DNA of 64,000 bases from Bacteroidales bacterium (GTDB lineage: Bacteria > Bacteroidota > Bacteroidia > Bacteroidales > JAIOZK01). The DNA is taken from assembly GCA_021740625.1 (NCBI GenBank), contig JAIOZK010000017.1:1-64000 (forward strand), in the 5' to 3' direction. The number at the start of each line of letters is the position of its first letter. Position 1 is the stretch's first letter. Both the position numbers and the translations under genes were made by a program. Shown one piece after another: positions 1 through 64,000 of the stretch. The notes under the pieces are model-generated. The model ran no database searches. It was not told the DNA's origin and saw only the letters and a program-made list of their open reading frames with translations.

Positions 1-1
1 A

Positions 2-100
2 GAAAACTTTAACTCCAAGATCAAGGCTTTCAGATCTGTTTTCAGGGGAATTAATGATATCGGGTTTTTTATCTACAGGGTGACATTGATCTTTGCGTAG
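2..100 (+). mobile_element. C-terminal end of a transposase (left edge, partial)
   Basis: An open frame from base 2 to a TAG at 98-100 encodes 32 residues (ENFNSKIKAFRSVFRG, then INDIGFFIYRVTLIFA). The pattern N-x-K-I-K-A-F-R-x-x-F-R-G followed by a hydrophobic FF-x-Y/F-R tail is what I recall from the end of DDE transposases of the ISL3/ISAon1 type in Bacteroidota. The rest of the gene would lie left of the window. No terminal inverted repeat was identified between the stop and the next gene. Family assignment is from memory of the motif; the coding call is fairly safe, the exact IS family is not. Confidence 0.6.
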
Positions 101-147
101 CTAAATACTGTTCCCCACCTAATATTACTGGTGAACCGTAATTTCGC

Positions 148-1956
148 ATGCCTATGGAGGCATCATCGATCTATCACAAAAAGATCAGGGATAATGAAGC
201 AAAGCTTGAAGTCATTATTCGTAAAAAGAAATGGTTCACACTTTTAAGGGCCGTTACTTTCCTGGGAAGCATTGCCGGGTTTTACTTCTTGTTCCCGCTC
301 AGCCTGCCGGCAGCTATTCTTGCTGCGCTTTTCTTCCTGGCCTTGTTCATATATTTTATACAGTCAGACATTCAGAACAGCCGGAAGGAGCAGATCTGCA
401 AAATCATGATCAGCATCAACCGGAATGAAATTGAATTTCTGAACGGCAATTTCAGTCAGTTTGAGGATGGTGCCGAATATACGGATCCCAAACATCCTTA
501 TACTTTCGATCTTGATATATTCGGTGAAGCTTCTTTGTTTCAGTTTCTGAACAGGACCTCCGGAAATCCTGGTAAGGGCAGTCTTGCGGGGCGATTGATG
601 AATATCTCTGAAAAGAAAAATATTTCCAGGGAACAGGAAGCTGTCAAAGAAATTTCCGCCAAACTAAATTTTCGCCAGCAATTGATCATGAAGGGAATGA
701 TGCACAAGAAACGGGAAGACGCCGCTGCAAAAATTATTGATTTTTTAAAATCAACGGATGTTCTCAGCAAAAATGCATTGCTGAAATTTGTTGTCAATGG
801 CTTCCCTTTTCTTAGCATCCCTTTGGTGATACTCAGCTTTTTCATCGTTCCACCGGGTTACCTTTTGCTTTTACTGATGTTGAGTTTTTTGATCAATTAT
901 CAATATGTTAGAAAAGCAGGAATTGTCCACAACCGGATATCCGGCACAAACGAGGCACTGGCCGGCTTTGCCGAAGTAATCGCTTTGATTGAAAAGGAAA
1001 GTTTTTCCACTGCCAATCTATCTGCCTTGAAAGAAAAATTATTTCATCATGAGCGTGATGCCTCTGAAATCATCCAGAAATTATCCAAATATGGGAAGAG
1101 GCTTGACTATCGTTTGAATATTTTCGTGGCCATCCCTTTGAATCTTTTTTTGCTCTGGGATTTGAAACAGCTTATGCTGATTGAAAAATGGAAGAAGAAA
1201 TACCATGATATCATCCCTGATTGGTTTAATATCCTGGGAGATTTCGAGAGCCTGAGCTGCTTCGGCAATATTGCTTACAATTTTCCTGACTGGCATTTCC
1301 CGGAAGTGAAAAATTCGGAAGGTTTTGTTTTCGAGGCTGAGGAAATGGGACATCCCCTGATATCGCGCAACAAAAGAATCAATAATGATTTTAAGATCCA
1401 TGGCAGATCCAGCATTGCCATCATCACCGGATCCAATATGTCGGGCAAAACAACTTTTCTGCGCACCATTGGTGTCAACCTCGTCCTGGCACAGAATGGA
1501 GCCCCTGTCTGTGCAAAATCCCTTCGTTTCTCTCCGGTAGGATTGCATACAAGCATGCGTATCATGGATTCCCTTTCGGAGAATACTTCTTCCTTTTATG
1601 CCGAATTAAAACGATTGAATGAAATCCTGCAAAGAGCCAGGAAAAGAGATAATGTGTTGCTGCTGATGGACGAGATCTTGCGCGGCACCAACTCCCACGA
1701 TCGACACCTCGGATCGGAGGCCTTGGTCAGGCAACTCGTAAAAAACAAGGCTGTGGGATTGCTTGCCACACATGATCTTGAATTATCCCAACTGGAGAAG
1801 GAATTGCCGGAAAATATTGCAAATTATAACTTCGACGTACAAATATCCGGTAAAGAATTGTTTTTTGATTATAAACTTCATCCGGGTGTGTGCAAAAGCA
1901 TGAACGCAACCATATTGATGGAAAAAATGGGAATTGAAATGAATCGAAATGATTAA
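148..1956 (+). CDS. MutS-like ATPase with transmembrane segments
   Basis: A 602-residue protein whose C-terminal third is a MutS domain V ATPase: Walker A GSNMSGKTTF near residues 427-436, Walker B LLLMDEILRGTN near 505-516, then a GLLATHDLEL H-loop. The mismatch-recognition and connector domains of MutS1 are absent. Instead there are hydrophobic segments at about residues 34-72, 218-253 and 322-345, so the protein is probably membrane-bound with a cytoplasmic ATPase. Such short MutS-related proteins are known in Bacteroidota but their role is not established, and a function in ordinary mismatch repair should not be assumed. The start at 148 is the first ATG; a second lies two codons later. 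The downstream kdsA has its own promoter-like box. Confidence 0.85.
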   Translation: MPMEASSIYHKKIRDNEAKLEVIIRKKKWFTLLRAVTFLGSIAGFYFLFPLSLPAAILAALFFLALFIYFIQSDIQNSRKEQICKIMISINRNEIEFLNGNFSQFEDGAEYTDPKHPYTFDLDIFGEASLFQFLNRTSGNPGKGSLAGRLMNISEKKNISREQEAVKEISAKLNFRQQLIMKGMMHKKREDAAAKIIDFLKSTDVLSKNALLKFVVNGFPFLSIPLVILSFFIVPPGYLLLLLMLSFLINYQYVRKAGIVHNRISGTNEALAGFAEVIALIEKESFSTANLSALKEKLFHHERDASEIIQKLSKYGKRLDYRLNIFVAIPLNLFLLWDLKQLMLIEKWKKKYHDIIPDWFNILGDFESLSCFGNIAYNFPDWHFPEVKNSEGFVFEAEEMGHPLISRNKRINNDFKIHGRSSIAIITGSNMSGKTTFLRTIGVNLVLAQNGAPVCAKSLRFSPVGLHTSMRIMDSLSENTSSFYAELKRLNEILQRARKRDNVLLLMDEILRGTNSHDRHLGSEALVRQLVKNKAVGLLATHDLELSQLEKELPENIANYNFDVQISGKELFFDYKLHPGVCKSMNATILMEKMGIEMNRND

Positions 1957-1960
1957 TTGT

Positions 1961-1968
1961 TAATTTTG
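1961..1968 (+). promoter_or_regulatory. Putative -7 element for kdsA
   Basis: TAATTTTG matches the Bacteroidota -7 consensus TAnnTTTG and ends 19 nt before the kdsA ATG at 1988. There is no TTG at the preferred spacing upstream, so the promoter is incomplete on sequence alone. Confidence 0.35.
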
Positions 1969-1987
1969 CAAACAAATTGAATAAAAG

Positions 1988-2800
1988 ATGATTACAGCCA
2001 TCGAAAATATCAAAAACACCCAATCGGGCAACTTTTTTCTGATCGCAGGGCCCTGTGTAGTGGAAGATGATAAAAGCCCCTTCCTGATCGCGAAAGAGAT
2101 CAAAAGAATCACAGACAAGCTAAAGATCCCCTTCATCTTCAAAGCATCATACAAAAAGGCCAATCGTTCGCGCCTGGATTCTTTCACAGGCATTGGCGAC
2201 ATGGAAGCCCTCAAGATCATTGAAGCCGTTGGCTTTGAATTTAAGATACCCACAATAACTGATATTCACAGTGAAGCAGAAGCTACCATTGCAGCCGAGT
2301 ATGTAGATGTCCTTCAAATTCCTGCCTTTTTATGCAGGCAGACGGACTTGCTGGTTGCAGCAGCATATACCGAAAAACCCGTCAACATTAAAAAGGGACA
2401 GTTTCTTTCGCCTGCCTCCATGAAGTTTGCCGTAGACAAAGTTCGGGAATCGGGCAACAAAAATGTAATGATCACAGAGAGAGGAAATATGTTTGGCTAC
2501 CAGGATCTGGTGATTGATTACCGGGGCATCCCGGAAATGCAAAAGTTCGATGTCCCTGTGGTTCTGGATATTACACATTCCATGCAACAGCCCAATCAAA
2601 GTACGGGGGTCACAGGAGGAAAACCTGAACTGATAGAAACCATTGCCAGGGCTGGTGTTGCCGCTGGTGTTGACGGCTTGTTTCTGGAAACCCATCCTGA
2701 ACCAGCCAAAGCCCTGTCGGATGGCGCCAATATGTTAAAACTTGAGTTGCTGGAAGATCTGCTGCGGAAACTTGTAAAGATCAGAAAAGCTCTTACCTGA
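1988..2800 (+). CDS. kdsA: 3-deoxy-8-phosphooctulonate synthase (KDO-8-P synthase)
   Basis: A 270-residue cytoplasmic enzyme that condenses phosphoenolpyruvate with D-arabinose 5-phosphate to make KDO-8-phosphate, the precursor of the KDO sugar in the lipopolysaccharide core. The length is typical for KdsA. Family signatures include FLIAGPCVVED near the N terminus, FKASYKKANRSRLDSF around residues 53-68, QIPAFLCRQTDLLVAAA, and a C-terminal DGLFLETHPEPAKALSDGANML. It begins 31 bp after the MutS-like gene. Its stop overlaps the stop of the convergent DUF4831 gene by 8 bp. Confidence 0.95.
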   Translation: MITAIENIKNTQSGNFFLIAGPCVVEDDKSPFLIAKEIKRITDKLKIPFIFKASYKKANRSRLDSFTGIGDMEALKIIEAVGFEFKIPTITDIHSEAEATIAAEYVDVLQIPAFLCRQTDLLVAAAYTEKPVNIKKGQFLSPASMKFAVDKVRESGNKNVMITERGNMFGYQDLVIDYRGIPEMQKFDVPVVLDITHSMQQPNQSTGVTGGKPELIETIARAGVAAGVDGLFLETHPEPAKALSDGANMLKLELLEDLLRKLVKIRKALT

Positions 2801-3941
2801 TCTGCATGCTTTTAATGCCGCCTGTTCCTGGATGCATTTCGATCTCCAAATTATAAAATGGAGTCACACTGACTGCACCCAACTGGTTGATCATCATGTT
2901 GGCTTTGTAAATACTTCTGCCTTCATACTCAATTTCAACATCCGCAAACTCCGGAATTCTATAGTAATAGCCGTTGTTTTCGGCATTTGGGTTTGACTTT
3001 ATGGTGGCGGCATCAGCAATTTTTTCTGCTATCCCGGAAGCAGTGATTCTGATAAAGACATTTTCCCCGATGGATTCAGCAGTGCTGAAAAGACCCCTGT
3101 TTTCGGAAAACCTGAACAAGGGGGAAGATTGGCCCGGCTGCCCGGCATCAGGCGTGAAGAGAAATGAATAATGGTAAGTCATTGTTTTTTCAATACCGAT
3201 GAACAATGAAAGATATTCACTGTATAGTTTTTTCAATTCCTGATCCATATACGCTATGCTTTCCCCGTAGTTCACTTCCTGGTAACCACTCATCAGGAGA
3301 AAACGATTTTCTTTGATCCTGGAAATAAAATCAGCAGCATCCCTGGCTTTTTGCTCGGAAGTTTTTTGCTGCCAGGTAGACCGGTAAAAATTTTTCTCAA
3401 TGGTCAATGTGTCTATCGTTATCCTTCTGACCACGGTATCTATCTTTTCGTAAAGATTGTCGTTTGTAATTTTCGAGAAAGGCTTATCAAAAAAAGGCTT
3501 ATCTGAAACCTGTGCAAGTTCGATTGCTTTTGCAGACCCTTCAGCATTTGCTTTATCAGCACCCACAAGGATACCTGCCTGCGAAAGTTTCAAAGATAAA
3601 GACCTTTCATCCTTATTTGATCTTTCTCCGTATTGTACGAAATATATTTGATCCGGATCCGGCCTGGTGAACGATTCCACCTGCAGATCCAGGATGTTGT
3701 ATTCATCATTACTAAGCCTGGGAGCATCAGTTATTCCCAGATATTTTTCTGCATAATCGCTGAAAGGGCCCGGTATTGTTCGTGTGTGTTCTACTGTTAC
3801 ATCAATTTTAAAAACAGTTTGGGGCAATGCATAAAATACGCCGGGAGTATTTCCGGATGATTCTGCAGGTACTACTTTTACCTGAGCAAATATTGATTGG
3901 CACAGCCATACTGCAATCAGTAATGTGGAAAAGCGTTTCAT
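2793..3941 (-). CDS. DUF4831 family exported protein
   Basis: A 382-residue protein with a Sec signal peptide (MKRFSTLLIAVWLCQSIFAQ, cleavage after the last Gln region) and a mature part resembling DUF4831, a Bacteroidota family of unknown function. The recognisable stretch is the early YALPQTVFKIDVTVEHTRTIPGPFSDYAEKYLGI segment (residues about 38-71) and later repeated beta-rich blocks. No lipobox, so it is probably periplasmic. It starts 44 bp after the glutamine synthetase stop on the same strand and may be read through from it; no clear promoter box is visible just upstream. The gene converges with kdsA, overlapping it by 8 bp. Confidence 0.8.
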   Translation of the reverse strand: MKRFSTLLIAVWLCQSIFAQVKVVPAESSGNTPGVFYALPQTVFKIDVTVEHTRTIPGPFSDYAEKYLGITDAPRLSNDEYNILDLQVESFTRPDPDQIYFVQYGERSNKDERSLSLKLSQAGILVGADKANAEGSAKAIELAQVSDKPFFDKPFSKITNDNLYEKIDTVVRRITIDTLTIEKNFYRSTWQQKTSEQKARDAADFISRIKENRFLLMSGYQEVNYGESIAYMDQELKKLYSEYLSLFIGIEKTMTYHYSFLFTPDAGQPGQSSPLFRFSENRGLFSTAESIGENVFIRITASGIAEKIADAATIKSNPNAENNGYYYRIPEFADVEIEYEGRSIYKANMMINQLGAVSVTPFYNLEIEMHPGTGGIKSMQIR

Positions 3942-3985
3942 AAGAATTTCTTGTATGGCTCTTTAACGAAGAAAGGCAAAAGATG

Positions 3986-6166
3986 TTACTTAATGAACAA
4001 TAATTCACGATATTTCGGCATGGGCCAGAGGGTGTCATCCACCATGAGCTCAAGCTTATCCACATGATACCGGATAATTTCCAGGTAAGGTCTGACATTA
4101 TCATAGTAAGCCCTTGCCATTTCATCGGTACTTTCCATGCGGTTGGCCTTCCTCCTTTCATCTTTCATGGCCTCAACATTGGTCTTTACCTGGGTGATAT
4201 GTTCAGAAATCTCTTTGAGACTGGTAATCTGGTTCTTCGATAACTTTACATAGGTCTTATGATCAAGTACTTCTTTCAGTCCCCTGGCATTATCGATCAA
4301 GAGGTTTTGGTAACGAATTGCAACCGGGATTATATGATTGGTTGCCAGGTCACCGATCACCCGCGATTCTATCTGCAGTTGTTTTGTATAATTCTCCAAC
4401 CTGATGTTGTAGCGTGCCAGCAATTCTTTTCTGTTCAACACATTATGCCTTTTAAAAAGTTTTACATTTTTATCTGAGAGATAAGCCCTCAGGGCTTCAG
4501 GGGTTGAATTGATGTTTGGGAGTCCCCGCTTTTCAGCTTCTGCAATCCATTCCTTACTGTAATTATTTCCTTCGAAACGAATCGGTCTGGATTCTTTCAC
4601 ATATTTTACCAGGACTTTAGCAATGGCTTCTTTCTTGTTCACTTTCTTGCGGATCAGCATGTCAACATCATGCTTGAAGGTTCTGAGTTGTTCAGCTACC
4701 ATGATATTGAGGGCTGTCATCGGATTGGCACATGTGGCAGACGATCCCACTGCCCTGAGCTCAAACTTATTTCCTGTAAAAGCAAATGGCGATGTTCTGT
4801 TCCTGTCGGTATTATCGCGCAATATTTCCGGAATCTTGGGTATGCTGAGATTCATGCCATCATCTGTATCATTCACAATATGACCGGTTTTTTCTATCTG
4901 GTTCAGTGTGTTTGTGATCTGTGAACCTATAAAAGCCGAAATGATGGCGGGCGGAGCCTCATTGCCTCCCAGCCTGTGTTCATTCCCCGAACTGGCTATG
5001 CTGGCACGAAGCAGGTCGGAATGCGTATGCAGAGCCTTCAGTGTATTCACAAAAAAAGTAAGAAACCTGAGATTCTCTTTAGGCGTTTTACCGGGAGATA
5101 GCAGGTTTTCGCCCTTGTCAGTCTGCAGAGACCAATTGTTGTGCTTTCCTGAACCATTGACTTTGGCAAAAGGCTTTTCGTGCAGCAACACATTGAAATT
5201 ATGGTTTTTGGCCACTCTTTTCATGAGATGCATCAGAAGCTGGTTATGATCCACGGCCAGATTGGCTTCTTCGAAAACAGGGGCACATTCAAACTGATTG
5301 GGCGCCACTTCATTGTGCCGTGTTTTGATCGGAATGCCCAGGCGGTAAGCTTCGTATTCAAAATTGCGCATAAAATCCATGACCCTTTCCTGTATGGTAC
5401 CAAAATAATGATCGGATAATTGCTGGTCTTTGGCCGAAGCATGACCAAAAACGGTACGTCCCGTAAGCACCAGATCGGGCCGGGCAGTGTAAAGTGCCGA
5501 ATCGATCAGGAAATATTCCTGTTCCCAGCCCAAGGTAGCGATCACTTTTTTTACGTTGCGGTCGAAATACCGGCAAACATCCACGGCTGCTTTATCAATG
5601 GCAGAGAGAGTTTTCAACAAAGGCGTTTTATAATCCAGGGCTTCTCCTGTATAGGAAACAAAAATGGTTGGGATACATAAAGTCCCATCCATGATAAAAG
5701 CAGGGGAAGTAGGATCCCAGGCAGTATATCCGCGGGCTTCGAAAGTGTTGCGAATGCCACCGCTTGGAAAACTGGATGCATCCGGTTCCTGCTGTTCAAG
5801 CTCTGCTCCCCGGAAGCTATCAATGGCCCGGCCTTCATCTGCAGGATCAACAAATGCATCATGTTTTTCTGCCGTTGCTCCTGTTAAAGGATGGAACCAA
5901 TGGGTATAATGTGTGGCTCCCTTGCTGATGGCCCAGGCTTTCATGGCACTGGCCACCTGATCGGCGATCTTTCTTTCTATGCGTTCTCCTTTCTCTACAG
6001 CACTGATCACCTTGCCGAAAGCTTCCTGCGATAAAAATTCCCGCATGGCTTTTTTATTGAAGGTCATCTCACCGAAATAATCCGGTACCCTTTTCGATGG
6101 AGGACTTACTTTATATGGCTTTCTTGACAATGTGATCTTTAAGGCATCAAATCTAAAATTCTCCAT
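3986..6166 (-). CDS. glnN: Type III glutamine synthetase
   Basis: A 726-residue glutamine synthetase of the GSIII class, forming glutamine from glutamate, ammonia and ATP in the cytoplasm. Length matches GSIII (about 700-730 residues) rather than GSI or GSII. The diagnostic block TRHNEVAPNQFECAPVFEEA lies near residues 280-300, preceded by GWEQEYFLID (substrate-binding glutamates) and followed by NGSGKHNNWSL and the GGNEAPPAIISAF segment. I place the start at the ATG at 6166 (MENFRFDALK) because a longer in-frame start at 6277 would run into the symporter gene and adds a non-conserved leader. A TATATTTG box lies 37 nt upstream of this ATG. Confidence 0.95.
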   Translation of the reverse strand: MENFRFDALKITLSRKPYKVSPPSKRVPDYFGEMTFNKKAMREFLSQEAFGKVISAVEKGERIERKIADQVASAMKAWAISKGATHYTHWFHPLTGATAEKHDAFVDPADEGRAIDSFRGAELEQQEPDASSFPSGGIRNTFEARGYTAWDPTSPAFIMDGTLCIPTIFVSYTGEALDYKTPLLKTLSAIDKAAVDVCRYFDRNVKKVIATLGWEQEYFLIDSALYTARPDLVLTGRTVFGHASAKDQQLSDHYFGTIQERVMDFMRNFEYEAYRLGIPIKTRHNEVAPNQFECAPVFEEANLAVDHNQLLMHLMKRVAKNHNFNVLLHEKPFAKVNGSGKHNNWSLQTDKGENLLSPGKTPKENLRFLTFFVNTLKALHTHSDLLRASIASSGNEHRLGGNEAPPAIISAFIGSQITNTLNQIEKTGHIVNDTDDGMNLSIPKIPEILRDNTDRNRTSPFAFTGNKFELRAVGSSATCANPMTALNIMVAEQLRTFKHDVDMLIRKKVNKKEAIAKVLVKYVKESRPIRFEGNNYSKEWIAEAEKRGLPNINSTPEALRAYLSDKNVKLFKRHNVLNRKELLARYNIRLENYTKQLQIESRVIGDLATNHIIPVAIRYQNLLIDNARGLKEVLDHKTYVKLSKNQITSLKEISEHITQVKTNVEAMKDERRKANRMESTDEMARAYYDNVRPYLEIIRYHVDKLELMVDDTLWPMPKYRELLFIK

Positions 6167-6203
6167 AATGCAACACTTTTGGTAAATGATTGAAGGAAAG
6201 ACC

Positions 6204-6211
6204 CAAATATA
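6204..6211 (-). promoter_or_regulatory. Putative -7 element for glnN
   Basis: Minus-strand TATATTTG matches TAnnTTTG exactly and ends 37 nt before the glnN start. No TTG at 19-20 nt spacing is present, so the -33 part is unsupported. Confidence 0.35.
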
Positions 6212-6236
6212 TATTAAAATATTTCTATATGTGAGA

Positions 6237-7691
6237 TCAGCCCCTAATTTTTTTGTTAACAATAAAAAGTCCGGCAAACGTAATCAAACCATTGATTATT
6301 AACAATTCAAATCCCACCTTGTAACCGGGTATGATATTTTCTGAATTGATCTCAATCAAATAAGTCAATACAGGAGCCACAACGGCGATCGCAGGAACCC
6401 ATTTGTCATAAACCCTGAATCTGGTAAACAGACCAAAGGCATAAAGTCCCAGCAAGGGACCATAGGTATAACCGGCAAACTGGAATAATTTTGAGATAAC
6501 AGCTTTGTCGTTGATAGCGCTAAATATCAGGATCACTGTAATAAGGACCAATGCTATGCAAAAGTGCACGACATAGCGGATCCTGATCTTTTGCCTTTCG
6601 CTGAGATCGCTGCGTTTTTCGATTTCCAGGAAGTCGACGGTAAATGATGTAGTTAAAGCTGTAAGTGCACTATCAGCACTGGAATATGCGGCGGAGATCA
6701 AACCTACGATGAAAACGATGCCGGCAATTGGCCCCAGATAATTCAGTGCGATCTTTGGGAAAAACTCATCCGTAAGTTCAGGCACGGCAATATTCATCTG
6801 CTTTGCATAAATGAACAAACTGGCTCCCAGGAATAGAAAGATCAGGTTTACGGCCACAAGCACAATGCTGAGCGTGGTCACATTTTTCTGGGCATCTTTC
6901 AATGACCGGCAACTCAGGTTTTTCTGCATCATGTCCTGATCCAGCCCTGTCATCACAATGGTAATAAAGGCTCCTGCCAGAAATTGCTTTAAAAAGAATT
7001 TGCTGCTTTGCCAGTCGGATTCCCAAATCATTGAATACTGGCTTCCCGAAACCTTCCTAACCATGTCAAACAATCCAATGTCAAGATGTTGCAGGATGAT
7101 CACAATGGTCATGATCACTGCAAGCAACATAAAAGTCGTTTGCAGGGTATCGGTCCACACGATGGTCTTGATCCCGCCTTTAAAAGTATAAAGGTTGATC
7201 AGTATCATAAAGATGATCACGGTTACCCAGAAGGGAATACCCCAGTTGTCGAAAACAAAAACCTGCAGCACATTCACTACAAGGAACATCCTGAACGAAG
7301 CCCCGATGATCCTGGAAAGTAAAAAATAAAAGGCACCTGTTTTATAAGACCAGAAGCCAAAGCGATCATTCAAGTAGGAATAGATAGAAGTGAGTTTAAG
7401 CTTATAATAAAGTGGTAGAAGTACGGTTGAGATCACGGCATATCCCAGTATATAACCCAGCACGATCATCATATAGGTGAACTGGGTGTCGCCTACCCAT
7501 CCGGGAACGGAGATAAAGGTGACACCTGAGAGGGATGCGCCGACCATGCCATAGGCTACCACGAACCAGGGCGAAAGCCGGTTCCCGAGAAAAAAGGTCT
7601 CATTGGTCGCTTTGCGGGATGTTATAATAGAAATCCCAAAGAGCAGGGCCGTATAAACCAGGAATACAATGAGTATGGATACCGGAGACAT
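6237..7691 (-). CDS. Sodium:solute symporter (SSS family)
   Basis: A 484-residue polytopic inner-membrane protein with about 13 hydrophobic helices in the arrangement of the SSS family. It opens with VSILIVFLVYTALLFGISIITS and contains the family region GMVGASLSGVTFISVPGWV (residues about 49-67) and the later GLISAAYSSADSALTALTTSFTVDF signature (about 327-351) found in SSS carriers. These proteins couple sodium influx to uptake of sugars, amino acids or other solutes; the substrate here cannot be read from sequence or neighbours. It ends 70 bp before the glnN start. Confidence 0.9.
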   Translation of the reverse strand: MSPVSILIVFLVYTALLFGISIITSRKATNETFFLGNRLSPWFVVAYGMVGASLSGVTFISVPGWVGDTQFTYMMIVLGYILGYAVISTVLLPLYYKLKLTSIYSYLNDRFGFWSYKTGAFYFLLSRIIGASFRMFLVVNVLQVFVFDNWGIPFWVTVIIFMILINLYTFKGGIKTIVWTDTLQTTFMLLAVIMTIVIILQHLDIGLFDMVRKVSGSQYSMIWESDWQSSKFFLKQFLAGAFITIVMTGLDQDMMQKNLSCRSLKDAQKNVTTLSIVLVAVNLIFLFLGASLFIYAKQMNIAVPELTDEFFPKIALNYLGPIAGIVFIVGLISAAYSSADSALTALTTSFTVDFLEIEKRSDLSERQKIRIRYVVHFCIALVLITVILIFSAINDKAVISKLFQFAGYTYGPLLGLYAFGLFTRFRVYDKWVPAIAVVAPVLTYLIEINSENIIPGYKVGFELLIINGLITFAGLFIVNKKIRG

Positions 7692-7706
7692 TCCTTAAAT
7701 TTTGTG

Positions 7707-7714
7707 CAAATGTA
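7707..7714 (-). promoter_or_regulatory. Putative -7 element for the symporter gene
   Basis: Minus-strand TACATTTG (TAnnTTTG) ends 15 nt before the symporter ATG at 7691, implying a leader of only about ten nucleotides. No TTG at the best spacing. Confidence 0.4.
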
Positions 7715-7765
7715 AATTATTCGCAGGAATGGGAAACTTTATTGAAGGATATATGTGATTTATTG

Positions 7766-7797
7766 GTTCGATTGTTCGATTGTTCGATTACTTGATT
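7766..7797 (+). repeat. 8-nt tandem repeat (GTTCGATT)
   Basis: Three exact units of GTTCGATT (7766-7789) plus one degenerate unit (ACTTGATT, 7790-7797) lie in the gap between the symporter promoter and the end of gmhB. The gap contains no gene. Confidence 0.8.
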
Positions 7798-7846
7798 GTT
7801 CAGGTTTTGTTAAAGAATATTTATCCGAAGAATTGGATTCAATAAT

Positions 7847-8371
7847 TCAAATGTTGTTAGTTCGCAGTAGTTTTGATATTTCCGGCAAGGTAAGTTTTTT
7901 CGTAAAAACGGTTAACATGCCCAATCTTTTTCCAAATTCGATATCAGATTCTGAGTCCCCGATCATGACTGACTTTTCAAAATCGATTTCAGGGAAATCC
8001 TTTTGTGCCTGCAAGGCCATTCCTGGTTTCGGTTTCCGGCATTCGGGATTTTTCTCTTTCAGTTCCGGGCAGTGGTATATTGCATCAATTCGGCCGCCAG
8101 CCTCTTCGATTTCATGCACCATCATGCTATGGATATAGTCCAGGTCTTTTTCTGTCATAAGCCCCTTGCCGATCCCCTGCTGGTTGCTCACGATGACGAC
8201 GCGGCCGAAAATCCGGGAAAGTTTTGCAATGGCTTCTTTCACCCCGGGCAGGAATTCGAATTCATCCCATCGTTTCACATAGTCATCCAGCAGGCGGCGG
8301 TTGATCACACCATCGCGATCAAGGAACAATGTCCAACTTTTATCAATAGGGTAATCTGACAAATTCTTCAT
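7847..8371 (-). CDS. gmhB: D,D-heptose 1,7-bisphosphate phosphatase-like HAD phosphatase
   Basis: A 174-residue HAD-superfamily phosphatase of the histidinol-phosphatase/GmhB group. Motif I is FLDRDGVIN (residues 16-24, nucleophile D18), motif II VSNQQGIGKG (61-70), motif III CRKPKPGM (111-118) and motif IV MIGDSESDI (136-144). GmhB removes the 7-phosphate during ADP- or GDP-heptose synthesis. The usual structural zinc site (CxH...CxC) is only partly kept: C101 and C111 remain, but the partner His/Cys positions are Glu and other residues. I start at the ATG at 8371; a longer frame to 8644 lies almost wholly inside the upstream gene. It overlaps that gene by 29 bp and is last in the operon. 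Confidence 0.85.
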   Translation of the reverse strand: MKNLSDYPIDKSWTLFLDRDGVINRRLLDDYVKRWDEFEFLPGVKEAIAKLSRIFGRVVIVSNQQGIGKGLMTEKDLDYIHSMMVHEIEEAGGRIDAIYHCPELKEKNPECRKPKPGMALQAQKDFPEIDFEKSVMIGDSESDIEFGKRLGMLTVFTKKLTLPEISKLLRTNNI

Positions 8372-9050
8372 GAGCCTTTTTATAATCTTCAGGTATGCCG
8401 ATATCCAGGAAATACCCGTGGCATTTAAATCCAAAGAAGCGTTCTTCTTTGCAATATTTTTCAAAAAAATCCTTTTCGATTGAAAACTTATCAGGAAGGT
8501 CAAAATCGAGCAGATAATTTTTAGCAAAATAATAAACCCCTCCATTGATAAAGCCTTCCCCGGATTTCCCCCCTTTCTCAGTAAAACCGGTAATTTGCCG
8601 CTCTTCATCCATCTCAACACAACCATAGCGGGAAACATCATCAACGAATCTCAGCACCAAGGTCACATCAGCATCTTTTATCCTCTGGTAATCGAAAACC
8701 CGCTTCAGGTTGACTTCAAAAAAAGTATCCCCGTTAAAAACAAGAACATTACGACCTTTCATATATGGTAAAGCATTTTTAATTCCTCCACCCGTTCCGA
8801 GGGGCTCTTCTTCCACAGCATAGTCTATCTTAACCGAAGAAAACTGCTCACCGAAATAATTCTGAATGATCTCTCTTTTGTAACCAACACTTAAAATAAC
8901 ATGATCTATCCCCCATGATTCCAGGTATTTGATCTGATAATCAAGAAAAGGGCGGCCGTTGATCACCGCCATTGACTTGGGCTTGTCGCTTACCACAGAA
9001 CGCAAGCGGGTTCCCAATCCGCCGGCCAGTATAATGGCTTCCTTACTCAT
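8343..9050 (-). CDS. hddC: Sugar-1-phosphate nucleotidyltransferase, probably heptose-specific
   Basis: A 235-residue nucleotidyltransferase with the N-terminal signature ILAGGLGTRLRSVVSDKPKSM (residues 7-27), the central FNGDTFFEV metal-binding aspartate (about 105-113) and GFINGGVYYF. Placed between gmhA and gmhB, it most probably activates D-glycero-alpha-D-manno-heptose 1-phosphate (HddC-type, GDP-heptose) for lipopolysaccharide or S-layer glycan. The nucleotide used cannot be told from sequence, so the symbol rests on context. It overlaps gmhA by 8 bp and gmhB by 29 bp, indicating translational coupling. No heptose-7-phosphate kinase (HddA or HldE) gene is in the operon. Confidence 0.75.
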   Translation of the reverse strand: MSKEAIILAGGLGTRLRSVVSDKPKSMAVINGRPFLDYQIKYLESWGIDHVILSVGYKREIIQNYFGEQFSSVKIDYAVEEEPLGTGGGIKNALPYMKGRNVLVFNGDTFFEVNLKRVFDYQRIKDADVTLVLRFVDDVSRYGCVEMDEERQITGFTEKGGKSGEGFINGGVYYFAKNYLLDFDLPDKFSIEKDFFEKYCKEERFFGFKCHGYFLDIGIPEDYKKAHEEFVRLPY

Positions 9051-9621
9051 CTTTGGGAAACATTTTGCTCTCGATGATCTCGCAAATAATATGTCCGATC
9101 AGGATGTGAGCTTCCTGTATGCGGGGTGTATCTTTCGAAGGGATGTTGATCAGGTAATCACAGGCTTCGCTCATCTTTCCCCCGGTTTCTCCCGTCATCG
9201 CCACATTGATCATTCCCCTTTCAGATGCAACATTGAATGCCCTGAGTACGTTTTCGGAATTGCCCGAAGTAGACAATCCGATGAGCACATCTCCTTTTCT
9301 GCCCTTGGACTTCACCATGCGGGCAAAGATCTCATCATAGGAATAATCGTTGGCCACGGCTGTTAAATAGGATGTATTCACATGCAGAGCTTCTGAGAAC
9401 AAGGGTTCCCGGTCATAATAAAACCTGCCGGATAATTCTGCAGCCAGGTGTTGCGCATCGGCGGCGCTACCGCCATTTCCGCAAAACAAAACCTTGCCGT
9501 CGTTCTGCAAACACTCGATACAGACTTCGGCAACATCTTCGATTCTTTTAATCAGGGCATCGTCTTCCAGGATAACCTGCTTTACTTTTATGCTTTCTTC
9601 TATTGCTGATTTGCTTTTCAT
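9043..9621 (-). CDS. gmhA: Phosphoheptose isomerase (SIS domain)
   Basis: A 192-residue single-SIS-domain protein. The phosphosugar-binding loop FCGNGGSAADAQHLAAELSG (residues about 46-65) and the second loop GLSTSGNSENVLRAF (about 115-129) are classic for GmhA, which isomerises sedoheptulose 7-phosphate to D-glycero-D-manno-heptose 7-phosphate, the first step of heptose synthesis. Cytoplasmic. Its ATG overlaps the stop of the nitroreductase gene upstream by 4 bp, so it is co-transcribed with that gene, and it overlaps the next gene by 8 bp. Confidence 0.92.
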   Translation of the reverse strand: MKSKSAIEESIKVKQVILEDDALIKRIEDVAEVCIECLQNDGKVLFCGNGGSAADAQHLAAELSGRFYYDREPLFSEALHVNTSYLTAVANDYSYDEIFARMVKSKGRKGDVLIGLSTSGNSENVLRAFNVASERGMINVAMTGETGGKMSEACDYLINIPSKDTPRIQEAHILIGHIICEIIESKMFPKDE

Positions 9622-10139
9622 TCTTCAAACTTATTCCAGTGTATAATATCTTTTAACGCTTTTCTCTTCTCATGGTTTGCCGAGGGCTCATCCGCAGGAT
9701 ATCCAAGTGGCAGGTAAACAAGTGGCTCAATGTATTTGGGAAGGTTCAGTACGGATTTGCACTTGTCTCTGTCAAAATTGCAAACCCAGCAGGTTGCCAG
9801 CCCTGCATCGCTCGCCTGCAAGGTCATATGATCGGCGGCAATGGCAATATCGATATCACCGTGTTCCTTGCCATCGGCTCTTTTCCATGATTCCTTGTAG
9901 TCGACGCACAAAACCAGCACCACGGGGGCAGATTGGAACCAGCTTCTTGCATAGGTACTCCTGATCTGTTTCAGCATTTTCTCTTCATTGATCACGATAA
10001 AACGCCAGGGCTGAAAGTTCACCGCCGAAGGGGCGATCCTGCCGGCCTCCAGGATCTTTTCCAATTGATTTTTCTCCACAGCCTGGTCTCTGTATTTTCT
10101 GCAAGAATAACGTTTACGGGCTAGTTCGAGGAATTCCAT
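9618..10139 (-). CDS. Nitroreductase family protein
   Basis: A 173-residue flavin-dependent NAD(P)H oxidoreductase of the nitroreductase fold. It begins MEFLELARKRYSCRKYRDQ, the usual N-terminal R-x-S-x-R-x-Y/F motif that contacts FMN phosphate, followed by IAPSAVNFQPWRFIVI (residues about 39-54) and a C-terminal PLGYPADEP. The natural substrate of these enzymes is usually unknown. I chose the ATG at 10139; an in-frame longer start at 10235 would add a proline-rich, non-conserved 32 residues and bypass the promoter box at 10156-10163. It is first gene of the operon with gmhA, which is an unexpected partner. Confidence 0.88.
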   Translation of the reverse strand: MEFLELARKRYSCRKYRDQAVEKNQLEKILEAGRIAPSAVNFQPWRFIVINEEKMLKQIRSTYARSWFQSAPVVLVLCVDYKESWKRADGKEHGDIDIAIAADHMTLQASDAGLATCWVCNFDRDKCKSVLNLPKYIEPLVYLPLGYPADEPSANHEKRKALKDIIHWNKFEE

Positions 10140-10155
10140 TGCTTTCGTTTTTGTA

Positions 10156-10163
10156 CAAAAGTA
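10156..10163 (-). promoter_or_regulatory. Putative -7 element for the nitroreductase-heptose operon
   Basis: Minus-strand TACTTTTG (TAnnTTTG) ends 16 nt before the nitroreductase ATG at 10139. No matching TTG at the preferred spacing. Confidence 0.4.
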
Positions 10164-10195
10164 AAAATATTTTTGGTGGGGATAAATTGGCAGCG

Positions 10196-10244
10196 GCAGT
10201 TGGAGTGGCAGCAGCAAGGGAGCGATCACAGCCACTGCAACTGC
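10196..10244 (+). repeat. Inverted repeat between proX and nitroreductase
   Basis: GCAGTTGGAGTGGC (10196-10209) and GCCACTGCAACTGC (10231-10244) are inverted copies with one mismatch, separated by 21 nt. It could fold downstream of proX on the minus strand, but there is no U-tract, so it is not called a terminator. Confidence 0.6.
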
Positions 10245-10262
10245 TTCTTCTACTCCATAGTC

Positions 10263-10760
10263 TCAATCATACAACTTAATAAACTCAAACGAATTCCCCG
10301 TCCATTCCAGGTATTTCATAAAATCCCCGAAAAGCATGTCAATGGTAGCGGTGTTGATGTTGGGATGAAAAGAGATCCTTTCGGCATTGGTCAGGTTCTG
10401 ATCCAGGAAGACATGTACATGATTTTCCGTATCATTGATCAAACCAAAGGGTGTAACGGAACCAGGTGTGAGCCCCAGCCATTTTTTTAAGCGTTTTTCC
10501 GAAGCAAACGTTAGCTTGCCCTGTTTGAGCCTCTGCTCCAGATCGCGGATGGCCAGGTTCTGTTCGGCAGCGATGATGACCAGGTAATGCCGGTTGCCTT
10601 TGTGATTTCTGAAGAAGATATTTTTACAATGCTGGGCATCGATGTTTTTCCAATGCTTCAGGCCCTCCTCTATTGTGGGTATGGGAGGATGGGAGAAGTG
10701 ACGGTATGCTATGTTGAGGTCTTCCAGGACTTTTAGGACTTGTTTTTCTTGATCTGTCAT
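10263..10760 (-). CDS. proX: Prolyl-tRNA editing protein ProX (YbaK/EbsC fold)
   Basis: A 165-residue aminoacyl-tRNA deacylase of the ProX type, which hydrolyses alanyl-tRNA(Pro) mischarged by prolyl-tRNA synthetase. Seen in sequence: HFSHPPIPTIEEGLKH near the N terminus, CKNIFFRNHKGNRHYLVII (residues about 44-62, including the catalytic Lys region), LTPGSVTPFGLIND (about 96-109) and ISFHPNINTATI (about 130-141). Free-standing, cytoplasmic. A TACCTTTG box lies only 4 nt before the ATG, so the mRNA may be leaderless. Confidence 0.92.
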   Translation of the reverse strand: MTDQEKQVLKVLEDLNIAYRHFSHPPIPTIEEGLKHWKNIDAQHCKNIFFRNHKGNRHYLVIIAAEQNLAIRDLEQRLKQGKLTFASEKRLKKWLGLTPGSVTPFGLINDTENHVHVFLDQNLTNAERISFHPNINTATIDMLFGDFMKYLEWTGNSFEFIKLYD

Positions 10761-10764
10761 GGTG

Positions 10765-10772
10765 CAAAGGTA
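10765..10772 (-). promoter_or_regulatory. -7 element 4 nt before proX ATG
   Basis: Minus-strand TACCTTTG (TAnnTTTG) is separated from the proX start codon (10758-10760) by 4 nt. If the transcription start is a few bases past the box, the transcript begins at or next to AUG. Confidence 0.45.
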
Positions 10773-10782
10773 GGAATAAGGA

Positions 10783-10831
10783 GTTACATGTTACAGGTTA
10801 CAGGTTACAGGTTGCAGGTTGCAGGTTGGGA
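10783..10831 (+). repeat. Heptamer tandem repeat (GTTACAG/GTTGCAG)
   Basis: Seven consecutive 7-nt units: GTTACAT, three GTTACAG, two GTTGCAG and a degenerate GTTGGGA. It lies upstream of proX in a gene-free gap (10761-11062) that otherwise holds the repeat at 10865-10960 and a REP-like piece. Confidence 0.9.
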
Positions 10832-10864
10832 GAGCGTACTTCCCCAAATAAGGTTGACCACTTT

Positions 10865-10960
10865 TGAATTTCGAATATCGAAGTTGGGAGCTGCTGTCCC
10901 TGTTCGAAATTCGTTATTCATTATTCATTATTCGACATTTTTTTAACCAATATTCAACAC
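10865..10960 (-). repeat. Dispersed intergenic repeat, copy 1
   Basis: The reverse complement of this stretch aligns along its length with 43220-43310: both contain GTTGAATATTGG, AATGTCGAATA, AATAACGAAT, TCGAACAG and CCCAACTTCGA in the same order, with short gaps and substitutions. It is built of degenerate GAATAAyGAAT-like words and does not code. The role is unknown. Confidence 0.75.
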
Positions 10961-10965
10961 ACAAC

Positions 10966-10995
10966 CTGGCTGCCGTCAGGCAAGTTATCCAATAA
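10966..10995 (+). repeat. REP-like fragment
   Basis: CCTGGCTGCC followed by TCAGGCAAGTTATCCAATAA (10976-10995). The 20-mer recurs exactly at 43166-43185, and the CCTG...CAGGCAAGTT core recurs at 43855-43882 (inverted) and 63927-63957. Confidence 0.75.
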
Positions 10996-11062
10996 ACAAC
11001 AAGCGTTTCACTAATTGGATATTGGTTATTGTATGTTGTTATTTGGATATTTAATGTACTTT

Positions 11063-11467
11063 CTAATTTTTAATAATAGTAACCAATATATTCCTCCGAT
11101 CTCTCGGTCCATCAAACTCACAAACAAAAATATTTTGCCAGGTGGACAAGCCCATTTTTCCATCTGCAATTGGAATAGTTTCAGAAGGTCCGACTATACC
11201 TGCTTTCAGGTGGGCGTCGCCATTTCCGTCCTGCTGGTCGTGCAGCCAGACGCCATTGGGAATAAGTTTTTTCAGCAGGTTCACAACATCGGTTTGCACG
11301 GAATCATCCCAGTTTTCCTGTATCATGATGGCGGCTGTAGCACCCTGCACATACACATTAACAACACCCGACTGAATACCACTCCCTTTGACTATTCCTT
11401 CAACCTGTTTTGTGATATCATACAATCCGTTGTGCTTATTTGTTGAAATCGTAATTGTTTGCTGCAT
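11063..11467 (-). CDS. yjbQ: YjbQ/UPF0047 family protein
   Basis: A 134-residue member of the YjbQ family, described in some bacteria as a secondary thiamine-phosphate synthase, though the physiological role is not settled. Recognised by YDITKQVEGIVKGSGIQSGVVNVYVQGATAAIMIQEN (residues about 16-52) and the conserved C-terminal GKMGLSTWQNIFVCEFDGPRDRR, where this family's invariant residues cluster. It starts 9 bp after the uvrA stop on the same strand, so read-through is likely, and a TAACTTTG box overlapping the uvrA stop could give a separate leaderless transcript. Confidence 0.9.
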   Translation of the reverse strand: MQQTITISTNKHNGLYDITKQVEGIVKGSGIQSGVVNVYVQGATAAIMIQENWDDSVQTDVVNLLKKLIPNGVWLHDQQDGNGDAHLKAGIVGPSETIPIADGKMGLSTWQNIFVCEFDGPRDRRNILVTIIKN

Positions 11468-11471
11468 ATTT

Positions 11472-11479
11472 CAAAGTTA
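11472..11479 (-). promoter_or_regulatory. -7 element 4 nt before yjbQ ATG
   Basis: Minus-strand TAACTTTG lies 4 nt before the yjbQ start codon and overlaps the last codon of uvrA. Spacing to ATG is identical to that of proX and hpt. Confidence 0.35.
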
Positions 11480-14299
11480 CAATTTCTCCCTCAGAAAACC
11501 GGCGGTATAAGATTTATCTGTTTTAACCAGGTCTTCCGGCAGACCTTCAAACACGATATATCCACCCTGATCACCGCCTTCGGGTCCCAGGTCGATGATC
11601 CAGTCGGCCGATTTTATCACCTCCATATTGTGTTCTATCACAATAACAGTATGGCCTTTCTCAATCAGGGCGCGCAAGGAGGTAAGCAAATTATTGATAT
11701 CATGAAAATGAAGCCCGGTAGTAGGTTCATCAAATATGAACAAACTGGTATCATTACCAACACCCTTGCTCAGATAATAAGCCAGCTTAATGCGCTGGGC
11801 CTCTCCCCCGCTCAAAGTACTTGAAGCCTGACCAAGCTTGAGGTAACCCAGTCCGACATCCAGCAGAGGCTGAAGTTTTTCTATGATCTTTTTTTCATAA
11901 AGATTTGGCTTTTTGCCGGAAGAGAAAAACGCAATGGCCTGGTTGACGGTCAGGTCAAGAATTTCGCTGATATCTTTGCTTTTGTATTTTACATCCAGTA
12001 CTTCCTCCTTAAAACGCTTTCCATCACAAGCTTCGCATTTCAGGTAGATATCGGCCATAAATTGCATTTCGATCTTGACGGTGCCTTCTCCCTCGCATTC
12101 CTCGCATCGGCCACCGGGCACATTAAAAGAAAAGAATCCGGGTTTATATGCTCTGACTTTCGCAAGTTGTTGTGCAGCAAACAAAGCCCGGATATCATCG
12201 TATGCTTTTACATAGGTAGCAGGGTTGGATCGTGAAGAACGGCCTATGGGATTCTGGTCGACAAACTCAACGCTGGAAATGCGGTCAATATCTCCTTCCA
12301 GCATGTCAAAACGGCCTGTTTTCTCTGCAAAGCCCGAATAACGTTTTTTAATGGCAGGGTACAATATCTTTTTTACCAGTGAAGATTTTCCCGATCCACT
12401 CACGCCTGTTATCACGGTAAGTACATTGAGGGGAAATTTAACATTTATGTTTTTCAGGTTATTTTCTGCAGCCCCCTTCAATTCCAGATAATCTCTCCAT
12501 CTCTTCCTTCTTTTGGGAACCGGGACTTTCATTGCTCCTCTCAAATACTTTGAAGTCAATCCATCACTTTTTTCAAGGATCTCCCGGTAAGTTCCCTGAA
12601 AGACCAGTTCACCTCCCTGGCTGCCGGCCATCGGTCCGATGTCAATCAACTGATCTGCAGCTTTGATGATCTCTTCATCGTGTTCTACTACTATCACGGT
12701 ATTACCAATATCCCGTAAATGCTTCAGTACTTTGATCAGGCGATGCGTATCGCGGGGGTGCAGCCCGATGCTGGGCTCATCAAGAATATACAAAGATCCT
12801 ACAAGGCTGCTCCCAAGGGAAGTGGCCAGGTTGATTCGTTGGGACTCTCCTCCGGAAAGACTTGAGGAAAGCCTGTTAAGCGTTAAATAGCCCAGTCCGA
12901 CATCCTGCAGGAACTGCAGTCGGTTTTTCAATTCTAAGAGGATTCTTTTGGCTACCTTTCTGTCATGATCATTTAGCTTTAATGCATTAAAGAAACGGTT
13001 TACTTCCTGGATTGGCATCAACACCAAATCGACCGGGGACTTCCCTCCCAGCTTAACATATGCTGCGTCTTTCCTGAGACGGGTTCCTTTGCAATCCGGA
13101 CATATTGTTTTTCCACGGTAGCGCGAAAGCATCACCCTGTACTGGATTTTATAGGTCTGTTCTTCTACATACTGAAAGAAATCATTGATACCATTAAAAT
13201 ATTCATTTCCTTCCCATAATAACTCCTTTTGCTCATCCGATAACTGGAAATAAGGTTTATGCACGGGAAAATCAAACTTGTATGCATTCAAGATCAATTG
13301 TTCTTTCCATTCACCCATTTTTTCTCCCCGCCAGCAGGCGATGGCATCCTCGTAAACGGAAAGGCTTTTATTGGGTACTACCAGGTCTTCGTCAATCCCA
13401 ATAATAGAACCATAACCTTCGCAACGTTTGCATGCCCCGTATGGATTGTTAAAACTAAAAAGGTTTGCGGATGGCTCCTCAAACTCCATCCCATCCAGTT
13501 CAAATTTATTTGAGAACACCTTTTGCTGTCGTTCACCTTCTGGATAGTACTCAATTGTACAATATCCATGACCTTCAAAAAAAGCCGTTTGTACTGAGTC
13601 CGCTATTCGGTTTCTAAGATCAGTGCTTTCTTTGTCTACTTTAATCCGGTCGATTACCAGAAACTTCTTCTGTTTTTCTTTTGATAGCAGATCATCCTGC
13701 AAAGCTTCCTCAATTCTGTAGATCTTCTTGCCGATCATCGCCCTGCTGAAACCCTGTTGCATGAATACCTTCAGTTGTTCTGTTAGTTTTCTGCCATTCC
13801 GCAAAGAAATCGGGCTCATGATCATAAGGTTGGTATGCTTATCAAGCGCAATGATAAAGTTTGTAACATCGCTGACAGAATGTCGCCTTACTTCACGATC
13901 TGATATGGGGGAATATGTTTTCCCGATCCGGGCAAACAATAGTTTCAGGTATTCATAAATCTCGGTAGAAGTACCGACAGTAGAGCGAGGATTTTTTGTG
14001 TTGACTTTTTGCTCAATGGCAATGGCCGGGGCAATTCCTTTGATGTAGTCGACCTCGGGCTTTTGCATTCGGCCCAGGAATTGCCTGGCATACGAACTCA
14101 AACTTTCCACATACCGGCGCTGACCGTCAGCATAAAGGGTATCAAAAGCAAGCGAAGATTTCCCGGATCCCGAAAGGCCAGTGATAACTACAAGTTTATT
14201 TTTTGGAATGGAAACAGAAAGCTCTTTCAGGTTATGAACCTTTGCGCCTTTAATGATAATGTTTTTGAGGGTATCGGATTTTTCAGTATCTTTGATCAT
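11477..14299 (-). CDS. uvrA: Excinuclease ABC subunit A
   Basis: A 940-residue UvrA, the damage-sensing ATPase of nucleotide excision repair, acting with UvrB and UvrC on DNA. Two ABC ATPase modules are visible: Walker [15 protein letters not shown] near residue 38, ABC signature [12 protein letters not shown] with Walker [16 protein letters not shown] around residues 480-525, and the second set [11 protein letters not shown] near 640, [12 protein letters not shown] and [14 protein letters not shown] near 840-885. The zinc module [10 protein letters not shown]...CEACDGKRF is intact around residues 740-765. Length is normal. Upstream, no exact -7 box was found; the divergent sigma factor gene starts 218 bp away. 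Confidence 0.97.
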
Positions 14300-14345
14300 A
14301 TCTAGATATCCAAATGTTAAAATATTCTAAAAACACGTGTGATAT

Positions 14346-14375
14346 TTGGTTTTTTTCAATATTTATTTATATTTG
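14346..14375 (+). promoter_or_regulatory. Bacteroidota promoter for the ECF sigma gene
   Basis: TTG (14346-14348), a 19-nt spacer, and TATATTTG (14368-14375) match the consensus TTG-N19-TAnnTTTG exactly. The transcript would carry a leader of about 135 nt before the ATG at 14518. Confidence 0.7.
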
Positions 14376-14517
14376 CATAATGTTTGCTCCTTTAATGAGG
14401 AGCGAAGATATAACAAATAGCAATGAATTTTATTATTCAACACTAAAATACAGGAGGAGTTTTATCGGGTAAATATCTACGCTTAATTAGTAACTAACAA
14501 AAAAAGGGGAGGCTCAT

Positions 14518-15105
14518 ATGAAAGCCACTGAAGTTAGCGATAAGGAGCTAATTAGCAGATATTTGCAAGGTAACCAGGCCAGCCTTGAAAAGCTAATTAT
14601 CCGTCACAAAAACAAAGTTTTTGCGTATATCCTGATGATCGTGAAAGATAAAGATCTGGCCGATGATATATTCCAGGATACATTTATCAAAGTAATCAAT
14701 ACCATTAAAGCCGGGAACTACAAAGAAGAAGGTAAGTTCATTCAATGGGTTATGCGTATTGCACACAACCTGATCATAGATCATTTCAGAAAATCCAAAA
14801 GAATTCCTGTTGTTGACAACAGCAACGAGGACTTTGATATTTTCGACACCATCAGTTTAACAGATAAATCTGTTGAGGAAAGGATGATCACCGACCAGAT
14901 CCATGAAGACGTCAGGAAGTTGATCGACTATCTGCCACCCGAGCAGAAAGAAGTTTTGTTTATGCGGCATTACTCACAAATGAGTTTTAAAGATATTGCC
15001 GAACAAACCGATGTTAGCATTAATACTGCCCTGGGACGTATGCGTTATGCTTTGATCAATCTCAGGAAGATTATTGCAGATAACAACATGATACTTACGC
15101 AATAA
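14518..15105 (+). CDS. ECF-type RNA polymerase sigma factor
   Basis: A 195-residue sigma-70 family protein with region 2 (LIIRHKNKVFAYILMIVKDKDLADDIFQDTFIKVI, residues about 26-60) and region 4 (LPPEQKEVLFMRHYSQMSFKDIAEQTDVSINTALGRMRYAL, about 140-180), the ECF layout with no region 3. An unusually strong Shine-Dalgarno-like AGGGGAGG sits just before the ATG, notable because this phylum seldom uses such sites. No anti-sigma (FecR-like) gene is adjacent, and the following gene is a 59-residue protein, so this is not the FecR-TonB arrangement. A weak hairpin with a short T run (about 15111-15147) follows the stop. Confidence 0.92.
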   Translation: MKATEVSDKELISRYLQGNQASLEKLIIRHKNKVFAYILMIVKDKDLADDIFQDTFIKVINTIKAGNYKEEGKFIQWVMRIAHNLIIDHFRKSKRIPVVDNSNEDFDIFDTISLTDKSVEERMITDQIHEDVRKLIDYLPPEQKEVLFMRHYSQMSFKDIAEQTDVSINTALGRMRYALINLRKIIADNNMILTQ

Positions 15106-15185
15106 TTTTCAAACGGCAAAATAAAGTTGAAGTGTATTGCGTTTTTACTGGACAAAATCAAATTTAAACCAATGTGCAGTAGCCT

Positions 15186-15365
15186 ATGAAAAAACGCTTT
15201 ACTTTCAAAAATCAAACATCGGACGATCAGGAAGCAGAGCACAGGAAAAATCACGGGAATAAGGGCCCCAGCGATAGCGTACTCAAATTCCTTCTCGGTT
15301 ATTCCAGTTCTCTTTCAGTGATCAGGTCTGAGCAATTTGGTAACTTCAATGTAAACTTAAACTAA
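15186..15365 (+). CDS. Small 59-residue protein downstream of the sigma factor
   Basis: ATG at 15186 to TAA at 15363-15365 gives 59 residues. The N-terminal half is charged and hydrophilic (KNQTSDDQEAEHRKNHGNKG); the C-terminal half is ordered-looking (SVLKFLLGYSSSLSVIRSEQ, then FGNFNVNLN). It lies 80 bp after the sigma gene and is followed directly by a strong terminator, so it is the last message of the unit. I recall short proteins with a similar L-x-F...S-x-x-hydrophobic...N-x-N-L-N tail behind sigma factors in this phylum, but I cannot confirm conservation here. No signal peptide or membrane segment; function unknown. Confidence 0.6.
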   Translation: MKKRFTFKNQTSDDQEAEHRKNHGNKGPSDSVLKFLLGYSSSLSVIRSEQFGNFNVNLN

Positions 15366-15388
15366 AGTTTAACCCTAAAAAAAGATAC

Positions 15389-15417
15389 ACCCGGTACTTC
15401 ATTTACCGGGTTTTTTT
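15389..15417 (+). terminator. Intrinsic terminator after the small ORF
   Basis: Perfect 8-bp stem ACCCGGTA (15389-15396) / TACCGGGT (15404-15411) with a 7-nt loop, running into seven T (15411-15417). Confidence 0.85.
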
Positions 15418-15455
15418 ATATTTATCCAATACACAAAGATTAAATCCTGATCAAA

Positions 15456-16100
15456 TTGAAAAAAGCAGAAAGATTTGAGAAAGTAATTGCATATTTCATG
15501 ACCCATCGGCCTGTTGCTGAAACGGAACTTGTTTATGCAAGCCCTTATGAACTCCTTGTTGCAGTGATATTGTCAGCACAATGCACAGATAAAAGGGTCA
15601 ATATGATCACGCCGGAATTCTTCAAATTTTTCCCGAATGCAGTTCATCTGGCAGCAGCCAAACAGGATGAAGTTTTTGAAATCATCAAAAGCTGTTCCTA
15701 CCCAAACAACAAAGCAAAACACTTGCTTGGTATGGCCCGGACGCTGGTCGAACAATTTGACAGCAAAGTCCCTTCCGATGTGGATGAATTGCAGAAACTC
15801 CCAGGGGTAGGCCGGAAAACCGCCAATGTGATCGCTTCAGTGGTCTATAACAAACCTGCAATGGCAGTAGATACACATGTTTTCAGGGTTGCTGAAAGGA
15901 TCGGCCTAACCACAAATTCCAAAACACCCTACCAAACAGAAATGCAACTGATCAAATTTATTCCGGAAGAAAAAATCCCGCTGGCCCATCACTGGCTGAT
16001 CTTGCATGGTCGTTATGTATGCAAGGCCAGAAGACCATTATGTGATAAATGTGGACTGACAGAATTCTGCAAATACTACGAAAAAAACAAAAAAGATTGA
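15456..16100 (+). CDS. nth: Endonuclease III
   Basis: A 214-residue base-excision DNA glycosylase/AP lyase for oxidised pyrimidines. The helix-hairpin-helix with catalytic lysine is LPGVGRKTANVIASV (residues about 112-126), followed by the catalytic aspartate in VDTHVFRVAERIGL (about 136-149), and a C-terminal [4Fe-4S] cluster motif C-x6-C-x2-C-x5-C is complete. The start is a TTG at 15456: a stop lies shortly upstream, and the first ATG (15498) would remove 14 residues that match the usual N terminus of this family. It follows a terminator and is followed by bcp after 86 bp. Confidence 0.93.
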   Translation: MKKAERFEKVIAYFMTHRPVAETELVYASPYELLVAVILSAQCTDKRVNMITPEFFKFFPNAVHLAAAKQDEVFEIIKSCSYPNNKAKHLLGMARTLVEQFDSKVPSDVDELQKLPGVGRKTANVIASVVYNKPAMAVDTHVFRVAERIGLTTNSKTPYQTEMQLIKFIPEEKIPLAHHWLILHGRYVCKARRPLCDKCGLTEFCKYYEKNKKD

Positions 16101-16154
16101 ACATTTGTTGATAATTCCCGGTTCAAAGGTGGGACATTTGGGTCCCAAAAAGAA

Positions 16155-16162
16155 TAAATTTG
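16155..16162 (+). promoter_or_regulatory. Putative -7 element for bcp-recA
   Basis: TAAATTTG (TAnnTTTG) ends 24 nt before the bcp ATG. Just upstream an inverted repeat TGGGAC (16130-16135) / GTCCCA (16142-16147) could be an operator overlapping the promoter, but this is inference. Confidence 0.45.
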
Positions 16163-16186
16163 TAAAACTCAAAAAAAATTGACATT

Positions 16187-16651
16187 ATGGCAAAATTTAG
16201 CACAGGAGATAAAGCACCGGATTTTCAGGCAAAAGACCAGAATGGCAATACAGTATCCCTGTCCGACTATAAAGGACAAAAGGTAATACTGTATTTCTAT
16301 CCCAAAGACAACACACCAGGTTGCACAGCAGAGGCCTGCAATCTTCGTGACAATTACCAGGAATTGCAGGACAAAGGATTTAAGATCATTGGCGTAAGTG
16401 CCGACAGCGAGAAATCACACAAGAATTTTGCAAGCAAATATGATCTGCCATTTCCGTTAATTCCTGATACAGAAAAAGAAATCATCAATGCTTATGGTGT
16501 TTGGGGGCCCAAAAAATTCATGGGAAAGGAATACGAAGGCATTAACAGGAAAACCTTTATAATTGATGAGAATGGAAAAATTGAAACAATTTTTGAAAAA
16601 GTAAAAACCAAAGATCATACGAATCAAATACTTGAATCACAAAATAAATGA
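16187..16651 (+). CDS. bcp: Thioredoxin-dependent thiol peroxidase (peroxiredoxin Q/BCP)
   Basis: A 154-residue peroxiredoxin that reduces hydrogen peroxide and organic peroxides with thioredoxin as electron donor. The active-site block is FYPKDNTPGCTAEACNLRD (residues about 37-55), with the peroxidatic Cys in PGCTAEAC and a resolving Cys five residues later, as in the BCP subgroup. Cytoplasmic. It ends 3 bp before recA, so the two are one transcription unit; this pairing is common in the phylum. Confidence 0.95.
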   Translation: MAKFSTGDKAPDFQAKDQNGNTVSLSDYKGQKVILYFYPKDNTPGCTAEACNLRDNYQELQDKGFKIIGVSADSEKSHKNFASKYDLPFPLIPDTEKEIINAYGVWGPKKFMGKEYEGINRKTFIIDENGKIETIFEKVKTKDHTNQILESQNK

Positions 16652-16654
16652 GTC

Positions 16655-17683
16655 ATGGCCAAGCAAGAAAACAAACCGGAAGATAAAGTAAAAAAAGAAA
16701 AACTGAAAGCACTGGAGCTAACCCTCGGGAACATTGAAAAAAGTTACGGCAAAGGCACCATTATGAAACTTGGTGGTGATGCGGTTATGGATGTACCTGC
16801 GATACCTTCGGGTTCAATCGGGTTGAATATTGCCCTTGGTGTTGGCGGATATCCCAAAGGCAGGGTCGTCGAAATATACGGACCGGAAGCTTCTGGTAAA
16901 ACAACACTCGCCCTGCATGCCATCGCGGAAGCACAAAAAAAGGGTGGTATTGCTGCCTTCATCGATGCGGAGCATGCCTTCGATCGATTTTATGCTCAAA
17001 AGCTGGGTATCGATATAGAAAACCTGTTGGTATCGCAACCTGATAATGGGGAACAGGCCCTGGAGATCACCGATAACCTGATCCGCAGTGGTGCCATTGA
17101 TGTTATTGTGATCGATTCGGTTGCAGCACTTGTGCCCAGAAGTGAGATCGAAGGCGAAATGGGTGATTCCAAAATGGGCTTGCAGGCCCGGCTGATGTCA
17201 CAGGCATTGCGTAAGCTAACTGCTACCATCAGCAAGACAGGCGCCAGTTGTATATTCATCAACCAGTTGAGGGAAAAGATCGGCGTGATGTTCGGAAACC
17301 CGGAAACGACCACAGGCGGCAATGCACTCAAGTTTTATTCCTCCGTAAGGCTCGACATCAGGAGATTGCAGCAGATCAAAGAAGGAGAAGATGTTACCGG
17401 CAACCGGGTCAGGGTAAAAGTTGTGAAGAACAAAGTGGCTCCGCCTTTCAGGAAAGCAGAGTTTGACATCGTTTATGGAGAAGGCATCAGCACTTATGGC
17501 GAGATCATCGATCTGGGTGTTGAGAAGAACATCATCAAAAAAAGTGGTTCCTGGTTTAGCTATGGAGATACCAAACTAGGGCAGGGACGGGATGCTGTCA
17601 AGAACCTGCTCAAGGATAATCCCGAACTGATGGAGGAACTTGAGAATAAAATCCTGGAAAGCCTGAAGACAGTCAAAGAATAA
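16655..17683 (+). CDS. recA: Recombinase RecA
   Basis: A 342-residue RecA, the strand-exchange ATPase of homologous recombination. Walker [20 protein letters not shown] (residues about 74-92), Walker [11 protein letters not shown] (about 148-157), the L1/L2 DNA-binding loops ([45 protein letters not shown]) are all present and intact. Length is normal and no intein is present. It follows bcp with a 3-bp gap. I see no obvious SOS-box palindrome in the shared promoter. Confidence 0.98.
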
Positions 17684-17724
17684 TTGAAAGCATTTACCGT
17701 TTTTTTTCTGTTAAATTTACGCTT

Positions 17725-18762
17725 ATGAAAGTCTTCATCAATTACGGTATTGTACTTTTCATGATATTACTCCTGGTCAGCAGTTGTGGAAACATTGACA
17801 ATAAAGAAAAGGATAAAGTATCGGAGCAAAAACCTGATACATCCCGGCTGGCATATCTGAATCGTGAAATCAGGAAAGACACGGCCAATGCCGAACTGTA
17901 TAATCAAAGGGCCCTTTATTATATTGAGCAAAAACAGGTAAATGAAGCTCTTGGCGATATTAATACAGCTCTGCAACTGGATGAGAACAATCCCGATTAT
18001 TACATTACCCTGTCTGATGTTTATCTTGCCATGGGACAGGGAGTCAAATGTGAGGATGCTCTCGAAAAAGCTTTATCATACAGACCCGATGACATCGATG
18101 CCCTCCTTAAAATGGGTGAACTCAATTTTATCCTGCAGGATTATAAAGATGTCGTGCAATACCTGAACAAAGTCATCGAACTGGATCAAAACAACTCAAC
18201 AGCATATCTCATCAAAGGTTATTCTTACCTGGAGGGCGGGGATACCTCTGTGGCAATCAAAAACTTCGGTCTGGCCACCGAAAAGGACAATGACAATTAT
18301 GATGCTTACATGCAACTGGGATTAATATATGATGCAATTGATAATAAGATTGCCGGAGATTACTACCAGAATGCATTGAGGATTAAACCAGAAAGCATTG
18401 AAGCCCTTTACGCCATGGCACTTTTTCTGCAAAACAACGAAAACATCGAGAAGGCTTTTGAGTTGTACGAGAAAATTATCAGCATCAACCCGAATTTTAT
18501 CTATGCCCATTATAATATGGGTTATCTGAACCTGGTTTACTATGAAAATTTCGAAGGCGCCAGGGAATATTTTAATGCTGCCATCGAAATTGACCCTGCT
18601 TACGCCAAGGCTTATTATAACCGGGGTTACTGCAACGAATTAATGGGCAATTTCGCACAGGCCAGGAAAGATTACCAAAGGACAATGGATATTATACCAA
18701 ATTATGAAAAGGCTATTGAAGGTTTGAACAGACTTGACAGGAAACAAGGTATTGGCAATTAA
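17725..18762 (+). CDS. TPR-repeat lipoprotein
   Basis: A 345-residue protein with a lipoprotein signal (MKVFINYGIVLFMILLLVSSC, lipobox LVSSC with Cys21) followed by about eight tetratricopeptide repeats (repeated motifs such as ALGDINTALQLDENNPDYYITLSDVY and AREYFNAAIEIDPAYAKAYYNRGY). TPR proteins are scaffolds for protein-protein contacts; this one is probably anchored in the inner face of the outer membrane or the inner membrane. Partner unknown. It sits 41 bp after recA and its stop overlaps that of the convergent hpt gene by 4 bp. Confidence 0.9.
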   Translation: MKVFINYGIVLFMILLLVSSCGNIDNKEKDKVSEQKPDTSRLAYLNREIRKDTANAELYNQRALYYIEQKQVNEALGDINTALQLDENNPDYYITLSDVYLAMGQGVKCEDALEKALSYRPDDIDALLKMGELNFILQDYKDVVQYLNKVIELDQNNSTAYLIKGYSYLEGGDTSVAIKNFGLATEKDNDNYDAYMQLGLIYDAIDNKIAGDYYQNALRIKPESIEALYAMALFLQNNENIEKAFELYEKIISINPNFIYAHYNMGYLNLVYYENFEGAREYFNAAIEIDPAYAKAYYNRGYCNELMGNFAQARKDYQRTMDIIPNYEKAIEGLNRLDRKQGIGN

Positions 18763-19103
18763 ACATATTCTTCTTTGATCTCTTTTAACTCTTCGATCAA
18801 TTCATTAATGAGTTTTGTAAGCTCCTGAAATTTTGCAAGGTTGTCATCGTCTATTTTTTCCTTGGCATTGTCTTCTAGTTGTTTGGCCAGCGTTTTAGGC
18901 TCATCGGCAATAAAATTAGCAACCACACCTTTCAGGCTATGCGCATTGAAGCGAAGTGATTCAAAATCGCCCTCTTCAATGTTCTTCTGAATTTCCTTCT
19001 GCCTGTCGGGCCATTCCTGTATAAAAATATCAATTATCTCAACGACAATCTCCTTGTCAAAAGGTTTAAAATTCTGCCTGAATTCTTCTTTTTCGATAAC
19101 CAT
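18759..19103 (-). CDS. Histidine phosphotransfer (Hpt) domain protein
   Basis: A 114-residue single Hpt domain. The phosphorylatable histidine is H55 in RFNAHSLKGVVANF, the H-x-L-K-G signature. Such stand-alone domains carry phosphate between the receiver of a hybrid histidine kinase and a response regulator. The gene follows a stand-alone receiver gene on the same strand with a 38-bp gap, so the two probably work in one phosphorelay; the kinase is not in the window. A TAAATTTG box lies 4 nt before the ATG, allowing separate leaderless expression. Confidence 0.9.
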   Translation of the reverse strand: MVIEKEEFRQNFKPFDKEIVVEIIDIFIQEWPDRQKEIQKNIEEGDFESLRFNAHSLKGVVANFIADEPKTLAKQLEDNAKEKIDDDNLAKFQELTKLINELIEELKEIKEEYV

Positions 19104-19107
19104 AATG

Positions 19108-19115
19108 CAAATTTA
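19108..19115 (-). promoter_or_regulatory. -7 element 4 nt before hpt ATG
   Basis: Minus-strand TAAATTTG lies 4 nt before the start codon at 19101-19103 and inside the gap to the receiver gene. Confidence 0.4.
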
Positions 19116-19141
19116 ATATTTATAAATCAATTCCGTTTTTT

Positions 19142-19555
19142 TCAATGCTTACTGTATTGTTTTTTCGCAACTTTATGCAGCGCATCTTTCAACTTTTGTA
19201 AACTCACAGGTTTGGGAATATATTCATCCATGCCCGCTTTGATAAATTCCTGCTGATCTTCAAAAGGTGAACTTGCCGTAACCGCGATGATGGGAGTGTA
19301 TTCATTTTCTTCCAAATCTTCCTCTAAGGAACGTATTATGCGCGTAGCCTCCATACCATCCATCACAGGCATTTGTATATCCATTAGTATGCAATCAAAC
19401 TTTTCCTTTTCGAAGAGCTCAACTGCAATCTTGCCGTTTTCTGCCATTACGCTTTCATGTCCTAATTTAGATACAAAGACCTTGATGATCTTTTGATTGA
19501 TTTTGTTATCCTCCACAATCAATACACGTAGTGCAATATCTTTTTCACCAGACAT
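19142..19555 (-). CDS. Stand-alone response regulator receiver
   Basis: A 137-residue CheY-like receiver without an output domain. The phosphoacceptor is D59 in DCILMDIQMPVMDGMEA, with the acidic pair E15-D16 in LIVEDNKINQ, the conserved Thr/Ser in IIAVTASSPFEDQ and the Lys in DEYIPKPVSLQKL. The VEDNKINQ and MDIQMPVMDGMEATRIIR wording is that of receivers from hybrid kinases, so it may have arisen from one. With the Hpt gene downstream it makes a split phosphorelay module. It has its own promoter about 85 nt upstream. Confidence 0.92.
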   Translation of the reverse strand: MSGEKDIALRVLIVEDNKINQKIIKVFVSKLGHESVMAENGKIAVELFEKEKFDCILMDIQMPVMDGMEATRIIRSLEEDLEENEYTPIIAVTASSPFEDQQEFIKAGMDEYIPKPVSLQKLKDALHKVAKKQYSKH

Positions 19556-19638
19556 ACAATCTATTGGTTTTTAAGGTATCCATTATTTTTCATCAAAACA
19601 TCATACCAAACAACAAATCATCTTAAATAGCTAATAAT

Positions 19639-19669
19639 CAAAACTATATTTATAAACTCAAATTTACAA
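19639..19669 (-). promoter_or_regulatory. Promoter for the receiver gene
   Basis: On the minus strand TTG (19669-19667), a 20-nt spacer and TAGTTTTG (19646-19639) fit TTG-N19/20-TAnnTTTG. The leader would be about 75-80 nt. Confidence 0.5.
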
Positions 19670-19762
19670 CCTTCCCAGTATTGGAAAAATGTGCACATAT
19701 TGGAACTCGCGCAAACAATAGTGTTTTTTCAGCCTCAGCTTACTGTCATTCTACAGTATTGA

Positions 19763-22213
19763 TCAAACAATAAGCGAACCCACCTGATAAACAAGAAAAG
19801 AAACGACCCAGGCAAGTGTTGTAGTATAAACCGCCATAAAGACAGCCCATTTCCAACCTCCGCTTTCCTTTTTGATAGCAACTATTACAGCGATACATGG
19901 GAAATAGATCAAAATAAACATTAAAAAGGAATAGGATGCCAGGGGGGTAAATACCTTCTGTCCTTTGCGGGGTCCGCTTTCGTATCGTTGCTTTTTCAAT
20001 TTGTCTGTAAGTCCGGTTTCTGCTTCTTCATCAGGGTTTTCCTGGTACAACACCCCAAATGTACTAACAACTACCTCTTTTGCAGCAATGCCTGAAACCA
20101 GGCTAACTCCCATCCTCCAATCGAAACCCAGCGGATAAATAACGGGTTCGACAAATTTACCAATCCTGCCAATGAAGGAACTCTCCTGTTGCACACGTGC
20201 TTTTTCCATTTGTAAATCAGTCACATGCTCTATATTTGCAGCACGGGCTTGTTCAATTTTTTCCTCAAGAGCAAGCACTTCCGGATTGGTTCTTGGGAAA
20301 TAGCCCAATGCCCAGATGATGATGGATGCGATCAGAATTACACCGCCCATTTTTTTCAGATACTGTGAACCCTTGTACCATGTATGCCTGAATATTGCCT
20401 TGGTTGTGGGCACTCTGTATGGAGGCAATTCCATCACAAAAGGCATTTCCCTGGCTTTAAAAAGTGTTTTTTTGAAAATGATAGCGATGATCACAGCCAG
20501 GATGATCCCGATCGCGTATACGGAGAAAAGAACCAATCCGGGATATCGTGGAAAAGTTGCCCCAATGATAAGCACATACACAGGAAGTCTTGCACTGCAT
20601 GACATAAATGGATTGATCAACATGGTGACAAGGCGGTCGTTTTTTCCGCCAATTGTTCTTGTTGCCATAATCGCAGGAACATTGCATCCAAATCCCATCA
20701 ACATGGGGATAAAAGATCTCCCATGCAATCCGATTTTGTGCATTAGCTTATCTACAATAAAAGCAACCCTGGCCATATAACCTGTATCCTCCATGATCGA
20801 AATAAAGAAAAAGAGGATCAGGATATTGGGCAGGAAAACCACAACACCTCCCACTCCGTCAATGACACCCTGAACAAGCATGTCCCGGAACAAGCCTTCC
20901 GGCAATTGATTGTGCATGAAAATCCCGAGCCGATCAACGAGGTATTCTATCCCATCCATGGGATACTGTCCAAGGGAAAAAGTGGCCTGGAACATCACCC
21001 ACATAAAAAAAATAAAGATAGGATAGCTTAAATATTTATTGGTTAAGAATCTATCCACAAAACGACTCAAACTCCTGATATCTTTCGGGCTTTGCACAAA
21101 TGTCTCCTTGAGGGCACCATCAACAAATCCATACCGTTGGTTTGTGATCACAGTCTCCGTGTTCTCCTTGAAATGCTCTTCAATAAGGGCCAGTTGTGTT
21201 TTTACTTCCCCGAAAATCTCTTCATGATTCACACAACTTCTGATCCTGATTCTCTCCTCCCTGTCGTTTTCCATCAACTTAATGGCAAGAAAACGGGGGG
21301 CAATGATGTTGGTGATCTTTTTGTTTTCTTCAATTTTGATCTTCTCCTGGATCCGCTTTATGGCATTTTCGATATCCTGGCCATAATTGATATGAACATG
21401 ACGTACATCAGGATCCCTGTCCTCAAAAACATCAATGGCTTTATCAAATAGATTCCTGATGCCTTTGCCCCTTGAACTAACTGTCGGAACTACCGGAATC
21501 CCGATCATTCTCCCGAGGGCATCATAATCGAATTGATCCCCTTTGCTGGTAAGCTCATCATACATATTCAGCGCCATCACCACTTTGATATCAAGATCAA
21601 TGAGCTGGGTTGTCAGAAAAAGATTGCGTTCCAGGTTTGAAGAATCCACAACGTTTATAACAAGGTCGGGGACCTCCTCGAATAAATAATTTCTTACGAA
21701 TAGCTCCTCCGGCGAATAATAGGTCAGGGAATATGTGCCAGGAAGATCGATAAGATCAAATGCATAATCCTTATAATTGAAACTTGCTTTCTTAGCATCT
21801 ACGGTTACCCCGCTGTAGTTCCCTACTTTTTCGCGCGATTTTGAAGCAAAATTGAACAGGGTCGTTTTGCCACAATTCGGATTACCGATCAGGGCAATAT
21901 TGATGTGTTTTTTGCCATTGGAGAGGGATTTTTTCTGATCCGGGTCAACAATAACCCCTTCATATCCATTTGTACCAGCTTTGGCAATATTATTCTGGCT
22001 TACCTCGATCAAACCTGCTTCGGAGTTTCGCAAAGAAACATTGTAACCCATCACGGTATATTCAACAGGGTTTTTCAAAGGAGCCTTCTTGCCAACAATG
22101 ATCTCCTTGCCAGCAATAAATCCCATCTCCATAATCCGCTTGCGAAAAGCCCCCCTGCCCTTTACCTTCGTAATTACAGCCCTTTCACCCTGTTGAAGAT
22201 CAAGTAATGTCAT
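19763..22213 (-). CDS. feoB: FeoA-FeoB fusion, ferrous iron transporter
   Basis: An 816-residue inner-membrane Fe(II) importer. Residues 1-72 are an SH3-like FeoA domain fused in frame; residues about 100-270 are the GTPase domain with G1 GNPNCGKTTLFN, G3 DLPGTYSL and G4 NMYDE; from about 375 on come the Gate/nucleoside-recognition membrane segments, including GFGCNVPAIMATRTI, whose Cys belongs to the proposed ferrous pathway. The FeoA-FeoB fusion is typical of Bacteroidota. A long charged linker (LEEKIEQARAANIEHVTDLQMEKARVQQ) lies before the last helices. No feoC follows. A palindrome at the transcription start suggests repression. Confidence 0.95.
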   Translation of the reverse strand: MTLLDLQQGERAVITKVKGRGAFRKRIMEMGFIAGKEIIVGKKAPLKNPVEYTVMGYNVSLRNSEAGLIEVSQNNIAKAGTNGYEGVIVDPDQKKSLSNGKKHINIALIGNPNCGKTTLFNFASKSREKVGNYSGVTVDAKKASFNYKDYAFDLIDLPGTYSLTYYSPEELFVRNYLFEEVPDLVINVVDSSNLERNLFLTTQLIDLDIKVVMALNMYDELTSKGDQFDYDALGRMIGIPVVPTVSSRGKGIRNLFDKAIDVFEDRDPDVRHVHINYGQDIENAIKRIQEKIKIEENKKITNIIAPRFLAIKLMENDREERIRIRSCVNHEEIFGEVKTQLALIEEHFKENTETVITNQRYGFVDGALKETFVQSPKDIRSLSRFVDRFLTNKYLSYPIFIFFMWVMFQATFSLGQYPMDGIEYLVDRLGIFMHNQLPEGLFRDMLVQGVIDGVGGVVVFLPNILILFFFISIMEDTGYMARVAFIVDKLMHKIGLHGRSFIPMLMGFGCNVPAIMATRTIGGKNDRLVTMLINPFMSCSARLPVYVLIIGATFPRYPGLVLFSVYAIGIILAVIIAIIFKKTLFKAREMPFVMELPPYRVPTTKAIFRHTWYKGSQYLKKMGGVILIASIIIWALGYFPRTNPEVLALEEKIEQARAANIEHVTDLQMEKARVQQESSFIGRIGKFVEPVIYPLGFDWRMGVSLVSGIAAKEVVVSTFGVLYQENPDEEAETGLTDKLKKQRYESGPRKGQKVFTPLASYSFLMFILIYFPCIAVIVAIKKESGGWKWAVFMAVYTTTLAWVVSFLVYQVGSLIV

Positions 22214-22223
22214 TTAAAAAGTT

Positions 22224-22237
22224 CCGAATTATTTCGG
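22224..22237 (-). promoter_or_regulatory. Palindrome at the feoAB transcription start (possible metal-regulator operator)
   Basis: CCGAATTATTTCGG has 5-bp inverted arms (CCGAA/TTCGG) around 4 nt and lies between the -7-like box and the feoB ATG, where a repressor would block initiation. It does not match the enterobacterial Fur box; the regulator is unknown. Confidence 0.3.
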
Positions 22238-22268
22238 CAAATAAAGGAATATTCTGAATTTTCAACAA
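22238..22268 (-). promoter_or_regulatory. Putative feoAB promoter
   Basis: Minus strand: TTG (22268-22266), 20-nt spacer, then TTTATTTG (22245-22238), which differs from TAnnTTTG at one base. Confidence 0.4.
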
Positions 22269-22298
22269 TCCCAAAATATGGGGATTTACAATCGATCA

Positions 22299-22868
22299 TC
22301 AATCAAGAAAATCTTCAACAGTATCATCAAAATATTCGCCGCTAAAAATCAATGTATGCAAAATCCCAAGCACATTGATCAGACCCAACCCCCATCTTTG
22401 CCTGAACATTTTACTACATTCTTTGACAGCGTTTTGTTTTGCTGATTTGGAATTCTTCTGATACAGAATGATAAAATCTTTTATATCCTGGTAAGCATCT
22501 GCAAGCTTTTCAGCCAGGCTTCCTTTTTTACTTTGACCCGTATCAGGGCTGGACGGATCAACAAACCAAAACTCATCGTCAGGCATGAGTTTCGTTCTGA
22601 TCTTGTTAAATATATCCTGATACTGTTCCTGGGTAACAAATTTCTCGTTGGCACTATCATCCTCTGGTTTTATTTCGGGAAGCAAACTTGCTTTTAAATA
22701 TAGCAATGGAATGATCCTGGAAAAATAATTAGCAGCCTGCATTTTTTCGACAGTGTCAATATTCTCAAGATAAACACAAAAATCATTTGCGGCCTTGATA
22801 AATTCAAGAACCTGGATAGAGTAGGCAGGTTCATTTTTTAATTGATCCATATTTGCTTTTTGATTCAT
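22299..22868 (-). CDS. DUF5063 family protein
   Basis: A protein of about 189 residues resembling DUF5063, a soluble Bacteroidota family of unknown function. The recognisable core runs VLEFIKAANDFCVYLENID, then FSRIIPLLYLKASLLPEIK, then NEKFVTQEQYQDIFNKIRTKL and LAEKLADAYQDIKDFIILYQKN, all predicted helical. I start at the ATG at 22868 because GGAGGT lies about 11 nt before it; an ATG seven codons earlier (22889) is the alternative. It is the last gene of the uxs operon, 50 bp after the outer-membrane protein gene. Confidence 0.8.
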   Translation of the reverse strand: MNQKANMDQLKNEPAYSIQVLEFIKAANDFCVYLENIDTVEKMQAANYFSRIIPLLYLKASLLPEIKPEDDSANEKFVTQEQYQDIFNKIRTKLMPDDEFWFVDPSSPDTGQSKKGSLAEKLADAYQDIKDFIILYQKNSKSAKQNAVKECSKMFRQRWGLGLINVLGILHTLIFSGEYFDDTVEDFLD

Positions 22869-22918
22869 ATTTTCAATACCTCCGGGCATTTAATAAACCA
22901 GGTTTTGTCTCTATTATT

Positions 22919-24871
22919 TTATTCAAAATTGATAACAGAAGGCCGCCCGATTTTATAATCGTCGATGCGTTGTATGCCCCTGCCTTCAAACTTAAGGTTT
23001 GTTTGATGATAACCTGGTATCAGCCTTGGGAAAAAAGTAAACCTCAATTCTATGGCATCAATTACAAGATTCTCATTTTTAAACCTTATTCCAAATCCCA
23101 TGGAGGAGTATAATGACTGGTTGAGCAAATCCTCATTCACCGGACCTATTAAACCAAAATCAACGAATGAGAAGGCCGAGAACCTGAAACCGTATACATA
23201 CAAAGGAAGATAATAAACGGAGTTGACAGTTAAAACCAGTCTTTGTTGCCCCATGAGCACATCCTCATCAAGGTCGGCAAAACCGGAAGCATCATCCAGG
23301 CTTATGTGTTCATTCAAGTTCATATTAATCGCCCTTGTATATCCAAGGCTGACAATGTTTCTGATCTGCGTATTTTTGACACCGATTAAATTTGATATAA
23401 AAAGGATTCTTGCCTGCAATGCACCATCCTCGTAATTTTCCTTTCCCAAATACCCACCCAGCATCAATTTCCCTGAGAGGTATCCAAATCCATTGAAGTA
23501 GTTACCGGCAGAAGTGGAAAAACCGAGATAGGATCTTTTCAGAAACTCACCCCATTCATAACCGCCTGTTATTAAAAACTTAAATCCATAGGGTATATCT
23601 TCTGTCCGGCCAAATTCATATACATATTTGCTCTGATAATAGCGGTTTTTACTAATGCCTACCCCAGCCAGAAGACGGGTGTATGAATGGAAGTTTGTAT
23701 TCGAGTCCAGAGAAACGAATGGTCGCTGAACGTAATGTTTGTTGGTAAATCGAAGCATTCCCACCAGGAAGGTTTCACGATTGTTTTCAGGACCAGGATT
23801 AAAAAACTTAAAATCATGACCAAAATATGCATCACTCAAATTGTACAATGTTTTATATTGCTGGTTTTTCATATTCTGATCATACAGCCAGACCCTGTCT
23901 GAGGTATGATAAAATTCCATTCCACCTGCAAACCTGATTTTATAAGGGATCAAGTCACGGTTAAATTTTACAGCGTAGGTTTTCCTGTAATCATCTCTTT
24001 GAAACCAGACCTTGCCCGCAACAAAAGAGCCCGCAATATTTTCCACACTGTATTGCCCTTTATCAACACGCAATCCCGGGCTGGTATCTGAAAGAAATTC
24101 GAGTGTGGTAGACAGTTCATGTCCGAAACCAGCGAAGTTCTGGTTCCAGAGGCGCAAACTCGCCCGATTGATATTTTTTGCAGTAAAATTAGCACCATAG
24201 GGGAAGAGATCTTTTGTAATCACGTATACATCAACCGAATCGGGCGAAATCTCCTTCAGTACAATTTTGGCATTGTCGATATAAGGTAATTCACGCAGGA
24301 GCCTCTCGTTCTCAGCCATGACCATGGCCTGGATATCATCACCTTCTTTAAACAAAAGATTTTCCCTGATTACATAATCTCTCGTCTTTACATGAATTTT
24401 GTTGGCCTGTTCACCCAGCCAGGATGTTGATTTGCGGCTTGTATCCTGTACGGTCGGACCGAAAACATCAAGTTTGCTGATGATGATCCTGCCGATCTTT
24501 TTCCCTTCATAGGGGATGTATTGATCCTCGCTTTGGACCACCTGTACATTCTCAGGCAAATCGGATTTGGCAGGTACGGTGAAAAGCAGATTGTATAATC
24601 CCCGGGTTACCCTGCTTCTGCTTGCCTTTGACTGAATGGAATCATAAAAATCCCTGGACCTGTCGAATGATACCGGAGAAATACGATAGGGTATTGAATC
24701 AGGCAACACGATCATTGTATCACCATCTGCCTGGATGATCTTTTCCTTAACCCTGAGATAATATCCCTTTTTCAAATAAATCGTATCCGGTGCAAAAGCA
24801 CCGAATAAATGATAAACACACCCTACTGTGAAGATCAGCAATAGAATTGTATAAATCGTCTTCACTTTCAT
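22919..24871 (-). CDS. BamA/TamA-like outer-membrane protein
   Basis: A 650-residue protein with an N-terminal hydrophobic signal (MKVKTIYTILLLIFTVGCVYHLFGA), a soluble part with at least one POTRA-like segment (GRIIISKLDVFGPTVQDTSRK...RENLLFKEGDDIQAMVMAENERLLRELPYIDNAKIVLKE, residues about 127-215), and a C-terminal beta-barrel of alternating aromatic strands ending FEGRGIQRIDDYKIGRPSVINF. It resembles the surface-antigen/BamA superfamily rather than housekeeping BamA, which has five POTRAs and is longer. A Cys at residue 18 (VGC) could make it a lipoprotein, but the barrel makes this unlikely. It lies in the operon after phosphoglucomutase. Confidence 0.78.
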   Translation of the reverse strand: MKVKTIYTILLLIFTVGCVYHLFGAFAPDTIYLKKGYYLRVKEKIIQADGDTMIVLPDSIPYRISPVSFDRSRDFYDSIQSKASRSRVTRGLYNLLFTVPAKSDLPENVQVVQSEDQYIPYEGKKIGRIIISKLDVFGPTVQDTSRKSTSWLGEQANKIHVKTRDYVIRENLLFKEGDDIQAMVMAENERLLRELPYIDNAKIVLKEISPDSVDVYVITKDLFPYGANFTAKNINRASLRLWNQNFAGFGHELSTTLEFLSDTSPGLRVDKGQYSVENIAGSFVAGKVWFQRDDYRKTYAVKFNRDLIPYKIRFAGGMEFYHTSDRVWLYDQNMKNQQYKTLYNLSDAYFGHDFKFFNPGPENNRETFLVGMLRFTNKHYVQRPFVSLDSNTNFHSYTRLLAGVGISKNRYYQSKYVYEFGRTEDIPYGFKFLITGGYEWGEFLKRSYLGFSTSAGNYFNGFGYLSGKLMLGGYLGKENYEDGALQARILFISNLIGVKNTQIRNIVSLGYTRAINMNLNEHISLDDASGFADLDEDVLMGQQRLVLTVNSVYYLPLYVYGFRFSAFSFVDFGLIGPVNEDLLNQSLYSSMGFGIRFKNENLVIDAIELRFTFFPRLIPGYHQTNLKFEGRGIQRIDDYKIGRPSVINFE

Positions 24872-24912
24872 TTGGTTTCATTAAAAAAGAATGCATCAGC
24901 GGGACCATTCTC

Positions 24913-26661
24913 TTAAGCGTCTAAAGACAGATCGTCAATAACAGCATTTATCCTCTTCTCAAGTCTTTCATTCATTTCATTGTATTCTTCCGCTGCGTGG
25001 ATTTCTTCCTTCACACCAAAATAGAACTTAATTTTGGGTTCGGTGCCGGATGGCCGCATGCTGATTTTCGTCCCGTCGGCTGTAAAAAACTGAAGGACAT
25101 TTGATTTTGGAAGATCGATCTTTTCTTCTTTTCCGTTTTGAATGTCTTTTGCAATGCCCTTCAAATAATCTTTGATCAGAACGACTTTGGAATGATTTAT
25201 CTCAAGAGGAGGGTTCTCCCTGAAGTTTTCCATCATTTCCTGAATTTCTTCTGCACCGGCTTTGCCTTTCCTGATCACTGATACCAGTTTCTCCTTGTAA
25301 AATCCGAATTCAAGGTAAATATCAATCAGCAGACTAAACAAGGATTTGCCTTGCTCAATGGCCCAGGCGGTGGTTTCCGCAATCATGGCACAGGAAGCAA
25401 CAGCATCCTTATCTCTCACAAAATCGCCTATCATAAAACCATAGCTCTCTTCTCCCCCACCGATAAATTCCTTTTCACCCTCAAATGCCTTGATCTTATC
25501 TGCAATGAATTTAAAACCTGTCAGCACATCAAATGATTCCACATCATATTTACGGGCGATGTCGTTTAACAATTCAGAGGTTACAATGGTTTTTACGATA
25601 AACTGCTTCCCGTCCAACTTCTTGTTTTCTTTCCATTTGGTCAATAAGTAGTAGGTTAGTATAGATGCTGTTTGATTACCATTGAGTAAAACAAATTCAT
25701 TCTCCGGGTTTTTAACAGCAATTCCAACACGGTCGGCATCGGGGTCTGTTGCCATCACCAGGTCTGCATCTATCTTCCTGGCTTTCTCCAGTGCCCTTTG
25801 CAATGCAGCGGCCTCTTCGGGATTGGGCGATTTGACAGTTGGGAAATTTCCATCCGGTATGTCCTGTTGTTCAACGAGTGCAACATTTTCAAATCCAAAC
25901 TCCTCCAGGGCCATGGGCACCAGCTTATAGCCTGTTCCATGCAGTGGGGTATACACGATCTTCAGATCTTTATGCTTTTGAATAAGCTCCGGCGAAAGGG
26001 AAAGCTTTTTAATTTCGGCAAGGTATTCTTTGTCTATCTCTGTTCCCACAAGATGAATATTTTCCGGTCTGCCATTGAATCTCACATCATCAATGTCCTG
26101 TATCTTTTGAACTTCGGCGATCACGTTTTTGTCATGCGGGCTAATCAACTGACCTCCATCATCCCAGTAGGCTTTATACCCATTGTATTCTTTCGGATTA
26201 TGAGAAGCTGTAATAACCACGCCGCTCTGGCATTTAAAATGGCGTATTGCGAACGACAGTTCGGGCGTGGGCCTCAGGTCTTCGAAAAGATATACGAAGA
26301 TATCATTGGCGGAGAAAACTTCTGCCGTTACTTTCGCAAAATAATGGCTGTTGTTTCTCGAATCGCATGCCACAGCAACACTGATCTTATTCAGCTTGGA
26401 GAAACGGGCTTTCAGGTAATTAGCCAAACCCTGGGTTGCCATGCCCACCGTATATTTGTTCATCCTGTTAGAACCAACACCCATGATCCCCCTGAGGCCT
26501 CCGGTTCCGAACTCAAGGTCTCTGTAAAATGATTCTACCAGTTCCTGCTGCTCATTTTGCATCATTTCACGAATCCGGTTTTTGGTATCTTCGTCGTAAT
26601 TTCCTTCAAGCCATTTGTTGGCTTTCTGCAAAACTTCCTTATCAATGTTTACTTTACTCAT
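24913..26661 (-). CDS. Phosphoglucomutase/phosphomannomutase family enzyme
   Basis: A 582-residue alpha-D-phosphohexomutase interconverting hexose 1- and 6-phosphates. The catalytic phosphoserine is S153 in GVVITASHNPKEYNGYK, the metal loop DPDADRVGIA lies near 305-314, the sugar-binding loop GGGEESYGFMIGD near 405-417, and the phosphate-binding loop RPSGTEPKIKFYFG near 540-553. Length fits the bacterial PgmB-like group (about 570-590). In this operon it would supply glucose 1-phosphate for nucleotide-sugar synthesis. Substrate preference (glucose or mannose) cannot be fixed from sequence. It starts 9 bp after rmlD. Confidence 0.93.
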   Translation of the reverse strand: MSKVNIDKEVLQKANKWLEGNYDEDTKNRIREMMQNEQQELVESFYRDLEFGTGGLRGIMGVGSNRMNKYTVGMATQGLANYLKARFSKLNKISVAVACDSRNNSHYFAKVTAEVFSANDIFVYLFEDLRPTPELSFAIRHFKCQSGVVITASHNPKEYNGYKAYWDDGGQLISPHDKNVIAEVQKIQDIDDVRFNGRPENIHLVGTEIDKEYLAEIKKLSLSPELIQKHKDLKIVYTPLHGTGYKLVPMALEEFGFENVALVEQQDIPDGNFPTVKSPNPEEAAALQRALEKARKIDADLVMATDPDADRVGIAVKNPENEFVLLNGNQTASILTYYLLTKWKENKKLDGKQFIVKTIVTSELLNDIARKYDVESFDVLTGFKFIADKIKAFEGEKEFIGGGEESYGFMIGDFVRDKDAVASCAMIAETTAWAIEQGKSLFSLLIDIYLEFGFYKEKLVSVIRKGKAGAEEIQEMMENFRENPPLEINHSKVVLIKDYLKGIAKDIQNGKEEKIDLPKSNVLQFFTADGTKISMRPSGTEPKIKFYFGVKEEIHAAEEYNEMNERLEKRINAVIDDLSLDA

Positions 26662-26670
26662 ATCTTCAAT

Positions 26671-27540
26671 TTACATTTGTTTTAACTTATGTATACATTC
26701 CTCCAAACTATTGCGCCAATGCGGGATGTTGACCGAAAGAAATTCACTGATTTTCTTTTTGCTCATCACACTGAAAGCCGGTCTTTTTGCCGGCAAAGGA
26801 TATTCAAATGTAAGCAATGGCTTGACCCTGCATTTCAACGCTGCAATTTCCATTACCGATACTGCAAAATCATACCAACTGGCTATGCCTTCATCGGAAA
26901 AATGAAATATTTCAGTTTTTTTAATTTTTTCCTTTGAATCGATCATTTGTAAGATGGCTTTTGCCAGGTCTCGCGCATATGTTGGGGTTCCCACCTGATC
27001 GTACACCACACCCAGCTCATCTCTTTCCTGACCCAGCTTCATCATGGTTTTCACAAAATTAAACCCGAAACTTGAATACAGCCAGGAAGTTCTCATCAGT
27101 ACACCATGGGTGGCATGATCCATAAAGGCCTGTTCACCATGAAATTTGCTGCGGGCATAAGCACTCAGTGGATTGGGAAAGTCAGATTCTTCATAAGGTG
27201 TGTTTTTTTCTCCGCCGAAAACAAAATCAGTTGACACATGCACCATAAAACATTGATGATCGCTGGATGCCTTTGCGAGATAATCCACGGCTTTGGCATT
27301 GATCATCTCGGCAAGCTCCTCGTTTTCTTCGGCTTTATCCACAGCGGTATAGCTTGCACAATTCACCAGCACATCCGGTTGAAATTTTGTAAAAAAATCC
27401 CGAAGTGCTTTTTGGTTTGTAATATCGAGTTCTTCAATATCTGTATAAATGAATTCCCATTCCGGCCTGCTGTCTTCCAGCAAGCGGATTTCATTCCCCA
27501 GTTGCCCTTTGCTCCCTGTTATCAATATTTTCAAATTCAT
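26671..27540 (-). CDS. rmlD: dTDP-4-dehydrorhamnose reductase
   Basis: A 289-residue short-chain dehydrogenase of the RmlD family, which makes the last reduction to dTDP-L-rhamnose. Rossmann motif [17 protein letters not shown] (residues 4-20), [34 protein letters not shown] (about 59-77), [31 protein letters not shown] with the Tyr-x3-Lys catalytic pair (about 103-133). The other rml genes (A, B, C) are not here, so rhamnose synthesis is completed elsewhere. It overlaps the uxs stop by 4 bp and precedes phosphoglucomutase. Confidence 0.92.
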
Positions 27541-28478
27541 ACCCGGACAATTTTTTTAAAATAATCGATTGTTTTTTCAAGGCCTTCATCAAGATTGACA
27601 ACAGGTTCCCAATCCAGTTTTTCCTTGGCCAGGCTGATGTCAGGCCTTCTCTGCATCGGGTCATCCTGCGGAAGGGGTTTAAAAATAATCTTAGCCCTGG
27701 AACCGGTAAGCTGGATGACCTTTTCGGCAAGTTCAAGAATGGTAAACTCACCAGGGTTCCCGATATTAACGGGACCGGTAAAATCATCACCCGTAGCCAT
27801 CATTCTTATCATCCCTTCTATCAGATCGTCACAATACTGAAAACTCCTGGTTTGAGACCCATCACCATAAACTGTAATATCTTCATTTTTTAATGCCTGC
27901 ACAATGAAGTTGGACACAACCCGTCCATCATTGGGATGCATTCTGGGACCATATGTATTGAATATCCTTACGATTTTGATCCTGACTTTGTTTTGCAGAT
28001 GATAATCCACGAACAGCGTTTCAGCGCATCTTTTACCCTCATCGTAGCAGGAACGTCTTCCGACAGGATTCACATGTCCCCAGTAATCCTCGGTTTGCGG
28101 ATGAACTTCCGGGTCACCATATACTTCACTGGTTGATGCTTGTAAAATCTTTGCCTTGATCCTTTTTGCCAGCCCCAGCATATTCACGGAGCCCATAACA
28201 GATGTTTTTACGGTCTTGATGGGATTGTACTGATAATGTATCGGGGAGGCAGGACAGGCCAGGTTATAAATTTCATCCACTTCTATATAAAAAGGCATGG
28301 TGATATCATGCCTGACCAGTTCAAAATAAGGATTGTTGAGCAAATGGATTAAATTTTCTTTTTGCCCGGTAAAATAATTATCCAGGCAGATGACTTCATT
28401 GCCTTCGTTTAGCAGGCGCTCACAAAGGTGTGATCCTAAAAATCCGGCCCCACCCGTTACCAGTACTTTTTTCTTCAT
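27537..28478 (-). CDS. uxs: UDP-glucuronate decarboxylase (UDP-xylose synthase)
   Basis: A 313-residue extended short-chain dehydrogenase of the UXS type, which converts UDP-glucuronate to UDP-xylose. The NAD-binding motif is [17 protein letters not shown] (residues 6-22); [23 protein letters not shown] (about 72-94) and the Ser/Tyr/Lys set in [41 protein letters not shown] (about 114-154) are diagnostic of UXS rather than UDP-galactose epimerases. Its substrate is produced by Ugd, encoded just upstream but behind a terminator. It is the first gene of the operon uxs-rmlD-pgm-bamA-like-DUF5063. Confidence 0.93.
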
Positions 28479-28510
28479 ATCAATAAGATTTGATTTTGGA
28501 CATTAAATAT

Positions 28511-28542
28511 AAAAAAAGCCTGGCAATAAATTCACCAGGCTT
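28511..28542 (-). terminator. Intrinsic terminator after ugd
   Basis: Minus strand: stem AAGCCTGG / CCAGGCTT (28542-28535 and 28523-28516) with an 11-nt loop, followed by a run of T (seven A on the plus strand, 28511-28517). It separates ugd from uxs although both act in one pathway. Confidence 0.8.
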
Positions 28543-28561
28543 CAAAAGAAATATCATTTCA

Positions 28562-29887
28562 TTATTTCTCGGTATTGATGCCGATACAATAATATTTAAA
28601 TCCTCGCTCTTTCATTTCCGCAACATCGAAAACATTGCGACCGTCGAAAATAAGCGGATTTTTCATCAGTTTTTTCATAACGTTGAAGTTCGGGAAACGG
28701 AACTCGGTCCATTCGGTGATCAAAAGCAGACAATCCGCATCGATCAATGCATCGTACTGGTCGGGTGCATATTCTATTATATCCCCGATCCTTCTCTTCG
28801 ATTCGTCCATTGCCTCTGGATCATAGGCTCTAACTGAAGCACCTGCCTTTAGCAATTTATCAATAATCACCAGGGAAGGTGCCTCGCGCATATCATCTGT
28901 TTTGGGCTTGAAGGAAAGTCCCCACATGGCGATTTTCTTGCCCTTCAGCTCACCCTTAAAATACTTTTCAATTTTCCTAAACATGATGGCTTTTTGATCC
29001 TCGTTTACTTCTTCTACTGATTTCAGCACACGCAGGTTGTACTTATTCTCTTCTGCAGTCTTGATCAAGGCCTTTACATCTTTGGGGAAGCATGAACCAC
29101 CGTATCCGGCACCAGGATAAATAAATTTGTGACCGATCCTGGTATCACTTCCGATGCCTTTGCGAACCATATTTACATCCGCACCCACGATCTCACAAAG
29201 ATTTGCAATATCGTTCATAAAGCTGATTTTGGTGGCCAGCATGGAGTTTGCAGCATATTTGGTCATTTCAGCAGAAACGATATCCATAAAAATAACAGGA
29301 TGACCATTCAATGTGAAGGGTTTGTATAGCTGCTGCATGACCTTCTGGGCTTTTGCAGTATCAATGCCAACAACGATGCGGTCAGGTTTCATAAAGTCAT
29401 CAATGGCGGCACCCTCTTTCAGGAATTCAGGATTGGAAGCCACGTCAAAGTCGAGGTCCGATTTTCTTTTGGCAAGTTCTTCTTTCATCGCTTTTCTGAC
29501 CTTTTCGGCTGTTCCAACCGGTACAGTGCTTTTTGTCACCATGAGAATGTAATCCTGCATATGTTGCCCGACCGTCCTGGCAACTTCCAGTACATATTTC
29601 AGATCAGCACTTCCGTCTTCATCGGGTGGAGTGCCCACCGCACTGAAAACAACTTCCGCATCTTTGATGGAAGAACCCAGGTCAGTGGAAAAATGCAAAC
29701 GTCCCTTTTCATAGTTGCGATGTACCATTTCTTCAAGGCCGGGTTCATAAATGGGAATGATGCCGTTTTTAAGATTCTCAATCTTTTTTTCGTCAACATC
29801 AACACATACCACGTCGATGCCCACTTCGGCAAAACATGTTCCGGTTACAAGTCCAACGTAACCTGTTCCTGCGATTGCGATTTTCAT
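28562..29887 (-). CDS. ugd: UDP-glucose 6-dehydrogenase
   Basis: A 441-residue UDP-glucose/GDP-mannose dehydrogenase family enzyme that oxidises UDP-glucose to UDP-glucuronate with two NAD. N-terminal Rossmann motif MKIAIAGTGYVGLVTGTCFAE, conserved VASNPEFLKEGAAIDDFMKPDRIVVG (residues about 149-174), and catalytic Cys in YPGAGYGGSCFPKDVKAL (about 256-273). The C-terminal part KIAMWGLSFKPKTDDMREAPS fits the family. Its product feeds the UXS encoded downstream. It has a -7 box (TATCTTTG) 27 nt before its ATG. Confidence 0.95.
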   Translation of the reverse strand: MKIAIAGTGYVGLVTGTCFAEVGIDVVCVDVDEKKIENLKNGIIPIYEPGLEEMVHRNYEKGRLHFSTDLGSSIKDAEVVFSAVGTPPDEDGSADLKYVLEVARTVGQHMQDYILMVTKSTVPVGTAEKVRKAMKEELAKRKSDLDFDVASNPEFLKEGAAIDDFMKPDRIVVGIDTAKAQKVMQQLYKPFTLNGHPVIFMDIVSAEMTKYAANSMLATKISFMNDIANLCEIVGADVNMVRKGIGSDTRIGHKFIYPGAGYGGSCFPKDVKALIKTAEENKYNLRVLKSVEEVNEDQKAIMFRKIEKYFKGELKGKKIAMWGLSFKPKTDDMREAPSLVIIDKLLKAGASVRAYDPEAMDESKRRIGDIIEYAPDQYDALIDADCLLLITEWTEFRFPNFNVMKKLMKNPLIFDGRNVFDVAEMKERGFKYYCIGINTEK

Positions 29888-29914
29888 ACTTTTCGTTTTG
29901 GTTATTTAATCTGG

Positions 29915-29922
29915 CAAAGATA
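29915..29922 (-). promoter_or_regulatory. Putative -7 element for ugd
   Basis: Minus-strand TATCTTTG (TAnnTTTG) ends 27 nt before the ugd ATG. No TTG at 19-20 nt. Confidence 0.4.
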
Positions 29923-30104
29923 TAGAATTTAAAATTTTATCGTTCCTGTGAAAACAAACATTTGTTATTCATGGAAAACAATATATTCGTATCCGGTAAA
30001 TTTGAGGAATATTTGGGCGCTCATAAACGCCTTTGTCGAATTTACTGATACAATCTTTCATACCCGAACAAAATTTCGGACTTTTGAGGTGAATTAATTT
30101 GGCG

Positions 30105-33059
30105 ATGCAAGAAACAGAGACAACAACAAATAATTATTTCCGATCCTTAAAGCAGGCTTTGGATGGGGATCTGTATAGCGACATTTTACATCGACTGCTG
30201 TATGCAACTGATGCTTCCGCATACCGGGAAATACCTGCCGCCGTGGCATTGCCCCGTTCGAAAGATGACATTAAAAAACTGATTCGGTTTGCGCGTGAGC
30301 ACAAAACAACCCTGATTCCACGAACTGCCGGTACATCACTGGCCGGGCAGGTTGTAGGCAATGGAATTGTTGTGGATGTTTCAAAACACATGAATGATGT
30401 CCTCGAGATCAATGCAAAAGAGAAGTGGATCAGGGTTCAGCCTGGTGTTGTGCTTGATGAAATGAACCAGAGCCTGAAACCCTATGGACTTTTCTTTGCC
30501 CCCGAAACATCCACCGGCAACCGCTGCATGATAGGAGGCATGGTTGGCAATAATTCCTGTGGCCTGCATTCGCTGATATATGGCAGCACCCGCGAACATA
30601 CACTATCTGTTCATTGCATACTGAGCGACGGATCAGAGGCCGTATTCCATGAAATCAGCAAAGAAACTTTTCAAAAAAAATGCAATATCGACAAGCTCGA
30701 AGGTGAGATATACAGGAACATTCGGGACATACTTTCCAGCAAAGAAAACCAGGAAAACATCAGGAGAGAATACCCGCATTACCAGGTACCCAGGCGAAAC
30801 ACCGGTTATGCAATTGATGTTATGTTAGAAACTGAGCCTTTTGCAAAGAATGGCAAACCCTTTAATTTTGCAAAGTTCATCGCTGGATCAGAAGGTACAC
30901 TTGCCTTTATTACAGAAATCAAACTGAACCTGATCCCCCTACCTCCCCCGGTAAAGGCAGTAATTCCGGTTCATTGCCCAAGTGTTGAAGCTGCATTGCA
31001 TGCCAATCTTGTTGCCCTCAAGTACAAGCCCGGCGCAATTGAACTGATGGATAAAACCATCCTCGATCTTACACGGGATAACCTGGAGCAGAAAAAAAAC
31101 CGTTTTTTCCTGGAGGGTGATCCGGGAGCCATTCTGATCGTTGAATTTGCACGCAGCAGCATCCGGGAAATTGAAACGCTGGTCGAAAAAATGGAAGCCG
31201 AAATGCGCAGCAAGGAACTGGGTTTTCATTTTCCCGTGATACTTGATCCTGAGATTAAAAAAGTCTGGAACCTGAGAAAGGCCGGACTGGGTGTACTTTC
31301 TAATATGCCGGGGGATGCAAAGCCTGTTTCTGTTATTGAGGATACTTCCGTGAAACCGGAGCTTTTGCCGGAATATATTGGAAAAGTAGATCAATTACTG
31401 AAAGATCACGGATTGAGTACTGTTTACCATGCTCATATTGCCACCGGAGAGATCCATGTCAGGCCCATCCTGAACCTCAAAGACCCGAAAGATGTTGAGT
31501 TGTTTCATACCATAGCTGAGAAATCGGCACGACTGGTAAAAGAATACAAAGGTTCACTTAGCGGTGAACATGGAGACGGGCGATTGAGGGGAGAATTTAT
31601 TCCTGTTGTGATCGGAGAAAAGAATTATCAACTTCTCCGGCAAATAAAGAAAACCTGGGATCCGGAGAAGGTATTCAATGCGAATAAAATCACAGAAACC
31701 CCACGCATGAATACCAGCCTCAGGTATGAGCCTGGCCGGGAAGAAAAGGAAATTGATACGATTTTTGATTTTTCCCGTGAACAGGGCATTCTGCGGGCGG
31801 CCGAAAAATGCAACGGTTCCGGGGATTGTCGTAAATCACATCTGATGGGAGGCACCATGTGCCCAAGTTATATGGCCACACGCGATGAATCGGCCACAAC
31901 ACGGGCAAGGGCCAACATCCTGCGGGAATTTCTTACCAGTTCGCGAAAGAAGAATCCCTTCGATCATCAAGAGATCTACAATGTGATGGATCTGTGCCTG
32001 ATGTGCAAAGGCTGTAAATCCGAGTGCCCTTCCAGCGTGGATATTACCAAATACAAAGCCGAATTCCTGCAACATTATTACGATGCAAACGGAACTCCCT
32101 TGAGAACAAGGTTGATCGCAAATATCTCAAGGCTCAATAAACTGGGAATGATCTGGCCGGCTGTATTCAACTTTCTTGTCGGAAACAAATTCCTGTCCGG
32201 GATCATGAAATCTTTGCTTGGATTTGCTTCCAGGAGAAGTATTCCAAAACTTTATAAAACGACTTTCACCCGCTGGGCAAGGCATAAATTACCCGAATTG
32301 AATCCTTCAACACCGGTCAAAAAAGTTTACCTGTTTGCCGATGAATTCACAGAATACAATGATGTGGAGATCGGTATTAAGGCAATAAAACTGCTGACCG
32401 GTCTCGGATATGAAGTTGTCATCCCAAAACACAAAGAAAGTGGCAGAACCTATCTGTCAAAAGGCCTGGTCAGAAAAGCCGGGCAACTGGCCAAACAGAA
32501 CCTGTCACTGCTGAAAGATCTGATTAACGAAAAAACACCATTGATTGGCATTGAGCCATCGGGCATACTTAGTTTCAGGGATGAGTACCCCGAATTGCTT
32601 GACAGGGAACATGCTCCCGATGCAAAAAAACTTGCGGAAAACTGCTTTATGTTTGACGAATTCTTTATGAAAGAAGTTGAGGCCGGGAATATCCAATCCA
32701 GTCATTTCAGCAACGAAGCGCGCATGATAAAATTACACGGTCATTGTCATCAAAAAGCACTTGCTTCTACTGAAGAAACAAAAAAAATGTTGAGTCTTCC
32801 TGAGAATTTCACCGTTGAGGAAATTCCATCAGGCTGTTGTGGAATGGCCGGATCATTTGGTTATGAGAAAGAACATTATGATGTTTCCATGAAAGTTGGC
32901 GAGCTGGTATTGTTTCCCGAGATCAGAAAATGCAAGGAACAAATCCTGATTGCTGCTCCCGGAACAAGTTGCAGGCATCAGATAAAAGATGGCACCAATA
33001 AAAAAGCCTATCACCCTGTTGAGATCATGCATGATGCTCTTTTAAAACGCGGGAACTGA
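30105..33059 (+). CDS. FAD/Fe-S 2-hydroxyacid dehydrogenase (GlcD-GlcF fusion, YdiJ-like)
   Basis: A 984-residue fusion. The N-terminal half is an FAD-binding oxidase: LIPRTAGTSLAGQVVGNGIVVDVSKHMN (residues about 68-95) and ETSTGNRCMIGGMVGNNSCGLHSL (about 132-155), then the oxidase C domain. The C-terminal half has ferredoxin-type clusters (CNGSGDCRK...MCPSYMAT near 565-585; CLMCKGCKSECPSSVD near 625-640) and a CCG domain (LHGHCHQKAL; PSGCCGMAGSFGYEKEHYD near 905-930). Such fusions oxidise D-lactate, glycolate or D-2-hydroxyglutarate into the quinone pool; YdiJ is the closest named type. I start at the ATG at 30105; a TTG two codons earlier is possible. TTAATTTG, one base off the -7 consensus, ends 3 nt upstream. 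Confidence 0.9.
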   Translation: MQETETTTNNYFRSLKQALDGDLYSDILHRLLYATDASAYREIPAAVALPRSKDDIKKLIRFAREHKTTLIPRTAGTSLAGQVVGNGIVVDVSKHMNDVLEINAKEKWIRVQPGVVLDEMNQSLKPYGLFFAPETSTGNRCMIGGMVGNNSCGLHSLIYGSTREHTLSVHCILSDGSEAVFHEISKETFQKKCNIDKLEGEIYRNIRDILSSKENQENIRREYPHYQVPRRNTGYAIDVMLETEPFAKNGKPFNFAKFIAGSEGTLAFITEIKLNLIPLPPPVKAVIPVHCPSVEAALHANLVALKYKPGAIELMDKTILDLTRDNLEQKKNRFFLEGDPGAILIVEFARSSIREIETLVEKMEAEMRSKELGFHFPVILDPEIKKVWNLRKAGLGVLSNMPGDAKPVSVIEDTSVKPELLPEYIGKVDQLLKDHGLSTVYHAHIATGEIHVRPILNLKDPKDVELFHTIAEKSARLVKEYKGSLSGEHGDGRLRGEFIPVVIGEKNYQLLRQIKKTWDPEKVFNANKITETPRMNTSLRYEPGREEKEIDTIFDFSREQGILRAAEKCNGSGDCRKSHLMGGTMCPSYMATRDESATTRARANILREFLTSSRKKNPFDHQEIYNVMDLCLMCKGCKSECPSSVDITKYKAEFLQHYYDANGTPLRTRLIANISRLNKLGMIWPAVFNFLVGNKFLSGIMKSLLGFASRRSIPKLYKTTFTRWARHKLPELNPSTPVKKVYLFADEFTEYNDVEIGIKAIKLLTGLGYEVVIPKHKESGRTYLSKGLVRKAGQLAKQNLSLLKDLINEKTPLIGIEPSGILSFRDEYPELLDREHAPDAKKLAENCFMFDEFFMKEVEAGNIQSSHFSNEARMIKLHGHCHQKALASTEETKKMLSLPENFTVEEIPSGCCGMAGSFGYEKEHYDVSMKVGELVLFPEIRKCKEQILIAAPGTSCRHQIKDGTNKKAYHPVEIMHDALLKRGN

Positions 33060-33107
33060 AACCAAAAGATCATTCGTTCAAGCAGTGGTTGACCCAAAAA
33101 GACACTT

Positions 33108-33123
33108 TGTGAATTTATTCACA
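33108..33123 (+). promoter_or_regulatory. CRP/FNR-type palindrome
   Basis: TGTGAATTTATTCACA is a perfect 7-bp-arm palindrome and fits TGTGA-N6-TCACA, the CRP consensus. It lies in the 231-bp gap before the four-gene envelope unit, 168 bp from its first ATG. Whether a CRP-family protein of this organism uses that sequence is unknown. Confidence 0.35.
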
Positions 33124-33148
33124 TAAATTTCACTGGAATAGATAAGCT

Positions 33149-33192
33149 TTGTTGTAAGGTTATGAAATCGCAGAATCGAAAGCTTACAACAA
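33149..33192 (+). repeat. 10-bp inverted repeat upstream of the envelope unit
   Basis: TTGTTGTAAG (33149-33158) and CTTACAACAA (33183-33192) are exact inverted copies 24 nt apart. No T run follows, so it is either a structured leader element or a pair of operator half-sites. Confidence 0.5.
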
Positions 33193-33290
33193 TAGATCTG
33201 TATGACTGTGCAACCAATCGACAAATCATATGTCTTGAACTGGTGTACCACGAAATAATAAATCATGAAAGACTTTAAGCATCTGAATGC

Positions 33291-34037
33291 ATGCTAACGC
33301 GCAACAAATATATATTGCTTATCATCCTGCTTGTTTTTGTAAAACAATCGGGAATCATTGCACAACATACCCGACTGAATCAAAATGCATCCGTTTACAA
33401 TGTTTTGTTGGTCAATTCTGATTCACTTTACGGAGCAAATGACAAACTTGTTAATGGAAGCCTTTATGATCCTTTGCATTCTATGGCAGCCGGTCATCCC
33501 TATTACCCAAAAGAATCATTTCAGGTGGGAGATATCGCCGTCCTGGGTGAAATCTTTACAGGTGAAAAAATCAAATTCAACATTGAATTGCAAAAGCTTG
33601 TTCTGAAAAAGCTCATCAGCAAAGGAGCGACAACAGAGATACTGCTGAATAATACACTTGTAGACTCTTTCAGCATCAGAAACAAGAAATTTATCAATCT
33701 TTTCTTTTTACCCTTGGCAGACAGCCTGCAGGGTTTTGCTGAGGTAATATTTGATGGTGAGTTTGGATTTTACGCATATCATAAAAAAATCTTAAAGGAT
33801 GATTATACCCGGAAAACGCCTTATGGAAGATACCAGGAGCTATCGCCAAGATATTTCCTTATCATGAACCAAAATGTTAAAACCATCCGAAAAAAGCGAG
33901 ACTTCTTAAAGATTTTCAAAGGGCAAAGGAAAGAGATCAGGAAATTCATGAAAAAACAGAACATTAAATATAAAAATGCATCCAGTTCTGAACTGGCAAG
34001 GATCCTGAAATATGGAGAGAAGAATATCGGGAAATAG
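33291..34037 (+). CDS. Uncharacterised secreted protein, first gene of the TonB-receptor unit
   Basis: A 248-residue protein with a Sec signal peptide (MLTRNKYILLIILLVFVKQSGIIAQ). The mature part has beta-rich segments (residues about 30-185, with VYNVLLVNSDSLYGANDKLVNGSLYDP and a fairly conserved-looking HPYYPKESFQVGDIAVLGEIFTGEKIKFNIELQKLVLKK) and a strongly basic helical tail (KKRDFLKIFKGQRKEIRKFMKKQNIKYKNASSSELARILKYGEKN). I recall similar lone basic tails in uncharacterised Bacteroidota exported proteins but cannot name a family. No lipobox. It overlaps the receptor gene by 26 bp, implying translational coupling and a shared job. Confidence 0.8.
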   Translation: MLTRNKYILLIILLVFVKQSGIIAQHTRLNQNASVYNVLLVNSDSLYGANDKLVNGSLYDPLHSMAAGHPYYPKESFQVGDIAVLGEIFTGEKIKFNIELQKLVLKKLISKGATTEILLNNTLVDSFSIRNKKFINLFFLPLADSLQGFAEVIFDGEFGFYAYHKKILKDDYTRKTPYGRYQELSPRYFLIMNQNVKTIRKKRDFLKIFKGQRKEIRKFMKKQNIKYKNASSSELARILKYGEKNIGK

Positions 34038-36813
34038 AATTAGCATTATTATACTGCTGATATTGCTTTTCATCATGGATGTAAAACTCCTGGGACAGGA
34101 CCATGTAATCTTTCCCGGCAAAAAGCTGGATAATACCGAGTGGAATGATTTTAAGGCAAGCATGAAGAAAGCCCATGGGATCAATTTTTTCTATCTGCCC
34201 GGGAGCATCCCCAATGTTTTTATGAAGATAGAAGCTGATACACTCTCACTGCGCAAGATCCTTGCAAATAATTTTGGCAAATTTGGGATCCGTATTTACC
34301 ATGATCCGGCCGGAAATTATTTTCTGCTCAAGGAAAAAGACCTTAAAACTTCCGTACCAGATGCATTCTTCAAACTTCCGGATTATCAAAAGGAAACGAT
34401 TAGAAATGAAAAAAAGTTAACAAGCAAGGGATTTCTGGAAACCAAAAATGAATTCGTTTGGCAGGAAATCCACATCGGCCAGAAAAGCTCCCTGAATGGC
34501 AAGGAAAAAGTAAAGTTGCATGGAAAACTTGTCAATAGTGTGAATAAGCAGCCCATATTCGGGGCAAATCTTTATGTTGAAGAACTTAAAAAAGGTACCA
34601 CAACAGATGCTGATGGCAAGTATGATCTTGACCTTCCTCCGGGAGGTTACACCCTGAGGGTGAGCAGCCTGGATTCAAAAGAGCTTAAATACAAACTGAA
34701 TATTTATGAAGACGGCGCCCTGAACATCGAACTGGAACCGAAGCTATACTTACTCAATGAAGTGGTGGTGAAATCCAACCGCTATCAGAACGTAAGGGGG
34801 ACGCAGATGGGAATTGAAAAACTTTCGGTCAAGAACATCAAGGAAATTCCGGTAGTGCTGGGAGAAAAGGATATCAGCAAAGTTGCGCTGCTTCTGCCAG
34901 GGGTGCAAAGCATGGGAGAAGGTTCTTCCGGTTTTAATGTCAGGGGCAGCCCCGCCGACCAGAATCTTTTCTACATTGACCAGGTTCCGGTTTACAATAC
35001 CGCCCACCTCTTTGGGTTCTTTTCGGCTTTTAATTCGGATGCAATCGATGAATTCACCTTATTCAAAAGCAACATACCCATAGAATATGGCGGGAGACTG
35101 GCCTCCATTTTCAAATTGAATGCAAAAAAAGGCAGGTTGAATAAGTTCAGTGCAAGGGGTGGCATCAGTCCCATCACCACTCATTTGCTTGCCGAAGGTC
35201 CTCTCAGCAAAGGGAAAAGCAGCTTTTTGCTTGCAGCCCGGTCCACTTATTCCGACTGGCTACTCAAAATGGTCAGGGACCCGGACATCCGGAACAGCAG
35301 CGCCGGATTTTCCGATGGTATCCTGAATCTTTCCTTTCAATTGGACAAAAACAATCATCTCGGCATTTTCGCTTATGGCAGCAAAGATCGTTTCCGGCTT
35401 TCCGATATCTTCGATCATGATTATTACAACCTGGGCAGTTCTGTTTCCTGGCGCCATATTTTCGACAATAAACATGCAGTGAACCTGAGCTATGTTTATG
35501 CGCAATACGGGTTCAGCGAAAAGAACCAGGAACTGGACCTGGCCGCCTTTAAACAATCTTTCCAGCTCGACCATCATCAGTTCAATGCTCAATACAGCCT
35601 GAAAAACACAGGCGATCATGACATCAAATTCGGGATCAATACAACCTATTACATGATAAACAGGGGAGATTACATTCCTGCAGGCCCCGAATCCAGTGTA
35701 AATAAAACTTCTTTCGAACCTGAGAACGCCATGGAAACTGGTATTTTTGCCGGTGATCAGTGGCAAATCAGCAAAAAACTAACACTGGAAGCCGGACTGC
35801 GCTTGAACTATTATGCTTACCTCGGACCACACAAGGTATATAACTACCTGCCAGGTGAACCCATGATCCCTGAAAACATCACCGATACGATTGCATATGG
35901 AAGCAGTAAGATCATAAAATCATACAATAACATCGACTACCGTTTTGCAGCCAATTATACCTTTAATGAAAATCTTTCGCTGAAGGCCAGTTTTAACAAA
36001 TTGCATCAGTATATTTTTCTGTTGTCAAATTCCATCACCATCTCCCCTACTTCCATCTGGAAACTGAGCGATCCGCATATCAGGCCCATGCATGGAGACC
36101 AGTTTTCTCTTGGCATATACAAAAACATCTGGGGTGGGCAATATGAATTATCCGTTGAGTCATACTATAAAAAAGCAGGTGATCTTGTCGAGTACAAGGA
36201 CGGAGCAGAATTTACCCTGAACAAGTTCCCCGAAACGGATATTATTCAGGGAGATCTGGATGCATGGGGTGTGGAATTCATGATTAAAAAATCTTTTGGC
36301 ACCATTAACGGTTGGTTCAATTACACATATTCCAGAGCAAAGATAAAAGCACTGAATACAGCCAGAAAGGAAGAAAATAATTTCGGCTTGTCATATCCAG
36401 CCAATTACGATAAACCGCATGCCCTGAACCTCGTTTTGAAATGGGAATTATCGAAACGGCTGAGCCTCTCAGGAAATGTCGTATATGCTACAGGCAGGCC
36501 GATCACACTGCCCACTGCTGTCTATTATCAAAACGGAATGGAAGTATTGCAGTATTCATTGCGAAATGAATTCAGGTTGCCGGATTATTTCAGGGCCGAT
36601 GTATCCCTCGCAATAGAAGGCAATCTGAAACGGAATAAGCTGGCGCATGGCAGTTTTGTATTTTCAGTATACAACATCACCGGAAGAAAAAACGCCTATT
36701 CCGTATTTTTTGAATCGGATGACGGAGATATCAAAGCATATAAATTATCCATCTTTGGAGCCCCCATTTTCTCTGTATCCTATAATTTCAAACTTGGGAA
36801 TTATGAAGATTAG
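34012..36813 (+). CDS. TonB-dependent receptor with STN-like and carboxypeptidase-regulatory domains
   Basis: A 933-residue outer-membrane receptor. After a signal segment (SIIILLILLFIMDVKLLGQ) comes an STN/secretin-like domain (residues about 40-112, FFYLPGSIPNVFMKIEADTLSLRKILANNFGKFGIRIY), a carboxypeptidase-regulatory-like beta-sandwich (about 160-240, VKLHGKLVNSVNKQPIFGANLYVEELKKGTTTDADGKYDLDLPPGGYTLRVSS), a plug (about 250-385, containing GFNVRGSPADQNLFYIDQVPVYNTAHLFGFFSAFN) and a 22-strand-type barrel ending with aromatic strands. STN domains usually signal through FecR, but no fecR or sigma gene is adjacent. It overlaps both neighbours. Ligand unknown. Confidence 0.9.
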   Translation: MERRISGNRISIIILLILLFIMDVKLLGQDHVIFPGKKLDNTEWNDFKASMKKAHGINFFYLPGSIPNVFMKIEADTLSLRKILANNFGKFGIRIYHDPAGNYFLLKEKDLKTSVPDAFFKLPDYQKETIRNEKKLTSKGFLETKNEFVWQEIHIGQKSSLNGKEKVKLHGKLVNSVNKQPIFGANLYVEELKKGTTTDADGKYDLDLPPGGYTLRVSSLDSKELKYKLNIYEDGALNIELEPKLYLLNEVVVKSNRYQNVRGTQMGIEKLSVKNIKEIPVVLGEKDISKVALLLPGVQSMGEGSSGFNVRGSPADQNLFYIDQVPVYNTAHLFGFFSAFNSDAIDEFTLFKSNIPIEYGGRLASIFKLNAKKGRLNKFSARGGISPITTHLLAEGPLSKGKSSFLLAARSTYSDWLLKMVRDPDIRNSSAGFSDGILNLSFQLDKNNHLGIFAYGSKDRFRLSDIFDHDYYNLGSSVSWRHIFDNKHAVNLSYVYAQYGFSEKNQELDLAAFKQSFQLDHHQFNAQYSLKNTGDHDIKFGINTTYYMINRGDYIPAGPESSVNKTSFEPENAMETGIFAGDQWQISKKLTLEAGLRLNYYAYLGPHKVYNYLPGEPMIPENITDTIAYGSSKIIKSYNNIDYRFAANYTFNENLSLKASFNKLHQYIFLLSNSITISPTSIWKLSDPHIRPMHGDQFSLGIYKNIWGGQYELSVESYYKKAGDLVEYKDGAEFTLNKFPETDIIQGDLDAWGVEFMIKKSFGTINGWFNYTYSRAKIKALNTARKEENNFGLSYPANYDKPHALNLVLKWELSKRLSLSGNVVYATGRPITLPTAVYYQNGMEVLQYSLRNEFRLPDYFRADVSLAIEGNLKRNKLAHGSFVFSVYNITGRKNAYSVFFESDDGDIKAYKLSIFGAPIFSVSYNFKLGNYED

Positions 36814-37948
36814 AAAACTGCTGAACATATTGATACTTGTCCTGGTCTCTTTCTCCTGCATAGACGAGTATCCCCTGGATATTAAGTCCTATGAAGATTT
36901 ACTGGTTGTGGACGGCATGATCACAAATCTCCCCGGCCCTTATACTGTAAAACTTTCCCGGTCCACTTCGGTCGAACATCCGCAATTTGATCCCGTGCAG
37001 CAGGCAGTGGTCCGCATTGCGGATGATCTTGGGAACAGTGAACAACTGCTGGAGACCGAGAAAGGTATTTATCAAACATCCGCCGGAGGTATGCAGGGAG
37101 TGGCCGGACGAAATTATAAACTAAATATCCAATTAAAGAGTGGTAAACAATATGAAACAGCATTCGAAAAACTTCAGCCGGCAGTGGGTATAGATTCAGT
37201 TTATGCAGAAATTGAAAGCAAAGAAACCAACGATCCGGATGATGATCTGTTTGGGTACCAGTTTTACCTGAACTCCGCCCAGCCCCAGCATGATACTGTA
37301 TATTATTTGTGGCAATTAACGGAAACCTATGAGTTTAATTCCGATTTTACACTGGATTACCTTTACAACGGAAGCATTGAACCCTCCGGAGATCCCTATA
37401 AGTTCTACAAATGCTGGAAGACAGAAGACATCCATCAGATCTTCTGCTTTTCTACCCTGAATCAAAACAATTCTGTCGTTCAGGATTATCCTCTGAATTT
37501 TGTTTCAACCAAAAGCAAAAGATTGACGATCCGCTATAGCTTGTTAACAACCCAGCTCTCGGTCAATGCGGATGCATACAAATTTTGGGATGATGTGCAG
37601 GATCAAATCAATGATGAAGAATTACTGTTCGACCAGCAACCCTTTCAGATTCGCGGCAATCTTTACAATGCAGAAGATCCAAGTGAACCTGTAATGGGAT
37701 ATTTCACCGTTGCAGGGGCTGCACAAAAAAGAATTTTTGTGAACCGGCCACTTTTTGTTGATTTTGATTACCCGCTGTGTTTCGCAGATACCGACCTGAG
37801 AACCCTTTATTATACCCCTCGCAGGTATTGGCCGATATATTTAACGGATACAAAAGATGGAATAGCCCATGCCGCCAAATCCTGCTTTGACTGCAGGATG
37901 CATGGCGGAGTACTTAATAAACCCGAATTCTGGATCGATGGTGAATAA
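36803..37948 (+). CDS. DUF4249 family lipoprotein
   Basis: A 381-residue outer-membrane-type lipoprotein. The signal MKIRKLLNILILVLVSFSC has a lipobox (SFSC) and is followed by IDEYPLDIKSYEDLLVVDGMITNLPGPYTVKLSRSTSV, the beta-sandwich start typical of DUF4249. The C terminus holds a conserved-looking CFDCRMHGGVLNKPEFW cysteine pair. DUF4249 proteins nearly always accompany a carboxypeptidase-like TonB receptor in this phylum, and are assumed to be its surface partner, but no ligand is known. I start at the ATG at 36803; a longer in-frame start would lie inside the receptor. Overlap with the receptor is 11 bp. Confidence 0.88.
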   Translation: MKIRKLLNILILVLVSFSCIDEYPLDIKSYEDLLVVDGMITNLPGPYTVKLSRSTSVEHPQFDPVQQAVVRIADDLGNSEQLLETEKGIYQTSAGGMQGVAGRNYKLNIQLKSGKQYETAFEKLQPAVGIDSVYAEIESKETNDPDDDLFGYQFYLNSAQPQHDTVYYLWQLTETYEFNSDFTLDYLYNGSIEPSGDPYKFYKCWKTEDIHQIFCFSTLNQNNSVVQDYPLNFVSTKSKRLTIRYSLLTTQLSVNADAYKFWDDVQDQINDEELLFDQQPFQIRGNLYNAEDPSEPVMGYFTVAGAAQKRIFVNRPLFVDFDYPLCFADTDLRTLYYTPRRYWPIYLTDTKDGIAHAAKSCFDCRMHGGVLNKPEFWIDGE

Positions 37949-40265
37949 GAAAATGACATATTATTTCTTTCTGACCTGGGCCATGTTTGGTTTATTAAAC
38001 ATCTGGCCTGTGCAGGGACAAATCAGTATTCCGTTAAAAACAGATGACAGCAGCATTGGACCAGAAAAAATATACCTGCATACCGACAGGGATGTATATG
38101 TGGCAGGTGAAAACATTTATTTCAGCGCGGATTGCTTTGTTCCTGGCATGCCTGAATGGAACATCAGCAATATTATATATGCGGAATTATTCGACAACAA
38201 ACAAAACTCCCTTGCCAGGAAAAAATTAAAAGTCGAAAAAGGAATGGCCCACAACCGGATCAGGATTCCTGCCGATCTCCCCACAGATTATTATTACCTT
38301 CGGGTGTTTACCCAGTTTTCAAGAAACTTCCCACCATCTGTTGCTCCTTACAAAGCGATCCTGGTAATTAACCCTGAAATCCCCCCTGAATTAAATGAAC
38401 AAAATACAATCGATAAAGTGGAATTCTACACCGAAAACAGCGGTCTGGTAAATGATATCCGGAACAGGCTTGTGTTTCGCATGAACCGGCAACTCACAAA
38501 AACGACCGACAGTGTTTTCCTTTTCAGATATGGTACCGATACAACAAGGGTAAAAGTCACTTGTTTGAATGATTTTGGAATAATCGACATGATCCCCACC
38601 GACAGTGTGAATTTCGAATTGCTCTTTTGCATTAAAAATCAGGACAGTTTGCTGATCAGGCCGGAAATTCCTTTGATCAAACCCGAAATATTCACAAAAA
38701 TCATCAAAGAACACAAACGTTTCAGATACATACTTTCCGCGAATAAATTTCAAAATAAGATCTTGCTACTGCAGGTCATGGATCAGGCTTTAATGCCACT
38801 TGCCAGTAGATCTGTAAAACTTAACAATGATACGGTTTCATTCGATATCGCCGAAAATGACCTGAATGACGGGATTAATTATTTTATTCTGAAGCACGGG
38901 GATTCTATCCTTCGAATAAATGCTGTTTTCAGAACGCCCATTGTAGAAGAGGTCACTGTTAAATGCGAAAGGGAATCCTATCAAACCAGAGAAAAAGTGA
39001 CACTGCAACTCAAAATCCCTCATGACACTGCATGCTTATCTGTGAGTGTTGTAAAGATGGGGAGTCGCGGCAATACAGGAGGACTGAATGCTCAAAAGTT
39101 ACTAAATCCTGATTTGCTGCTTCATGATCCCCTGTCAAGTCTGAACATTACAAATGAAGATCTGCTAAAAAGAGAAGCAGCCCTGCTGATTCTCAACAAA
39201 AAACTCCGTGAGGACCCCTCCTTTCTTCCCTTGAAAGAAGCAAGCAATGATAAATTCTGGATTCCGGAAACACGCGACATCGGACTCAGTGGTTATGTTG
39301 TGAATCAAAGCAACGGGCAGCCGGTTGCTGAGCAAAGCATTATTGGTTCGGTATTGTTCAGCAGACCGCAATTCCATATCAACAGTACCCAACAGGATGG
39401 CAGCTTTTTCCTTTCCTTTTATGGTTTGTATGAGATGCAGAATTTGTTTCTCAGCCCGATGCACCCCGATGGTGATCTCCAGATTCTCATCAACAATGAT
39501 TTCGGGGCAAGCTTCCCTGCAATTGAACACATTGATTACCTGCCTGACAGCAGCCGGAAATCCTGGTTGAACGAGCTTTATCTGAATGCACAACTAACAG
39601 ATAAATATGGCAAAGCGGACTCAGTGTTGAGAACACATGCGCTGCCGGATGTTTTCAAAGACAAAGCCCATGAGATCAGCTTGTCGGAATATATTGAACT
39701 CTCTTCAATGAAAGAAGTTTTTAAGGAGATTGTACCCTTTGCGAGGATGAGAAAAGTTGATGGAGAAACCAGGCTGGGGGTACTCAACCACAACAAAAAC
39801 ATCTGGTATGAAAACCCGCTCATCCTGCTGGATAATATACCCATCAGTAACGCTGGTATGCTGGATGCAATCCATCCTTCTACGGTTGAGAACATCAGTG
39901 TTATCAATGAAACCTATGTCCTGGGAGATCATTTTATCCCGGGAATCATTTTTATCAATACGCTGAAAGGAAAGTTTGCGGGGCTGGAAATGCCTGACAA
40001 CTCCGTATTTCTCGAATACCAGATGCTCGCTGAGGAGCAAAAATTCGAAGTCCCCGACTACGAGTACCCCGGACAGGTAAACAATCCCCGGCCCGACTTC
40101 AGGAATTGCCTTTACTGGGCTCCCGGTATAACTGTGCATCAGGACACAGTGCTGGAGTTTTACACTTCCGATCATATTTCTAAGTACGAAATATTCATCG
40201 AAGGAGTGGATTATCAGGGAAATCCCATTGCAGGTTATCATATCATAGAAGTTTCAAGTAAGTAA
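37938..40265 (+). CDS. MG2-domain protein with a TonB-plug-like domain but no barrel
   Basis: A 775-residue exported protein with a signal segment (YYFFLTWAMFGLLNIWPVQGQ). Residues about 37-140 resemble a macroglobulin MG2 domain (EKIYLHTDRDVYVAGENIYFSADCFV...SLARKKLKVEKGMAHNRIRIPADLPTDYYYLRVFTQF). A carboxypeptidase-regulatory-like stretch (LSGYVVNQSNGQPVAEQSIIGSVLF...QDGSFFLSF) lies near 455-510, and a plug-like stretch (NPLILLDNIPISNAGMLDAIHPSTVENISVINETYVLGDHFIPGIIFINTLKGKFAG) near 625-690, but no barrel follows; the last 60 residues form a small beta domain. Start at 37938, overlapping DUF4249 by 11 bp; 37953 is an alternative. Confidence 0.82.
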   Translation: MVNKKMTYYFFLTWAMFGLLNIWPVQGQISIPLKTDDSSIGPEKIYLHTDRDVYVAGENIYFSADCFVPGMPEWNISNIIYAELFDNKQNSLARKKLKVEKGMAHNRIRIPADLPTDYYYLRVFTQFSRNFPPSVAPYKAILVINPEIPPELNEQNTIDKVEFYTENSGLVNDIRNRLVFRMNRQLTKTTDSVFLFRYGTDTTRVKVTCLNDFGIIDMIPTDSVNFELLFCIKNQDSLLIRPEIPLIKPEIFTKIIKEHKRFRYILSANKFQNKILLLQVMDQALMPLASRSVKLNNDTVSFDIAENDLNDGINYFILKHGDSILRINAVFRTPIVEEVTVKCERESYQTREKVTLQLKIPHDTACLSVSVVKMGSRGNTGGLNAQKLLNPDLLLHDPLSSLNITNEDLLKREAALLILNKKLREDPSFLPLKEASNDKFWIPETRDIGLSGYVVNQSNGQPVAEQSIIGSVLFSRPQFHINSTQQDGSFFLSFYGLYEMQNLFLSPMHPDGDLQILINNDFGASFPAIEHIDYLPDSSRKSWLNELYLNAQLTDKYGKADSVLRTHALPDVFKDKAHEISLSEYIELSSMKEVFKEIVPFARMRKVDGETRLGVLNHNKNIWYENPLILLDNIPISNAGMLDAIHPSTVENISVINETYVLGDHFIPGIIFINTLKGKFAGLEMPDNSVFLEYQMLAEEQKFEVPDYEYPGQVNNPRPDFRNCLYWAPGITVHQDTVLEFYTSDHISKYEIFIEGVDYQGNPIAGYHIIEVSSK

Positions 40266-40278
40266 ATTTTTAGGCAAT

Positions 40279-40367
40279 GTGCGGTTTGAGTGCAAATAAC
40301 TGTAAATAAAGTCATCCTTAGCACAGCCGAAGTGTGACCGCCAATATCATACACAAGCGAACCGCAC
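40279..40367 (+). repeat. Short inverted-repeat element (uninterrupted copy)
   Basis: Left end GTGCGGTTTG (40279-40288) and right end CGAACCGCAC (40358-40367) are inverted with one mismatch. The segment GGTTTGAGTGCAAATAACTG (40283-40302) matches, on the other strand, the sequence that flanks the MITE-like element at 57668-57827, so this copy shows the empty site. It lies in the 237-bp gap between two genes. Confidence 0.65.
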
Positions 40368-40502
40368 TACACCTTATGTTTTTATTAAGAATCAAAATAA
40401 ATTTCTTCATTCCTGGCAAAAACTCATTTCAATATCTGAAAATGATTACTTTGGCTTTCTCAAAACCCAAAAAACCCATTAAAACCCAAAAAGTCAAAAC
40501 CG

Positions 40503-41498
40503 ATGCAAAACAAATCAGGAAGAAGATTTCCCTTAATCATTTTTGCTTTTGTTATCCTGTTTACCACATCATGCAAAAAAGATGAAGAGGAGGTTAAACT
40601 ATCCGGACGCAGGATATCCAGAATTGATGTCTATTATAACAAAGAACATGTAGACAAAACACTGATAACCTATAAAAACAACAAGGTAACAGAAATGCGA
40701 TCCTACAGAATTGATAATGGTGAGGAATATTACAGAGAGTTGATCAGTTATCCGGCCCCTGATCAAATTCATATATTGAACGAAAGCAATATCGAGCAAA
40801 GAGGCTGGGAAAAGATCAGGGAAATTGATATTTTTCGTGAAAACGAAATGACAAGTTCAATAGAAACAAGAAAATTCGAAAATGGCATGCTTGAGTCGGC
40901 TGAAAAAGAGGAATATTTTTATTCAGGAGATAAAATGATGCAATATCATTTATCAAACAGAGATATTGAAAATTCGGTATGGAAGCCTTATTTCAAGGAA
41001 GAATGCACTTATGAGAACAATCTCTTGCAGCAAAGCAATTACTTCTTTTATGATGAGAATGACTCCCTGGATTATTATGGCAGATCCATTTGTGAATATA
41101 TTAATGATGGTAAACTTTATACATGCAGCATGCAATATAAAGCAACGTACAACTATCATTATATGTACCGAATCAGATTAATATACAATGAAAGGGATAA
41201 AGTTGAAAAATCATACCTGGAATTGCCGCAGAACAACTGGGGGAAAATCCAATACTGGTACTCATTTGAATACAATGAAAAAGGAAAACTAAGCAAAAGG
41301 CAATATTATGATACCGATGATGATATTCTGATTGAATACAAGCTTAAAAGGGAGGAGGGTACCGGAAACATGAATGACATTATGCGAACAGGTGAGATTG
41401 CATTGAGAACTTACTGGTGGCCAAGCATAGATCATACAGGAGAGGGTACATTATTCCCTTCAGCACTGCTTTATAAACATCTGGAACTCCATGAATAA
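40503..41498 (+). CDS. Uncharacterised lipoprotein
   Basis: A 331-residue lipoprotein: signal MQNKSGRRFPLIIFAFVILFTTSC with lipobox FTTSC, then an acidic KKDEEEV spacer that in this phylum can serve as a surface-export tag. The mature part consists of repeated beta-hairpin-like segments with asparagine/tyrosine-rich turns (NGMLESAEKEEYFYSGDKM, NEKGKLSKRQYYDTDDD), which look like antiparallel-sheet repeats of the toxin_YD/MORN-like kind, though I cannot name the family. A fasciclin gene overlaps its stop by 8 bp. Function unknown. Confidence 0.8.
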   Translation: MQNKSGRRFPLIIFAFVILFTTSCKKDEEEVKLSGRRISRIDVYYNKEHVDKTLITYKNNKVTEMRSYRIDNGEEYYRELISYPAPDQIHILNESNIEQRGWEKIREIDIFRENEMTSSIETRKFENGMLESAEKEEYFYSGDKMMQYHLSNRDIENSVWKPYFKEECTYENNLLQQSNYFFYDENDSLDYYGRSICEYINDGKLYTCSMQYKATYNYHYMYRIRLIYNERDKVEKSYLELPQNNWGKIQYWYSFEYNEKGKLSKRQYYDTDDDILIEYKLKREEGTGNMNDIMRTGEIALRTYWWPSIDHTGEGTLFPSALLYKHLELHE

Positions 41499-41937
41499 TA
41501 ACACAGAAGAGAAGAACATAGTTGAAACGGCCATTGCAGATGAGCGGTTCACTTCCCTTGTAGCTGCTTTGCAGAAAGCCGGCCTGGCAGAAACATTAGA
41601 AGCTAATGGTCCATTTACCGTTTTTGCACCGGTAGATGCCGCTTTTGTCGCCCTGCTCGATTCCAATGACGAATGGAATGCTCTTGATGATATTCCGGTA
41701 ACAGTGCTGGAATCTGTACTGACCTATCACGTCGTGAGTGGAGCCAATGTTTTATCCTCCGATCTCAGTGATGGACAATTGGTTACAAGCCTTAATGGAG
41801 AAGATTTTACTGTGAATATAAACAATGGCAATGTCAGCATTACTGATGCCAACGACAGGAATGCCAATATTGTAGCAGTAGACGTTCAAGCAGGCAATGG
41901 CGTGATCCATGTCCTGGATCAGGTGATCCTGCCGTAG
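41491..41937 (+). CDS. Fasciclin (FAS1) domain protein without signal peptide
   Basis: A 148-residue protein that is almost exactly one FAS1 domain: NIVETAIADERFTSLVAALQKAGLAETL (residues about 9-36), the H1 block GPFTVFAPVDAAFVAL (about 40-55), YHVVSGANVLSSDL (about 80-93), and the H2 block NGVIHVLDQVILP at the end. FAS1 domains mediate adhesion and are normally exported. Here there is no signal peptide; the opening NNNTEEK looks like the linker that usually follows the lipobox in FAS1 lipoproteins. ATGAATAA overlaps the stop of the lipoprotein gene, so it is coupled to it, or the two were once one gene broken by a +1 frame change. Confidence 0.85.
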   Translation: MNNNTEEKNIVETAIADERFTSLVAALQKAGLAETLEANGPFTVFAPVDAAFVALLDSNDEWNALDDIPVTVLESVLTYHVVSGANVLSSDLSDGQLVTSLNGEDFTVNINNGNVSITDANDRNANIVAVDVQAGNGVIHVLDQVILP

Positions 41938-41963
41938 TTTAGATTTAGTTTTTTCATAATGCG

Positions 41964-41996
41964 AAAGGTCTTCCTCACAGAAGACCTTTTTTATTT
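41964..41996 (+). terminator. Intrinsic terminator after the fasciclin gene
   Basis: Perfect 10-bp stem AAAGGTCTTC (41964-41973) / GAAGACCTTT (41980-41989) with a 6-nt loop, followed by TTTTATTTT. Confidence 0.85.
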
Positions 41997-42025
41997 TCAC
42001 TTTAATCAGAGTTTCTGTAAATAAT

Positions 42026-42033
42026 TAAATTTG
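42026..42033 (+). promoter_or_regulatory. Putative -7 element for the DMT permease
   Basis: TAAATTTG (TAnnTTTG) ends 19 nt before the ATG at 42053, the same distance as for kdsA. No TTG at the best spacing. Confidence 0.4.
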
Positions 42034-42052
42034 CATCAACTCAACACATTGA

Positions 42053-42970
42053 ATGAACAAGGAAGTAAAAGGCATACTCATTTCTTTGCTGGGCGCTGTT
42101 GCAGTTTCAAATGTATATATTTTCAGCAAAGCTGCATTACAGGAAATCCACCTGGCGCAGTTTGGATTTTACTGGTTTGGACTTGGCATCATATGGAATC
42201 TTCTGTATTCATTAAAAGGAAGAAAAATAAAAACCATCCGCAGCCTGAAACCAAAAACAGCCTGGGTCCTGATTGCAATCGGATTACTTGAAGTTGGCGG
42301 AACAACCCTGTTTTTTACATCCATTCAGATTGTGGAGAACCCAGCCATTGTCTCTTTTCTGGCCAATTTCAATCCATTTTTTATCACCTTTTTAGGGATA
42401 GTAATTTTGAAGGAAAAATTTGGGAAATATGAAATCGCCGGCATTATTTTTACCCTGGCAGGCGCATTCCTGATAAGTTTTAAAGGAAATACCGACATGA
42501 GCAAGTTTCTGGTGCAGGGCACCGAGTATGTTTTTGCCTCTGCCCTGCTCTTTGGTCTTGCAGCAATTATTGCAAAAAAGAATATCATGACAGTTGATCC
42601 CGTCATACTTTCAATCAGCCGTTCCGTGTTTTTGTTTACCTTTTCTTTCATCATGCTTTGCATTTACTGCAAGTCATTTATGATTCCTTCCTCTGCGGCA
42701 TTAAACATTGTTATTGGATCCTTGCTCGGTCCATTTCTGACTGTTTTTGCCTCATACCTGTCACTGAAATACATTGGTGCTGGCAAAGCATCCATTGTCA
42801 GGAGCTCCAGGAGCTTTTTCGTATTGCTGGGTGCATACCTGTATTTCGACACACTTCCATATGATTACCAGATCATGGGTGGTATATTAACCATTGCAGG
42901 TGTAATTCTAATTTCGCTTGGTAATATGTTTCGCAACAGAAAGTTGCAAAAAACAAGAGTAAACAGTTAA
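42053..42970 (+). CDS. EamA/DMT-superfamily permease
   Basis: A 305-residue inner-membrane protein with ten hydrophobic helices in two EamA halves: residues about 7-145 (GILISLLGAVAVSNVYIFSKAAL ... YEIAGIIFTLAGAFLISFKG) and about 160-295 (FASALLFGLAAIIAKKNI ... YQIMGGILTIAGVILISLGNMF). The VEN/PAIVSFLANFNPFFITFLGIVILKEK stretch carries the typical conserved Pro and the KE at the end of helix 4. Members export or import small metabolites such as amino acids; the substrate is unknown. It has its own promoter box after a terminator. Confidence 0.9.
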   Translation: MNKEVKGILISLLGAVAVSNVYIFSKAALQEIHLAQFGFYWFGLGIIWNLLYSLKGRKIKTIRSLKPKTAWVLIAIGLLEVGGTTLFFTSIQIVENPAIVSFLANFNPFFITFLGIVILKEKFGKYEIAGIIFTLAGAFLISFKGNTDMSKFLVQGTEYVFASALLFGLAAIIAKKNIMTVDPVILSISRSVFLFTFSFIMLCIYCKSFMIPSSAALNIVIGSLLGPFLTVFASYLSLKYIGAGKASIVRSSRSFFVLLGAYLYFDTLPYDYQIMGGILTIAGVILISLGNMFRNRKLQKTRVNS

Positions 42971-43219
42971 TTATCTGACTTATGCATGGAATACTTTGGC
43001 AGCATGCCAGGATTTTAATTTTTCTTTATCTTTAATCACACCAGTAAAACCAAATTCATATGTATACCGAGAAACAAATCGAACCTGTGACAGAGCTCTG
43101 CCAGGCGCTGAATGAACTACCCCGCCGCAAACAGGATCCCGGACCAGCTTTTCCCCTGGATAAACTCAGGCAAGTTATCCAATAATCAAGCTGGGACTCG
43201 CACCCACATTGATTATTGA
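42971..43219 (+). other. Gene-poor gap with a 41-codon ORF
   Basis: The gap after the permease contains one short frame, ATG 43060 to TAA 43183-43185 (MYTEKQIEPVTELCQALNEL and 21 further residues). Its last seven codons lie in the shared repeat TCAGGCAAGTTATCCAATAA (43166-43185), so the frame is probably the start of a gene cut off by the repeat, or not coding at all. I do not recognise it. Confidence 0.35.
43166..43185 (+). repeat. REP-like 20-mer, second copy
   Basis: TCAGGCAAGTTATCCAATAA is identical to 10976-10995. Confidence 0.8.
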
Positions 43220-43310
43220 GTGTTGAACGTTGAATATTGGAAATTTGAATGTCGAATACTAAATAACGAATATCGAACAGCAGGCAGCCCCCAACTTCGA
43301 CATTCGACAT
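43220..43310 (+). repeat. Dispersed intergenic repeat, copy 2
   Basis: Aligns with the reverse complement of 10865-10960 (see there). It ends directly at the point where similarity to the later T9SS gene begins, so it marks the breakpoint of the truncated copy. Confidence 0.75.
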
Positions 43311-43819
43311 ACGACCCCACCAACATCGACGCCGATCCCCTCTGGGCCAATACCGGCTACTACCCCTACATGCTGTCCTATGGCTCCCCCTGCATCAACA
43401 CCGGTACCCTGGACCTGCCCGAACACATCGAACTCCCCGAAACCGATCTGGCCGGCAACCCCCGCGTTTATGACGGACAAATCGACATGGGCGCCTATGA
43501 ATTCGGTCCCTGGGTGGGCGTGGATTACCAAAAGCCAAAAGCCAAAGGTCAACAGCCAAAAGCCAACCCCAACCCCTTCCAACACGAAATCCGTATCCAA
43601 TACAACAGCAAAGAAAAAGGCAAACAAAGCATATTTGTATATGACATCAACGGAAACAAAGTAGCCACTTTAATGGATATCACAGGCCAGCCCGGCCGTG
43701 GCGAGATCATCTGGGACGGAAAAAACAACTACGGTCGTATGCTTCCCTTCGGGGTTTACGTGGTGGAGCTTGTGGTGAATGAGGAAAGTAAGGGGAGCGT
43801 GAAGGTGGTGAAGAAGTGA
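43311..43819 (+). pseudogene. 5'-truncated copy of the T9SS beta-helix gene (sorting-domain end only)
   Basis: From ACCCCACCAACATC onward the frame encodes about 168 residues nearly identical to the last part of the gene at 48390-50702: NIDADPLWANTGYYPYMLSYG, GSPCINTGTLDLPEHIELPE, TDLAGNPRVYDGQIDMGAYEFG, then a type-A T9SS C-terminal domain (QSIFVYDINGNKVATLMDI, IIWDGKNNYGRMLPFGVYVV, KGSVKVVKK). A frame continues upstream to an ATG at 43220, but that part is made of the dispersed repeat and has no signal peptide, so the product could not be exported. The linker before the sorting domain has acquired repeated QKPKAKGQQPKAN residues. Recent partial duplication is the simplest reading. Confidence 0.85.
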
Positions 43820-43854
43820 GGAGTGTCATTGGTCAATAATCATTGGTCAACTTG

Positions 43855-43882
43855 CCTGACGCCTGCCGGCCAGGCAGTCAGG
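43855..43882 (+). repeat. REP-like palindrome
   Basis: CCTGAC GCCTG CCGGC CAGGC A GTCAGG: nested inverted arms (CCTGAC/GTCAGG and GCCTG/CAGGC). Its reverse complement matches 63927-63957, and the CAGGCAAGTT edge matches 10976 and 43166. Confidence 0.75.
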
Positions 43883-44078
43883 TTGGTGGGTGACAAATGA
43901 CTGATGACCAATAACTAATTTAAACTCATTCCAAATTTCACCCAAGCGGGTTACTTTTCTTCTAATTCAGGAATAAATATATTAAGGGGGTTGATAAAGT
44001 GCTCGCTGGAATCTTTTAACCAACAAAACCCAAACATGCCCCATGCGCCCCACAAATACCTTGCATTCTGCTTTCTTT

Positions 44079-44132
<54 letters not shown>

Positions 44133-44306
44133 TTGTCTTTCTTATTCTAATCAGAGAAAGATAGTAAATAAAAATTCCTTATCAGCACACATATCTCAAA
44201 AGTGCACCTGCCTGAATTATTGCAAGTTGGTGCCTACCTAGCCGGTTTTTTTATACCCGGATAATTTTTAACAATCAATTTTCATATCTTTAAAAAACCA
44301 AAAAAA

Positions 44307-47300
44307 ATGAAAAAAAAGGCACTAAAAAATAAAGTATCAAATGCAACAATTATTTTGCGGGCAATAACTCTGCTCACTATTCTTAGTTTCCCAGGTATTG
44401 TGAAAGGACAGACAGATGTAACTTCCATGAAACTTCCTGCAGTTCCCCAGGGAGCATCCGTAGTATTTGATGTAATCCATGCAGGCAATTACTTTTTTGC
44501 ATTATCCTATGATAAACTTCTTGTTTTTGATGAAAATGGAGATTATACAACCAAATTCAGTTTAGGCGGAGATTTCGGAAAATTCAATCCCATATCCGAT
44601 GGTTCCCAGGACTACAATTATTTGTGTTACAATAATAACGCAGGTGTTGTATATGCTATGAAATCAGATCTGGGTGTTTTGGCAGTAAAAGATGATCTAA
44701 GTGATAGTTGGAGTTTTGATCCTGATATCAATCAACAAGGAGCAAGCCTGAATGACTCCATGCAAATGATGAATGGAAGAATGATTATGCGCATGGATAA
44801 TGAACATAACAGATTATATATGCTCGTTTCTGCAATGGATGTAAATAATAATCCCCCGGGTCAATTTCATTCCTTTAAACATTGCTTTTTAATATACGAC
44901 ATCGATATTACTGGAACCTGGACCCTTTTTTATGATGATTACCTTGGCACAGAATCAAATTACGAAGATCAAATTAACAATGTTATTTTTAATGAGGATC
45001 CTGATAAGAACTTTTATTATATTTCCAGACTTGGGAATCCAATAGGTGTTATCGAAGTTTGGGAAGTCACTGCCAATACAGTCGAATTCTGTGATAGTCT
45101 AACTTTACACAACCCGGACTACCCCGGTGGTGGCGCAACAGTACGTTACCAATTTGGTAAGATGTTATCCATTTATGAACCTTCTATGAACAAAATCCTT
45201 GTTTTTCCCAGAAAGTATCGCACCACAAAACCTGAGCAGTTCTTTGCCAGGATCTGTGTAATTGATGGAGATCATGATGACGATCCGGCTAACATCAATT
45301 ACGATTCCATTGATTCACCAAGCAAGAAAATCCATGATGCGGTATTTCTGACTGAAAATAACGACCTGATCGTATCCTTTCCACAATCTGAAGAACTTTC
45401 ACAAAATGAAGATTTAAACGACAAAGATATCGCAGTATATCACTTCGATGGCACTGATTTTATTCCTGCTTTAAATTTCGGATATGCAACCGAGAACAAT
45501 ACCCTGCAATTGGACATCTTTGATGACAATGCTTCCCTGAAAATGCATCAAATCAATGATAGAACAGCCTTAATCAGTAAGAAAGACGGTCTGATAAAAT
45601 TTGAATTCATGGACACTGATTATTCTGCCAGTCCTGTAATTAATGCGGAAAGTAATTTTTATGGCAATGGGGCCAAAGGAGCAACATACTCATGCATGAT
45701 TAATAACGCGGCCTCTCAACTGGATTTTGTTAAAAACTCCAATGGAGAATTGTATGATGAAAAATCAACATCTCTTGCCTACCCTGCATACTATGCTACA
45801 GCCAACGCGGATGGAAGCAAATTGTATTTTTACAATACACTACATGCCCACAATACAGGATTGTACATATGGGCGGACGATGGCGAAGGGCTTGTGAACA
45901 TTAACAATGACACTGAAGAATCAAATAATATTACTTCTGCCATTGGTGATTGTGTTTATAATCCATTTACAGGCCATTTTCTTATTTCTGAGAATACGCA
46001 ATATGAAAATGCTCCGGCCAGGGTTATTGTTATTAACGACAATGGAAACAATGAATTCGTGCAAAACATTGAACTAACCCATAACAATGAAGATGCTGAT
46101 TTCGCCGGTGAAATGTTCGTTGCGCCAAATGAGAAGCTTTATGTAATGGCCAATATGAGATGCGCTGATCCCAAACCAAAAATATTTGTATTCGATGCCA
46201 ATGACTATGATTATCTTTCAACAATTCAATTAAGTTCTCTGGTCTATGATGACAGTACCGCCTTTTTTACAGGTTATTTTACATACAATCCACACGATCA
46301 GGGAGTCTATGCAACGCTTGTTCCCATATTCTATTCACCCGATCCCTATCATACAGCTAAAAACAGCATGTATATGAACCTGGGCTATGAGGATTACACA
46401 GGCAAAGGATATATCATCAGGCTTTCCGATGGTTCATATGAACAATTGGATTTCCCGGGTAAAATAATAGTACCCGAGCGGGGCAATTGGGGCAATGAAT
46501 CCCAATATGATGACTACCTGTTTACGATTGGTAAAAAATTCTATTTTCTTGATTATACAGAGGGAACAATAAATGTTAACAACCGCGATGAAATCTTTAA
46601 TGATATAACATACAGCCCGGTTCATGATAAGCTTTTTGCCTTGCGCGATGAGGAAGATTCCGATCGCGAGGATCGAAAAATACAAATATACGCAATCGAC
46701 ATGTTGGAAAATGGTAGTCCGGTATTTGAAAAATTGGATCAATTGGTTTACGCCGGACAGGCTGCCGGGATTTTTCATAATCCAATCGATAATTATATTT
46801 ACGTTTATCATAAATTTGATGATGCGAAATTAGGAGAAGTCCCGGTTAAATTATTGTATTTCGACCCTTCAGAAGAGAACCCACAATTTGATTCCATTCC
46901 TTTGGGTTTTACATCATATTACCCGGAGCTTGACCATTGTAAGGATTATTATGAATTTTATTTCTATAACATTATAGAACCCTATTTTAACATCAATGAC
47001 AACCGGGCCTTTTTCCCCAACGGTGGATTTAGTACGGTCAGCATGATTCAGCTTGAGTCACGCGATGTGCTAAACCTCCGCTCCGGCATCACCTGGCTCT
47101 CCTTCCCACGCATTGAAGACCGGGACCCCGACGGCTACGTGCCATCTATTCCCGTGCTGGAAAATAATATCTCAACACCGGCTTATACTGACCTGCTTTT
47201 GCAAAATCTACCTCCACAACAAGACCTGACAGTATCATTAACATGGGATCAAGATCTTTCTTGGGATAATGAAGACCTACCATTTATTAAAAGCACCCTA

Positions 47301-48341
47301 GGCTACAAGCTCACTTTGGAACCTAGCAGTGTTCGCTATCTCTCCATATACGGAACAACACCCGCACCAGGTAGCTCAGATGCCGATGTGGAGTTGTACA
47401 ATGGTTATGAGAACTGGGTGGGCTATTATCTTCCCGAAACCCAGAGTATTTTCGATGCCATCCCCGAAGATGTACTGGATGATATCATCGAAATAAAACA
47501 CCAGGACTGGTTTGTTTACAATCAGAACCTGCCCGATCCACCGCCCCCGGATGGTTCCTGCCGGGCAGGCTGGAAATGCGGAAGCAATGTTGAACACAAT
47601 ATTCGTTATGGAGAAATGGTTATGATACGGACTTTTTATAACGATCACACTTTTCAGTGGATTTCTTCAGGGAATACTGCAAGTGGCGGATTGCTTGAAA
47701 CCGAATATTACCAGTTCGAGGAACAAGCCGATTACACGGCTGTTTACATTGAACCTGATACGACCGAGAATCCCATGGAAATCGGTGCTTTTGTAAATGA
47801 TACCTGCATAGGTGCAGCAACTGTGGGACAATCAGATACCCTCATTGAACTCAGGGCCTATACCGACAGTTCAAACACCGGCAATATTGTGTTTGAAGAA
47901 CATTACGGATTTAAATCCTCACCGGAAAAGATCAGTGAATACATGGTTGAAAATCCCAGAACAGGTCAAATGCAAATGCGAAGTATCCACAGCGGTGAAA
48001 AACAGCTCTATTTCAATGTCTCATTCCGGAAGGATAAAAACAACAAGGATCAGCATACCGGAAGGGATGTATTGAAGCTTAATTGTATTCCCAACCCGGT
48101 TACAAATTCTTGCAGGATACAGTATGAGCTTGCAGCGAAAACTTTTGTAAAACTGGAGGTATTCGATATATACGGTAATCATCAGAACACCATTTACTCA
48201 GGACACAGTGAAGGGGGAACACACGAAATCTCATGGGATATTCATGACAGCAAGGGCAATGCCCTGCCAAACGGTGTTTACCTGATCAGCCTGGAAACAG
48301 CAGAACAAAAGACACAATTAAAAATTGTTATAACAAAATAA
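44307..48341 (+). CDS. Large secreted protein with T9SS C-terminal sorting domain
   Basis: A 1344-residue protein. Signal peptide in residues 1-35 (ATIILRAITLLTILSFPGIVKGQ). The mature part has many Asp/Asn-rich, YD/FD-containing short beta segments in the first 900 residues (for example FDENGDYTTKFSLGGDF, VFDANDYDYLSTIQLSS, IYAIDMLENG), which suggest one or more beta-propellers. Next comes a segment starting LNLRSGITWLSFPRIEDRDPDGY, then the type-A T9SS domain over the last 80 residues (LKLNCIPNPVTNSCRIQYEL, LEVFDIYGN, LPNGVYLISLET). It should be secreted and attached at the surface. Function unknown; no enzyme motif was recognised. Confidence 0.88.
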   Translation: MKKKALKNKVSNATIILRAITLLTILSFPGIVKGQTDVTSMKLPAVPQGASVVFDVIHAGNYFFALSYDKLLVFDENGDYTTKFSLGGDFGKFNPISDGSQDYNYLCYNNNAGVVYAMKSDLGVLAVKDDLSDSWSFDPDINQQGASLNDSMQMMNGRMIMRMDNEHNRLYMLVSAMDVNNNPPGQFHSFKHCFLIYDIDITGTWTLFYDDYLGTESNYEDQINNVIFNEDPDKNFYYISRLGNPIGVIEVWEVTANTVEFCDSLTLHNPDYPGGGATVRYQFGKMLSIYEPSMNKILVFPRKYRTTKPEQFFARICVIDGDHDDDPANINYDSIDSPSKKIHDAVFLTENNDLIVSFPQSEELSQNEDLNDKDIAVYHFDGTDFIPALNFGYATENNTLQLDIFDDNASLKMHQINDRTALISKKDGLIKFEFMDTDYSASPVINAESNFYGNGAKGATYSCMINNAASQLDFVKNSNGELYDEKSTSLAYPAYYATANADGSKLYFYNTLHAHNTGLYIWADDGEGLVNINNDTEESNNITSAIGDCVYNPFTGHFLISENTQYENAPARVIVINDNGNNEFVQNIELTHNNEDADFAGEMFVAPNEKLYVMANMRCADPKPKIFVFDANDYDYLSTIQLSSLVYDDSTAFFTGYFTYNPHDQGVYATLVPIFYSPDPYHTAKNSMYMNLGYEDYTGKGYIIRLSDGSYEQLDFPGKIIVPERGNWGNESQYDDYLFTIGKKFYFLDYTEGTINVNNRDEIFNDITYSPVHDKLFALRDEEDSDREDRKIQIYAIDMLENGSPVFEKLDQLVYAGQAAGIFHNPIDNYIYVYHKFDDAKLGEVPVKLLYFDPSEENPQFDSIPLGFTSYYPELDHCKDYYEFYFYNIIEPYFNINDNRAFFPNGGFSTVSMIQLESRDVLNLRSGITWLSFPRIEDRDPDGYVPSIPVLENNISTPAYTDLLLQNLPPQQDLTVSLTWDQDLSWDNEDLPFIKSTLGYKLTLEPSSVRYLSIYGTTPAPGSSDADVELYNGYENWVGYYLPETQSIFDAIPEDVLDDIIEIKHQDWFVYNQNLPDPPPPDGSCRAGWKCGSNVEHNIRYGEMVMIRTFYNDHTFQWISSGNTASGGLLETEYYQFEEQADYTAVYIEPDTTENPMEIGAFVNDTCIGAATVGQSDTLIELRAYTDSSNTGNIVFEEHYGFKSSPEKISEYMVENPRTGQMQMRSIHSGEKQLYFNVSFRKDKNNKDQHTGRDVLKLNCIPNPVTNSCRIQYELAAKTFVKLEVFDIYGNHQNTIYSGHSEGGTHEISWDIHDSKGNALPNGVYLISLETAEQKTQLKIVITK

Positions 48342-48348
48342 AACGAAG

Positions 48349-48379
48349 AAGTCCCGTGAGTGTTAACCTCACGGGACTT
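48349..48379 (+). terminator. Hairpin between the two T9SS cargo genes
   Basis: Perfect 12-bp stem AAGTCCCGTGAG (48349-48360) / CTCACGGGACTT (48368-48379) with a 7-nt loop, 8 bp after the first gene's stop and 11 nt before the next ATG. The trailing T tract is short (TTTATTT), so it may be only a partial terminator. Confidence 0.6.
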
Positions 48380-48389
48380 TATTTACACA

Positions 48390-50702
48390 ATGACACATAC
48401 ATTATTATATCTGACAGTTTTCATGCCCCTATTGATCCATTCACAGGTCATTACGGTAAAACAAGACGGCAGCGGAGATTTCAGCGACATACAACAGGCC
48501 ATCAATGCAGCATCGGATGCAGATACCGTCCTGGTATGGCCCGGTACCTACCAGGAAAACATTGACTATGTAGGCAAAAACATTACAGTTGGAAGCCTGA
48601 ACCTTACAACAGGCGAGCAGCATTATATTTCCCAGACCATTATCGATGGAAACCAAAACGGAAGTTGTGTAAAAGTTCAAAGTGGTGAAAACAATGCTTT
48701 ATTGCAGGGGTTTACTCTAATAAATGGATCTGGTACACAGGTTTCTTCTACACGTACAGGGGGAGGTGGGATATATTGTTATCAATCATCTCTTTTTTCG
48801 CAAAATTGTATAATTAAAAACAATAATGTGCCAAATGCGGGTGGGGGCATATACTGTGTCAATGCTACAGTATTCTTATCTGGTGTAGAAATCTATAACA
48901 ATCATGCTCAAACAGTTGGAGGGGGGATATGTGTAGTATCTGATGGTAATATTCATTTTGATACGGAAGTTTTATGCAATTTATACTTAAATTATGCTGA
49001 GAGGGGAAATGATTTTCACAAAACCATTGAATGTCAAACCCAGCATATATATGTGGATACTTTTACTGTAATAAATCCCGATGAACATTTTATCTCATCT
49101 ATTGATGAATTAGGATATCAAAATGGAGATGTTACCTTCAATGCCAATCATGGCAAAATTACACCGGTTGACCAGGATGTTTATGTAAGTCCACAGGGTA
49201 GTGATGAAAATGATGGTTTATCTCCAGAAGTGCCTCTTAAGACAATTGCCTTCGCTTTAAACAAAGTATTACCGGATAGTACAGGACCAATGAATACAAT
49301 TTATGTTAGGAATGGAACATATTCACCTTCACTAACGGGAGAAAAGTATCCTTTGAATATGAGGGGTTATATTAGCATTGAAGGTGAAGATCAGGATTCA
49401 ACTATCCTTGACGCAGAAGATATTTCTTATATATTCAGAGGAAATAATGTTACGAAGAATTACTCTATTAAGAATTTCACCTTTACTAATGGAAATGGCA
49501 ATCTGAGCTTTAGTACAGGTTTTATGAGGATGTATAAAAATAATGATAACGTAACTTTGGAAAATATAACTTTTCATGATGGAAAAGGGCATATTGCATC
49601 AGCATTAAATATCTATGACTGCAACAATGTTATGCTTCGGAATCTTAATTTCAAGGAAAATATTGGTGGAAAAGCCTTGAGAATAGGAAGCAATACACTC
49701 GGAATGGAACCTTTTCCTTACGAAAAAGATACTTGCCATATTCACAATTGTTACTTTTTACAAAACACAAATACAGATCCGGATCCATACCAGGGAGTTG
49801 GCGGAGGGGCATCTATTATTGGAATGATAACCTTGCCTGATTCACTTACCTGCTATTTCATTAATTGTGAATTCTCATACAATAGCAGTATTTCTAGCCC
49901 GCCTTATAAATCATCGGTAGCCATGGCAATATTAAACGGAGCAGAAGTATTTTTGGTAAACAGCACCATTGGAAACAACTCAACCACGAATCCTTATGGA
50001 GCGGCTGTAGGTTTAACTTATCACTCCAGCCTGGCAATTTACAATACAATTCTTTATTCTAATGACCCAAGGGAAATATATATCGCCTCAGATGAGCAGT
50101 GGGAGGACTGCCACCTCGAGGTTTACAATTCCCTCATCGAAGGAGGTGAGTCAGGGATCAAAGTTTACCAGCCTGACTGGCACACGCTTTATTACGACTC
50201 CACCAACATCAACACCGACCCCCTCTGGGCCAATACCGGCTATTATCCTTACATGCTATCCTACGGCTCCCCTTGCATCAACACAGGCACCCTGGATCTG
50301 CCCGAACACATCGAACTCCCCGAAACCGACCTGGCCGGCAACCCCCGCGTTTACGACGGACAGATAGATATGGGTGCCTATGAGTTCGGCCCTTGGGTGG
50401 GAGTAGATTACCGGCCTCCTGCGCCTCCCAAACCGCAATTGTCAGCCAGCCCCAACCCCTTCCACCACGAAACCCGCATCCGCTACCAAAGCAAAGAAAA
50501 AGGCAAACAAAGTATATTTCTATATGATATAAACGGAAACAAGGTTGCCACTTTAATGGATATCACAGGCCAGCCCGGCCGTGGCGAGATCATCTGGGAT
50601 GGAAGAAACGACTATGGCCGCCTGCTTCCCGCCGGGGTTTACGTGGTGGAACTTGTGGTGAATGAGAAAAGCAAAGGGAACGTGAAAGTGGTGAAGAAAT
50701 AA
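48390..50702 (+). CDS. Beta-helix protein with T9SS C-terminal sorting domain
   Basis: A 770-residue secreted protein: signal peptide MTHTLLYLTVFMPLLIHSQ; then a pectin-lyase-like right-handed beta-helix opening with VKQDGSGDFSDIQQAINAASDADTVLVWPGTYQENI (residues about 21-57) and continuing through many short NN/GG-rich turns (GGGIYCYQSS, NNHAQTVGGGICVVSDG). A second helix part starts YVSPQGSDENDGLSPEVPLKTIAFAL (about 267-292). Residues about 640-670 are DLAGNPRVYDGQIDMGAYEFG, found in choice-of-anchor-Q-like proteins, followed by the type-A sorting domain. The start at 48390 is preferred to an in-frame GTG that lies within the hairpin. No catalytic residues were identified. Confidence 0.88.
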   Translation: MTHTLLYLTVFMPLLIHSQVITVKQDGSGDFSDIQQAINAASDADTVLVWPGTYQENIDYVGKNITVGSLNLTTGEQHYISQTIIDGNQNGSCVKVQSGENNALLQGFTLINGSGTQVSSTRTGGGGIYCYQSSLFSQNCIIKNNNVPNAGGGIYCVNATVFLSGVEIYNNHAQTVGGGICVVSDGNIHFDTEVLCNLYLNYAERGNDFHKTIECQTQHIYVDTFTVINPDEHFISSIDELGYQNGDVTFNANHGKITPVDQDVYVSPQGSDENDGLSPEVPLKTIAFALNKVLPDSTGPMNTIYVRNGTYSPSLTGEKYPLNMRGYISIEGEDQDSTILDAEDISYIFRGNNVTKNYSIKNFTFTNGNGNLSFSTGFMRMYKNNDNVTLENITFHDGKGHIASALNIYDCNNVMLRNLNFKENIGGKALRIGSNTLGMEPFPYEKDTCHIHNCYFLQNTNTDPDPYQGVGGGASIIGMITLPDSLTCYFINCEFSYNSSISSPPYKSSVAMAILNGAEVFLVNSTIGNNSTTNPYGAAVGLTYHSSLAIYNTILYSNDPREIYIASDEQWEDCHLEVYNSLIEGGESGIKVYQPDWHTLYYDSTNINTDPLWANTGYYPYMLSYGSPCINTGTLDLPEHIELPETDLAGNPRVYDGQIDMGAYEFGPWVGVDYRPPAPPKPQLSASPNPFHHETRIRYQSKEKGKQSIFLYDINGNKVATLMDITGQPGRGEIIWDGRNDYGRLLPAGVYVVELVVNEKSKGNVKVVKK

Positions 50703-50787
50703 TACGCCTTCGCTAAAGCTACGGTGGGCAATGCATCCGGAAGGAAGCAATATGTATCTATCAATCGAGACAATACTTGATAAAAAT

Positions 50788-51450
50788 ATGAATTCAACAA
50801 CGAAAAGAATGAAGAAGTATTTATGGATATTCACACTGATTTACCTGGTATCATGTTCAAACCATAATAGTGAAATTATTCCTTTAGATATCTCAGCACT
50901 TATGCCAGATACCAGTGATGGTTTAACCATAAATGAATCACGGGAGCATTCCGAGAGAATCTATACAATGATGATTGAGAATACTGTTAACAGGAAAATC
51001 CCCGAAATATATGTATATGATACCCTGAACCAGCGCGTGAAACTAAAAAGCATGCTGGATAATAAGAACATAATCATTTCCGCTGACGCATATTGCGGAT
51101 TTGGAAAGGAATCTATGATGAAGGATTTCCCTGAAGCAATAGAGAAATATAGAACACAACATTCAGATATTGATTTAAATGTTATTTGTCTCGCAAAGGA
51201 ATCTCCTGAAGATAAACAAAACCCTGATCAATTCTCAGATTTTGTCGATGACCTTAAATCAAAATATTCAAATCTCTATATTATCAAAAACGAAGAAGCT
51301 CATAAGCTCAATTTACATGCAAATCCAGTCAGGCTTTATGTAAATGAAGATTTTGTTGTTAAACATTTCGATGTCGGACTTTCTTTGGTCGAAGGCAACC
51401 TTTACAATGAAATAGAAACCAACCTCTATCATCTTTCAAACAATAAATAA
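50788..51450 (+). CDS. Lipoprotein with a thioredoxin-fold-like region
   Basis: A 220-residue lipoprotein (start 50788; 50809 is an alternative). The signal KKYLWIFTLIYLVSC gives lipobox LVSC. The mature part opens DISALMPDTSDGLTINESREH and then VYDTLNQRVKLKSMLDNKNIIISADAYCGFGKESMMKDFPEAIEKY, which resembles the beta-strand/active-site helix of TlpA/redoxin proteins, followed by YIIKNEEAHKLNLHANPVRLYVNEDFVVKHFDVG, where the cis-Pro loop would be. Only one Cys is at the expected active site (YCGFG), so it is not a classical CxxC thioredoxin. The fold call is inference. Confidence 0.7.
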   Translation: MNSTTKRMKKYLWIFTLIYLVSCSNHNSEIIPLDISALMPDTSDGLTINESREHSERIYTMMIENTVNRKIPEIYVYDTLNQRVKLKSMLDNKNIIISADAYCGFGKESMMKDFPEAIEKYRTQHSDIDLNVICLAKESPEDKQNPDQFSDFVDDLKSKYSNLYIIKNEEAHKLNLHANPVRLYVNEDFVVKHFDVGLSLVEGNLYNEIETNLYHLSNNK

Positions 51451-51525
51451 TTATTTAATTACGAAAATGCTGGCAGCACAAATCAAGCTAAAGCAAATCA
51501 TTTCATAAAATTGACATACATTGCT

Positions 51526-51533
51526 TATTTTTG
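51526..51533 (+). promoter_or_regulatory. Putative -7 element for the SIMPL gene
   Basis: TATTTTTG (TAnnTTTG) ends 27 nt before the ATG at 51561; no TTG at the best spacing. Confidence 0.4.
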
Positions 51534-51560
51534 AACAATTGATCACTAATTCTTTCAAAA

Positions 51561-52271
51561 ATGAAAAACAACAATTGGTTCCACAGCATCATCATTGCCC
51601 TGGCGATTGTCCTGGCAGGTTACTTTATTGGTAATACACTTGTAAAATCCAAAAGGTATGAACGAAGCGTGCAGGTAAAAGGACTTGCAGAGCAGGAAGT
51701 GAAAGCCGACCTTGCCGTCTGGCCCATACAAATCTCTCTGACGGGAAATAATCTCAGTACATTGAAAACCCGGATCGAACAACAAAAGGGCAAGGTGAAA
51801 GAATTCTTTGTCAAACAAGGCTTTGAGGAGGAAGAATTCAACATTGGTGTTACAAACATCCACGATACCCGCACGGATGTTTACAACAACAATGCACAAA
51901 ATTTTGAATTCCGGTACATTGCCCAGACAGATTTCACCATCAGGAGCAATGACATTGAAAAGCTGCAGGAAAGTCTTTCCGCCTCCCAGGAGCTTCTGGC
52001 CGAAGGCATCCTGATCTCTTCCAAAAACACCTGGCAACCGGTGCAATATATTTATACAAAATTGAACAGCATCAAACCCGCCATGGTGGAAGAGGCCACG
52101 AAAAATGCCCGGGAAGTAGCAGAAAAATTCGCCCGGGATTCCGGATCCAAGGTGGGCAAGATCAAATCAGCCCGGCAGGGAATATTTTCTATAAGCGACA
52201 GGGATCAAAACACCCCGGAGATCAAAAATGTCAGGGTTGTCTCTACCATCGATTATTTCCTGGAAGACTGA
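51561..52271 (+). CDS. SIMPL (DUF541) domain protein
   Basis: A 236-residue protein with an N-terminal anchor (WFHSIIIALAIVLAGYFIGNTLV, residues 6-28, probably uncleaved) and a SIMPL domain: RYERSVQVKGLAEQEVKADLAVWPIQISLTGNNLSTLKTRIEQQKGKVKEFF (about 33-84), GVTNIHDTR, and the C-terminal FARDSGSKVGKIKSARQGIFSI (about 193-214). SIMPL proteins form large periplasmic assemblies; their role in bacteria (oxidative stress in one case) is unclear. The gene ends 34 bp before the next gene. Confidence 0.9.
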   Translation: MKNNNWFHSIIIALAIVLAGYFIGNTLVKSKRYERSVQVKGLAEQEVKADLAVWPIQISLTGNNLSTLKTRIEQQKGKVKEFFVKQGFEEEEFNIGVTNIHDTRTDVYNNNAQNFEFRYIAQTDFTIRSNDIEKLQESLSASQELLAEGILISSKNTWQPVQYIYTKLNSIKPAMVEEATKNAREVAEKFARDSGSKVGKIKSARQGIFSISDRDQNTPEIKNVRVVSTIDYFLED

Positions 52272-52305
52272 AAAAAGATTTTGTTTAAACGAAAAAGTAA
52301 GGACA

Positions 52306-53169
52306 ATGAAGTATATCAGGAAAACCTCATATATTTTCATTTTTTTGATCATCTGTTTGAAAAGCGGGTTTTCGCAGCAACAGCTTGAGGCAGAAGAACT
52401 ATTGATTAAAAGCTGGGAAACAGATCAAATCCTAAAAACACCGGAGTCGGCTATTTATGATTCGGCAAATGATGTCATCTATGTTTCCAACATCAACGGA
52501 AAAGCAACAGAAAAAGATAGCAATGGCTTTATCAGCAAGCTAAGCCCGGAAGGTGAGATCATACAACTTCGATGGGTTGGGGGTTTGAATGCTCCCAAAG
52601 GTATGGGAGTTATCGGCAATAAACTTTTTGTCACCGACATTGATGAGATCGTGGAAATCGATATCAAAGCAAATGAAGTTGCCAGGCGTTATCCGGTTGA
52701 AAAGGCAAAATTCCTGAATGACATTGCCATTGATGATAATGGGATTATTTACGTTTCTGATATGCAAACCGATAAAATCCACAAACTGGACGATGGTATA
52801 GTATCTACCTGGCTGGAAGGAAAGGAGATCAAACGACCGAACGGACTTCTGATCAGGAAGGGAGAGTTGTTTATCGGTTGTAAAGAACTTATATCAGTCG
52901 ACTTTGATGATAAAAACATTAAAATACTCACTGGCGGACTGGAATCAGGGATTGATGGGATTGCCATGGATCAGGATGGAAATATATATTTCTCTTTCTG
53001 GAAAGGAAAAGTTTTCAAACTGAATCCTAGTCATGAAGCCCAAATGATTCTGAATACGGTCGACAAGAACTTACAATCAGCAGATATTTACATTGCCAGG
53101 GAGAAAAACCTCTTGCTGGTTCCGACGTTTTTTGGCAACAAACTCATTGCATATGAAGTTAGCCATTAA
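52306..53169 (+). CDS. Exported six-bladed beta-propeller (SMP-30/NHL-like)
   Basis: A 287-residue protein with a Sec signal peptide (YIFIFLIICLKSGFSQ) and a propeller made of repeated segments: ESAIYDSANDVIYVSNINGKA, LSPEGEIIQLRWVGGLNAPKGMGVIGNKLFVTDIDEIVEIDI, FLNDIAIDDNGIIYVSDMQTDKIHKL, RPNGLLIRKGELFIGCKELISVDF, GIDGIAMDQDGNIYFSFWKGKVFKL. This spacing is that of SMP-30/gluconolactonase and NHL propellers; the metal-binding residues of gluconolactonase cannot be confirmed, so no enzyme activity is claimed. Start at 52306 because the longer frame overlaps the SIMPL gene and lacks a signal at its N terminus. Confidence 0.85.
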   Translation: MKYIRKTSYIFIFLIICLKSGFSQQQLEAEELLIKSWETDQILKTPESAIYDSANDVIYVSNINGKATEKDSNGFISKLSPEGEIIQLRWVGGLNAPKGMGVIGNKLFVTDIDEIVEIDIKANEVARRYPVEKAKFLNDIAIDDNGIIYVSDMQTDKIHKLDDGIVSTWLEGKEIKRPNGLLIRKGELFIGCKELISVDFDDKNIKILTGGLESGIDGIAMDQDGNIYFSFWKGKVFKLNPSHEAQMILNTVDKNLQSADIYIAREKNLLLVPTFFGNKLIAYEVSH

Positions 53170-53495
53170 TAATTTAATACTATCAGGTTTATTTATTGAT
53201 TAATTGGTTTTTATATTTTGGCATAATCCTTGGTATTTATGCAACTATTCGGATATCCGCACAAAAACATTGCAACTCAAAACCAACTGTTTTAAAATGA
53301 TAAAAGGGCTGTAAGTATTCCATTGATTTTGTGTTGCAGAACAAGCATAAGATCTTCTTAATGACTTATTATTTAATTATATTTTTAATATTATATAGAT
53401 TTTAATATCTATACATGGGTGGAGTATACTCTATAGTAATTCAGGTATAAGGGTTTTGAAATTAATCAAATTATTAAAGTAAAAAAAACAGCATT
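53170..53495 (+). other. 326-bp A/T-rich intergenic region
   Basis: No gene seen. It contains TTATATTTTG near 53210 (a near-consensus -7 box with one extra base), a perfect 7-bp-arm palindrome TATAGATTTTAATATCTATA (53394-53413), and a very A/T-rich stretch before the ATG of the barrel gene at 53496. The palindrome could be an operator. Confidence 0.5.
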
Positions 53496-54116
53496 ATGAA
53501 AAAACTAATTATCATCGGGATTGCATTATTTGCATTTTCCCAGCTCATAGCCCAGCAGAAATCACCAGCAAATTCAAAGTCCAATCAGTTGAATATAGGG
53601 TATTTTAATGTTTTGCGATTAAATGATGAGAACAACTTCGGATTGGGATACAAACATACCTTTAAAAATGGAGCAATACGCTTCGGAAGCCATTTTCATT
53701 ATGACCATAGAAGTCTTGATCGCGACAATCCTGAAGCTGAACAAACACAAAATATTTACAGTATTTCTCCACGTATCGGATATGAATTTCATTTAAATTA
53801 TAATAAATGGCAGGTATTTTATGGAATTGACATTCTTTCGGAATATGATCACAATAAATCAACCTTAAAATATGAAGTAGGCACAGATACAAGGATAATA
53901 GAAAATTTCGCAATTGGTATAGGCCCTCTTGTCGGTTTAAAATTCCAGATAAATAAAAACATTTCGATATCAACAGAAACACATCTTGAGGCGATGTATT
54001 CCAAAAACAGGCAAAAAAGAGAAAACTACAACGCAGAGGTTCAAACAACTGAATCAAATGAATTTAGTACAAATTTAAATCCACTAGGAATGCTTTCAGT
54101 CAACATCCATTTTTAG
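53496..54116 (+). CDS. Small outer-membrane beta-barrel protein
   Basis: A 206-residue protein with a Sec signal peptide (MKKLIIIGIALFAFSQLIAQ) and alternating amphipathic strands (LNIGYFNVLRLNDENNFGLGYKHTF, AIRFGSHFHYDHRSL, IYSISPRIGYEFHLNYNKWQVFYGIDIL, FAIGIGPLVGLKFQINKNISISTETHLEAMY), ending in LGMLSVNIHF with a terminal Phe, the usual BAM signal. It would form an eight-strand barrel of the OmpA/OmpW size class. Substrate or role unknown. It stands alone between a long A/T-rich leader and the MITE-like element. Confidence 0.8.
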   Translation: MKKLIIIGIALFAFSQLIAQQKSPANSKSNQLNIGYFNVLRLNDENNFGLGYKHTFKNGAIRFGSHFHYDHRSLDRDNPEAEQTQNIYSISPRIGYEFHLNYNKWQVFYGIDILSEYDHNKSTLKYEVGTDTRIIENFAIGIGPLVGLKFQINKNISISTETHLEAMYSKNRQKRENYNAEVQTTESNEFSTNLNPLGMLSVNIHF

Positions 54117-54134
54117 CATCTATGCCTTTCATAG

Positions 54135-54301
54135 GAGGCTGTCCAAAAAGTGTGATATCCAGTCAGGCTGACCGCCATGCCTGTATTGTAAGTCGAAACC
54201 TAAAGATCTTTAATTATCAGTGTATCTCGATTACTATCCAGTCGGCAGGCACGGCGCTCGATGTGAGCCAGGTAACGTCAGGACACTTTTTGGGCAACCT
54301 C
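54135..54301 (+). mobile_element. MITE-like element, 167 bp, 19-bp imperfect terminal repeats
   Basis: Left end GAGGCTGTCCAAAAAGTGT (54135-54153); the reverse complement of the right end (54283-54301) is GAGGTTGCCCAAAAAGTGT, 17 of 19 matching. Inside there is a second inverted pair, GCCATGCCTG and CAGGCACGGC, so the whole can fold. No coding capacity for a transposase. No clear target duplication. The left end resembles that of the element at 57668. Confidence 0.6.
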
Positions 54302-54371
54302 ATTTTTCAAGCCTTGCAGAACATGTTAATCCAGGAGATAAGTAAACACTTTTGCAATGTGAAATTAACTG

Positions 54372-54392
54372 AATGCTCCCTCTTAGAGCATT
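54372..54392 (+). repeat. Hairpin beyond the truncated DMT gene
   Basis: AATGCTC (54372-54378) / GAGCATT (54386-54392), 7-bp arms, 7-nt loop, 24 bp beyond the minus-strand DMT stop. No T run on either side. Confidence 0.45.
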
Positions 54393-54416
54393 TGACAAGT
54401 GAAACATCTTATTCTT

Positions 54417-55133
54417 CTACCAGAAGAACAAACTAACCCCAAAGACGCTCACGAAAGCGCCTGCAACTTCGAGAACAGTGATCTTTTGCCTGAAAACAAA
54501 CCTGGAGGGCAAAATCAGGAAAACAGGAGTCATGGCCATCAGGGTGGCGGCCACGCCGGTTGTAGTGTATTGAATGGCAAGCAAGGAAAAAGAGACACCC
54601 AGGAAGGGACCGAAAAAAGATCCGCCCCCGATGCCAAACAAACCTTTTTTATCCCGGAAGGCATTCCTGATCAGGTAGGTTTTTCCCAGCAACAAGATCA
54701 CAAGGGCAAATCCGATAATTGCAGCAATAATCCTGATCTGCGTAGCTGCAAAGGCATTGTAGTCCTGCATACCATACTTGCTCAGCACCAGTCCTCCTGC
54801 CTGTCCCACCGTGCCGCCAAAAGCAAACAACAATCCTTTCATTGGGTATGACAGTTTAATCCTTCTGCCATTGTTGGGGCGGTTAAATATTGCCATGGCA
54901 ATCCCGCCAACGGTAAGGAACATCCCTGCCAGTTCCTTGGCTTTCATGATTTCCCCCAGCCACAACCAGCCAATGAGCGCAGTAATGGGCGGCACAAGTG
55001 TCATGACCAGCATGGCAATCCTGGAACTGATCAGGGCATAAGCCCTGAATAAAAAGTAATCACCAAACACAAACCCGACCAGCCCGCTCAGAGCCAGCCA
55101 ACCCCATGCATGAGCACTTGCGTCTAAAGGCAA
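54417..55133 (-). pseudogene. EamA/DMT permease lacking its first two helices
   Basis: The frame encodes 238 residues with about eight hydrophobic helices and begins PLDASAHAWGWLALSGLVGFVFGDYFLFRAYALIS, which in full-length DMT permeases of this type comes after two helices and about 55-60 residues. The only possible start is TTG at 55133, and an in-frame TAA lies two codons upstream (55142-55140), so the missing N terminus is not present nearby; the sequence beyond is non-coding and A/T-rich. The rest is intact (two EamA halves, second one complete), so truncation is recent or the short protein is still made. Confidence 0.7.
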
Positions 55134-55151
55134 ATGTAATTATATCTTTTA

Positions 55152-55181
55152 TTGTGTTAAGTTTTCTTTTTTGTAATTTTG
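55152..55181 (+). promoter_or_regulatory. Bacteroidota promoter for the LruC gene
   Basis: TTG (55152-55154), a 19-nt spacer, and TAATTTTG (55174-55181) match TTG-N19-TAnnTTTG. The leader before the ATG at 55336 would be about 150 nt. Confidence 0.65.
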
Positions 55182-55335
55182 AAATAGTACGAAAAGGAAA
55201 AAAATTCCAAAATTGAGAATATAATCAACCTGACAGCGAATTGAACACACTCTGATCTAGCATCTTAGAAGAAATGGCACAGTATTGCCATCAATCAATT
55301 GATTTTAGAGCGTTTTAACTGAAACATTAAATAAA

Positions 55336-57525
55336 ATGAGAAAAATAGCAACCCTGACAATCATCCTGAGCCTCATCATTGCAGGAGGCTGTAAAAAATT
55401 CAATGACGACAAGAACCCCGAAGAAAAGGAATCTTTTGCAGACCTTGTGGTTGATGCAAGCTTTAAGTTTGAAACCGTAAAAGAACTGGAGGTGGTCATC
55501 CATGTCGAATCCTCCAATCCCCAGATGTTCCCCCATGTCATCACCATTTACGAGCCCACACCTGATGGGAATGTGCGGGAAGTCCGCAAGGGTATGACGA
55601 ACCCACAAAGAAATTACACCACAAGTTTTAAGATCCCGACCTGGATACCGGAGATATATGTAAAAAGCAGTTCGCCTGATGGATTCAACGAACTGGTCAC
55701 GCTTTCTGTTGAAGGCAATCAGGTTACGCATACATTTGCAGACAACAACAAAAGAGCCGGTTTTAAAGATGTTTCCGCTTTCCTGGAAGATCCGGGCTGT
55801 CCTTCAGGCGATTGCGATGTAGAGCTAAGTGGTACTGCCGGCAATGTGAACATTGAATCCGGTCAGGTTTATTGTGTCAATGATGGGGCGAATTTCACCG
55901 CCAGTCAGATCAGGTTCAAAGGCGGCACACTCCGTGTTTGCGGAAACCTCATTGCCACCCAGATCAAGAAACAGGGCAGCAATTCCGGCACCCTGATCAT
56001 CAGCGCTTCGGGATCAGTCCAGGTGGTGCAACTTCAAACAAACAATCTTGACGAAGTGATTAATTACGGATTACTGGCCGAAAGTTCAGGTCCTACCATC
56101 GCAAGCGGCGTGAATTTCGAAAACCACGGCATCTTCAATGCTTCCGCAGGACTTGTTAACCAGAGCGAAAATTTCCTGAATACAGGAGATATCAATGTTT
56201 CAGGACATTTCAATAATAATGAAGTGGCTGTTAACCAGGGAACCATTGTGGTATCAGGTCATTTCAACAATACAGGCGATCCTTCCGTATCATTTACAAA
56301 TCAGTGCAAACTGGAAGTTACGGGACATTTCACTCAAAACAGATTGTTCCATAATTATGGATATATCATTGTAGGCCAACAAACCCAGTTTACCGGTAGC
56401 GGTGCTTCATCCATGTATATGCATGAACAGTCACTGCATGTAACAAATGATCTTCATATCAATGGTGATCTTTTCGGACCTGATCAATCCTGTGCCAGGA
56501 TCAACATCTCGGACCAGACAAACATTGCCGGTGGCGGAAACGTTACAGGATACATGGATATATGCGATGACAACGGAATAGAGTCCAATAATGGAACAAT
56601 CGGGCCCAATGTTACTTTTGACTGTTCCTGTTATATTCCACAAACAGATTGCAACCCGGGATCAGGCGACCCACCTTACAATGATACAGATGGTGATGGT
56701 GTGCCGGATGACAACGATGATTACCCGGATGATCCCGACAGGGCATTCAACTCCTATGATGAAGCCACACTTGCATTCGAAGACCTCTGGCCATCTATGG
56801 GGGATTATGACTTTAACGACCTTGTGATATTCAGCGACTATACAATTGTAAGCAATGCCGAAAACAGCGTAGTGGATATCATCGTGAAATTTAAGATAGA
56901 AGCCGGTGGCGCCAGTCTTGACAATGGTTTTGGATTCAGCCTGCCCACTGCCCCTTCCAATGTTTCCTCCGTTACAGGCAGCGAACTCGTCAGTGATTAT
57001 ATCACTCTTGCACCAGAGGGTTACGAAGCAGGACACCTGAACAATACCGTGGTGATTGTATACGATGCAATCAACACCATGCTGGGAACATCAATTTTCA
57101 ATACAGTGGTGGGGGAACCCTATGTTGAAACAGATACAACAACAATTACAATTAATTTTTCAACGCCACAGGCCAATATCGGATCCCCACCCTATAACGC
57201 TTTTATGATCGTGAACCAGGACAGGGGGCATGAAGTCCATATGATCGATGAAGCTCCAACCAGCCTGGTCAACAATTCATTTTTTGGGCAGTCCAACGAT
57301 GATTCCGATCCGGCCACAAACAGGTATTATGTAACAGAAAATAATCTTCCATGGGTAATCCAACTGCCTGTTGTATTTGATTATCCGATAGAAAAAGCAG
57401 ATATTGTCCAGACATACTTAAGATTTGCTGACTGGGCACAATCAGGGGGTGCTAATTATACCGATTGGTACCTGGATGAACCGGGATACCGGGATGATGC
57501 TAAAATTTATTCTACATATGAGTAG
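55336..57525 (+). CDS. LruC-domain (DUF4842) lipoprotein
   Basis: A 729-residue lipoprotein: MRKIATLTIILSLIIAGGC gives lipobox IAGGC, then an acidic KKFNDDKNPEEKE spacer. The first half has a beta-helix-like part made of repeats such as NVSGHFNNNEVAVNQGTIVVSGHFNNTGDPSVSFTNQCKLEVTGHFTQN (residues about 290-335). A calcium-type loop DTDGDGVPDDNDDYPDDPDRAF (about 452-473) leads into the LruC domain with its core EDLWPSMGDYDFNDLVIFSDY (about 483-503). LruC proteins are named from a Leptospira leucine-rich-uptake context and have no settled function. Surface exposure is likely. It has a long leader and stands alone. Confidence 0.85.
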   Translation: MRKIATLTIILSLIIAGGCKKFNDDKNPEEKESFADLVVDASFKFETVKELEVVIHVESSNPQMFPHVITIYEPTPDGNVREVRKGMTNPQRNYTTSFKIPTWIPEIYVKSSSPDGFNELVTLSVEGNQVTHTFADNNKRAGFKDVSAFLEDPGCPSGDCDVELSGTAGNVNIESGQVYCVNDGANFTASQIRFKGGTLRVCGNLIATQIKKQGSNSGTLIISASGSVQVVQLQTNNLDEVINYGLLAESSGPTIASGVNFENHGIFNASAGLVNQSENFLNTGDINVSGHFNNNEVAVNQGTIVVSGHFNNTGDPSVSFTNQCKLEVTGHFTQNRLFHNYGYIIVGQQTQFTGSGASSMYMHEQSLHVTNDLHINGDLFGPDQSCARINISDQTNIAGGGNVTGYMDICDDNGIESNNGTIGPNVTFDCSCYIPQTDCNPGSGDPPYNDTDGDGVPDDNDDYPDDPDRAFNSYDEATLAFEDLWPSMGDYDFNDLVIFSDYTIVSNAENSVVDIIVKFKIEAGGASLDNGFGFSLPTAPSNVSSVTGSELVSDYITLAPEGYEAGHLNNTVVIVYDAINTMLGTSIFNTVVGEPYVETDTTTITINFSTPQANIGSPPYNAFMIVNQDRGHEVHMIDEAPTSLVNNSFFGQSNDDSDPATNRYYVTENNLPWVIQLPVVFDYPIEKADIVQTYLRFADWAQSGGANYTDWYLDEPGYRDDAKIYSTYE

Positions 57526-57557
57526 GATGAATGACCATCAATATTTCTTAAGGCTTT

Positions 57558-57847
57558 GTGCGATTCGAGTATAAACAATTTAAAAATCAGTCAAGTCACA
57601 CTGAGTGGAGTGGAAGTGTAATGGTTCGCCTTCGACTTCTCAGTGTGACCTGGCTTACAGTTATTTAGAGTCTGTCCATAAACTTGTCCTCCTTCGGAAA
57701 CCCCTCTTACTCTCCGCCTGAGGCGGAGAGAACCATCCAACCCCTTGGTTGTGTGGGGGATTTCCCCTTCAGGGGACTAAGGGGGTGCGGGGGATGGTGG
57801 TAAAATTGAGACTTTATGGACAAACTCTATTTACACTCAAACCATCC
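57558..57847 (-). repeat. Inverted-repeat element interrupted by a MITE
   Basis: On the minus strand the sequence runs GGTTTGAGTGTAAATA, then the 160-bp insertion, then TAAATAACTGTAAG, matching the uninterrupted copy at 40279-40367 (GGTTTGAGTGCAAATAACTG). The other end carries GTGCGATTCG (57558-57567). An inner inverted pair GTCACACTGAG (57595-57605) / CTCAGTGTGAC (57639-57649) is also present. Confidence 0.65.
57668..57827 (+). mobile_element. MITE-like element, 160 bp, 15-bp terminal repeats, 6-bp target duplication
   Basis: Ends GAGTCTGTCCATAAA (57668-57682) and TTTATGGACAAACTC (57813-57827) are inverted with one mismatch. Both are flanked by TATTTA (57662-57667 and 57828-57833), a clean 6-bp direct duplication. 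Inside is a perfect palindrome CTCTCCGCC-TGA-GGCGGAGAG (57710-57730) and a G-rich stretch. No transposase is encoded. The mobilising family is not known. Confidence 0.8.
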
Positions 57848-57884
57848 AAATCGTTAATTTTTATTCAAAACTTTTATCCGGATT

Positions 57885-58811
57885 TTATTTCTTTCGATTC
57901 ACTTTACAGGTCATTCCGTCTTCAGCAGCAATCGTATTGGGAAATATGCTTCTAGCCTCTGTTAGTAAAGGATTGATATCTTTGTAACGTGCAGAGAAAT
58001 GCCCGATCAGCAATTGCCCCACATTTGCATCTCTTGCGATTCCGGCAGCCTGTTTTGCAGTGGAATGGAACTTTTCTTTTGCTTCCTTGATTTTATCTTC
58101 CCCAAAAGTTGCTTCATGATACAAAAGATCAACCCCCTGAAAATATTGAATCATTTCAGGATTGTAAACAGTGTCTGCTGTGTAAGCATAAGATCTTGGT
58201 TCAGGTGGTTTGGTGGTAATATCCTCATTTTTATGCGTAACACCCGTCTTATCTGTAAAATCGGCTCCCTCATTCTTTATTTTATTGAACATCTTTATGG
58301 GGATCTCATGTTGTTTTGCAAAATGCTTTTTTATGTTCCGGGGCAACTTTTTTTCCCTGAACAGAAATCCCCAGCAGGGAACCCTGTGTTTAACGGGAAA
58401 GCTGCTGATTACAAAATCGGATTCATTTACCAATTCTTCAGCTTTATGTTCATTAAGCTCAGTGAAATTAAGCTGGAAGTCCAGTCCGCCTTTGGTTAGT
58501 TCAAGTTGATTGAATATCAACTTATCGAGTCCGGGAGGTCCAAAGATTTTCATTTCTTTTTCCCTGCCCAGCAATTGCATGCTTGAAAGCAGTCCAATCA
58601 GGCCAAAAAAATGATCGCCATGCAAATGACTGATAAAAATATGATTGATGCGGTTCACCTTCAATGATGAACGTTTAAGATGAAGCTGCGTTCCATCACC
58701 GCAATCGATCAGAAAAAGTTTTTCATTGATGTTCAGCACCTGCGCGGAAAGGTTGCGCGTTTTCGTAGGTATTGCCGAACTTGTCCCCAACACTGTTAAT
58801 TCGAATCTCAT
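57885..58811 (-). CDS. rnz: Ribonuclease Z
   Basis: A 308-residue metallo-beta-lactamase-fold endonuclease that trims the 3' trailer of tRNA precursors. Zinc ligands lie in HLHGDHFFGL (residues about 62-71), preceded by LGTSSAIPTKTRNLSAQVL and the conserved DCGDGTQLHL, and followed by the exosite region and YHEATFGEDKIKEAKEKFHSTAKQAAGIA (about 229-257) with the catalytic H-x-A-x-Q-like end. Length is typical of bacterial RNase Z. It lies 80 bp beyond rpsA and is separated from it by a terminator. Confidence 0.95.
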   Translation of the reverse strand: MRFELTVLGTSSAIPTKTRNLSAQVLNINEKLFLIDCGDGTQLHLKRSSLKVNRINHIFISHLHGDHFFGLIGLLSSMQLLGREKEMKIFGPPGLDKLIFNQLELTKGGLDFQLNFTELNEHKAEELVNESDFVISSFPVKHRVPCWGFLFREKKLPRNIKKHFAKQHEIPIKMFNKIKNEGADFTDKTGVTHKNEDITTKPPEPRSYAYTADTVYNPEMIQYFQGVDLLYHEATFGEDKIKEAKEKFHSTAKQAAGIARDANVGQLLIGHFSARYKDINPLLTEARSIFPNTIAAEDGMTCKVNRKK

Positions 58812-58836
58812 CAGAAACAGATTAATTGATAAAGAT

Positions 58837-58871
58837 AAAAAAATCCCCTGCCAATGAATGACAGGGGATTT
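58837..58871 (-). terminator. Intrinsic terminator after rpsA
   Basis: Minus strand: stem AAATCCCCTG / CAGGGGATTT (58871-58862 and 58850-58841) with an 11-nt loop, followed by seven T (58843-58837). Confidence 0.85.
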
Positions 58872-58890
58872 ACATTATATTTAAAAATGT

Positions 58891-61098
58891 TTATTTTTCA
58901 GAATCTTTGTCATCCTTTTTCTTGTTCCTGGCTTTCTTTTCAGAAGCTTCCATTTCCTGTTTCAGGGATGCCAGCGCATCCAGGTCGCCAAGGGTTGTCT
59001 TTTCAAGATTGTCCTTGATCTTCCTGACAGACTTTTTCGTCGTCCGTGAGGCTTTGGCTTTCGCCTTGGCATCATCCGCGTGTTTTGCATCCTCGTAAGT
59101 CCTGGTATGGGAAAGAATGATCTTTTTGTTATCCTTCGAAAACTCTATCACCTTGAAATCAAGCGTTTCTTCAGCTTTTGCCGCTGATCCGTCTTCTTTC
59201 TTCATGTGACGGTTCGGGGCAAAACCTTCAACACCATAAGGCAGGGAAACCACGGCACCTTTGTCATTGATGCTGGTGATCGTTCCTTTGTGCACTGAAT
59301 CCAGCGTAAACACTGATTCGAATACATCCCATGGATTTTCTTCGAGTTGCTTGTGACCCAGACTGAGCCTTCTGTTTTCTTCATCTACATCCAGTACCAC
59401 CACTTCGATCTCTTCACCGATCTTGGTAAACTCTGCAGGATGCTTGATCTTCTTCGACCAGGAAAGGTCTGAGATATGGATCAGTCCGTCGACTCCTTCT
59501 TCCAGTTCCACAAAAATTCCAAAGTTGGTAAAATTCATCACCTTGGCTTTGTGTTTCGAATTCTTGGGATATTTTTCCTGGATGTTTTCCCATGGATCCG
59601 GGATGAGTTGCTTCATGCCCAGCGACATCTTGCGTTCTTCACGATCCAGTGTGAGGATAACTGCTTCCACTTCATCGCCTACCTTCAGGAAATCCTGAGC
59701 AGTGCGCAGATGCTGCGACCATGACATTTCGGAAACATGTATCAGTCCTTCAACACCCGGAGCAATCTCTACAAAAGCACCATAGTCGGCAATCACAACC
59801 ACTTTTCCTTTTACTTTATCACCTACCTTAAGATTCTCATCAAGTGCATCCCACGGGTGCGGGGTCAGTTGTTTAAGACCCAGTGCAATCCTTTTCTTCT
59901 GATCATCAAAATCGAGAATAACGACTTTGATCTTTTCATCCAGGGATACGATCTCTTCGGGATGGTTGATCCTTCCCCAGGAAAGATCGGTAATATGGAT
60001 CAGGCCATCTACACCGCCCAGGTCGATAAATACGCCGTATGATGTAATGTTCTTCACGGTTCCTTCCAGCACCTGGCCTTTTTCCAGCTTGGTCATGATC
60101 TCGGCCTTTTGCTGTTCGAGTTCATCCTCGATCAGTGCTTTGTGCGAAACCACAACGTTCTTGAATTCATGATTGATTTTCACAACCTTGAATTCCATGG
60201 TTTTGCCTACGAAAACATCGTAATCACGGATGGGCTTCACATCAATTTGTGAACCCGGCAGAAAGGCCTCGAGTCCGTATACTTCTACGATCAAACCACC
60301 TTTTGTGCGGCATTTTACAAAACCATTGATGATCTCATCCTTATCGTAAGCATCGTTAATTTTTTCCCAGGATTTCAGGATCCTGGCTTTTTTGTGCGAC
60401 AGTATCAACTGTCCTGAAGGATCTTCCTGACTTTCCACGTATACTTCCACCTGGTCACCGGGTTTCAGGTCGGGATTGTAACGAAATTCCGATACAGGAA
60501 TAACACCATCTGACTTGAAGCCGATATTGATGACAACTTCCCGGTTGTTCTTGGCCACGACCGTACCTTCAACAACATCCTGTTCCACGATGGAGCTCAG
60601 GGTTTTGTCATACATCTTTTCCAGCTTGTCGCGTTCATCACTGGAATAAAGCTCCTGTTTCTTACCAATGGCATCCCAGTCAAACTCTTCACTGGGCATA
60701 TCCTCGGGTTTCACATCTTTGAATTCTTCAACGATCTCATCAGAGGACATATCCGTAACATCTTCACCGGAGGAATCTTCTTGCTTTTCCGCTTTGGGCT
60801 CTTCTTCCTTCTTTTCGGTCGTTTCTTCCTCTTTGCTTTCCTTTTCTTCAGATTTCACCGCTGTTTCTACTTCCTCTTTGGGTTCTTCCCTGGGTTCTTC
60901 TTTTGTTTCTGGTTTAGCAGCCTCAGGGGTTTCTTCAGTCTTTTCCTCTTCTTTCCCGGAATTCTCTGCTTTGGGTTGGTCTTCAGCGGAAGGTTTTTCT
61001 TCGGCTTTCGCTTCTTCAGCTTTCTGCTCCGTTACTTCCTGTTCTTTCTTCTCTTCAGATTTTGCCTCTTCGAGATTCTTTTTTTCTTGGTTTTCCAT
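58891..61098 (-). CDS. rpsA: 30S ribosomal protein S1 with Lys/Glu-rich N-terminal extension
   Basis: A 735-residue S1. Residues 1 to about 135 are almost entirely Glu, Lys, Ala and Pro (EEKKEQEVTEQKAEEAKAEE and similar), a low-complexity extension absent from ordinary S1. The conserved part begins at EFDWDAIGKKQELYSSDERDKLEKMYDKTLSSI and holds six S1 RNA-binding domains, for example EGTVKNITSYGVFIDLGGVDGLIHITDLSW and HKAKVMNFTNFGIFVELEEGVDGLIHISDLSW. S1 unwinds mRNA and helps it onto the 30S subunit. A 5-bp hairpin sits in the leader. The gene is convergent-free: rnz follows beyond a terminator. Confidence 0.95.
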   Translation of the reverse strand: MENQEKKNLEEAKSEEKKEQEVTEQKAEEAKAEEKPSAEDQPKAENSGKEEEKTEETPEAAKPETKEEPREEPKEEVETAVKSEEKESKEEETTEKKEEEPKAEKQEDSSGEDVTDMSSDEIVEEFKDVKPEDMPSEEFDWDAIGKKQELYSSDERDKLEKMYDKTLSSIVEQDVVEGTVVAKNNREVVINIGFKSDGVIPVSEFRYNPDLKPGDQVEVYVESQEDPSGQLILSHKKARILKSWEKINDAYDKDEIINGFVKCRTKGGLIVEVYGLEAFLPGSQIDVKPIRDYDVFVGKTMEFKVVKINHEFKNVVVSHKALIEDELEQQKAEIMTKLEKGQVLEGTVKNITSYGVFIDLGGVDGLIHITDLSWGRINHPEEIVSLDEKIKVVILDFDDQKKRIALGLKQLTPHPWDALDENLKVGDKVKGKVVVIADYGAFVEIAPGVEGLIHVSEMSWSQHLRTAQDFLKVGDEVEAVILTLDREERKMSLGMKQLIPDPWENIQEKYPKNSKHKAKVMNFTNFGIFVELEEGVDGLIHISDLSWSKKIKHPAEFTKIGEEIEVVVLDVDEENRRLSLGHKQLEENPWDVFESVFTLDSVHKGTITSINDKGAVVSLPYGVEGFAPNRHMKKEDGSAAKAEETLDFKVIEFSKDNKKIILSHTRTYEDAKHADDAKAKAKASRTTKKSVRKIKDNLEKTTLGDLDALASLKQEMEASEKKARNKKKDDKDSEK

Positions 61099-61119
61099 TA
61101 AAAATTTAAATAAAAACTA

Positions 61120-61134
61120 GTCCTGCGAAAGGAC
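61120..61134 (-). promoter_or_regulatory. Hairpin in the rpsA leader
   Basis: Minus strand GTCCT-TTCGC-AGGAC (61134-61120) gives a 5-bp stem with a 5-nt loop ending 21 nt before the ATG. S1 genes are often autoregulated through leader structures, but this one is not a known class. Confidence 0.35.
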
Positions 61135-61178
61135 GGGTTAAACAATCAGTTATTTTCTTTCAATTTTAAATTGGCGTG

Positions 61179-61186
61179 CAAAATTA
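61179..61186 (-). promoter_or_regulatory. Putative -7 element for rpsA
   Basis: Minus-strand TAATTTTG (TAnnTTTG); the leader to the ATG at 61098 would be about 75 nt and include the hairpin. It lies 54 bp from the divergent ychF box. Confidence 0.4.
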
Positions 61187-61240
61187 GCAATAATTATTGA
61201 AAATTAAAAACTTATCCATTCATATGTTGGTCAATTGGTA

Positions 61241-61248
61241 TAACTTTG
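61241..61248 (+). promoter_or_regulatory. Putative -7 element for ychF
   Basis: TAACTTTG (TAnnTTTG) ends 27 nt before the ychF ATG at 61276. The -33 TTG is not at the preferred spacing. Confidence 0.4.
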
Positions 61249-61275
61249 CAAAAATTTTCTAAAAAGAACATACAC

Positions 61276-62370
61276 ATGGCATTGAATTGTGGAATTGTAG
61301 GATTGACCAATACAGGGAAAACCACCATTTATAATTGTATATCAAACAAAAAAGCTGAATCAAGCAATTATGCCTTCAGTGCTTCCAAATCCAATATTGG
61401 CATTGTTGCCGTGAACGATCCACGCCTATACGAAATTGATCAATTCATTCATGCTGAAAAGATCATTCCCGCAACAGTTGAACTGGTGGATATTCCCGGA
61501 CTTACAAAAGGATCAAGCCAGGGAGAAGGTGTGGGCAATAAATTTCTACAGGATATTCAAAAATCCAATGCCATCATCCATGTGCTTCGTTGCTTTGATG
61601 ATGAGAACCTGCCCCATGTTGAAGGCTCTGTTGACCCGGTCAGGGACAAAGAGATCGTGGACCTGGAATTGCAGGTCAGGGACCTTGAGATCGTAGACAG
61701 GAGGATAGAAAAGACCAGGAAAATTGCAGTGCATGACAAAGCAGCCAAAAAAGAACTGGAGGTTCTTGAAAAATTAAAAGATCACCTGGAAAATATGTAC
61801 AATGCCAGGGACCTTCAATCCAGTCCGGAAGAAAAGGAAATTATCAGGGAATTATTTTTACTAACGGATAAACCCGTCCTTTATGTTTGTAATGTTGATG
61901 ATGATGCTGCAACTTCGGGAAATCACTATACAGAAAAAGTAAAAGCAGCGGTAAAGAAAGAGGACACAGAGGTATTGATCATTGCAGGACAACTGGAAGC
62001 TGAAATATCTGAACTGGAAGATGAGCATGACAGAAAAGAATTCCTGGAAGATGCCGGATTAAAAGAACCCGGCGTAAATAAACTGACCCGTTCGGCATAT
62101 AAACTGCTGAACCTGCAATCCTTTTTTACAGCCGGTCCCAAAGAAGTCAGGGCATGGACCATACGCAAGGGCATGACAGCACAGCAGGCTGCAGGTGTGA
62201 TCCATTCAGACATGGAACGAGGATTTATACGTGCAGAAGTCATGAAGTATGAGGATTTTGTTACATTAGGATCGGAACAGGCAGTAAAAGATGCCGGTAA
62301 ATTCCGGCTGGAAGGCAAGCACTATATTGTTGAGGAAGGTGATATCATGCACATACGGTTTAATGTATAA
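61276..62370 (+). CDS. ychF: YchF/Ola1 family P-loop ATPase
   Basis: A 364-residue universally conserved NTPase that prefers ATP, binds ribosomes and is linked to stress and redox response. N-terminal ALNCGIVGLTNTGKTTIYNCIS (P-loop GLTNTGKTT rather than the more usual GxPNVGKST), then VELVDIPGLTKGSSQGEGVGNKFL (residues about 64-87), the altered G4 CNVDDD that explains ATP over GTP, a coiled arm (about 130-195) and the C-terminal TGS-like domain (VRAWTIRKGMTAQQAAGVIHSDMERGFIRAEVM). I start at the ATG at 61276; an upstream in-frame TTG would overlap the promoter box. Confidence 0.95.
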   Translation: MALNCGIVGLTNTGKTTIYNCISNKKAESSNYAFSASKSNIGIVAVNDPRLYEIDQFIHAEKIIPATVELVDIPGLTKGSSQGEGVGNKFLQDIQKSNAIIHVLRCFDDENLPHVEGSVDPVRDKEIVDLELQVRDLEIVDRRIEKTRKIAVHDKAAKKELEVLEKLKDHLENMYNARDLQSSPEEKEIIRELFLLTDKPVLYVCNVDDDAATSGNHYTEKVKAAVKKEDTEVLIIAGQLEAEISELEDEHDRKEFLEDAGLKEPGVNKLTRSAYKLLNLQSFFTAGPKEVRAWTIRKGMTAQQAAGVIHSDMERGFIRAEVMKYEDFVTLGSEQAVKDAGKFRLEGKHYIVEEGDIMHIRFNV

Positions 62371-62398
62371 AAAAGCCCGGTCAGTTAACCGGGCTTTT
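62371..62398. terminator. Bidirectional terminator between ychF and the barrel gene
   Basis: AAAA-GCCCGGT (62371-62381) / ACCGGGC-TTTT (62388-62398) with a 6-nt loop; A and T runs flank both sides, so it can serve ychF and the convergent barrel gene. Confidence 0.75.
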
Positions 62399-62419
62399 CC
62401 ATAACCAAAAATCTATTAA

Positions 62420-63061
62420 TTAATAAAGCTTTATAATATACCCGGCCATGATGCCAATCGTCCTGTTTTTCATCCCTTCATATCCTTCAGGTTCGCCATC
62501 TTCAAATTTATTGAGATCAGCCAGGCCAAGATCGTAGCGCACTTCTGCCGTTAAAAATCCAGGGCCAAGCTTAATTCCCAAACCGCCGCCAAATGCAATA
62601 CCATAATCGAAACGGTTGTCCTTAACACCATCATCATCATAACTGTCGTCAAATTCATAATCTTCTGTAGTTTCCTCTCCACCAAAGGAGTCTGTGGTTG
62701 TTCCACTCAACCAGTACGCAGCATAACCGCCGGCATTCAGGAAAAATTTAATGGCCTCAGGTCCCAGATTAACTTTCAGCATTACAGGCAGCTCCAGGTA
62801 ATTACTGGTCATCTGTGCATAATCCTCACCGTTCTCATACTTCACACCCTTTTGCATGTAAAGCAGCTCTGTTTGTATCCCAACCGGTCCGGTTGAAGCA
62901 AAGCCAAGTCCAAAATTCAGGCCCGGCAATGCCACCCTGTCGGCTTCTTCAATATCGGCCGTTACGGATGAAAAATTAACACCTACTTTGGGCTGAAGCC
63001 CCTGGGCGGATGAAAACCAGCTCATTGAAATCAGCAATAAAAGCAATAATAGTTGTTTCAT
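62420..63061 (-). CDS. Outer-membrane beta-barrel protein (porin-family-like), copy 1
   Basis: A 213-residue protein with a signal peptide (MKQLLLLLLLISMSWFSSAQG) and eight-strand-type amphipathic beta segments. Its order of blocks (PKVGVNFSS, GIQTELLYMQKGVKYENG, NYLELPVMLKVNLGPEAIKFFLNAGGYAAYWLSG, DGVKDNRFDYGIAFGGGLGIKLGPGFLTAEVRYDLGL, KNRTIGIMAGYIIKLY) is the same as in the next gene, so the two are paralogues. An acidic loop (EDYEFDDSYDDDG) lies in the middle. Start at 63061 because the signal peptide begins there. A full promoter lies just upstream. Confidence 0.85.
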   Translation of the reverse strand: MKQLLLLLLLISMSWFSSAQGLQPKVGVNFSSVTADIEEADRVALPGLNFGLGFASTGPVGIQTELLYMQKGVKYENGEDYAQMTSNYLELPVMLKVNLGPEAIKFFLNAGGYAAYWLSGTTTDSFGGEETTEDYEFDDSYDDDGVKDNRFDYGIAFGGGLGIKLGPGFLTAEVRYDLGLADLNKFEDGEPEGYEGMKNRTIGIMAGYIIKLY

Positions 63062-63086
63062 AATTTTTTGGTTTAAGTGTTTTAGG

Positions 63087-63116
63087 CAAAAGTATATCTC
63101 AAGCATGTATAAGCAA
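63087..63116 (-). promoter_or_regulatory. Bacteroidota promoter for barrel gene 1
   Basis: Minus strand: TTG (63116-63114), 19-nt spacer, TACTTTTG (63094-63087). This is an exact match to TTG-N19-TAnnTTTG and ends 25 nt before the ATG. Confidence 0.7.
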
Positions 63117-63181
63117 CATAAAAGATAGTATCGGCATATTGTTATTTATTATTCATGCATGCCGGATGAATATCCGGTTTC

Positions 63182-63826
63182 TCAGAAATAAAAAAGATAA
63201 GCAATCGATCCTGAAACGGTCCGGTTTCTTGTTGAGATGTAAGAAGCCCCCCCTTCCTTTACAGTGGTAATATCATCAAAACCATAATCCAGTCGACCAT
63301 CCACTACAATATATCCTTTTCCGAGCTGAAAGCGAACTCCTACCCCACCGCAAAACCCATAATCAAAACGATGATCCTTGATACCATCGTCATCAAGGTC
63401 TTCATCGAAAACATAATCATATTCAATTTTCTTCCCATCGACCATCGATTCTACTTTTCCGTCCAGCCAGTAAGCAACATAAGGACCGAAGTTGAAAAAA
63501 AAACGGACTCTCTGTTTTCCAAAACTGAAATTCAGCAGTAGGGGTACTGCCAGGTAATTATTGGTAAATTTGACGTAACTTGCGTTTTTGCTTGTGTCTA
63601 TGCGCATCCCTTTTTGCATATACAGGATTTCCGGTTGAAAGGCCACCTGCCCGCCAATCAGCATGCTGACACCGCCCTGGAAGCCGTAAACTTCGGATAC
63701 GGTTATTCCGCCCTGGCTCCTGGTTGTGGTGGATTGATTGTATCCAAACCTGGGCCCTACCCTGAACTGGGCTTGTAATAAGATCGTTGTAAACAGCAAT
63801 AAAGCAGTGATCAGTAGTTTTCTCAT
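63182..63826 (-). CDS. Outer-membrane beta-barrel protein (porin-family-like), copy 2
   Basis: A 214-residue paralogue of the preceding gene with signal peptide MRKLLITALLLFTTILLQAQ. Shared blocks: FQPEILYMQKGMRID, NYLAVPLLLNFSFGKQRVRFFFNFGPYVAYWLDG, an acidic loop (YDYVFDEDLDDDGIKDHRFDYGF), and a closing NRTVSGSIAYLFYF with terminal Phe. Likely a small OmpA/OmpW-size barrel. Start at 63826, where the signal begins; a TACATTTG box lies 5 nt before it. A hairpin (CCGGAT-GAAT-ATCCGG, 63162-63177) follows the stop but lacks a T run. Confidence 0.85.
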   Translation of the reverse strand: MRKLLITALLLFTTILLQAQFRVGPRFGYNQSTTTRSQGGITVSEVYGFQGGVSMLIGGQVAFQPEILYMQKGMRIDTSKNASYVKFTNNYLAVPLLLNFSFGKQRVRFFFNFGPYVAYWLDGKVESMVDGKKIEYDYVFDEDLDDDGIKDHRFDYGFCGGVGVRFQLGKGYIVVDGRLDYGFDDITTVKEGGASYISTRNRTVSGSIAYLFYF

Positions 63827-63831
63827 TTTCC

Positions 63832-63839
63832 CAAATGTA
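63832..63839 (-). promoter_or_regulatory. -7 element 5 nt before barrel gene 2
   Basis: Minus-strand TACATTTG (TAnnTTTG) separated by 5 nt from the ATG at 63824-63826; implies a leaderless transcript. Confidence 0.45.
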
Positions 63840-63926
63840 AGTTGTAAGAACAAATAAACTAACCCGCGGCAAGCCTGCGGGATATCAATTTGAAATATTC
63901 ATTTGATTCGCCCGAGGGGCCGGGAA

Positions 63927-63957
63927 CCTGACTGCCCTGCCTGGCCGGCAGGCAAGT
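63927..63957 (+). repeat. REP-like palindrome, right-edge copy
   Basis: CCTGACTGCC followed by CTGCCTGGCCGGCAGGCAAG (63937-63956), the reverse orientation of the palindrome at 43855-43882. The sequence to the window end shows no gene. Confidence 0.7.
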
Positions 63958-64000
63958 TACAACCCTTGAGATCCCTCGACAGCGCCTCCGCTGAGCAGCT

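Follow-up and report, generated by a model that had tools for sequence, protein, structure and literature searches.

A four-gene unit in Bacteroidales as a possible TonB-dependent uptake module with a macroglobulin-type protein in the place of FecR

The four-gene unit at positions 33291-40265 on the plus strand of the window, i.e. the whole 64,000-nucleotide stretch of Bacteroidales DNA that was analyzed, raises the question of what a TonB-dependent receptor and a DUF4249 lipoprotein do in the company of two further exported proteins, and whether the latter belong with them at all. The predicted genes and domains are collected in Table 1.

Table 1. Genes and domains of the four-gene unit, in window coordinates.
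Feature	Coordinates	Strand	Description
Gene 1	33291..34037	+	Exported 248-aa protein, unnamed family
Gene 2	34012..36813	+	TonB-dependent receptor, 933 aa
STN-like N-terminal domain, gene 2	34102..34341	+	Approximately residues 31-110, limits approximate; by homology
CarboxypepD_reg_2 (NTE) domain, gene 2	34519..34770	+	Residues 170-253, Pfam
Plug domain, gene 2	34861..35097	+	Residues 284-362, Pfam
Beta-barrel, gene 2	35338..36678	+	Residues 443-889, Pfam
Gene 3	36803..37948 (ATG 36803)	+	DUF4249 predicted lipoprotein, 381 aa
Gene 4	37938..40265 (ATG 37938)	+	Macroglobulin-type protein with CarboxypepD-plug segment, 775 aa
MG2 domain, gene 4	38067..38312	+	Pfam E 4e-4, below cut-off
CarboxypepD_reg and plug-like segment, gene 4	39273..39995	+	Profile positions 446-686
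Last four strands, gene 4	40107..40256	+	Residues 724-773, after the plug-like segment; DSSP of model

Layout and conservation of the unit

ORF analysis of the window found all junctions to be tight or overlapping. The first-pass annotation, made from the sequence alone, had claimed three overlaps, and the ORF positions give 26 bases between genes 1 and 2, 11 between genes 2 and 3 and 11 between genes 3 and 4, but the last of these exists only with the start at 37938, because an in-frame ATG is also present at 37953, from which gene 4 would follow gene 3 after a 4-base gap. With starts set by a rough signal-peptide rule, 60 complete named loci had overlaps at 41 (genes 1/2), 46 (genes 2/3) and 15 (genes 3/4) junctions, and another 15, 11 and 38, respectively, were spaced by 0-30 bases. 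Close spacing of this kind is the rule in the family. The window ORFs scanned in the neighborhood included no FecR or ECF sigma gene. A search for the next gene after gene 4 (40503-41498) among the ORFs of the 40 same-order loci gave no counterpart at E<=1e-10. A SusD-like neighbor cluster, whose member at locus L103 was identified with Pfam, was rejected as a part of the module, being found upstream of 5 modules and not generally.

Of 80 named loci, 61 retain the order 1-2-3(n)-4, where gene 3 can be multiple, as do 37 of 40 loci of the window's own taxonomic order. Prolixibacter denitrificans and Mucilaginibacter agri are among the named carriers. Furthermore, a separate receptor clade of eight loci (support 99) holds all four genes in the order 2-3-4-1 in seven cases, while in the eighth, L184, the contig ends inside gene 2, with genes 4 and 1 beside it. 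The linkage thus persists across rearrangement, both in this clade and at locus L097. Since the order is kept across loci, and the set is kept in the 2-3-4-1 clade, genes 1 and 4 are real module members. In a survey of 296 genomes of the phylum, in which at most three or at most nine candidates were scored per genome and genome counts are consequently lower bounds, gene 1 was directly upstream at 26 of the 31 receptor places matched from the N-terminus, and none of the 105 receptor places whose best stretch starts later had a listed gene 1 match nearby. For this receptor class, the lasting association of the receptor with its two flanking genes, on which the earlier proposal depended, is borne out. 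It does not extend to the receptor family at large, in which many receptor-DUF4249 pairs lack both flanking genes, and five STN receptors with gene 4 were found for which gene 1 was not.

Two loci with fused ORFs were considered as evidence of protein contact and rejected. The fusion of genes 2 and 3 at L139 looks like a frameshift, because the final strand of the receptor is missing and the DUF4249 signal sequence lies inside the ORF. In L176, where genes 1 and 2 share one ORF, there was no profile match over the STN region.

The four proteins

Gene 2 matched the barrel, CarboxypepD_reg_2 and Plug families of Pfam (PF00593, E 1.4e-21; PF13715, 3.6e-17; PF07715, 3e-07), with the TonB_dep_Rec barrel (78.4 vs 27 bits) and the Plug (31.4 vs 23.9 bits) over their curated cut-offs, while its score against the SusC/RagA model TIGR04056 (55.2 bits) fell short of the cut-off of 368.25. 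STN (PF07660) had no match at E<=1 in the window receptor. When this receptor was aligned with 22 of the 39 order-locus receptors, 2 of the 23 sequences matched STN (best 8.4e-08); the STN label of the first-pass annotation is weak for the window protein, to which the domain is assigned by homology only. As a candidate Ton box, the consensus LxEVVV resembles VDEVVV, the Ton box of Bt1763, but a loose pattern matched just 11 of the 23 receptors and was likewise present in 17 of 48 proteins encoded by gene 4.

The DUF4249 assignment of gene 3 (PF14054) is strong, at E 8e-41 and 140.8 bits against a cut-off of 28.5, and no sequence match to SusD was found, DUF4249 being the sole Pfam family at E<=1. 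Cys19 (36857-36859), followed by I-D-E-Y-P, is the likely lipid anchor. A lipobox pattern was identified in 61 of 78 gene 3 copies, of which 44 have I or V at position +1 and 53 have E or D at +2. DUF4249 copies occur in tandem, in up to at least nine ORFs, which suggests that the surface part may be exchanged to change the ligand.

Gene 1 has a predicted signal peptide, with Q25 after the likely cleavage site, and no Pfam or NCBIfam match at E<=1. Among its homologs (n=72, the alignment consisting of window gene 1 and 71 complete ORFs) no Pfam family occurred in more than one sequence at E<=0.1. The predicted fold (AlphaFold, pLDDT 89.9) combines a beta-rich domain with three C-terminal helices. 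Foldseek gave no PDB match at E<=0.001, and the best match by VIA, which is a re-examination of Foldseek matches and no proof of a new fold, had a Z of 3.6; PDB sequences yielded a single weak match (E 0.076). Relatives of gene 1 at loci L201-L220 have varied neighbors that gave no function, i.e. DNA polymerase III alpha and a LysR regulator (both by Pfam) at L202 and similar-sized neighbors at other loci. Two separate recruitments of gene 1 were considered and dropped, since the tree, a quick one with many long branches, does not reject a single clade of module copies (p-AU 0.743).

Gene 4 was modeled by AlphaFold (pLDDT 83.3, pTM 0.82) as an N-terminal signal-peptide helix followed by mostly beta structure, with predicted alpha-2-macroglobulin-like domains in A2M order (best Z 17.4). 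The MG2 domain named in the first-pass annotation stays below the Pfam cut-off in the window protein (21.1 vs 32.8 bits) and is found at E<=0.01 in 40 of the 48 rows of the gene 4 alignment, which comprises the window gene and 47 of 60 ORFs. Foldseek matches reached E 3.3e-15, with query-normalised TM of 0.10-0.24 among the top 50, and the VIA matches span an rmsd of 3 to 20, e.g. 15.1 for 4u4j (Z 17.4, 283 aligned) and 5.1 for 4u48 (Z 17.1, 288 aligned). No A2M or bait-region Pfam families were listed at E<=0.01 across the 48 rows, and the sequence match to A2M had an E of 0.12. Owing to the low query TM, the rmsd range, the lack of A2M Pfam families and this E-value, the macroglobulin likeness of the model is one of domain level, and a closed ring is unsupported.

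Profile positions 446-686 of gene 4 align colinearly with positions 166-380 of the receptor (hhalign probability 86, E 5e-6), and a SusC plug in the PDB was also matched (E 5.5e-5). By this profile-profile alignment the segment is homologous to the CarboxypepD-plug region of the receptor itself, which supports the earlier description of a plug without a barrel. The thioester motif CxEQ was found in none of the 48 gene 4 rows, and the model contains no thioester domain. Structural alignments extend to the last four strands (residues 724-773) and reach the bait-bearing domain, ending before the thioester part; in the model, the folded plug-like segment seems to stand where a disordered bait would be.

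Lipobox-like matches were rare in both flanking genes, with 2 of 60 copies each for genes 1 and 4, and the Pfam lists for these two contained no type IX sorting domain. Judged by their signal peptides, the products of genes 1 and 4 are probably processed by signal peptidase I and are not surface lipoproteins, which would place them in the periplasm.

Partners of STN and non-STN receptors

The related receptors are of three kinds, namely those without STN that have DUF4249 only, those with STN and FecR, as in the L250-type system, and those with STN and gene 4, most of which also have gene 1 and no FecR. The genome of the window has three DUF4249 genes, each beside a receptor of a different kind, and the sole FecR found in it lies on contig C19 with another receptor system. 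L221-L257 contributed 38 classified receptors, 14 of which lack STN and had no scored partner other than DUF4249. When N-terminal extension and partner (gene 4 or FecR) were compared in 87 receptors, 69 had both, a number inflated by the choice of loci L061-L100 and L101-L180 for their similarity to window gene 1 or 2, while 16 had neither, one (L241, at a contig end) had the extension only, none had the partner only and one was ambiguous. All five independent tree pairs agree with the association (p 0.0625), only one of them involving gene 4 and the other four FecR. A direct exchange of gene 4 for FecR is barely sampled, with two supported pairs that hardly ever differ in both. Pfam also confirmed the eight FecR genes that adjoin a receptor where gene 4 is absent. 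In L061-L180, 99 receptors scored positive for STN together with genes 1, 3 and 4, and 98 of these had neither FecR nor a sigma gene in range; at locus L081, FecR and sigma genes lie downstream of gene 4 and adjoin a second receptor, all on one strand. In the loci examined, then, STN receptors adjoin either FecR or gene 4, and non-STN receptors adjoin neither.

Possible mechanism and comparison with known systems

In other systems the STN-type receptor domain binds the periplasmic part of an anti-sigma factor, according to the available text of PMC7186176 and PMC7782687. Our preferred reading, put forward tentatively, is that the unit is a self-contained TonB-dependent uptake module, founded on the known receptor-DUF4249 pair, in which gene 4 replaces FecR as the periplasmic STN partner. 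One or several DUF4249 lipoproteins would capture the ligand at the cell surface and pass it to the receptor, by analogy with SusD and SusC, and the receptor would import it on TonB energy. Its STN domain would extend into the periplasm and bind gene 4, perhaps together with gene 1 as a periplasmic companion, in FecR's stead. With gene 4 in this place, binding or transport, and with it uptake, would be linked to a periplasmic protein and not to a transcription switch, and this protein would accept, retain or gate the imported ligand. A more detailed version, in which a thioester-less macroglobulin-type protein with a copied CarboxypepD-plug unit displaced FecR as a new class of periplasmic receptor partner and rewired the receptor from transcription to a periplasmic cargo-capture or gating machine, with the small gene 1 protein of unplaced fold as companion and an exchangeable surface DUF4249, is in our judgment doubtful as a whole.

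Among the alternatives, an aid to assembly is a minor contender and on balance unlikely. Periplasmic genes 1 and 4 would here be helper proteins, whether in folding, holding or inserting the receptor or in escorting the DUF4249 lipoprotein, with no role in transport itself, and the plug-like segment would mimic or protect the receptor plug, a role to which its homology with the NTE-plug region of the receptor would be suited. Deletion of the NTE of the SusC Bt1763 abolished growth on levan, which its authors, in the available text, linked to a possible role in biogenesis or function and not in transport (PMC7782687). The core pair does not need genes 1 and 4, however, as receptor-DUF4249 pairs without both are common. 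It is also improbable that gene 4 relays the STN domain to an unlinked inner-membrane sensor and that the module still controls transcription. STN is a signaling domain elsewhere (available text of PMC7186176 and PMC7782687) and gene 4 occupies the position of FecR, but a sigma/FecR pair is not conserved beside the module, and the gene 4 model has its signal-peptide helix followed by mostly beta structure.

The first-pass annotation had also offered proteolysis as a role, and gene 4 as a cut-down alpha-2-macroglobulin, trapping or inhibiting proteases to shield the receptor or handling a protein ligand, would agree with its best structural matches, which are to alpha-2-macroglobulins along with complement C3/C5 (Z up to 17.4). 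The lack of CxEQ in all 48 rows, along with a plug-like segment seemingly in place of the disordered bait, weakens this role and makes it quite unlikely. The single outer-membrane complex of all four proteins suggested at the outset, taken in a form that exposes genes 1 and 4 at the cell surface next to DUF4249, fits four exported proteins of conserved linkage, but appears just as improbable, no surface route being evident for genes 1 and 4 given that they mostly lack a lipobox and have no type IX sorting domain. Lastly, that the genes merely share a promoter and a history, with no joint mechanism, is very unlikely: genes 1 and 4 do have relatives outside the four-gene module, but their linkage survived rearrangement.

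Receptor-DUF4249 pairs occur in many Bacteroidota, and no ligand or mechanism for them was found in the literature searched. The literature searched likewise gave no account of a macroglobulin, TonB and plug domain combination in Bacteroidetes, although an earlier description of the module may exist, and the module genes were not found in the available text of a genetics study of Bacteroides thetaiotaomicron (PMC11300592). Two candidate parallels were rejected, namely the outer-membrane assembly (BAM) subunits of Flavobacterium (the main text of PMC12611786 lacks 'MG2', 'macroglobulin' and 'plug domain') and Riemerella competence genes, which, in the available text of PMC8459023, have only the CarboxypepD_reg label in common with gene 4.

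Compared with known systems, the module is like BT2172-BT2173 of B. thetaiotaomicron in having a TonB-dependent receptor with an adjacent DUF4249 gene, a likeness drawn from description and not from sequence. Disruption of either gene has similar consequences, and the available text of PMC11003636 describes a pair, with genes 1 and 4 unmentioned. With SusCD/RagAB, of which SusCD operates as a 'pedal bin' (available text of PMC7782687), the module shares a barrel receptor with CarboxypepD_reg (NTE) and a surface lipoprotein partner, but gene 2 is far below the SusC/RagA cut-off, gene 3 is DUF4249 and not SusD, and genes 1 and 4 are extra. Bacterial alpha-2-macroglobulins (E. coli YfhM, Salmonella) resemble gene 4 in their macroglobulin-type domains, five bacterial entries having Z 16.4-17.4, whereas gene 4 lacks CxEQ, has the receptor-like CarboxypepD-plug segment and gives a low whole-chain TM; the gene linkage ties such a macroglobulin-type protein to an outer-membrane importer. 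Like FecA-FecR-FecI signaling, the module has an STN-bearing receptor, and sister systems of its receptor family have FecR, mostly together with an ECF sigma gene, but the module has gene 4 in its operon instead of an adjoining FecR or sigma gene. The comparison of the three kinds of receptor turns the role of STN without an anti-sigma factor into a direct question of binding, and the module offers a defined set of four genes that can be removed one by one. It is a testable variant of a known uptake system, in which the receptor appears to trade FecR for a protease-trap-like partner.

Composition of the four-gene module

The first-pass annotation had described an overlapping envelope unit of four genes, here numbered 1 (an exported 248-aa protein), 2 (a TonB-dependent receptor), 3 (a predicted DUF4249 lipoprotein) and 4 (a macroglobulin-type protein with a CarboxypepD-plug segment). 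An ORF check on the window sequence bore out the positions of all four, and the claimed overlaps of 26, 11 and 11 bases hold with starts at 34012, 36803 and 37938; gene 4 has a further ATG at 37953, a start that gives no overlap with gene 3. By Pfam, gene 2 was found to contain CarboxypepD_reg_2, plug and barrel domains, gene 3 was identified as DUF4249 (E 8e-41), MG2 in gene 4 fell below the threshold (E 4e-4; 21.1 vs 32.8 bits) and gene 1 gave no match. STN was matched in 2 of the 23 rows of the receptor alignment, the window receptor itself having no STN match.

A lipobox pattern, often followed by [IV]-[ED], was present in 61 of 78 gene 3 copies and would be consistent with surface lipoproteins. 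Genes 1, 2 and 4 carry [AGS]Q near the signal-peptide end (48/60, 53/60 and 48/60, respectively), as in the Q-rule that PMC5837995 describes for Bacteroidetes signal peptidase I substrates.

Features of the window and of fetched loci (L), with positions in each sequence
Sequence	Positions	Strand	Feature
Window	14518-15102		ECF sigma gene, ~18 kb from the module, flanked by uvrA-like and endonuclease III-like genes; no FecR among its scanned neighbors
Window	22922-24871		650-aa ORF beside DUF5063 and FeoAB genes; no Pfam match at E<=0.001
Window	33291-40265	+	Four-gene module
Window	40503-41498		Predicted lipoprotein directly after the module, 8-base overlap with a fasciclin-domain gene; Pfam gave nothing, nor did the ORFs of the 40 order loci at E<=1e-10
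Window	43056-43819		Short remnant; front part repeat-like (FDIRYLVFDIQ, - strand), putatively a common Bacteroidota intergenic repeat
L081	1-5353	same as gene 4	Sigma-FecR-receptor set directly behind gene 4
L117	12741-22757		Nine tandem DUF4249 ORFs behind one receptor
L201	10359-11105		Gene 1 relative outside the module
L240	5686-18208		Tandem receptor modules sharing a single gene 1 (1-2-3-4-2-3-4)

Conservation and rearrangement of the gene order

In 295 sampled genomes of the order, with few candidates scored per genome and the counts therefore being lower bounds, gene 4 matches were found in at least 117 and gene 1 matches in at least 58. Out of 40 loci taken around such gene 1 matches, 37 had the order 1-2-3(n)-4 on a single strand. 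The exceptions were L067, which stops at a contig end, L097, where 4-3 is divergent from 1-2, and L081, with no DUF4249 match between genes 2 and 4. The best 80 loci from a receptor-profile scan of named genomes, for which only resemblance to gene 2 was required, had the complete order in 61 cases, with an intact gene 2 ORF in 60 of these; in the other 19, judging by the lengths, the missing gene adjoins the end of the contig or locus, or ORFs are joined or split. By the names in the records, mostly of metagenome bins and without rank in 19 cases, the 60 loci include members of Bacteroidales, Marinilabiliales, Cytophagales, Chitinophagales, Sphingobacteriales, Saprospirales and one Salibacteraceae.

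Among the 61 complete named loci, DUF4249 was present in two copies in six, three in two and five in two. Copies longer than 300 aa share 42-82% identity within repeat-bearing loci (five loci compared), and 42-75% among the eight of this length in L117, where one ORF is short (268 aa) and the last runs off the end of the fetched stretch.

A second configuration emerged from 20 loci (L181-L200), selected for gene 4 relatives that had no neighboring gene 1 among the matches of the order-genome scan. Seven (L181, L185, L186, L189, L195, L197 and L200) had all four genes in the order 2-3-4-1, while L187 was 1-2-3-4, and L183 was 2-3-4 without gene 1. In L184, where gene 2 is truncated at the contig end and gene 3 was not seen, 4-1 runs divergently from gene 2. 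In a FastTree receptor tree, calculated without the N-terminal columns and midpoint-rooted for drawing only, the seven 2-3-4-1 loci group with L184 in a single clade (support 99), separate from the 1-2-3-4 clade and divided from it by systems without gene 1, or without both it and gene 4; therefore, the linkage outlived rearrangement. The remaining ten loci (L182, L188, L190-L194, L196, L198 and L199) had gene 4 relatives without the module, i.e. MG/plug proteins of ~780-880 aa, in several cases two or three in a row. Gene 1 relatives also occur outside the module, in L201 and in L202-L220, some in tandem (four in L214); that of L202 has DNA polymerase III alpha on one side and a LysR regulator on the other, and the two scanned, from L201 and L202, gave no Pfam match.

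Companions of the receptor STN domain

Across 296 genomes of the phylum, receptors of this family (E<=1e-120) were found in at least 84, with 136 places listed at up to three per genome; at least 63 and 58 of the same genomes had relatives of genes 1 and 4, respectively. Where the receptor match begins no later than position 40 (31 places), gene 1 lies directly upstream in 26, from 23 genomes, and one more (L240) sits behind a module with gene 1; of the remaining four, three have genes 3 and 4 with no gene 1 match and one is contig-cut. At the 105 places where the best-matching stretch begins later, no listed gene 1 match lies directly upstream, or within 8 kb, for the strongest and the weaker gene 1 places alike; starting later does not equal lacking STN, as several of these receptors turn out, over their full length, to have a diverged N-terminal domain.

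The combination of STN with genes 1, 3 and 4, and no FecR in range, was found for 38 of 39 order-locus receptors, the 39th being that of L081, where FecR and sigma lie downstream of gene 4 beside a second receptor. It was also found for 60 of 80 named-locus receptors, the other 20 lacking one or more of these features as scored, in most cases because a contig ends or an ORF is split. A mixed set of 38 receptors (L221-L257), several chosen for long frames, was more varied: six had the full set, five had STN and gene 4 without gene 1, and eight had FecR without gene 4, all eight FecR genes being confirmed by Pfam. In seventeen, none of STN, gene 4 and FecR was in range; three of these are near a sigma gene, and in L225 a FecR-like ORF lies ~4.9 kb off; the other two were L241 (contig-cut) and L247 (gene 4, diverged N-terminus). 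The proposed four-gene unit is conserved in the order and named loci and absent around many receptors of the wider family.

When STN was scored as an N-terminal extension of at least 95 residues in 87 receptors, 69 had extension and partner, 16 neither, one (L241) the extension only and none a partner only, an ambiguous one (L251) being set aside. All five independent tree pairs agree on extension and partner, which is not significant (sign test, p 0.0625); gene 4 alone differs in only one of the five, and almost no pair is informative on the exchange of gene 4 and FecR. In the loci examined, STN occurs together with FecR or gene 4. Three DUF4249 genes are present in the genome that the window comes from (95% complete), each adjoining a receptor of this family: one without STN on contig C13, one with STN, FecR and sigma on contig C19, and that of the four-gene module on contig C23, to which the window belongs. 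The one FecR found in this genome at E<=1e-5 is that on C19.

Gene 4 fold and comparison with known systems

For an AlphaFold model of gene 4, based on 48 sequences (pLDDT 83.3, pTM 0.82), Foldseek found alpha-2-macroglobulins and complement C3/C5 with E-values as low as 3.3e-15, although the TM-scores normalized by the query were low, at 0.10-0.24 among the top 50. By VIA, the best match was 4u4j (Z 17.4, rmsd 15.1, 283 aligned), and 4u48 gave Z 17.1 and rmsd 5.1 over 288 aligned. The similarity thus lies in the domains and the order in which they follow, short of the closed A2M ring. Alignments with bacterial A2M cover model residues ~40-775 and end at A2M residue ~1011-1020, extending beyond 923-942, given in PMC4498604 as the disordered part of the E. 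coli bait region. Gene 4 positions 446-686 align colinearly (probability 86, E 5e-6) with the CarboxypepD-plug region of the receptor, its positions 166-380, and the plug part of the gene 4 segment matched SusC structures by sequence (E 5.5e-5); the plug-like segment would lie close to the bait position.

The four genes are co-inherited, and the domain make-up of their proteins is established. As for function, the receptor STN may, in FecR's stead, bind the gene 4 protein, which would accept or gate the imported ligand, possibly assisted by the gene 1 protein, while DUF4249 might, by analogy, act as SusD does. Precedents are the complex of a receptor N-terminal signaling domain with the periplasmic domain of an anti-sigma factor described in PMC7186176, and the STN-anti-sigma signaling described for SusC proteins in PMC7782687. 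The receptor-DUF4249 pair is already known: according to PMC11003636, BT2172 and BT2173 function together, and the receptor subfamily of BT2172 almost always has a DUF4249 neighbor. For the four-gene variant, no published description was found in the open-licence literature searched. Gene 4 resembles A2M in its macroglobulin domains, but differs in having no CxEQ motif (0 of 48 alignment rows, 553 to 823 aa long) and in carrying a receptor-like CarboxypepD-plug segment.
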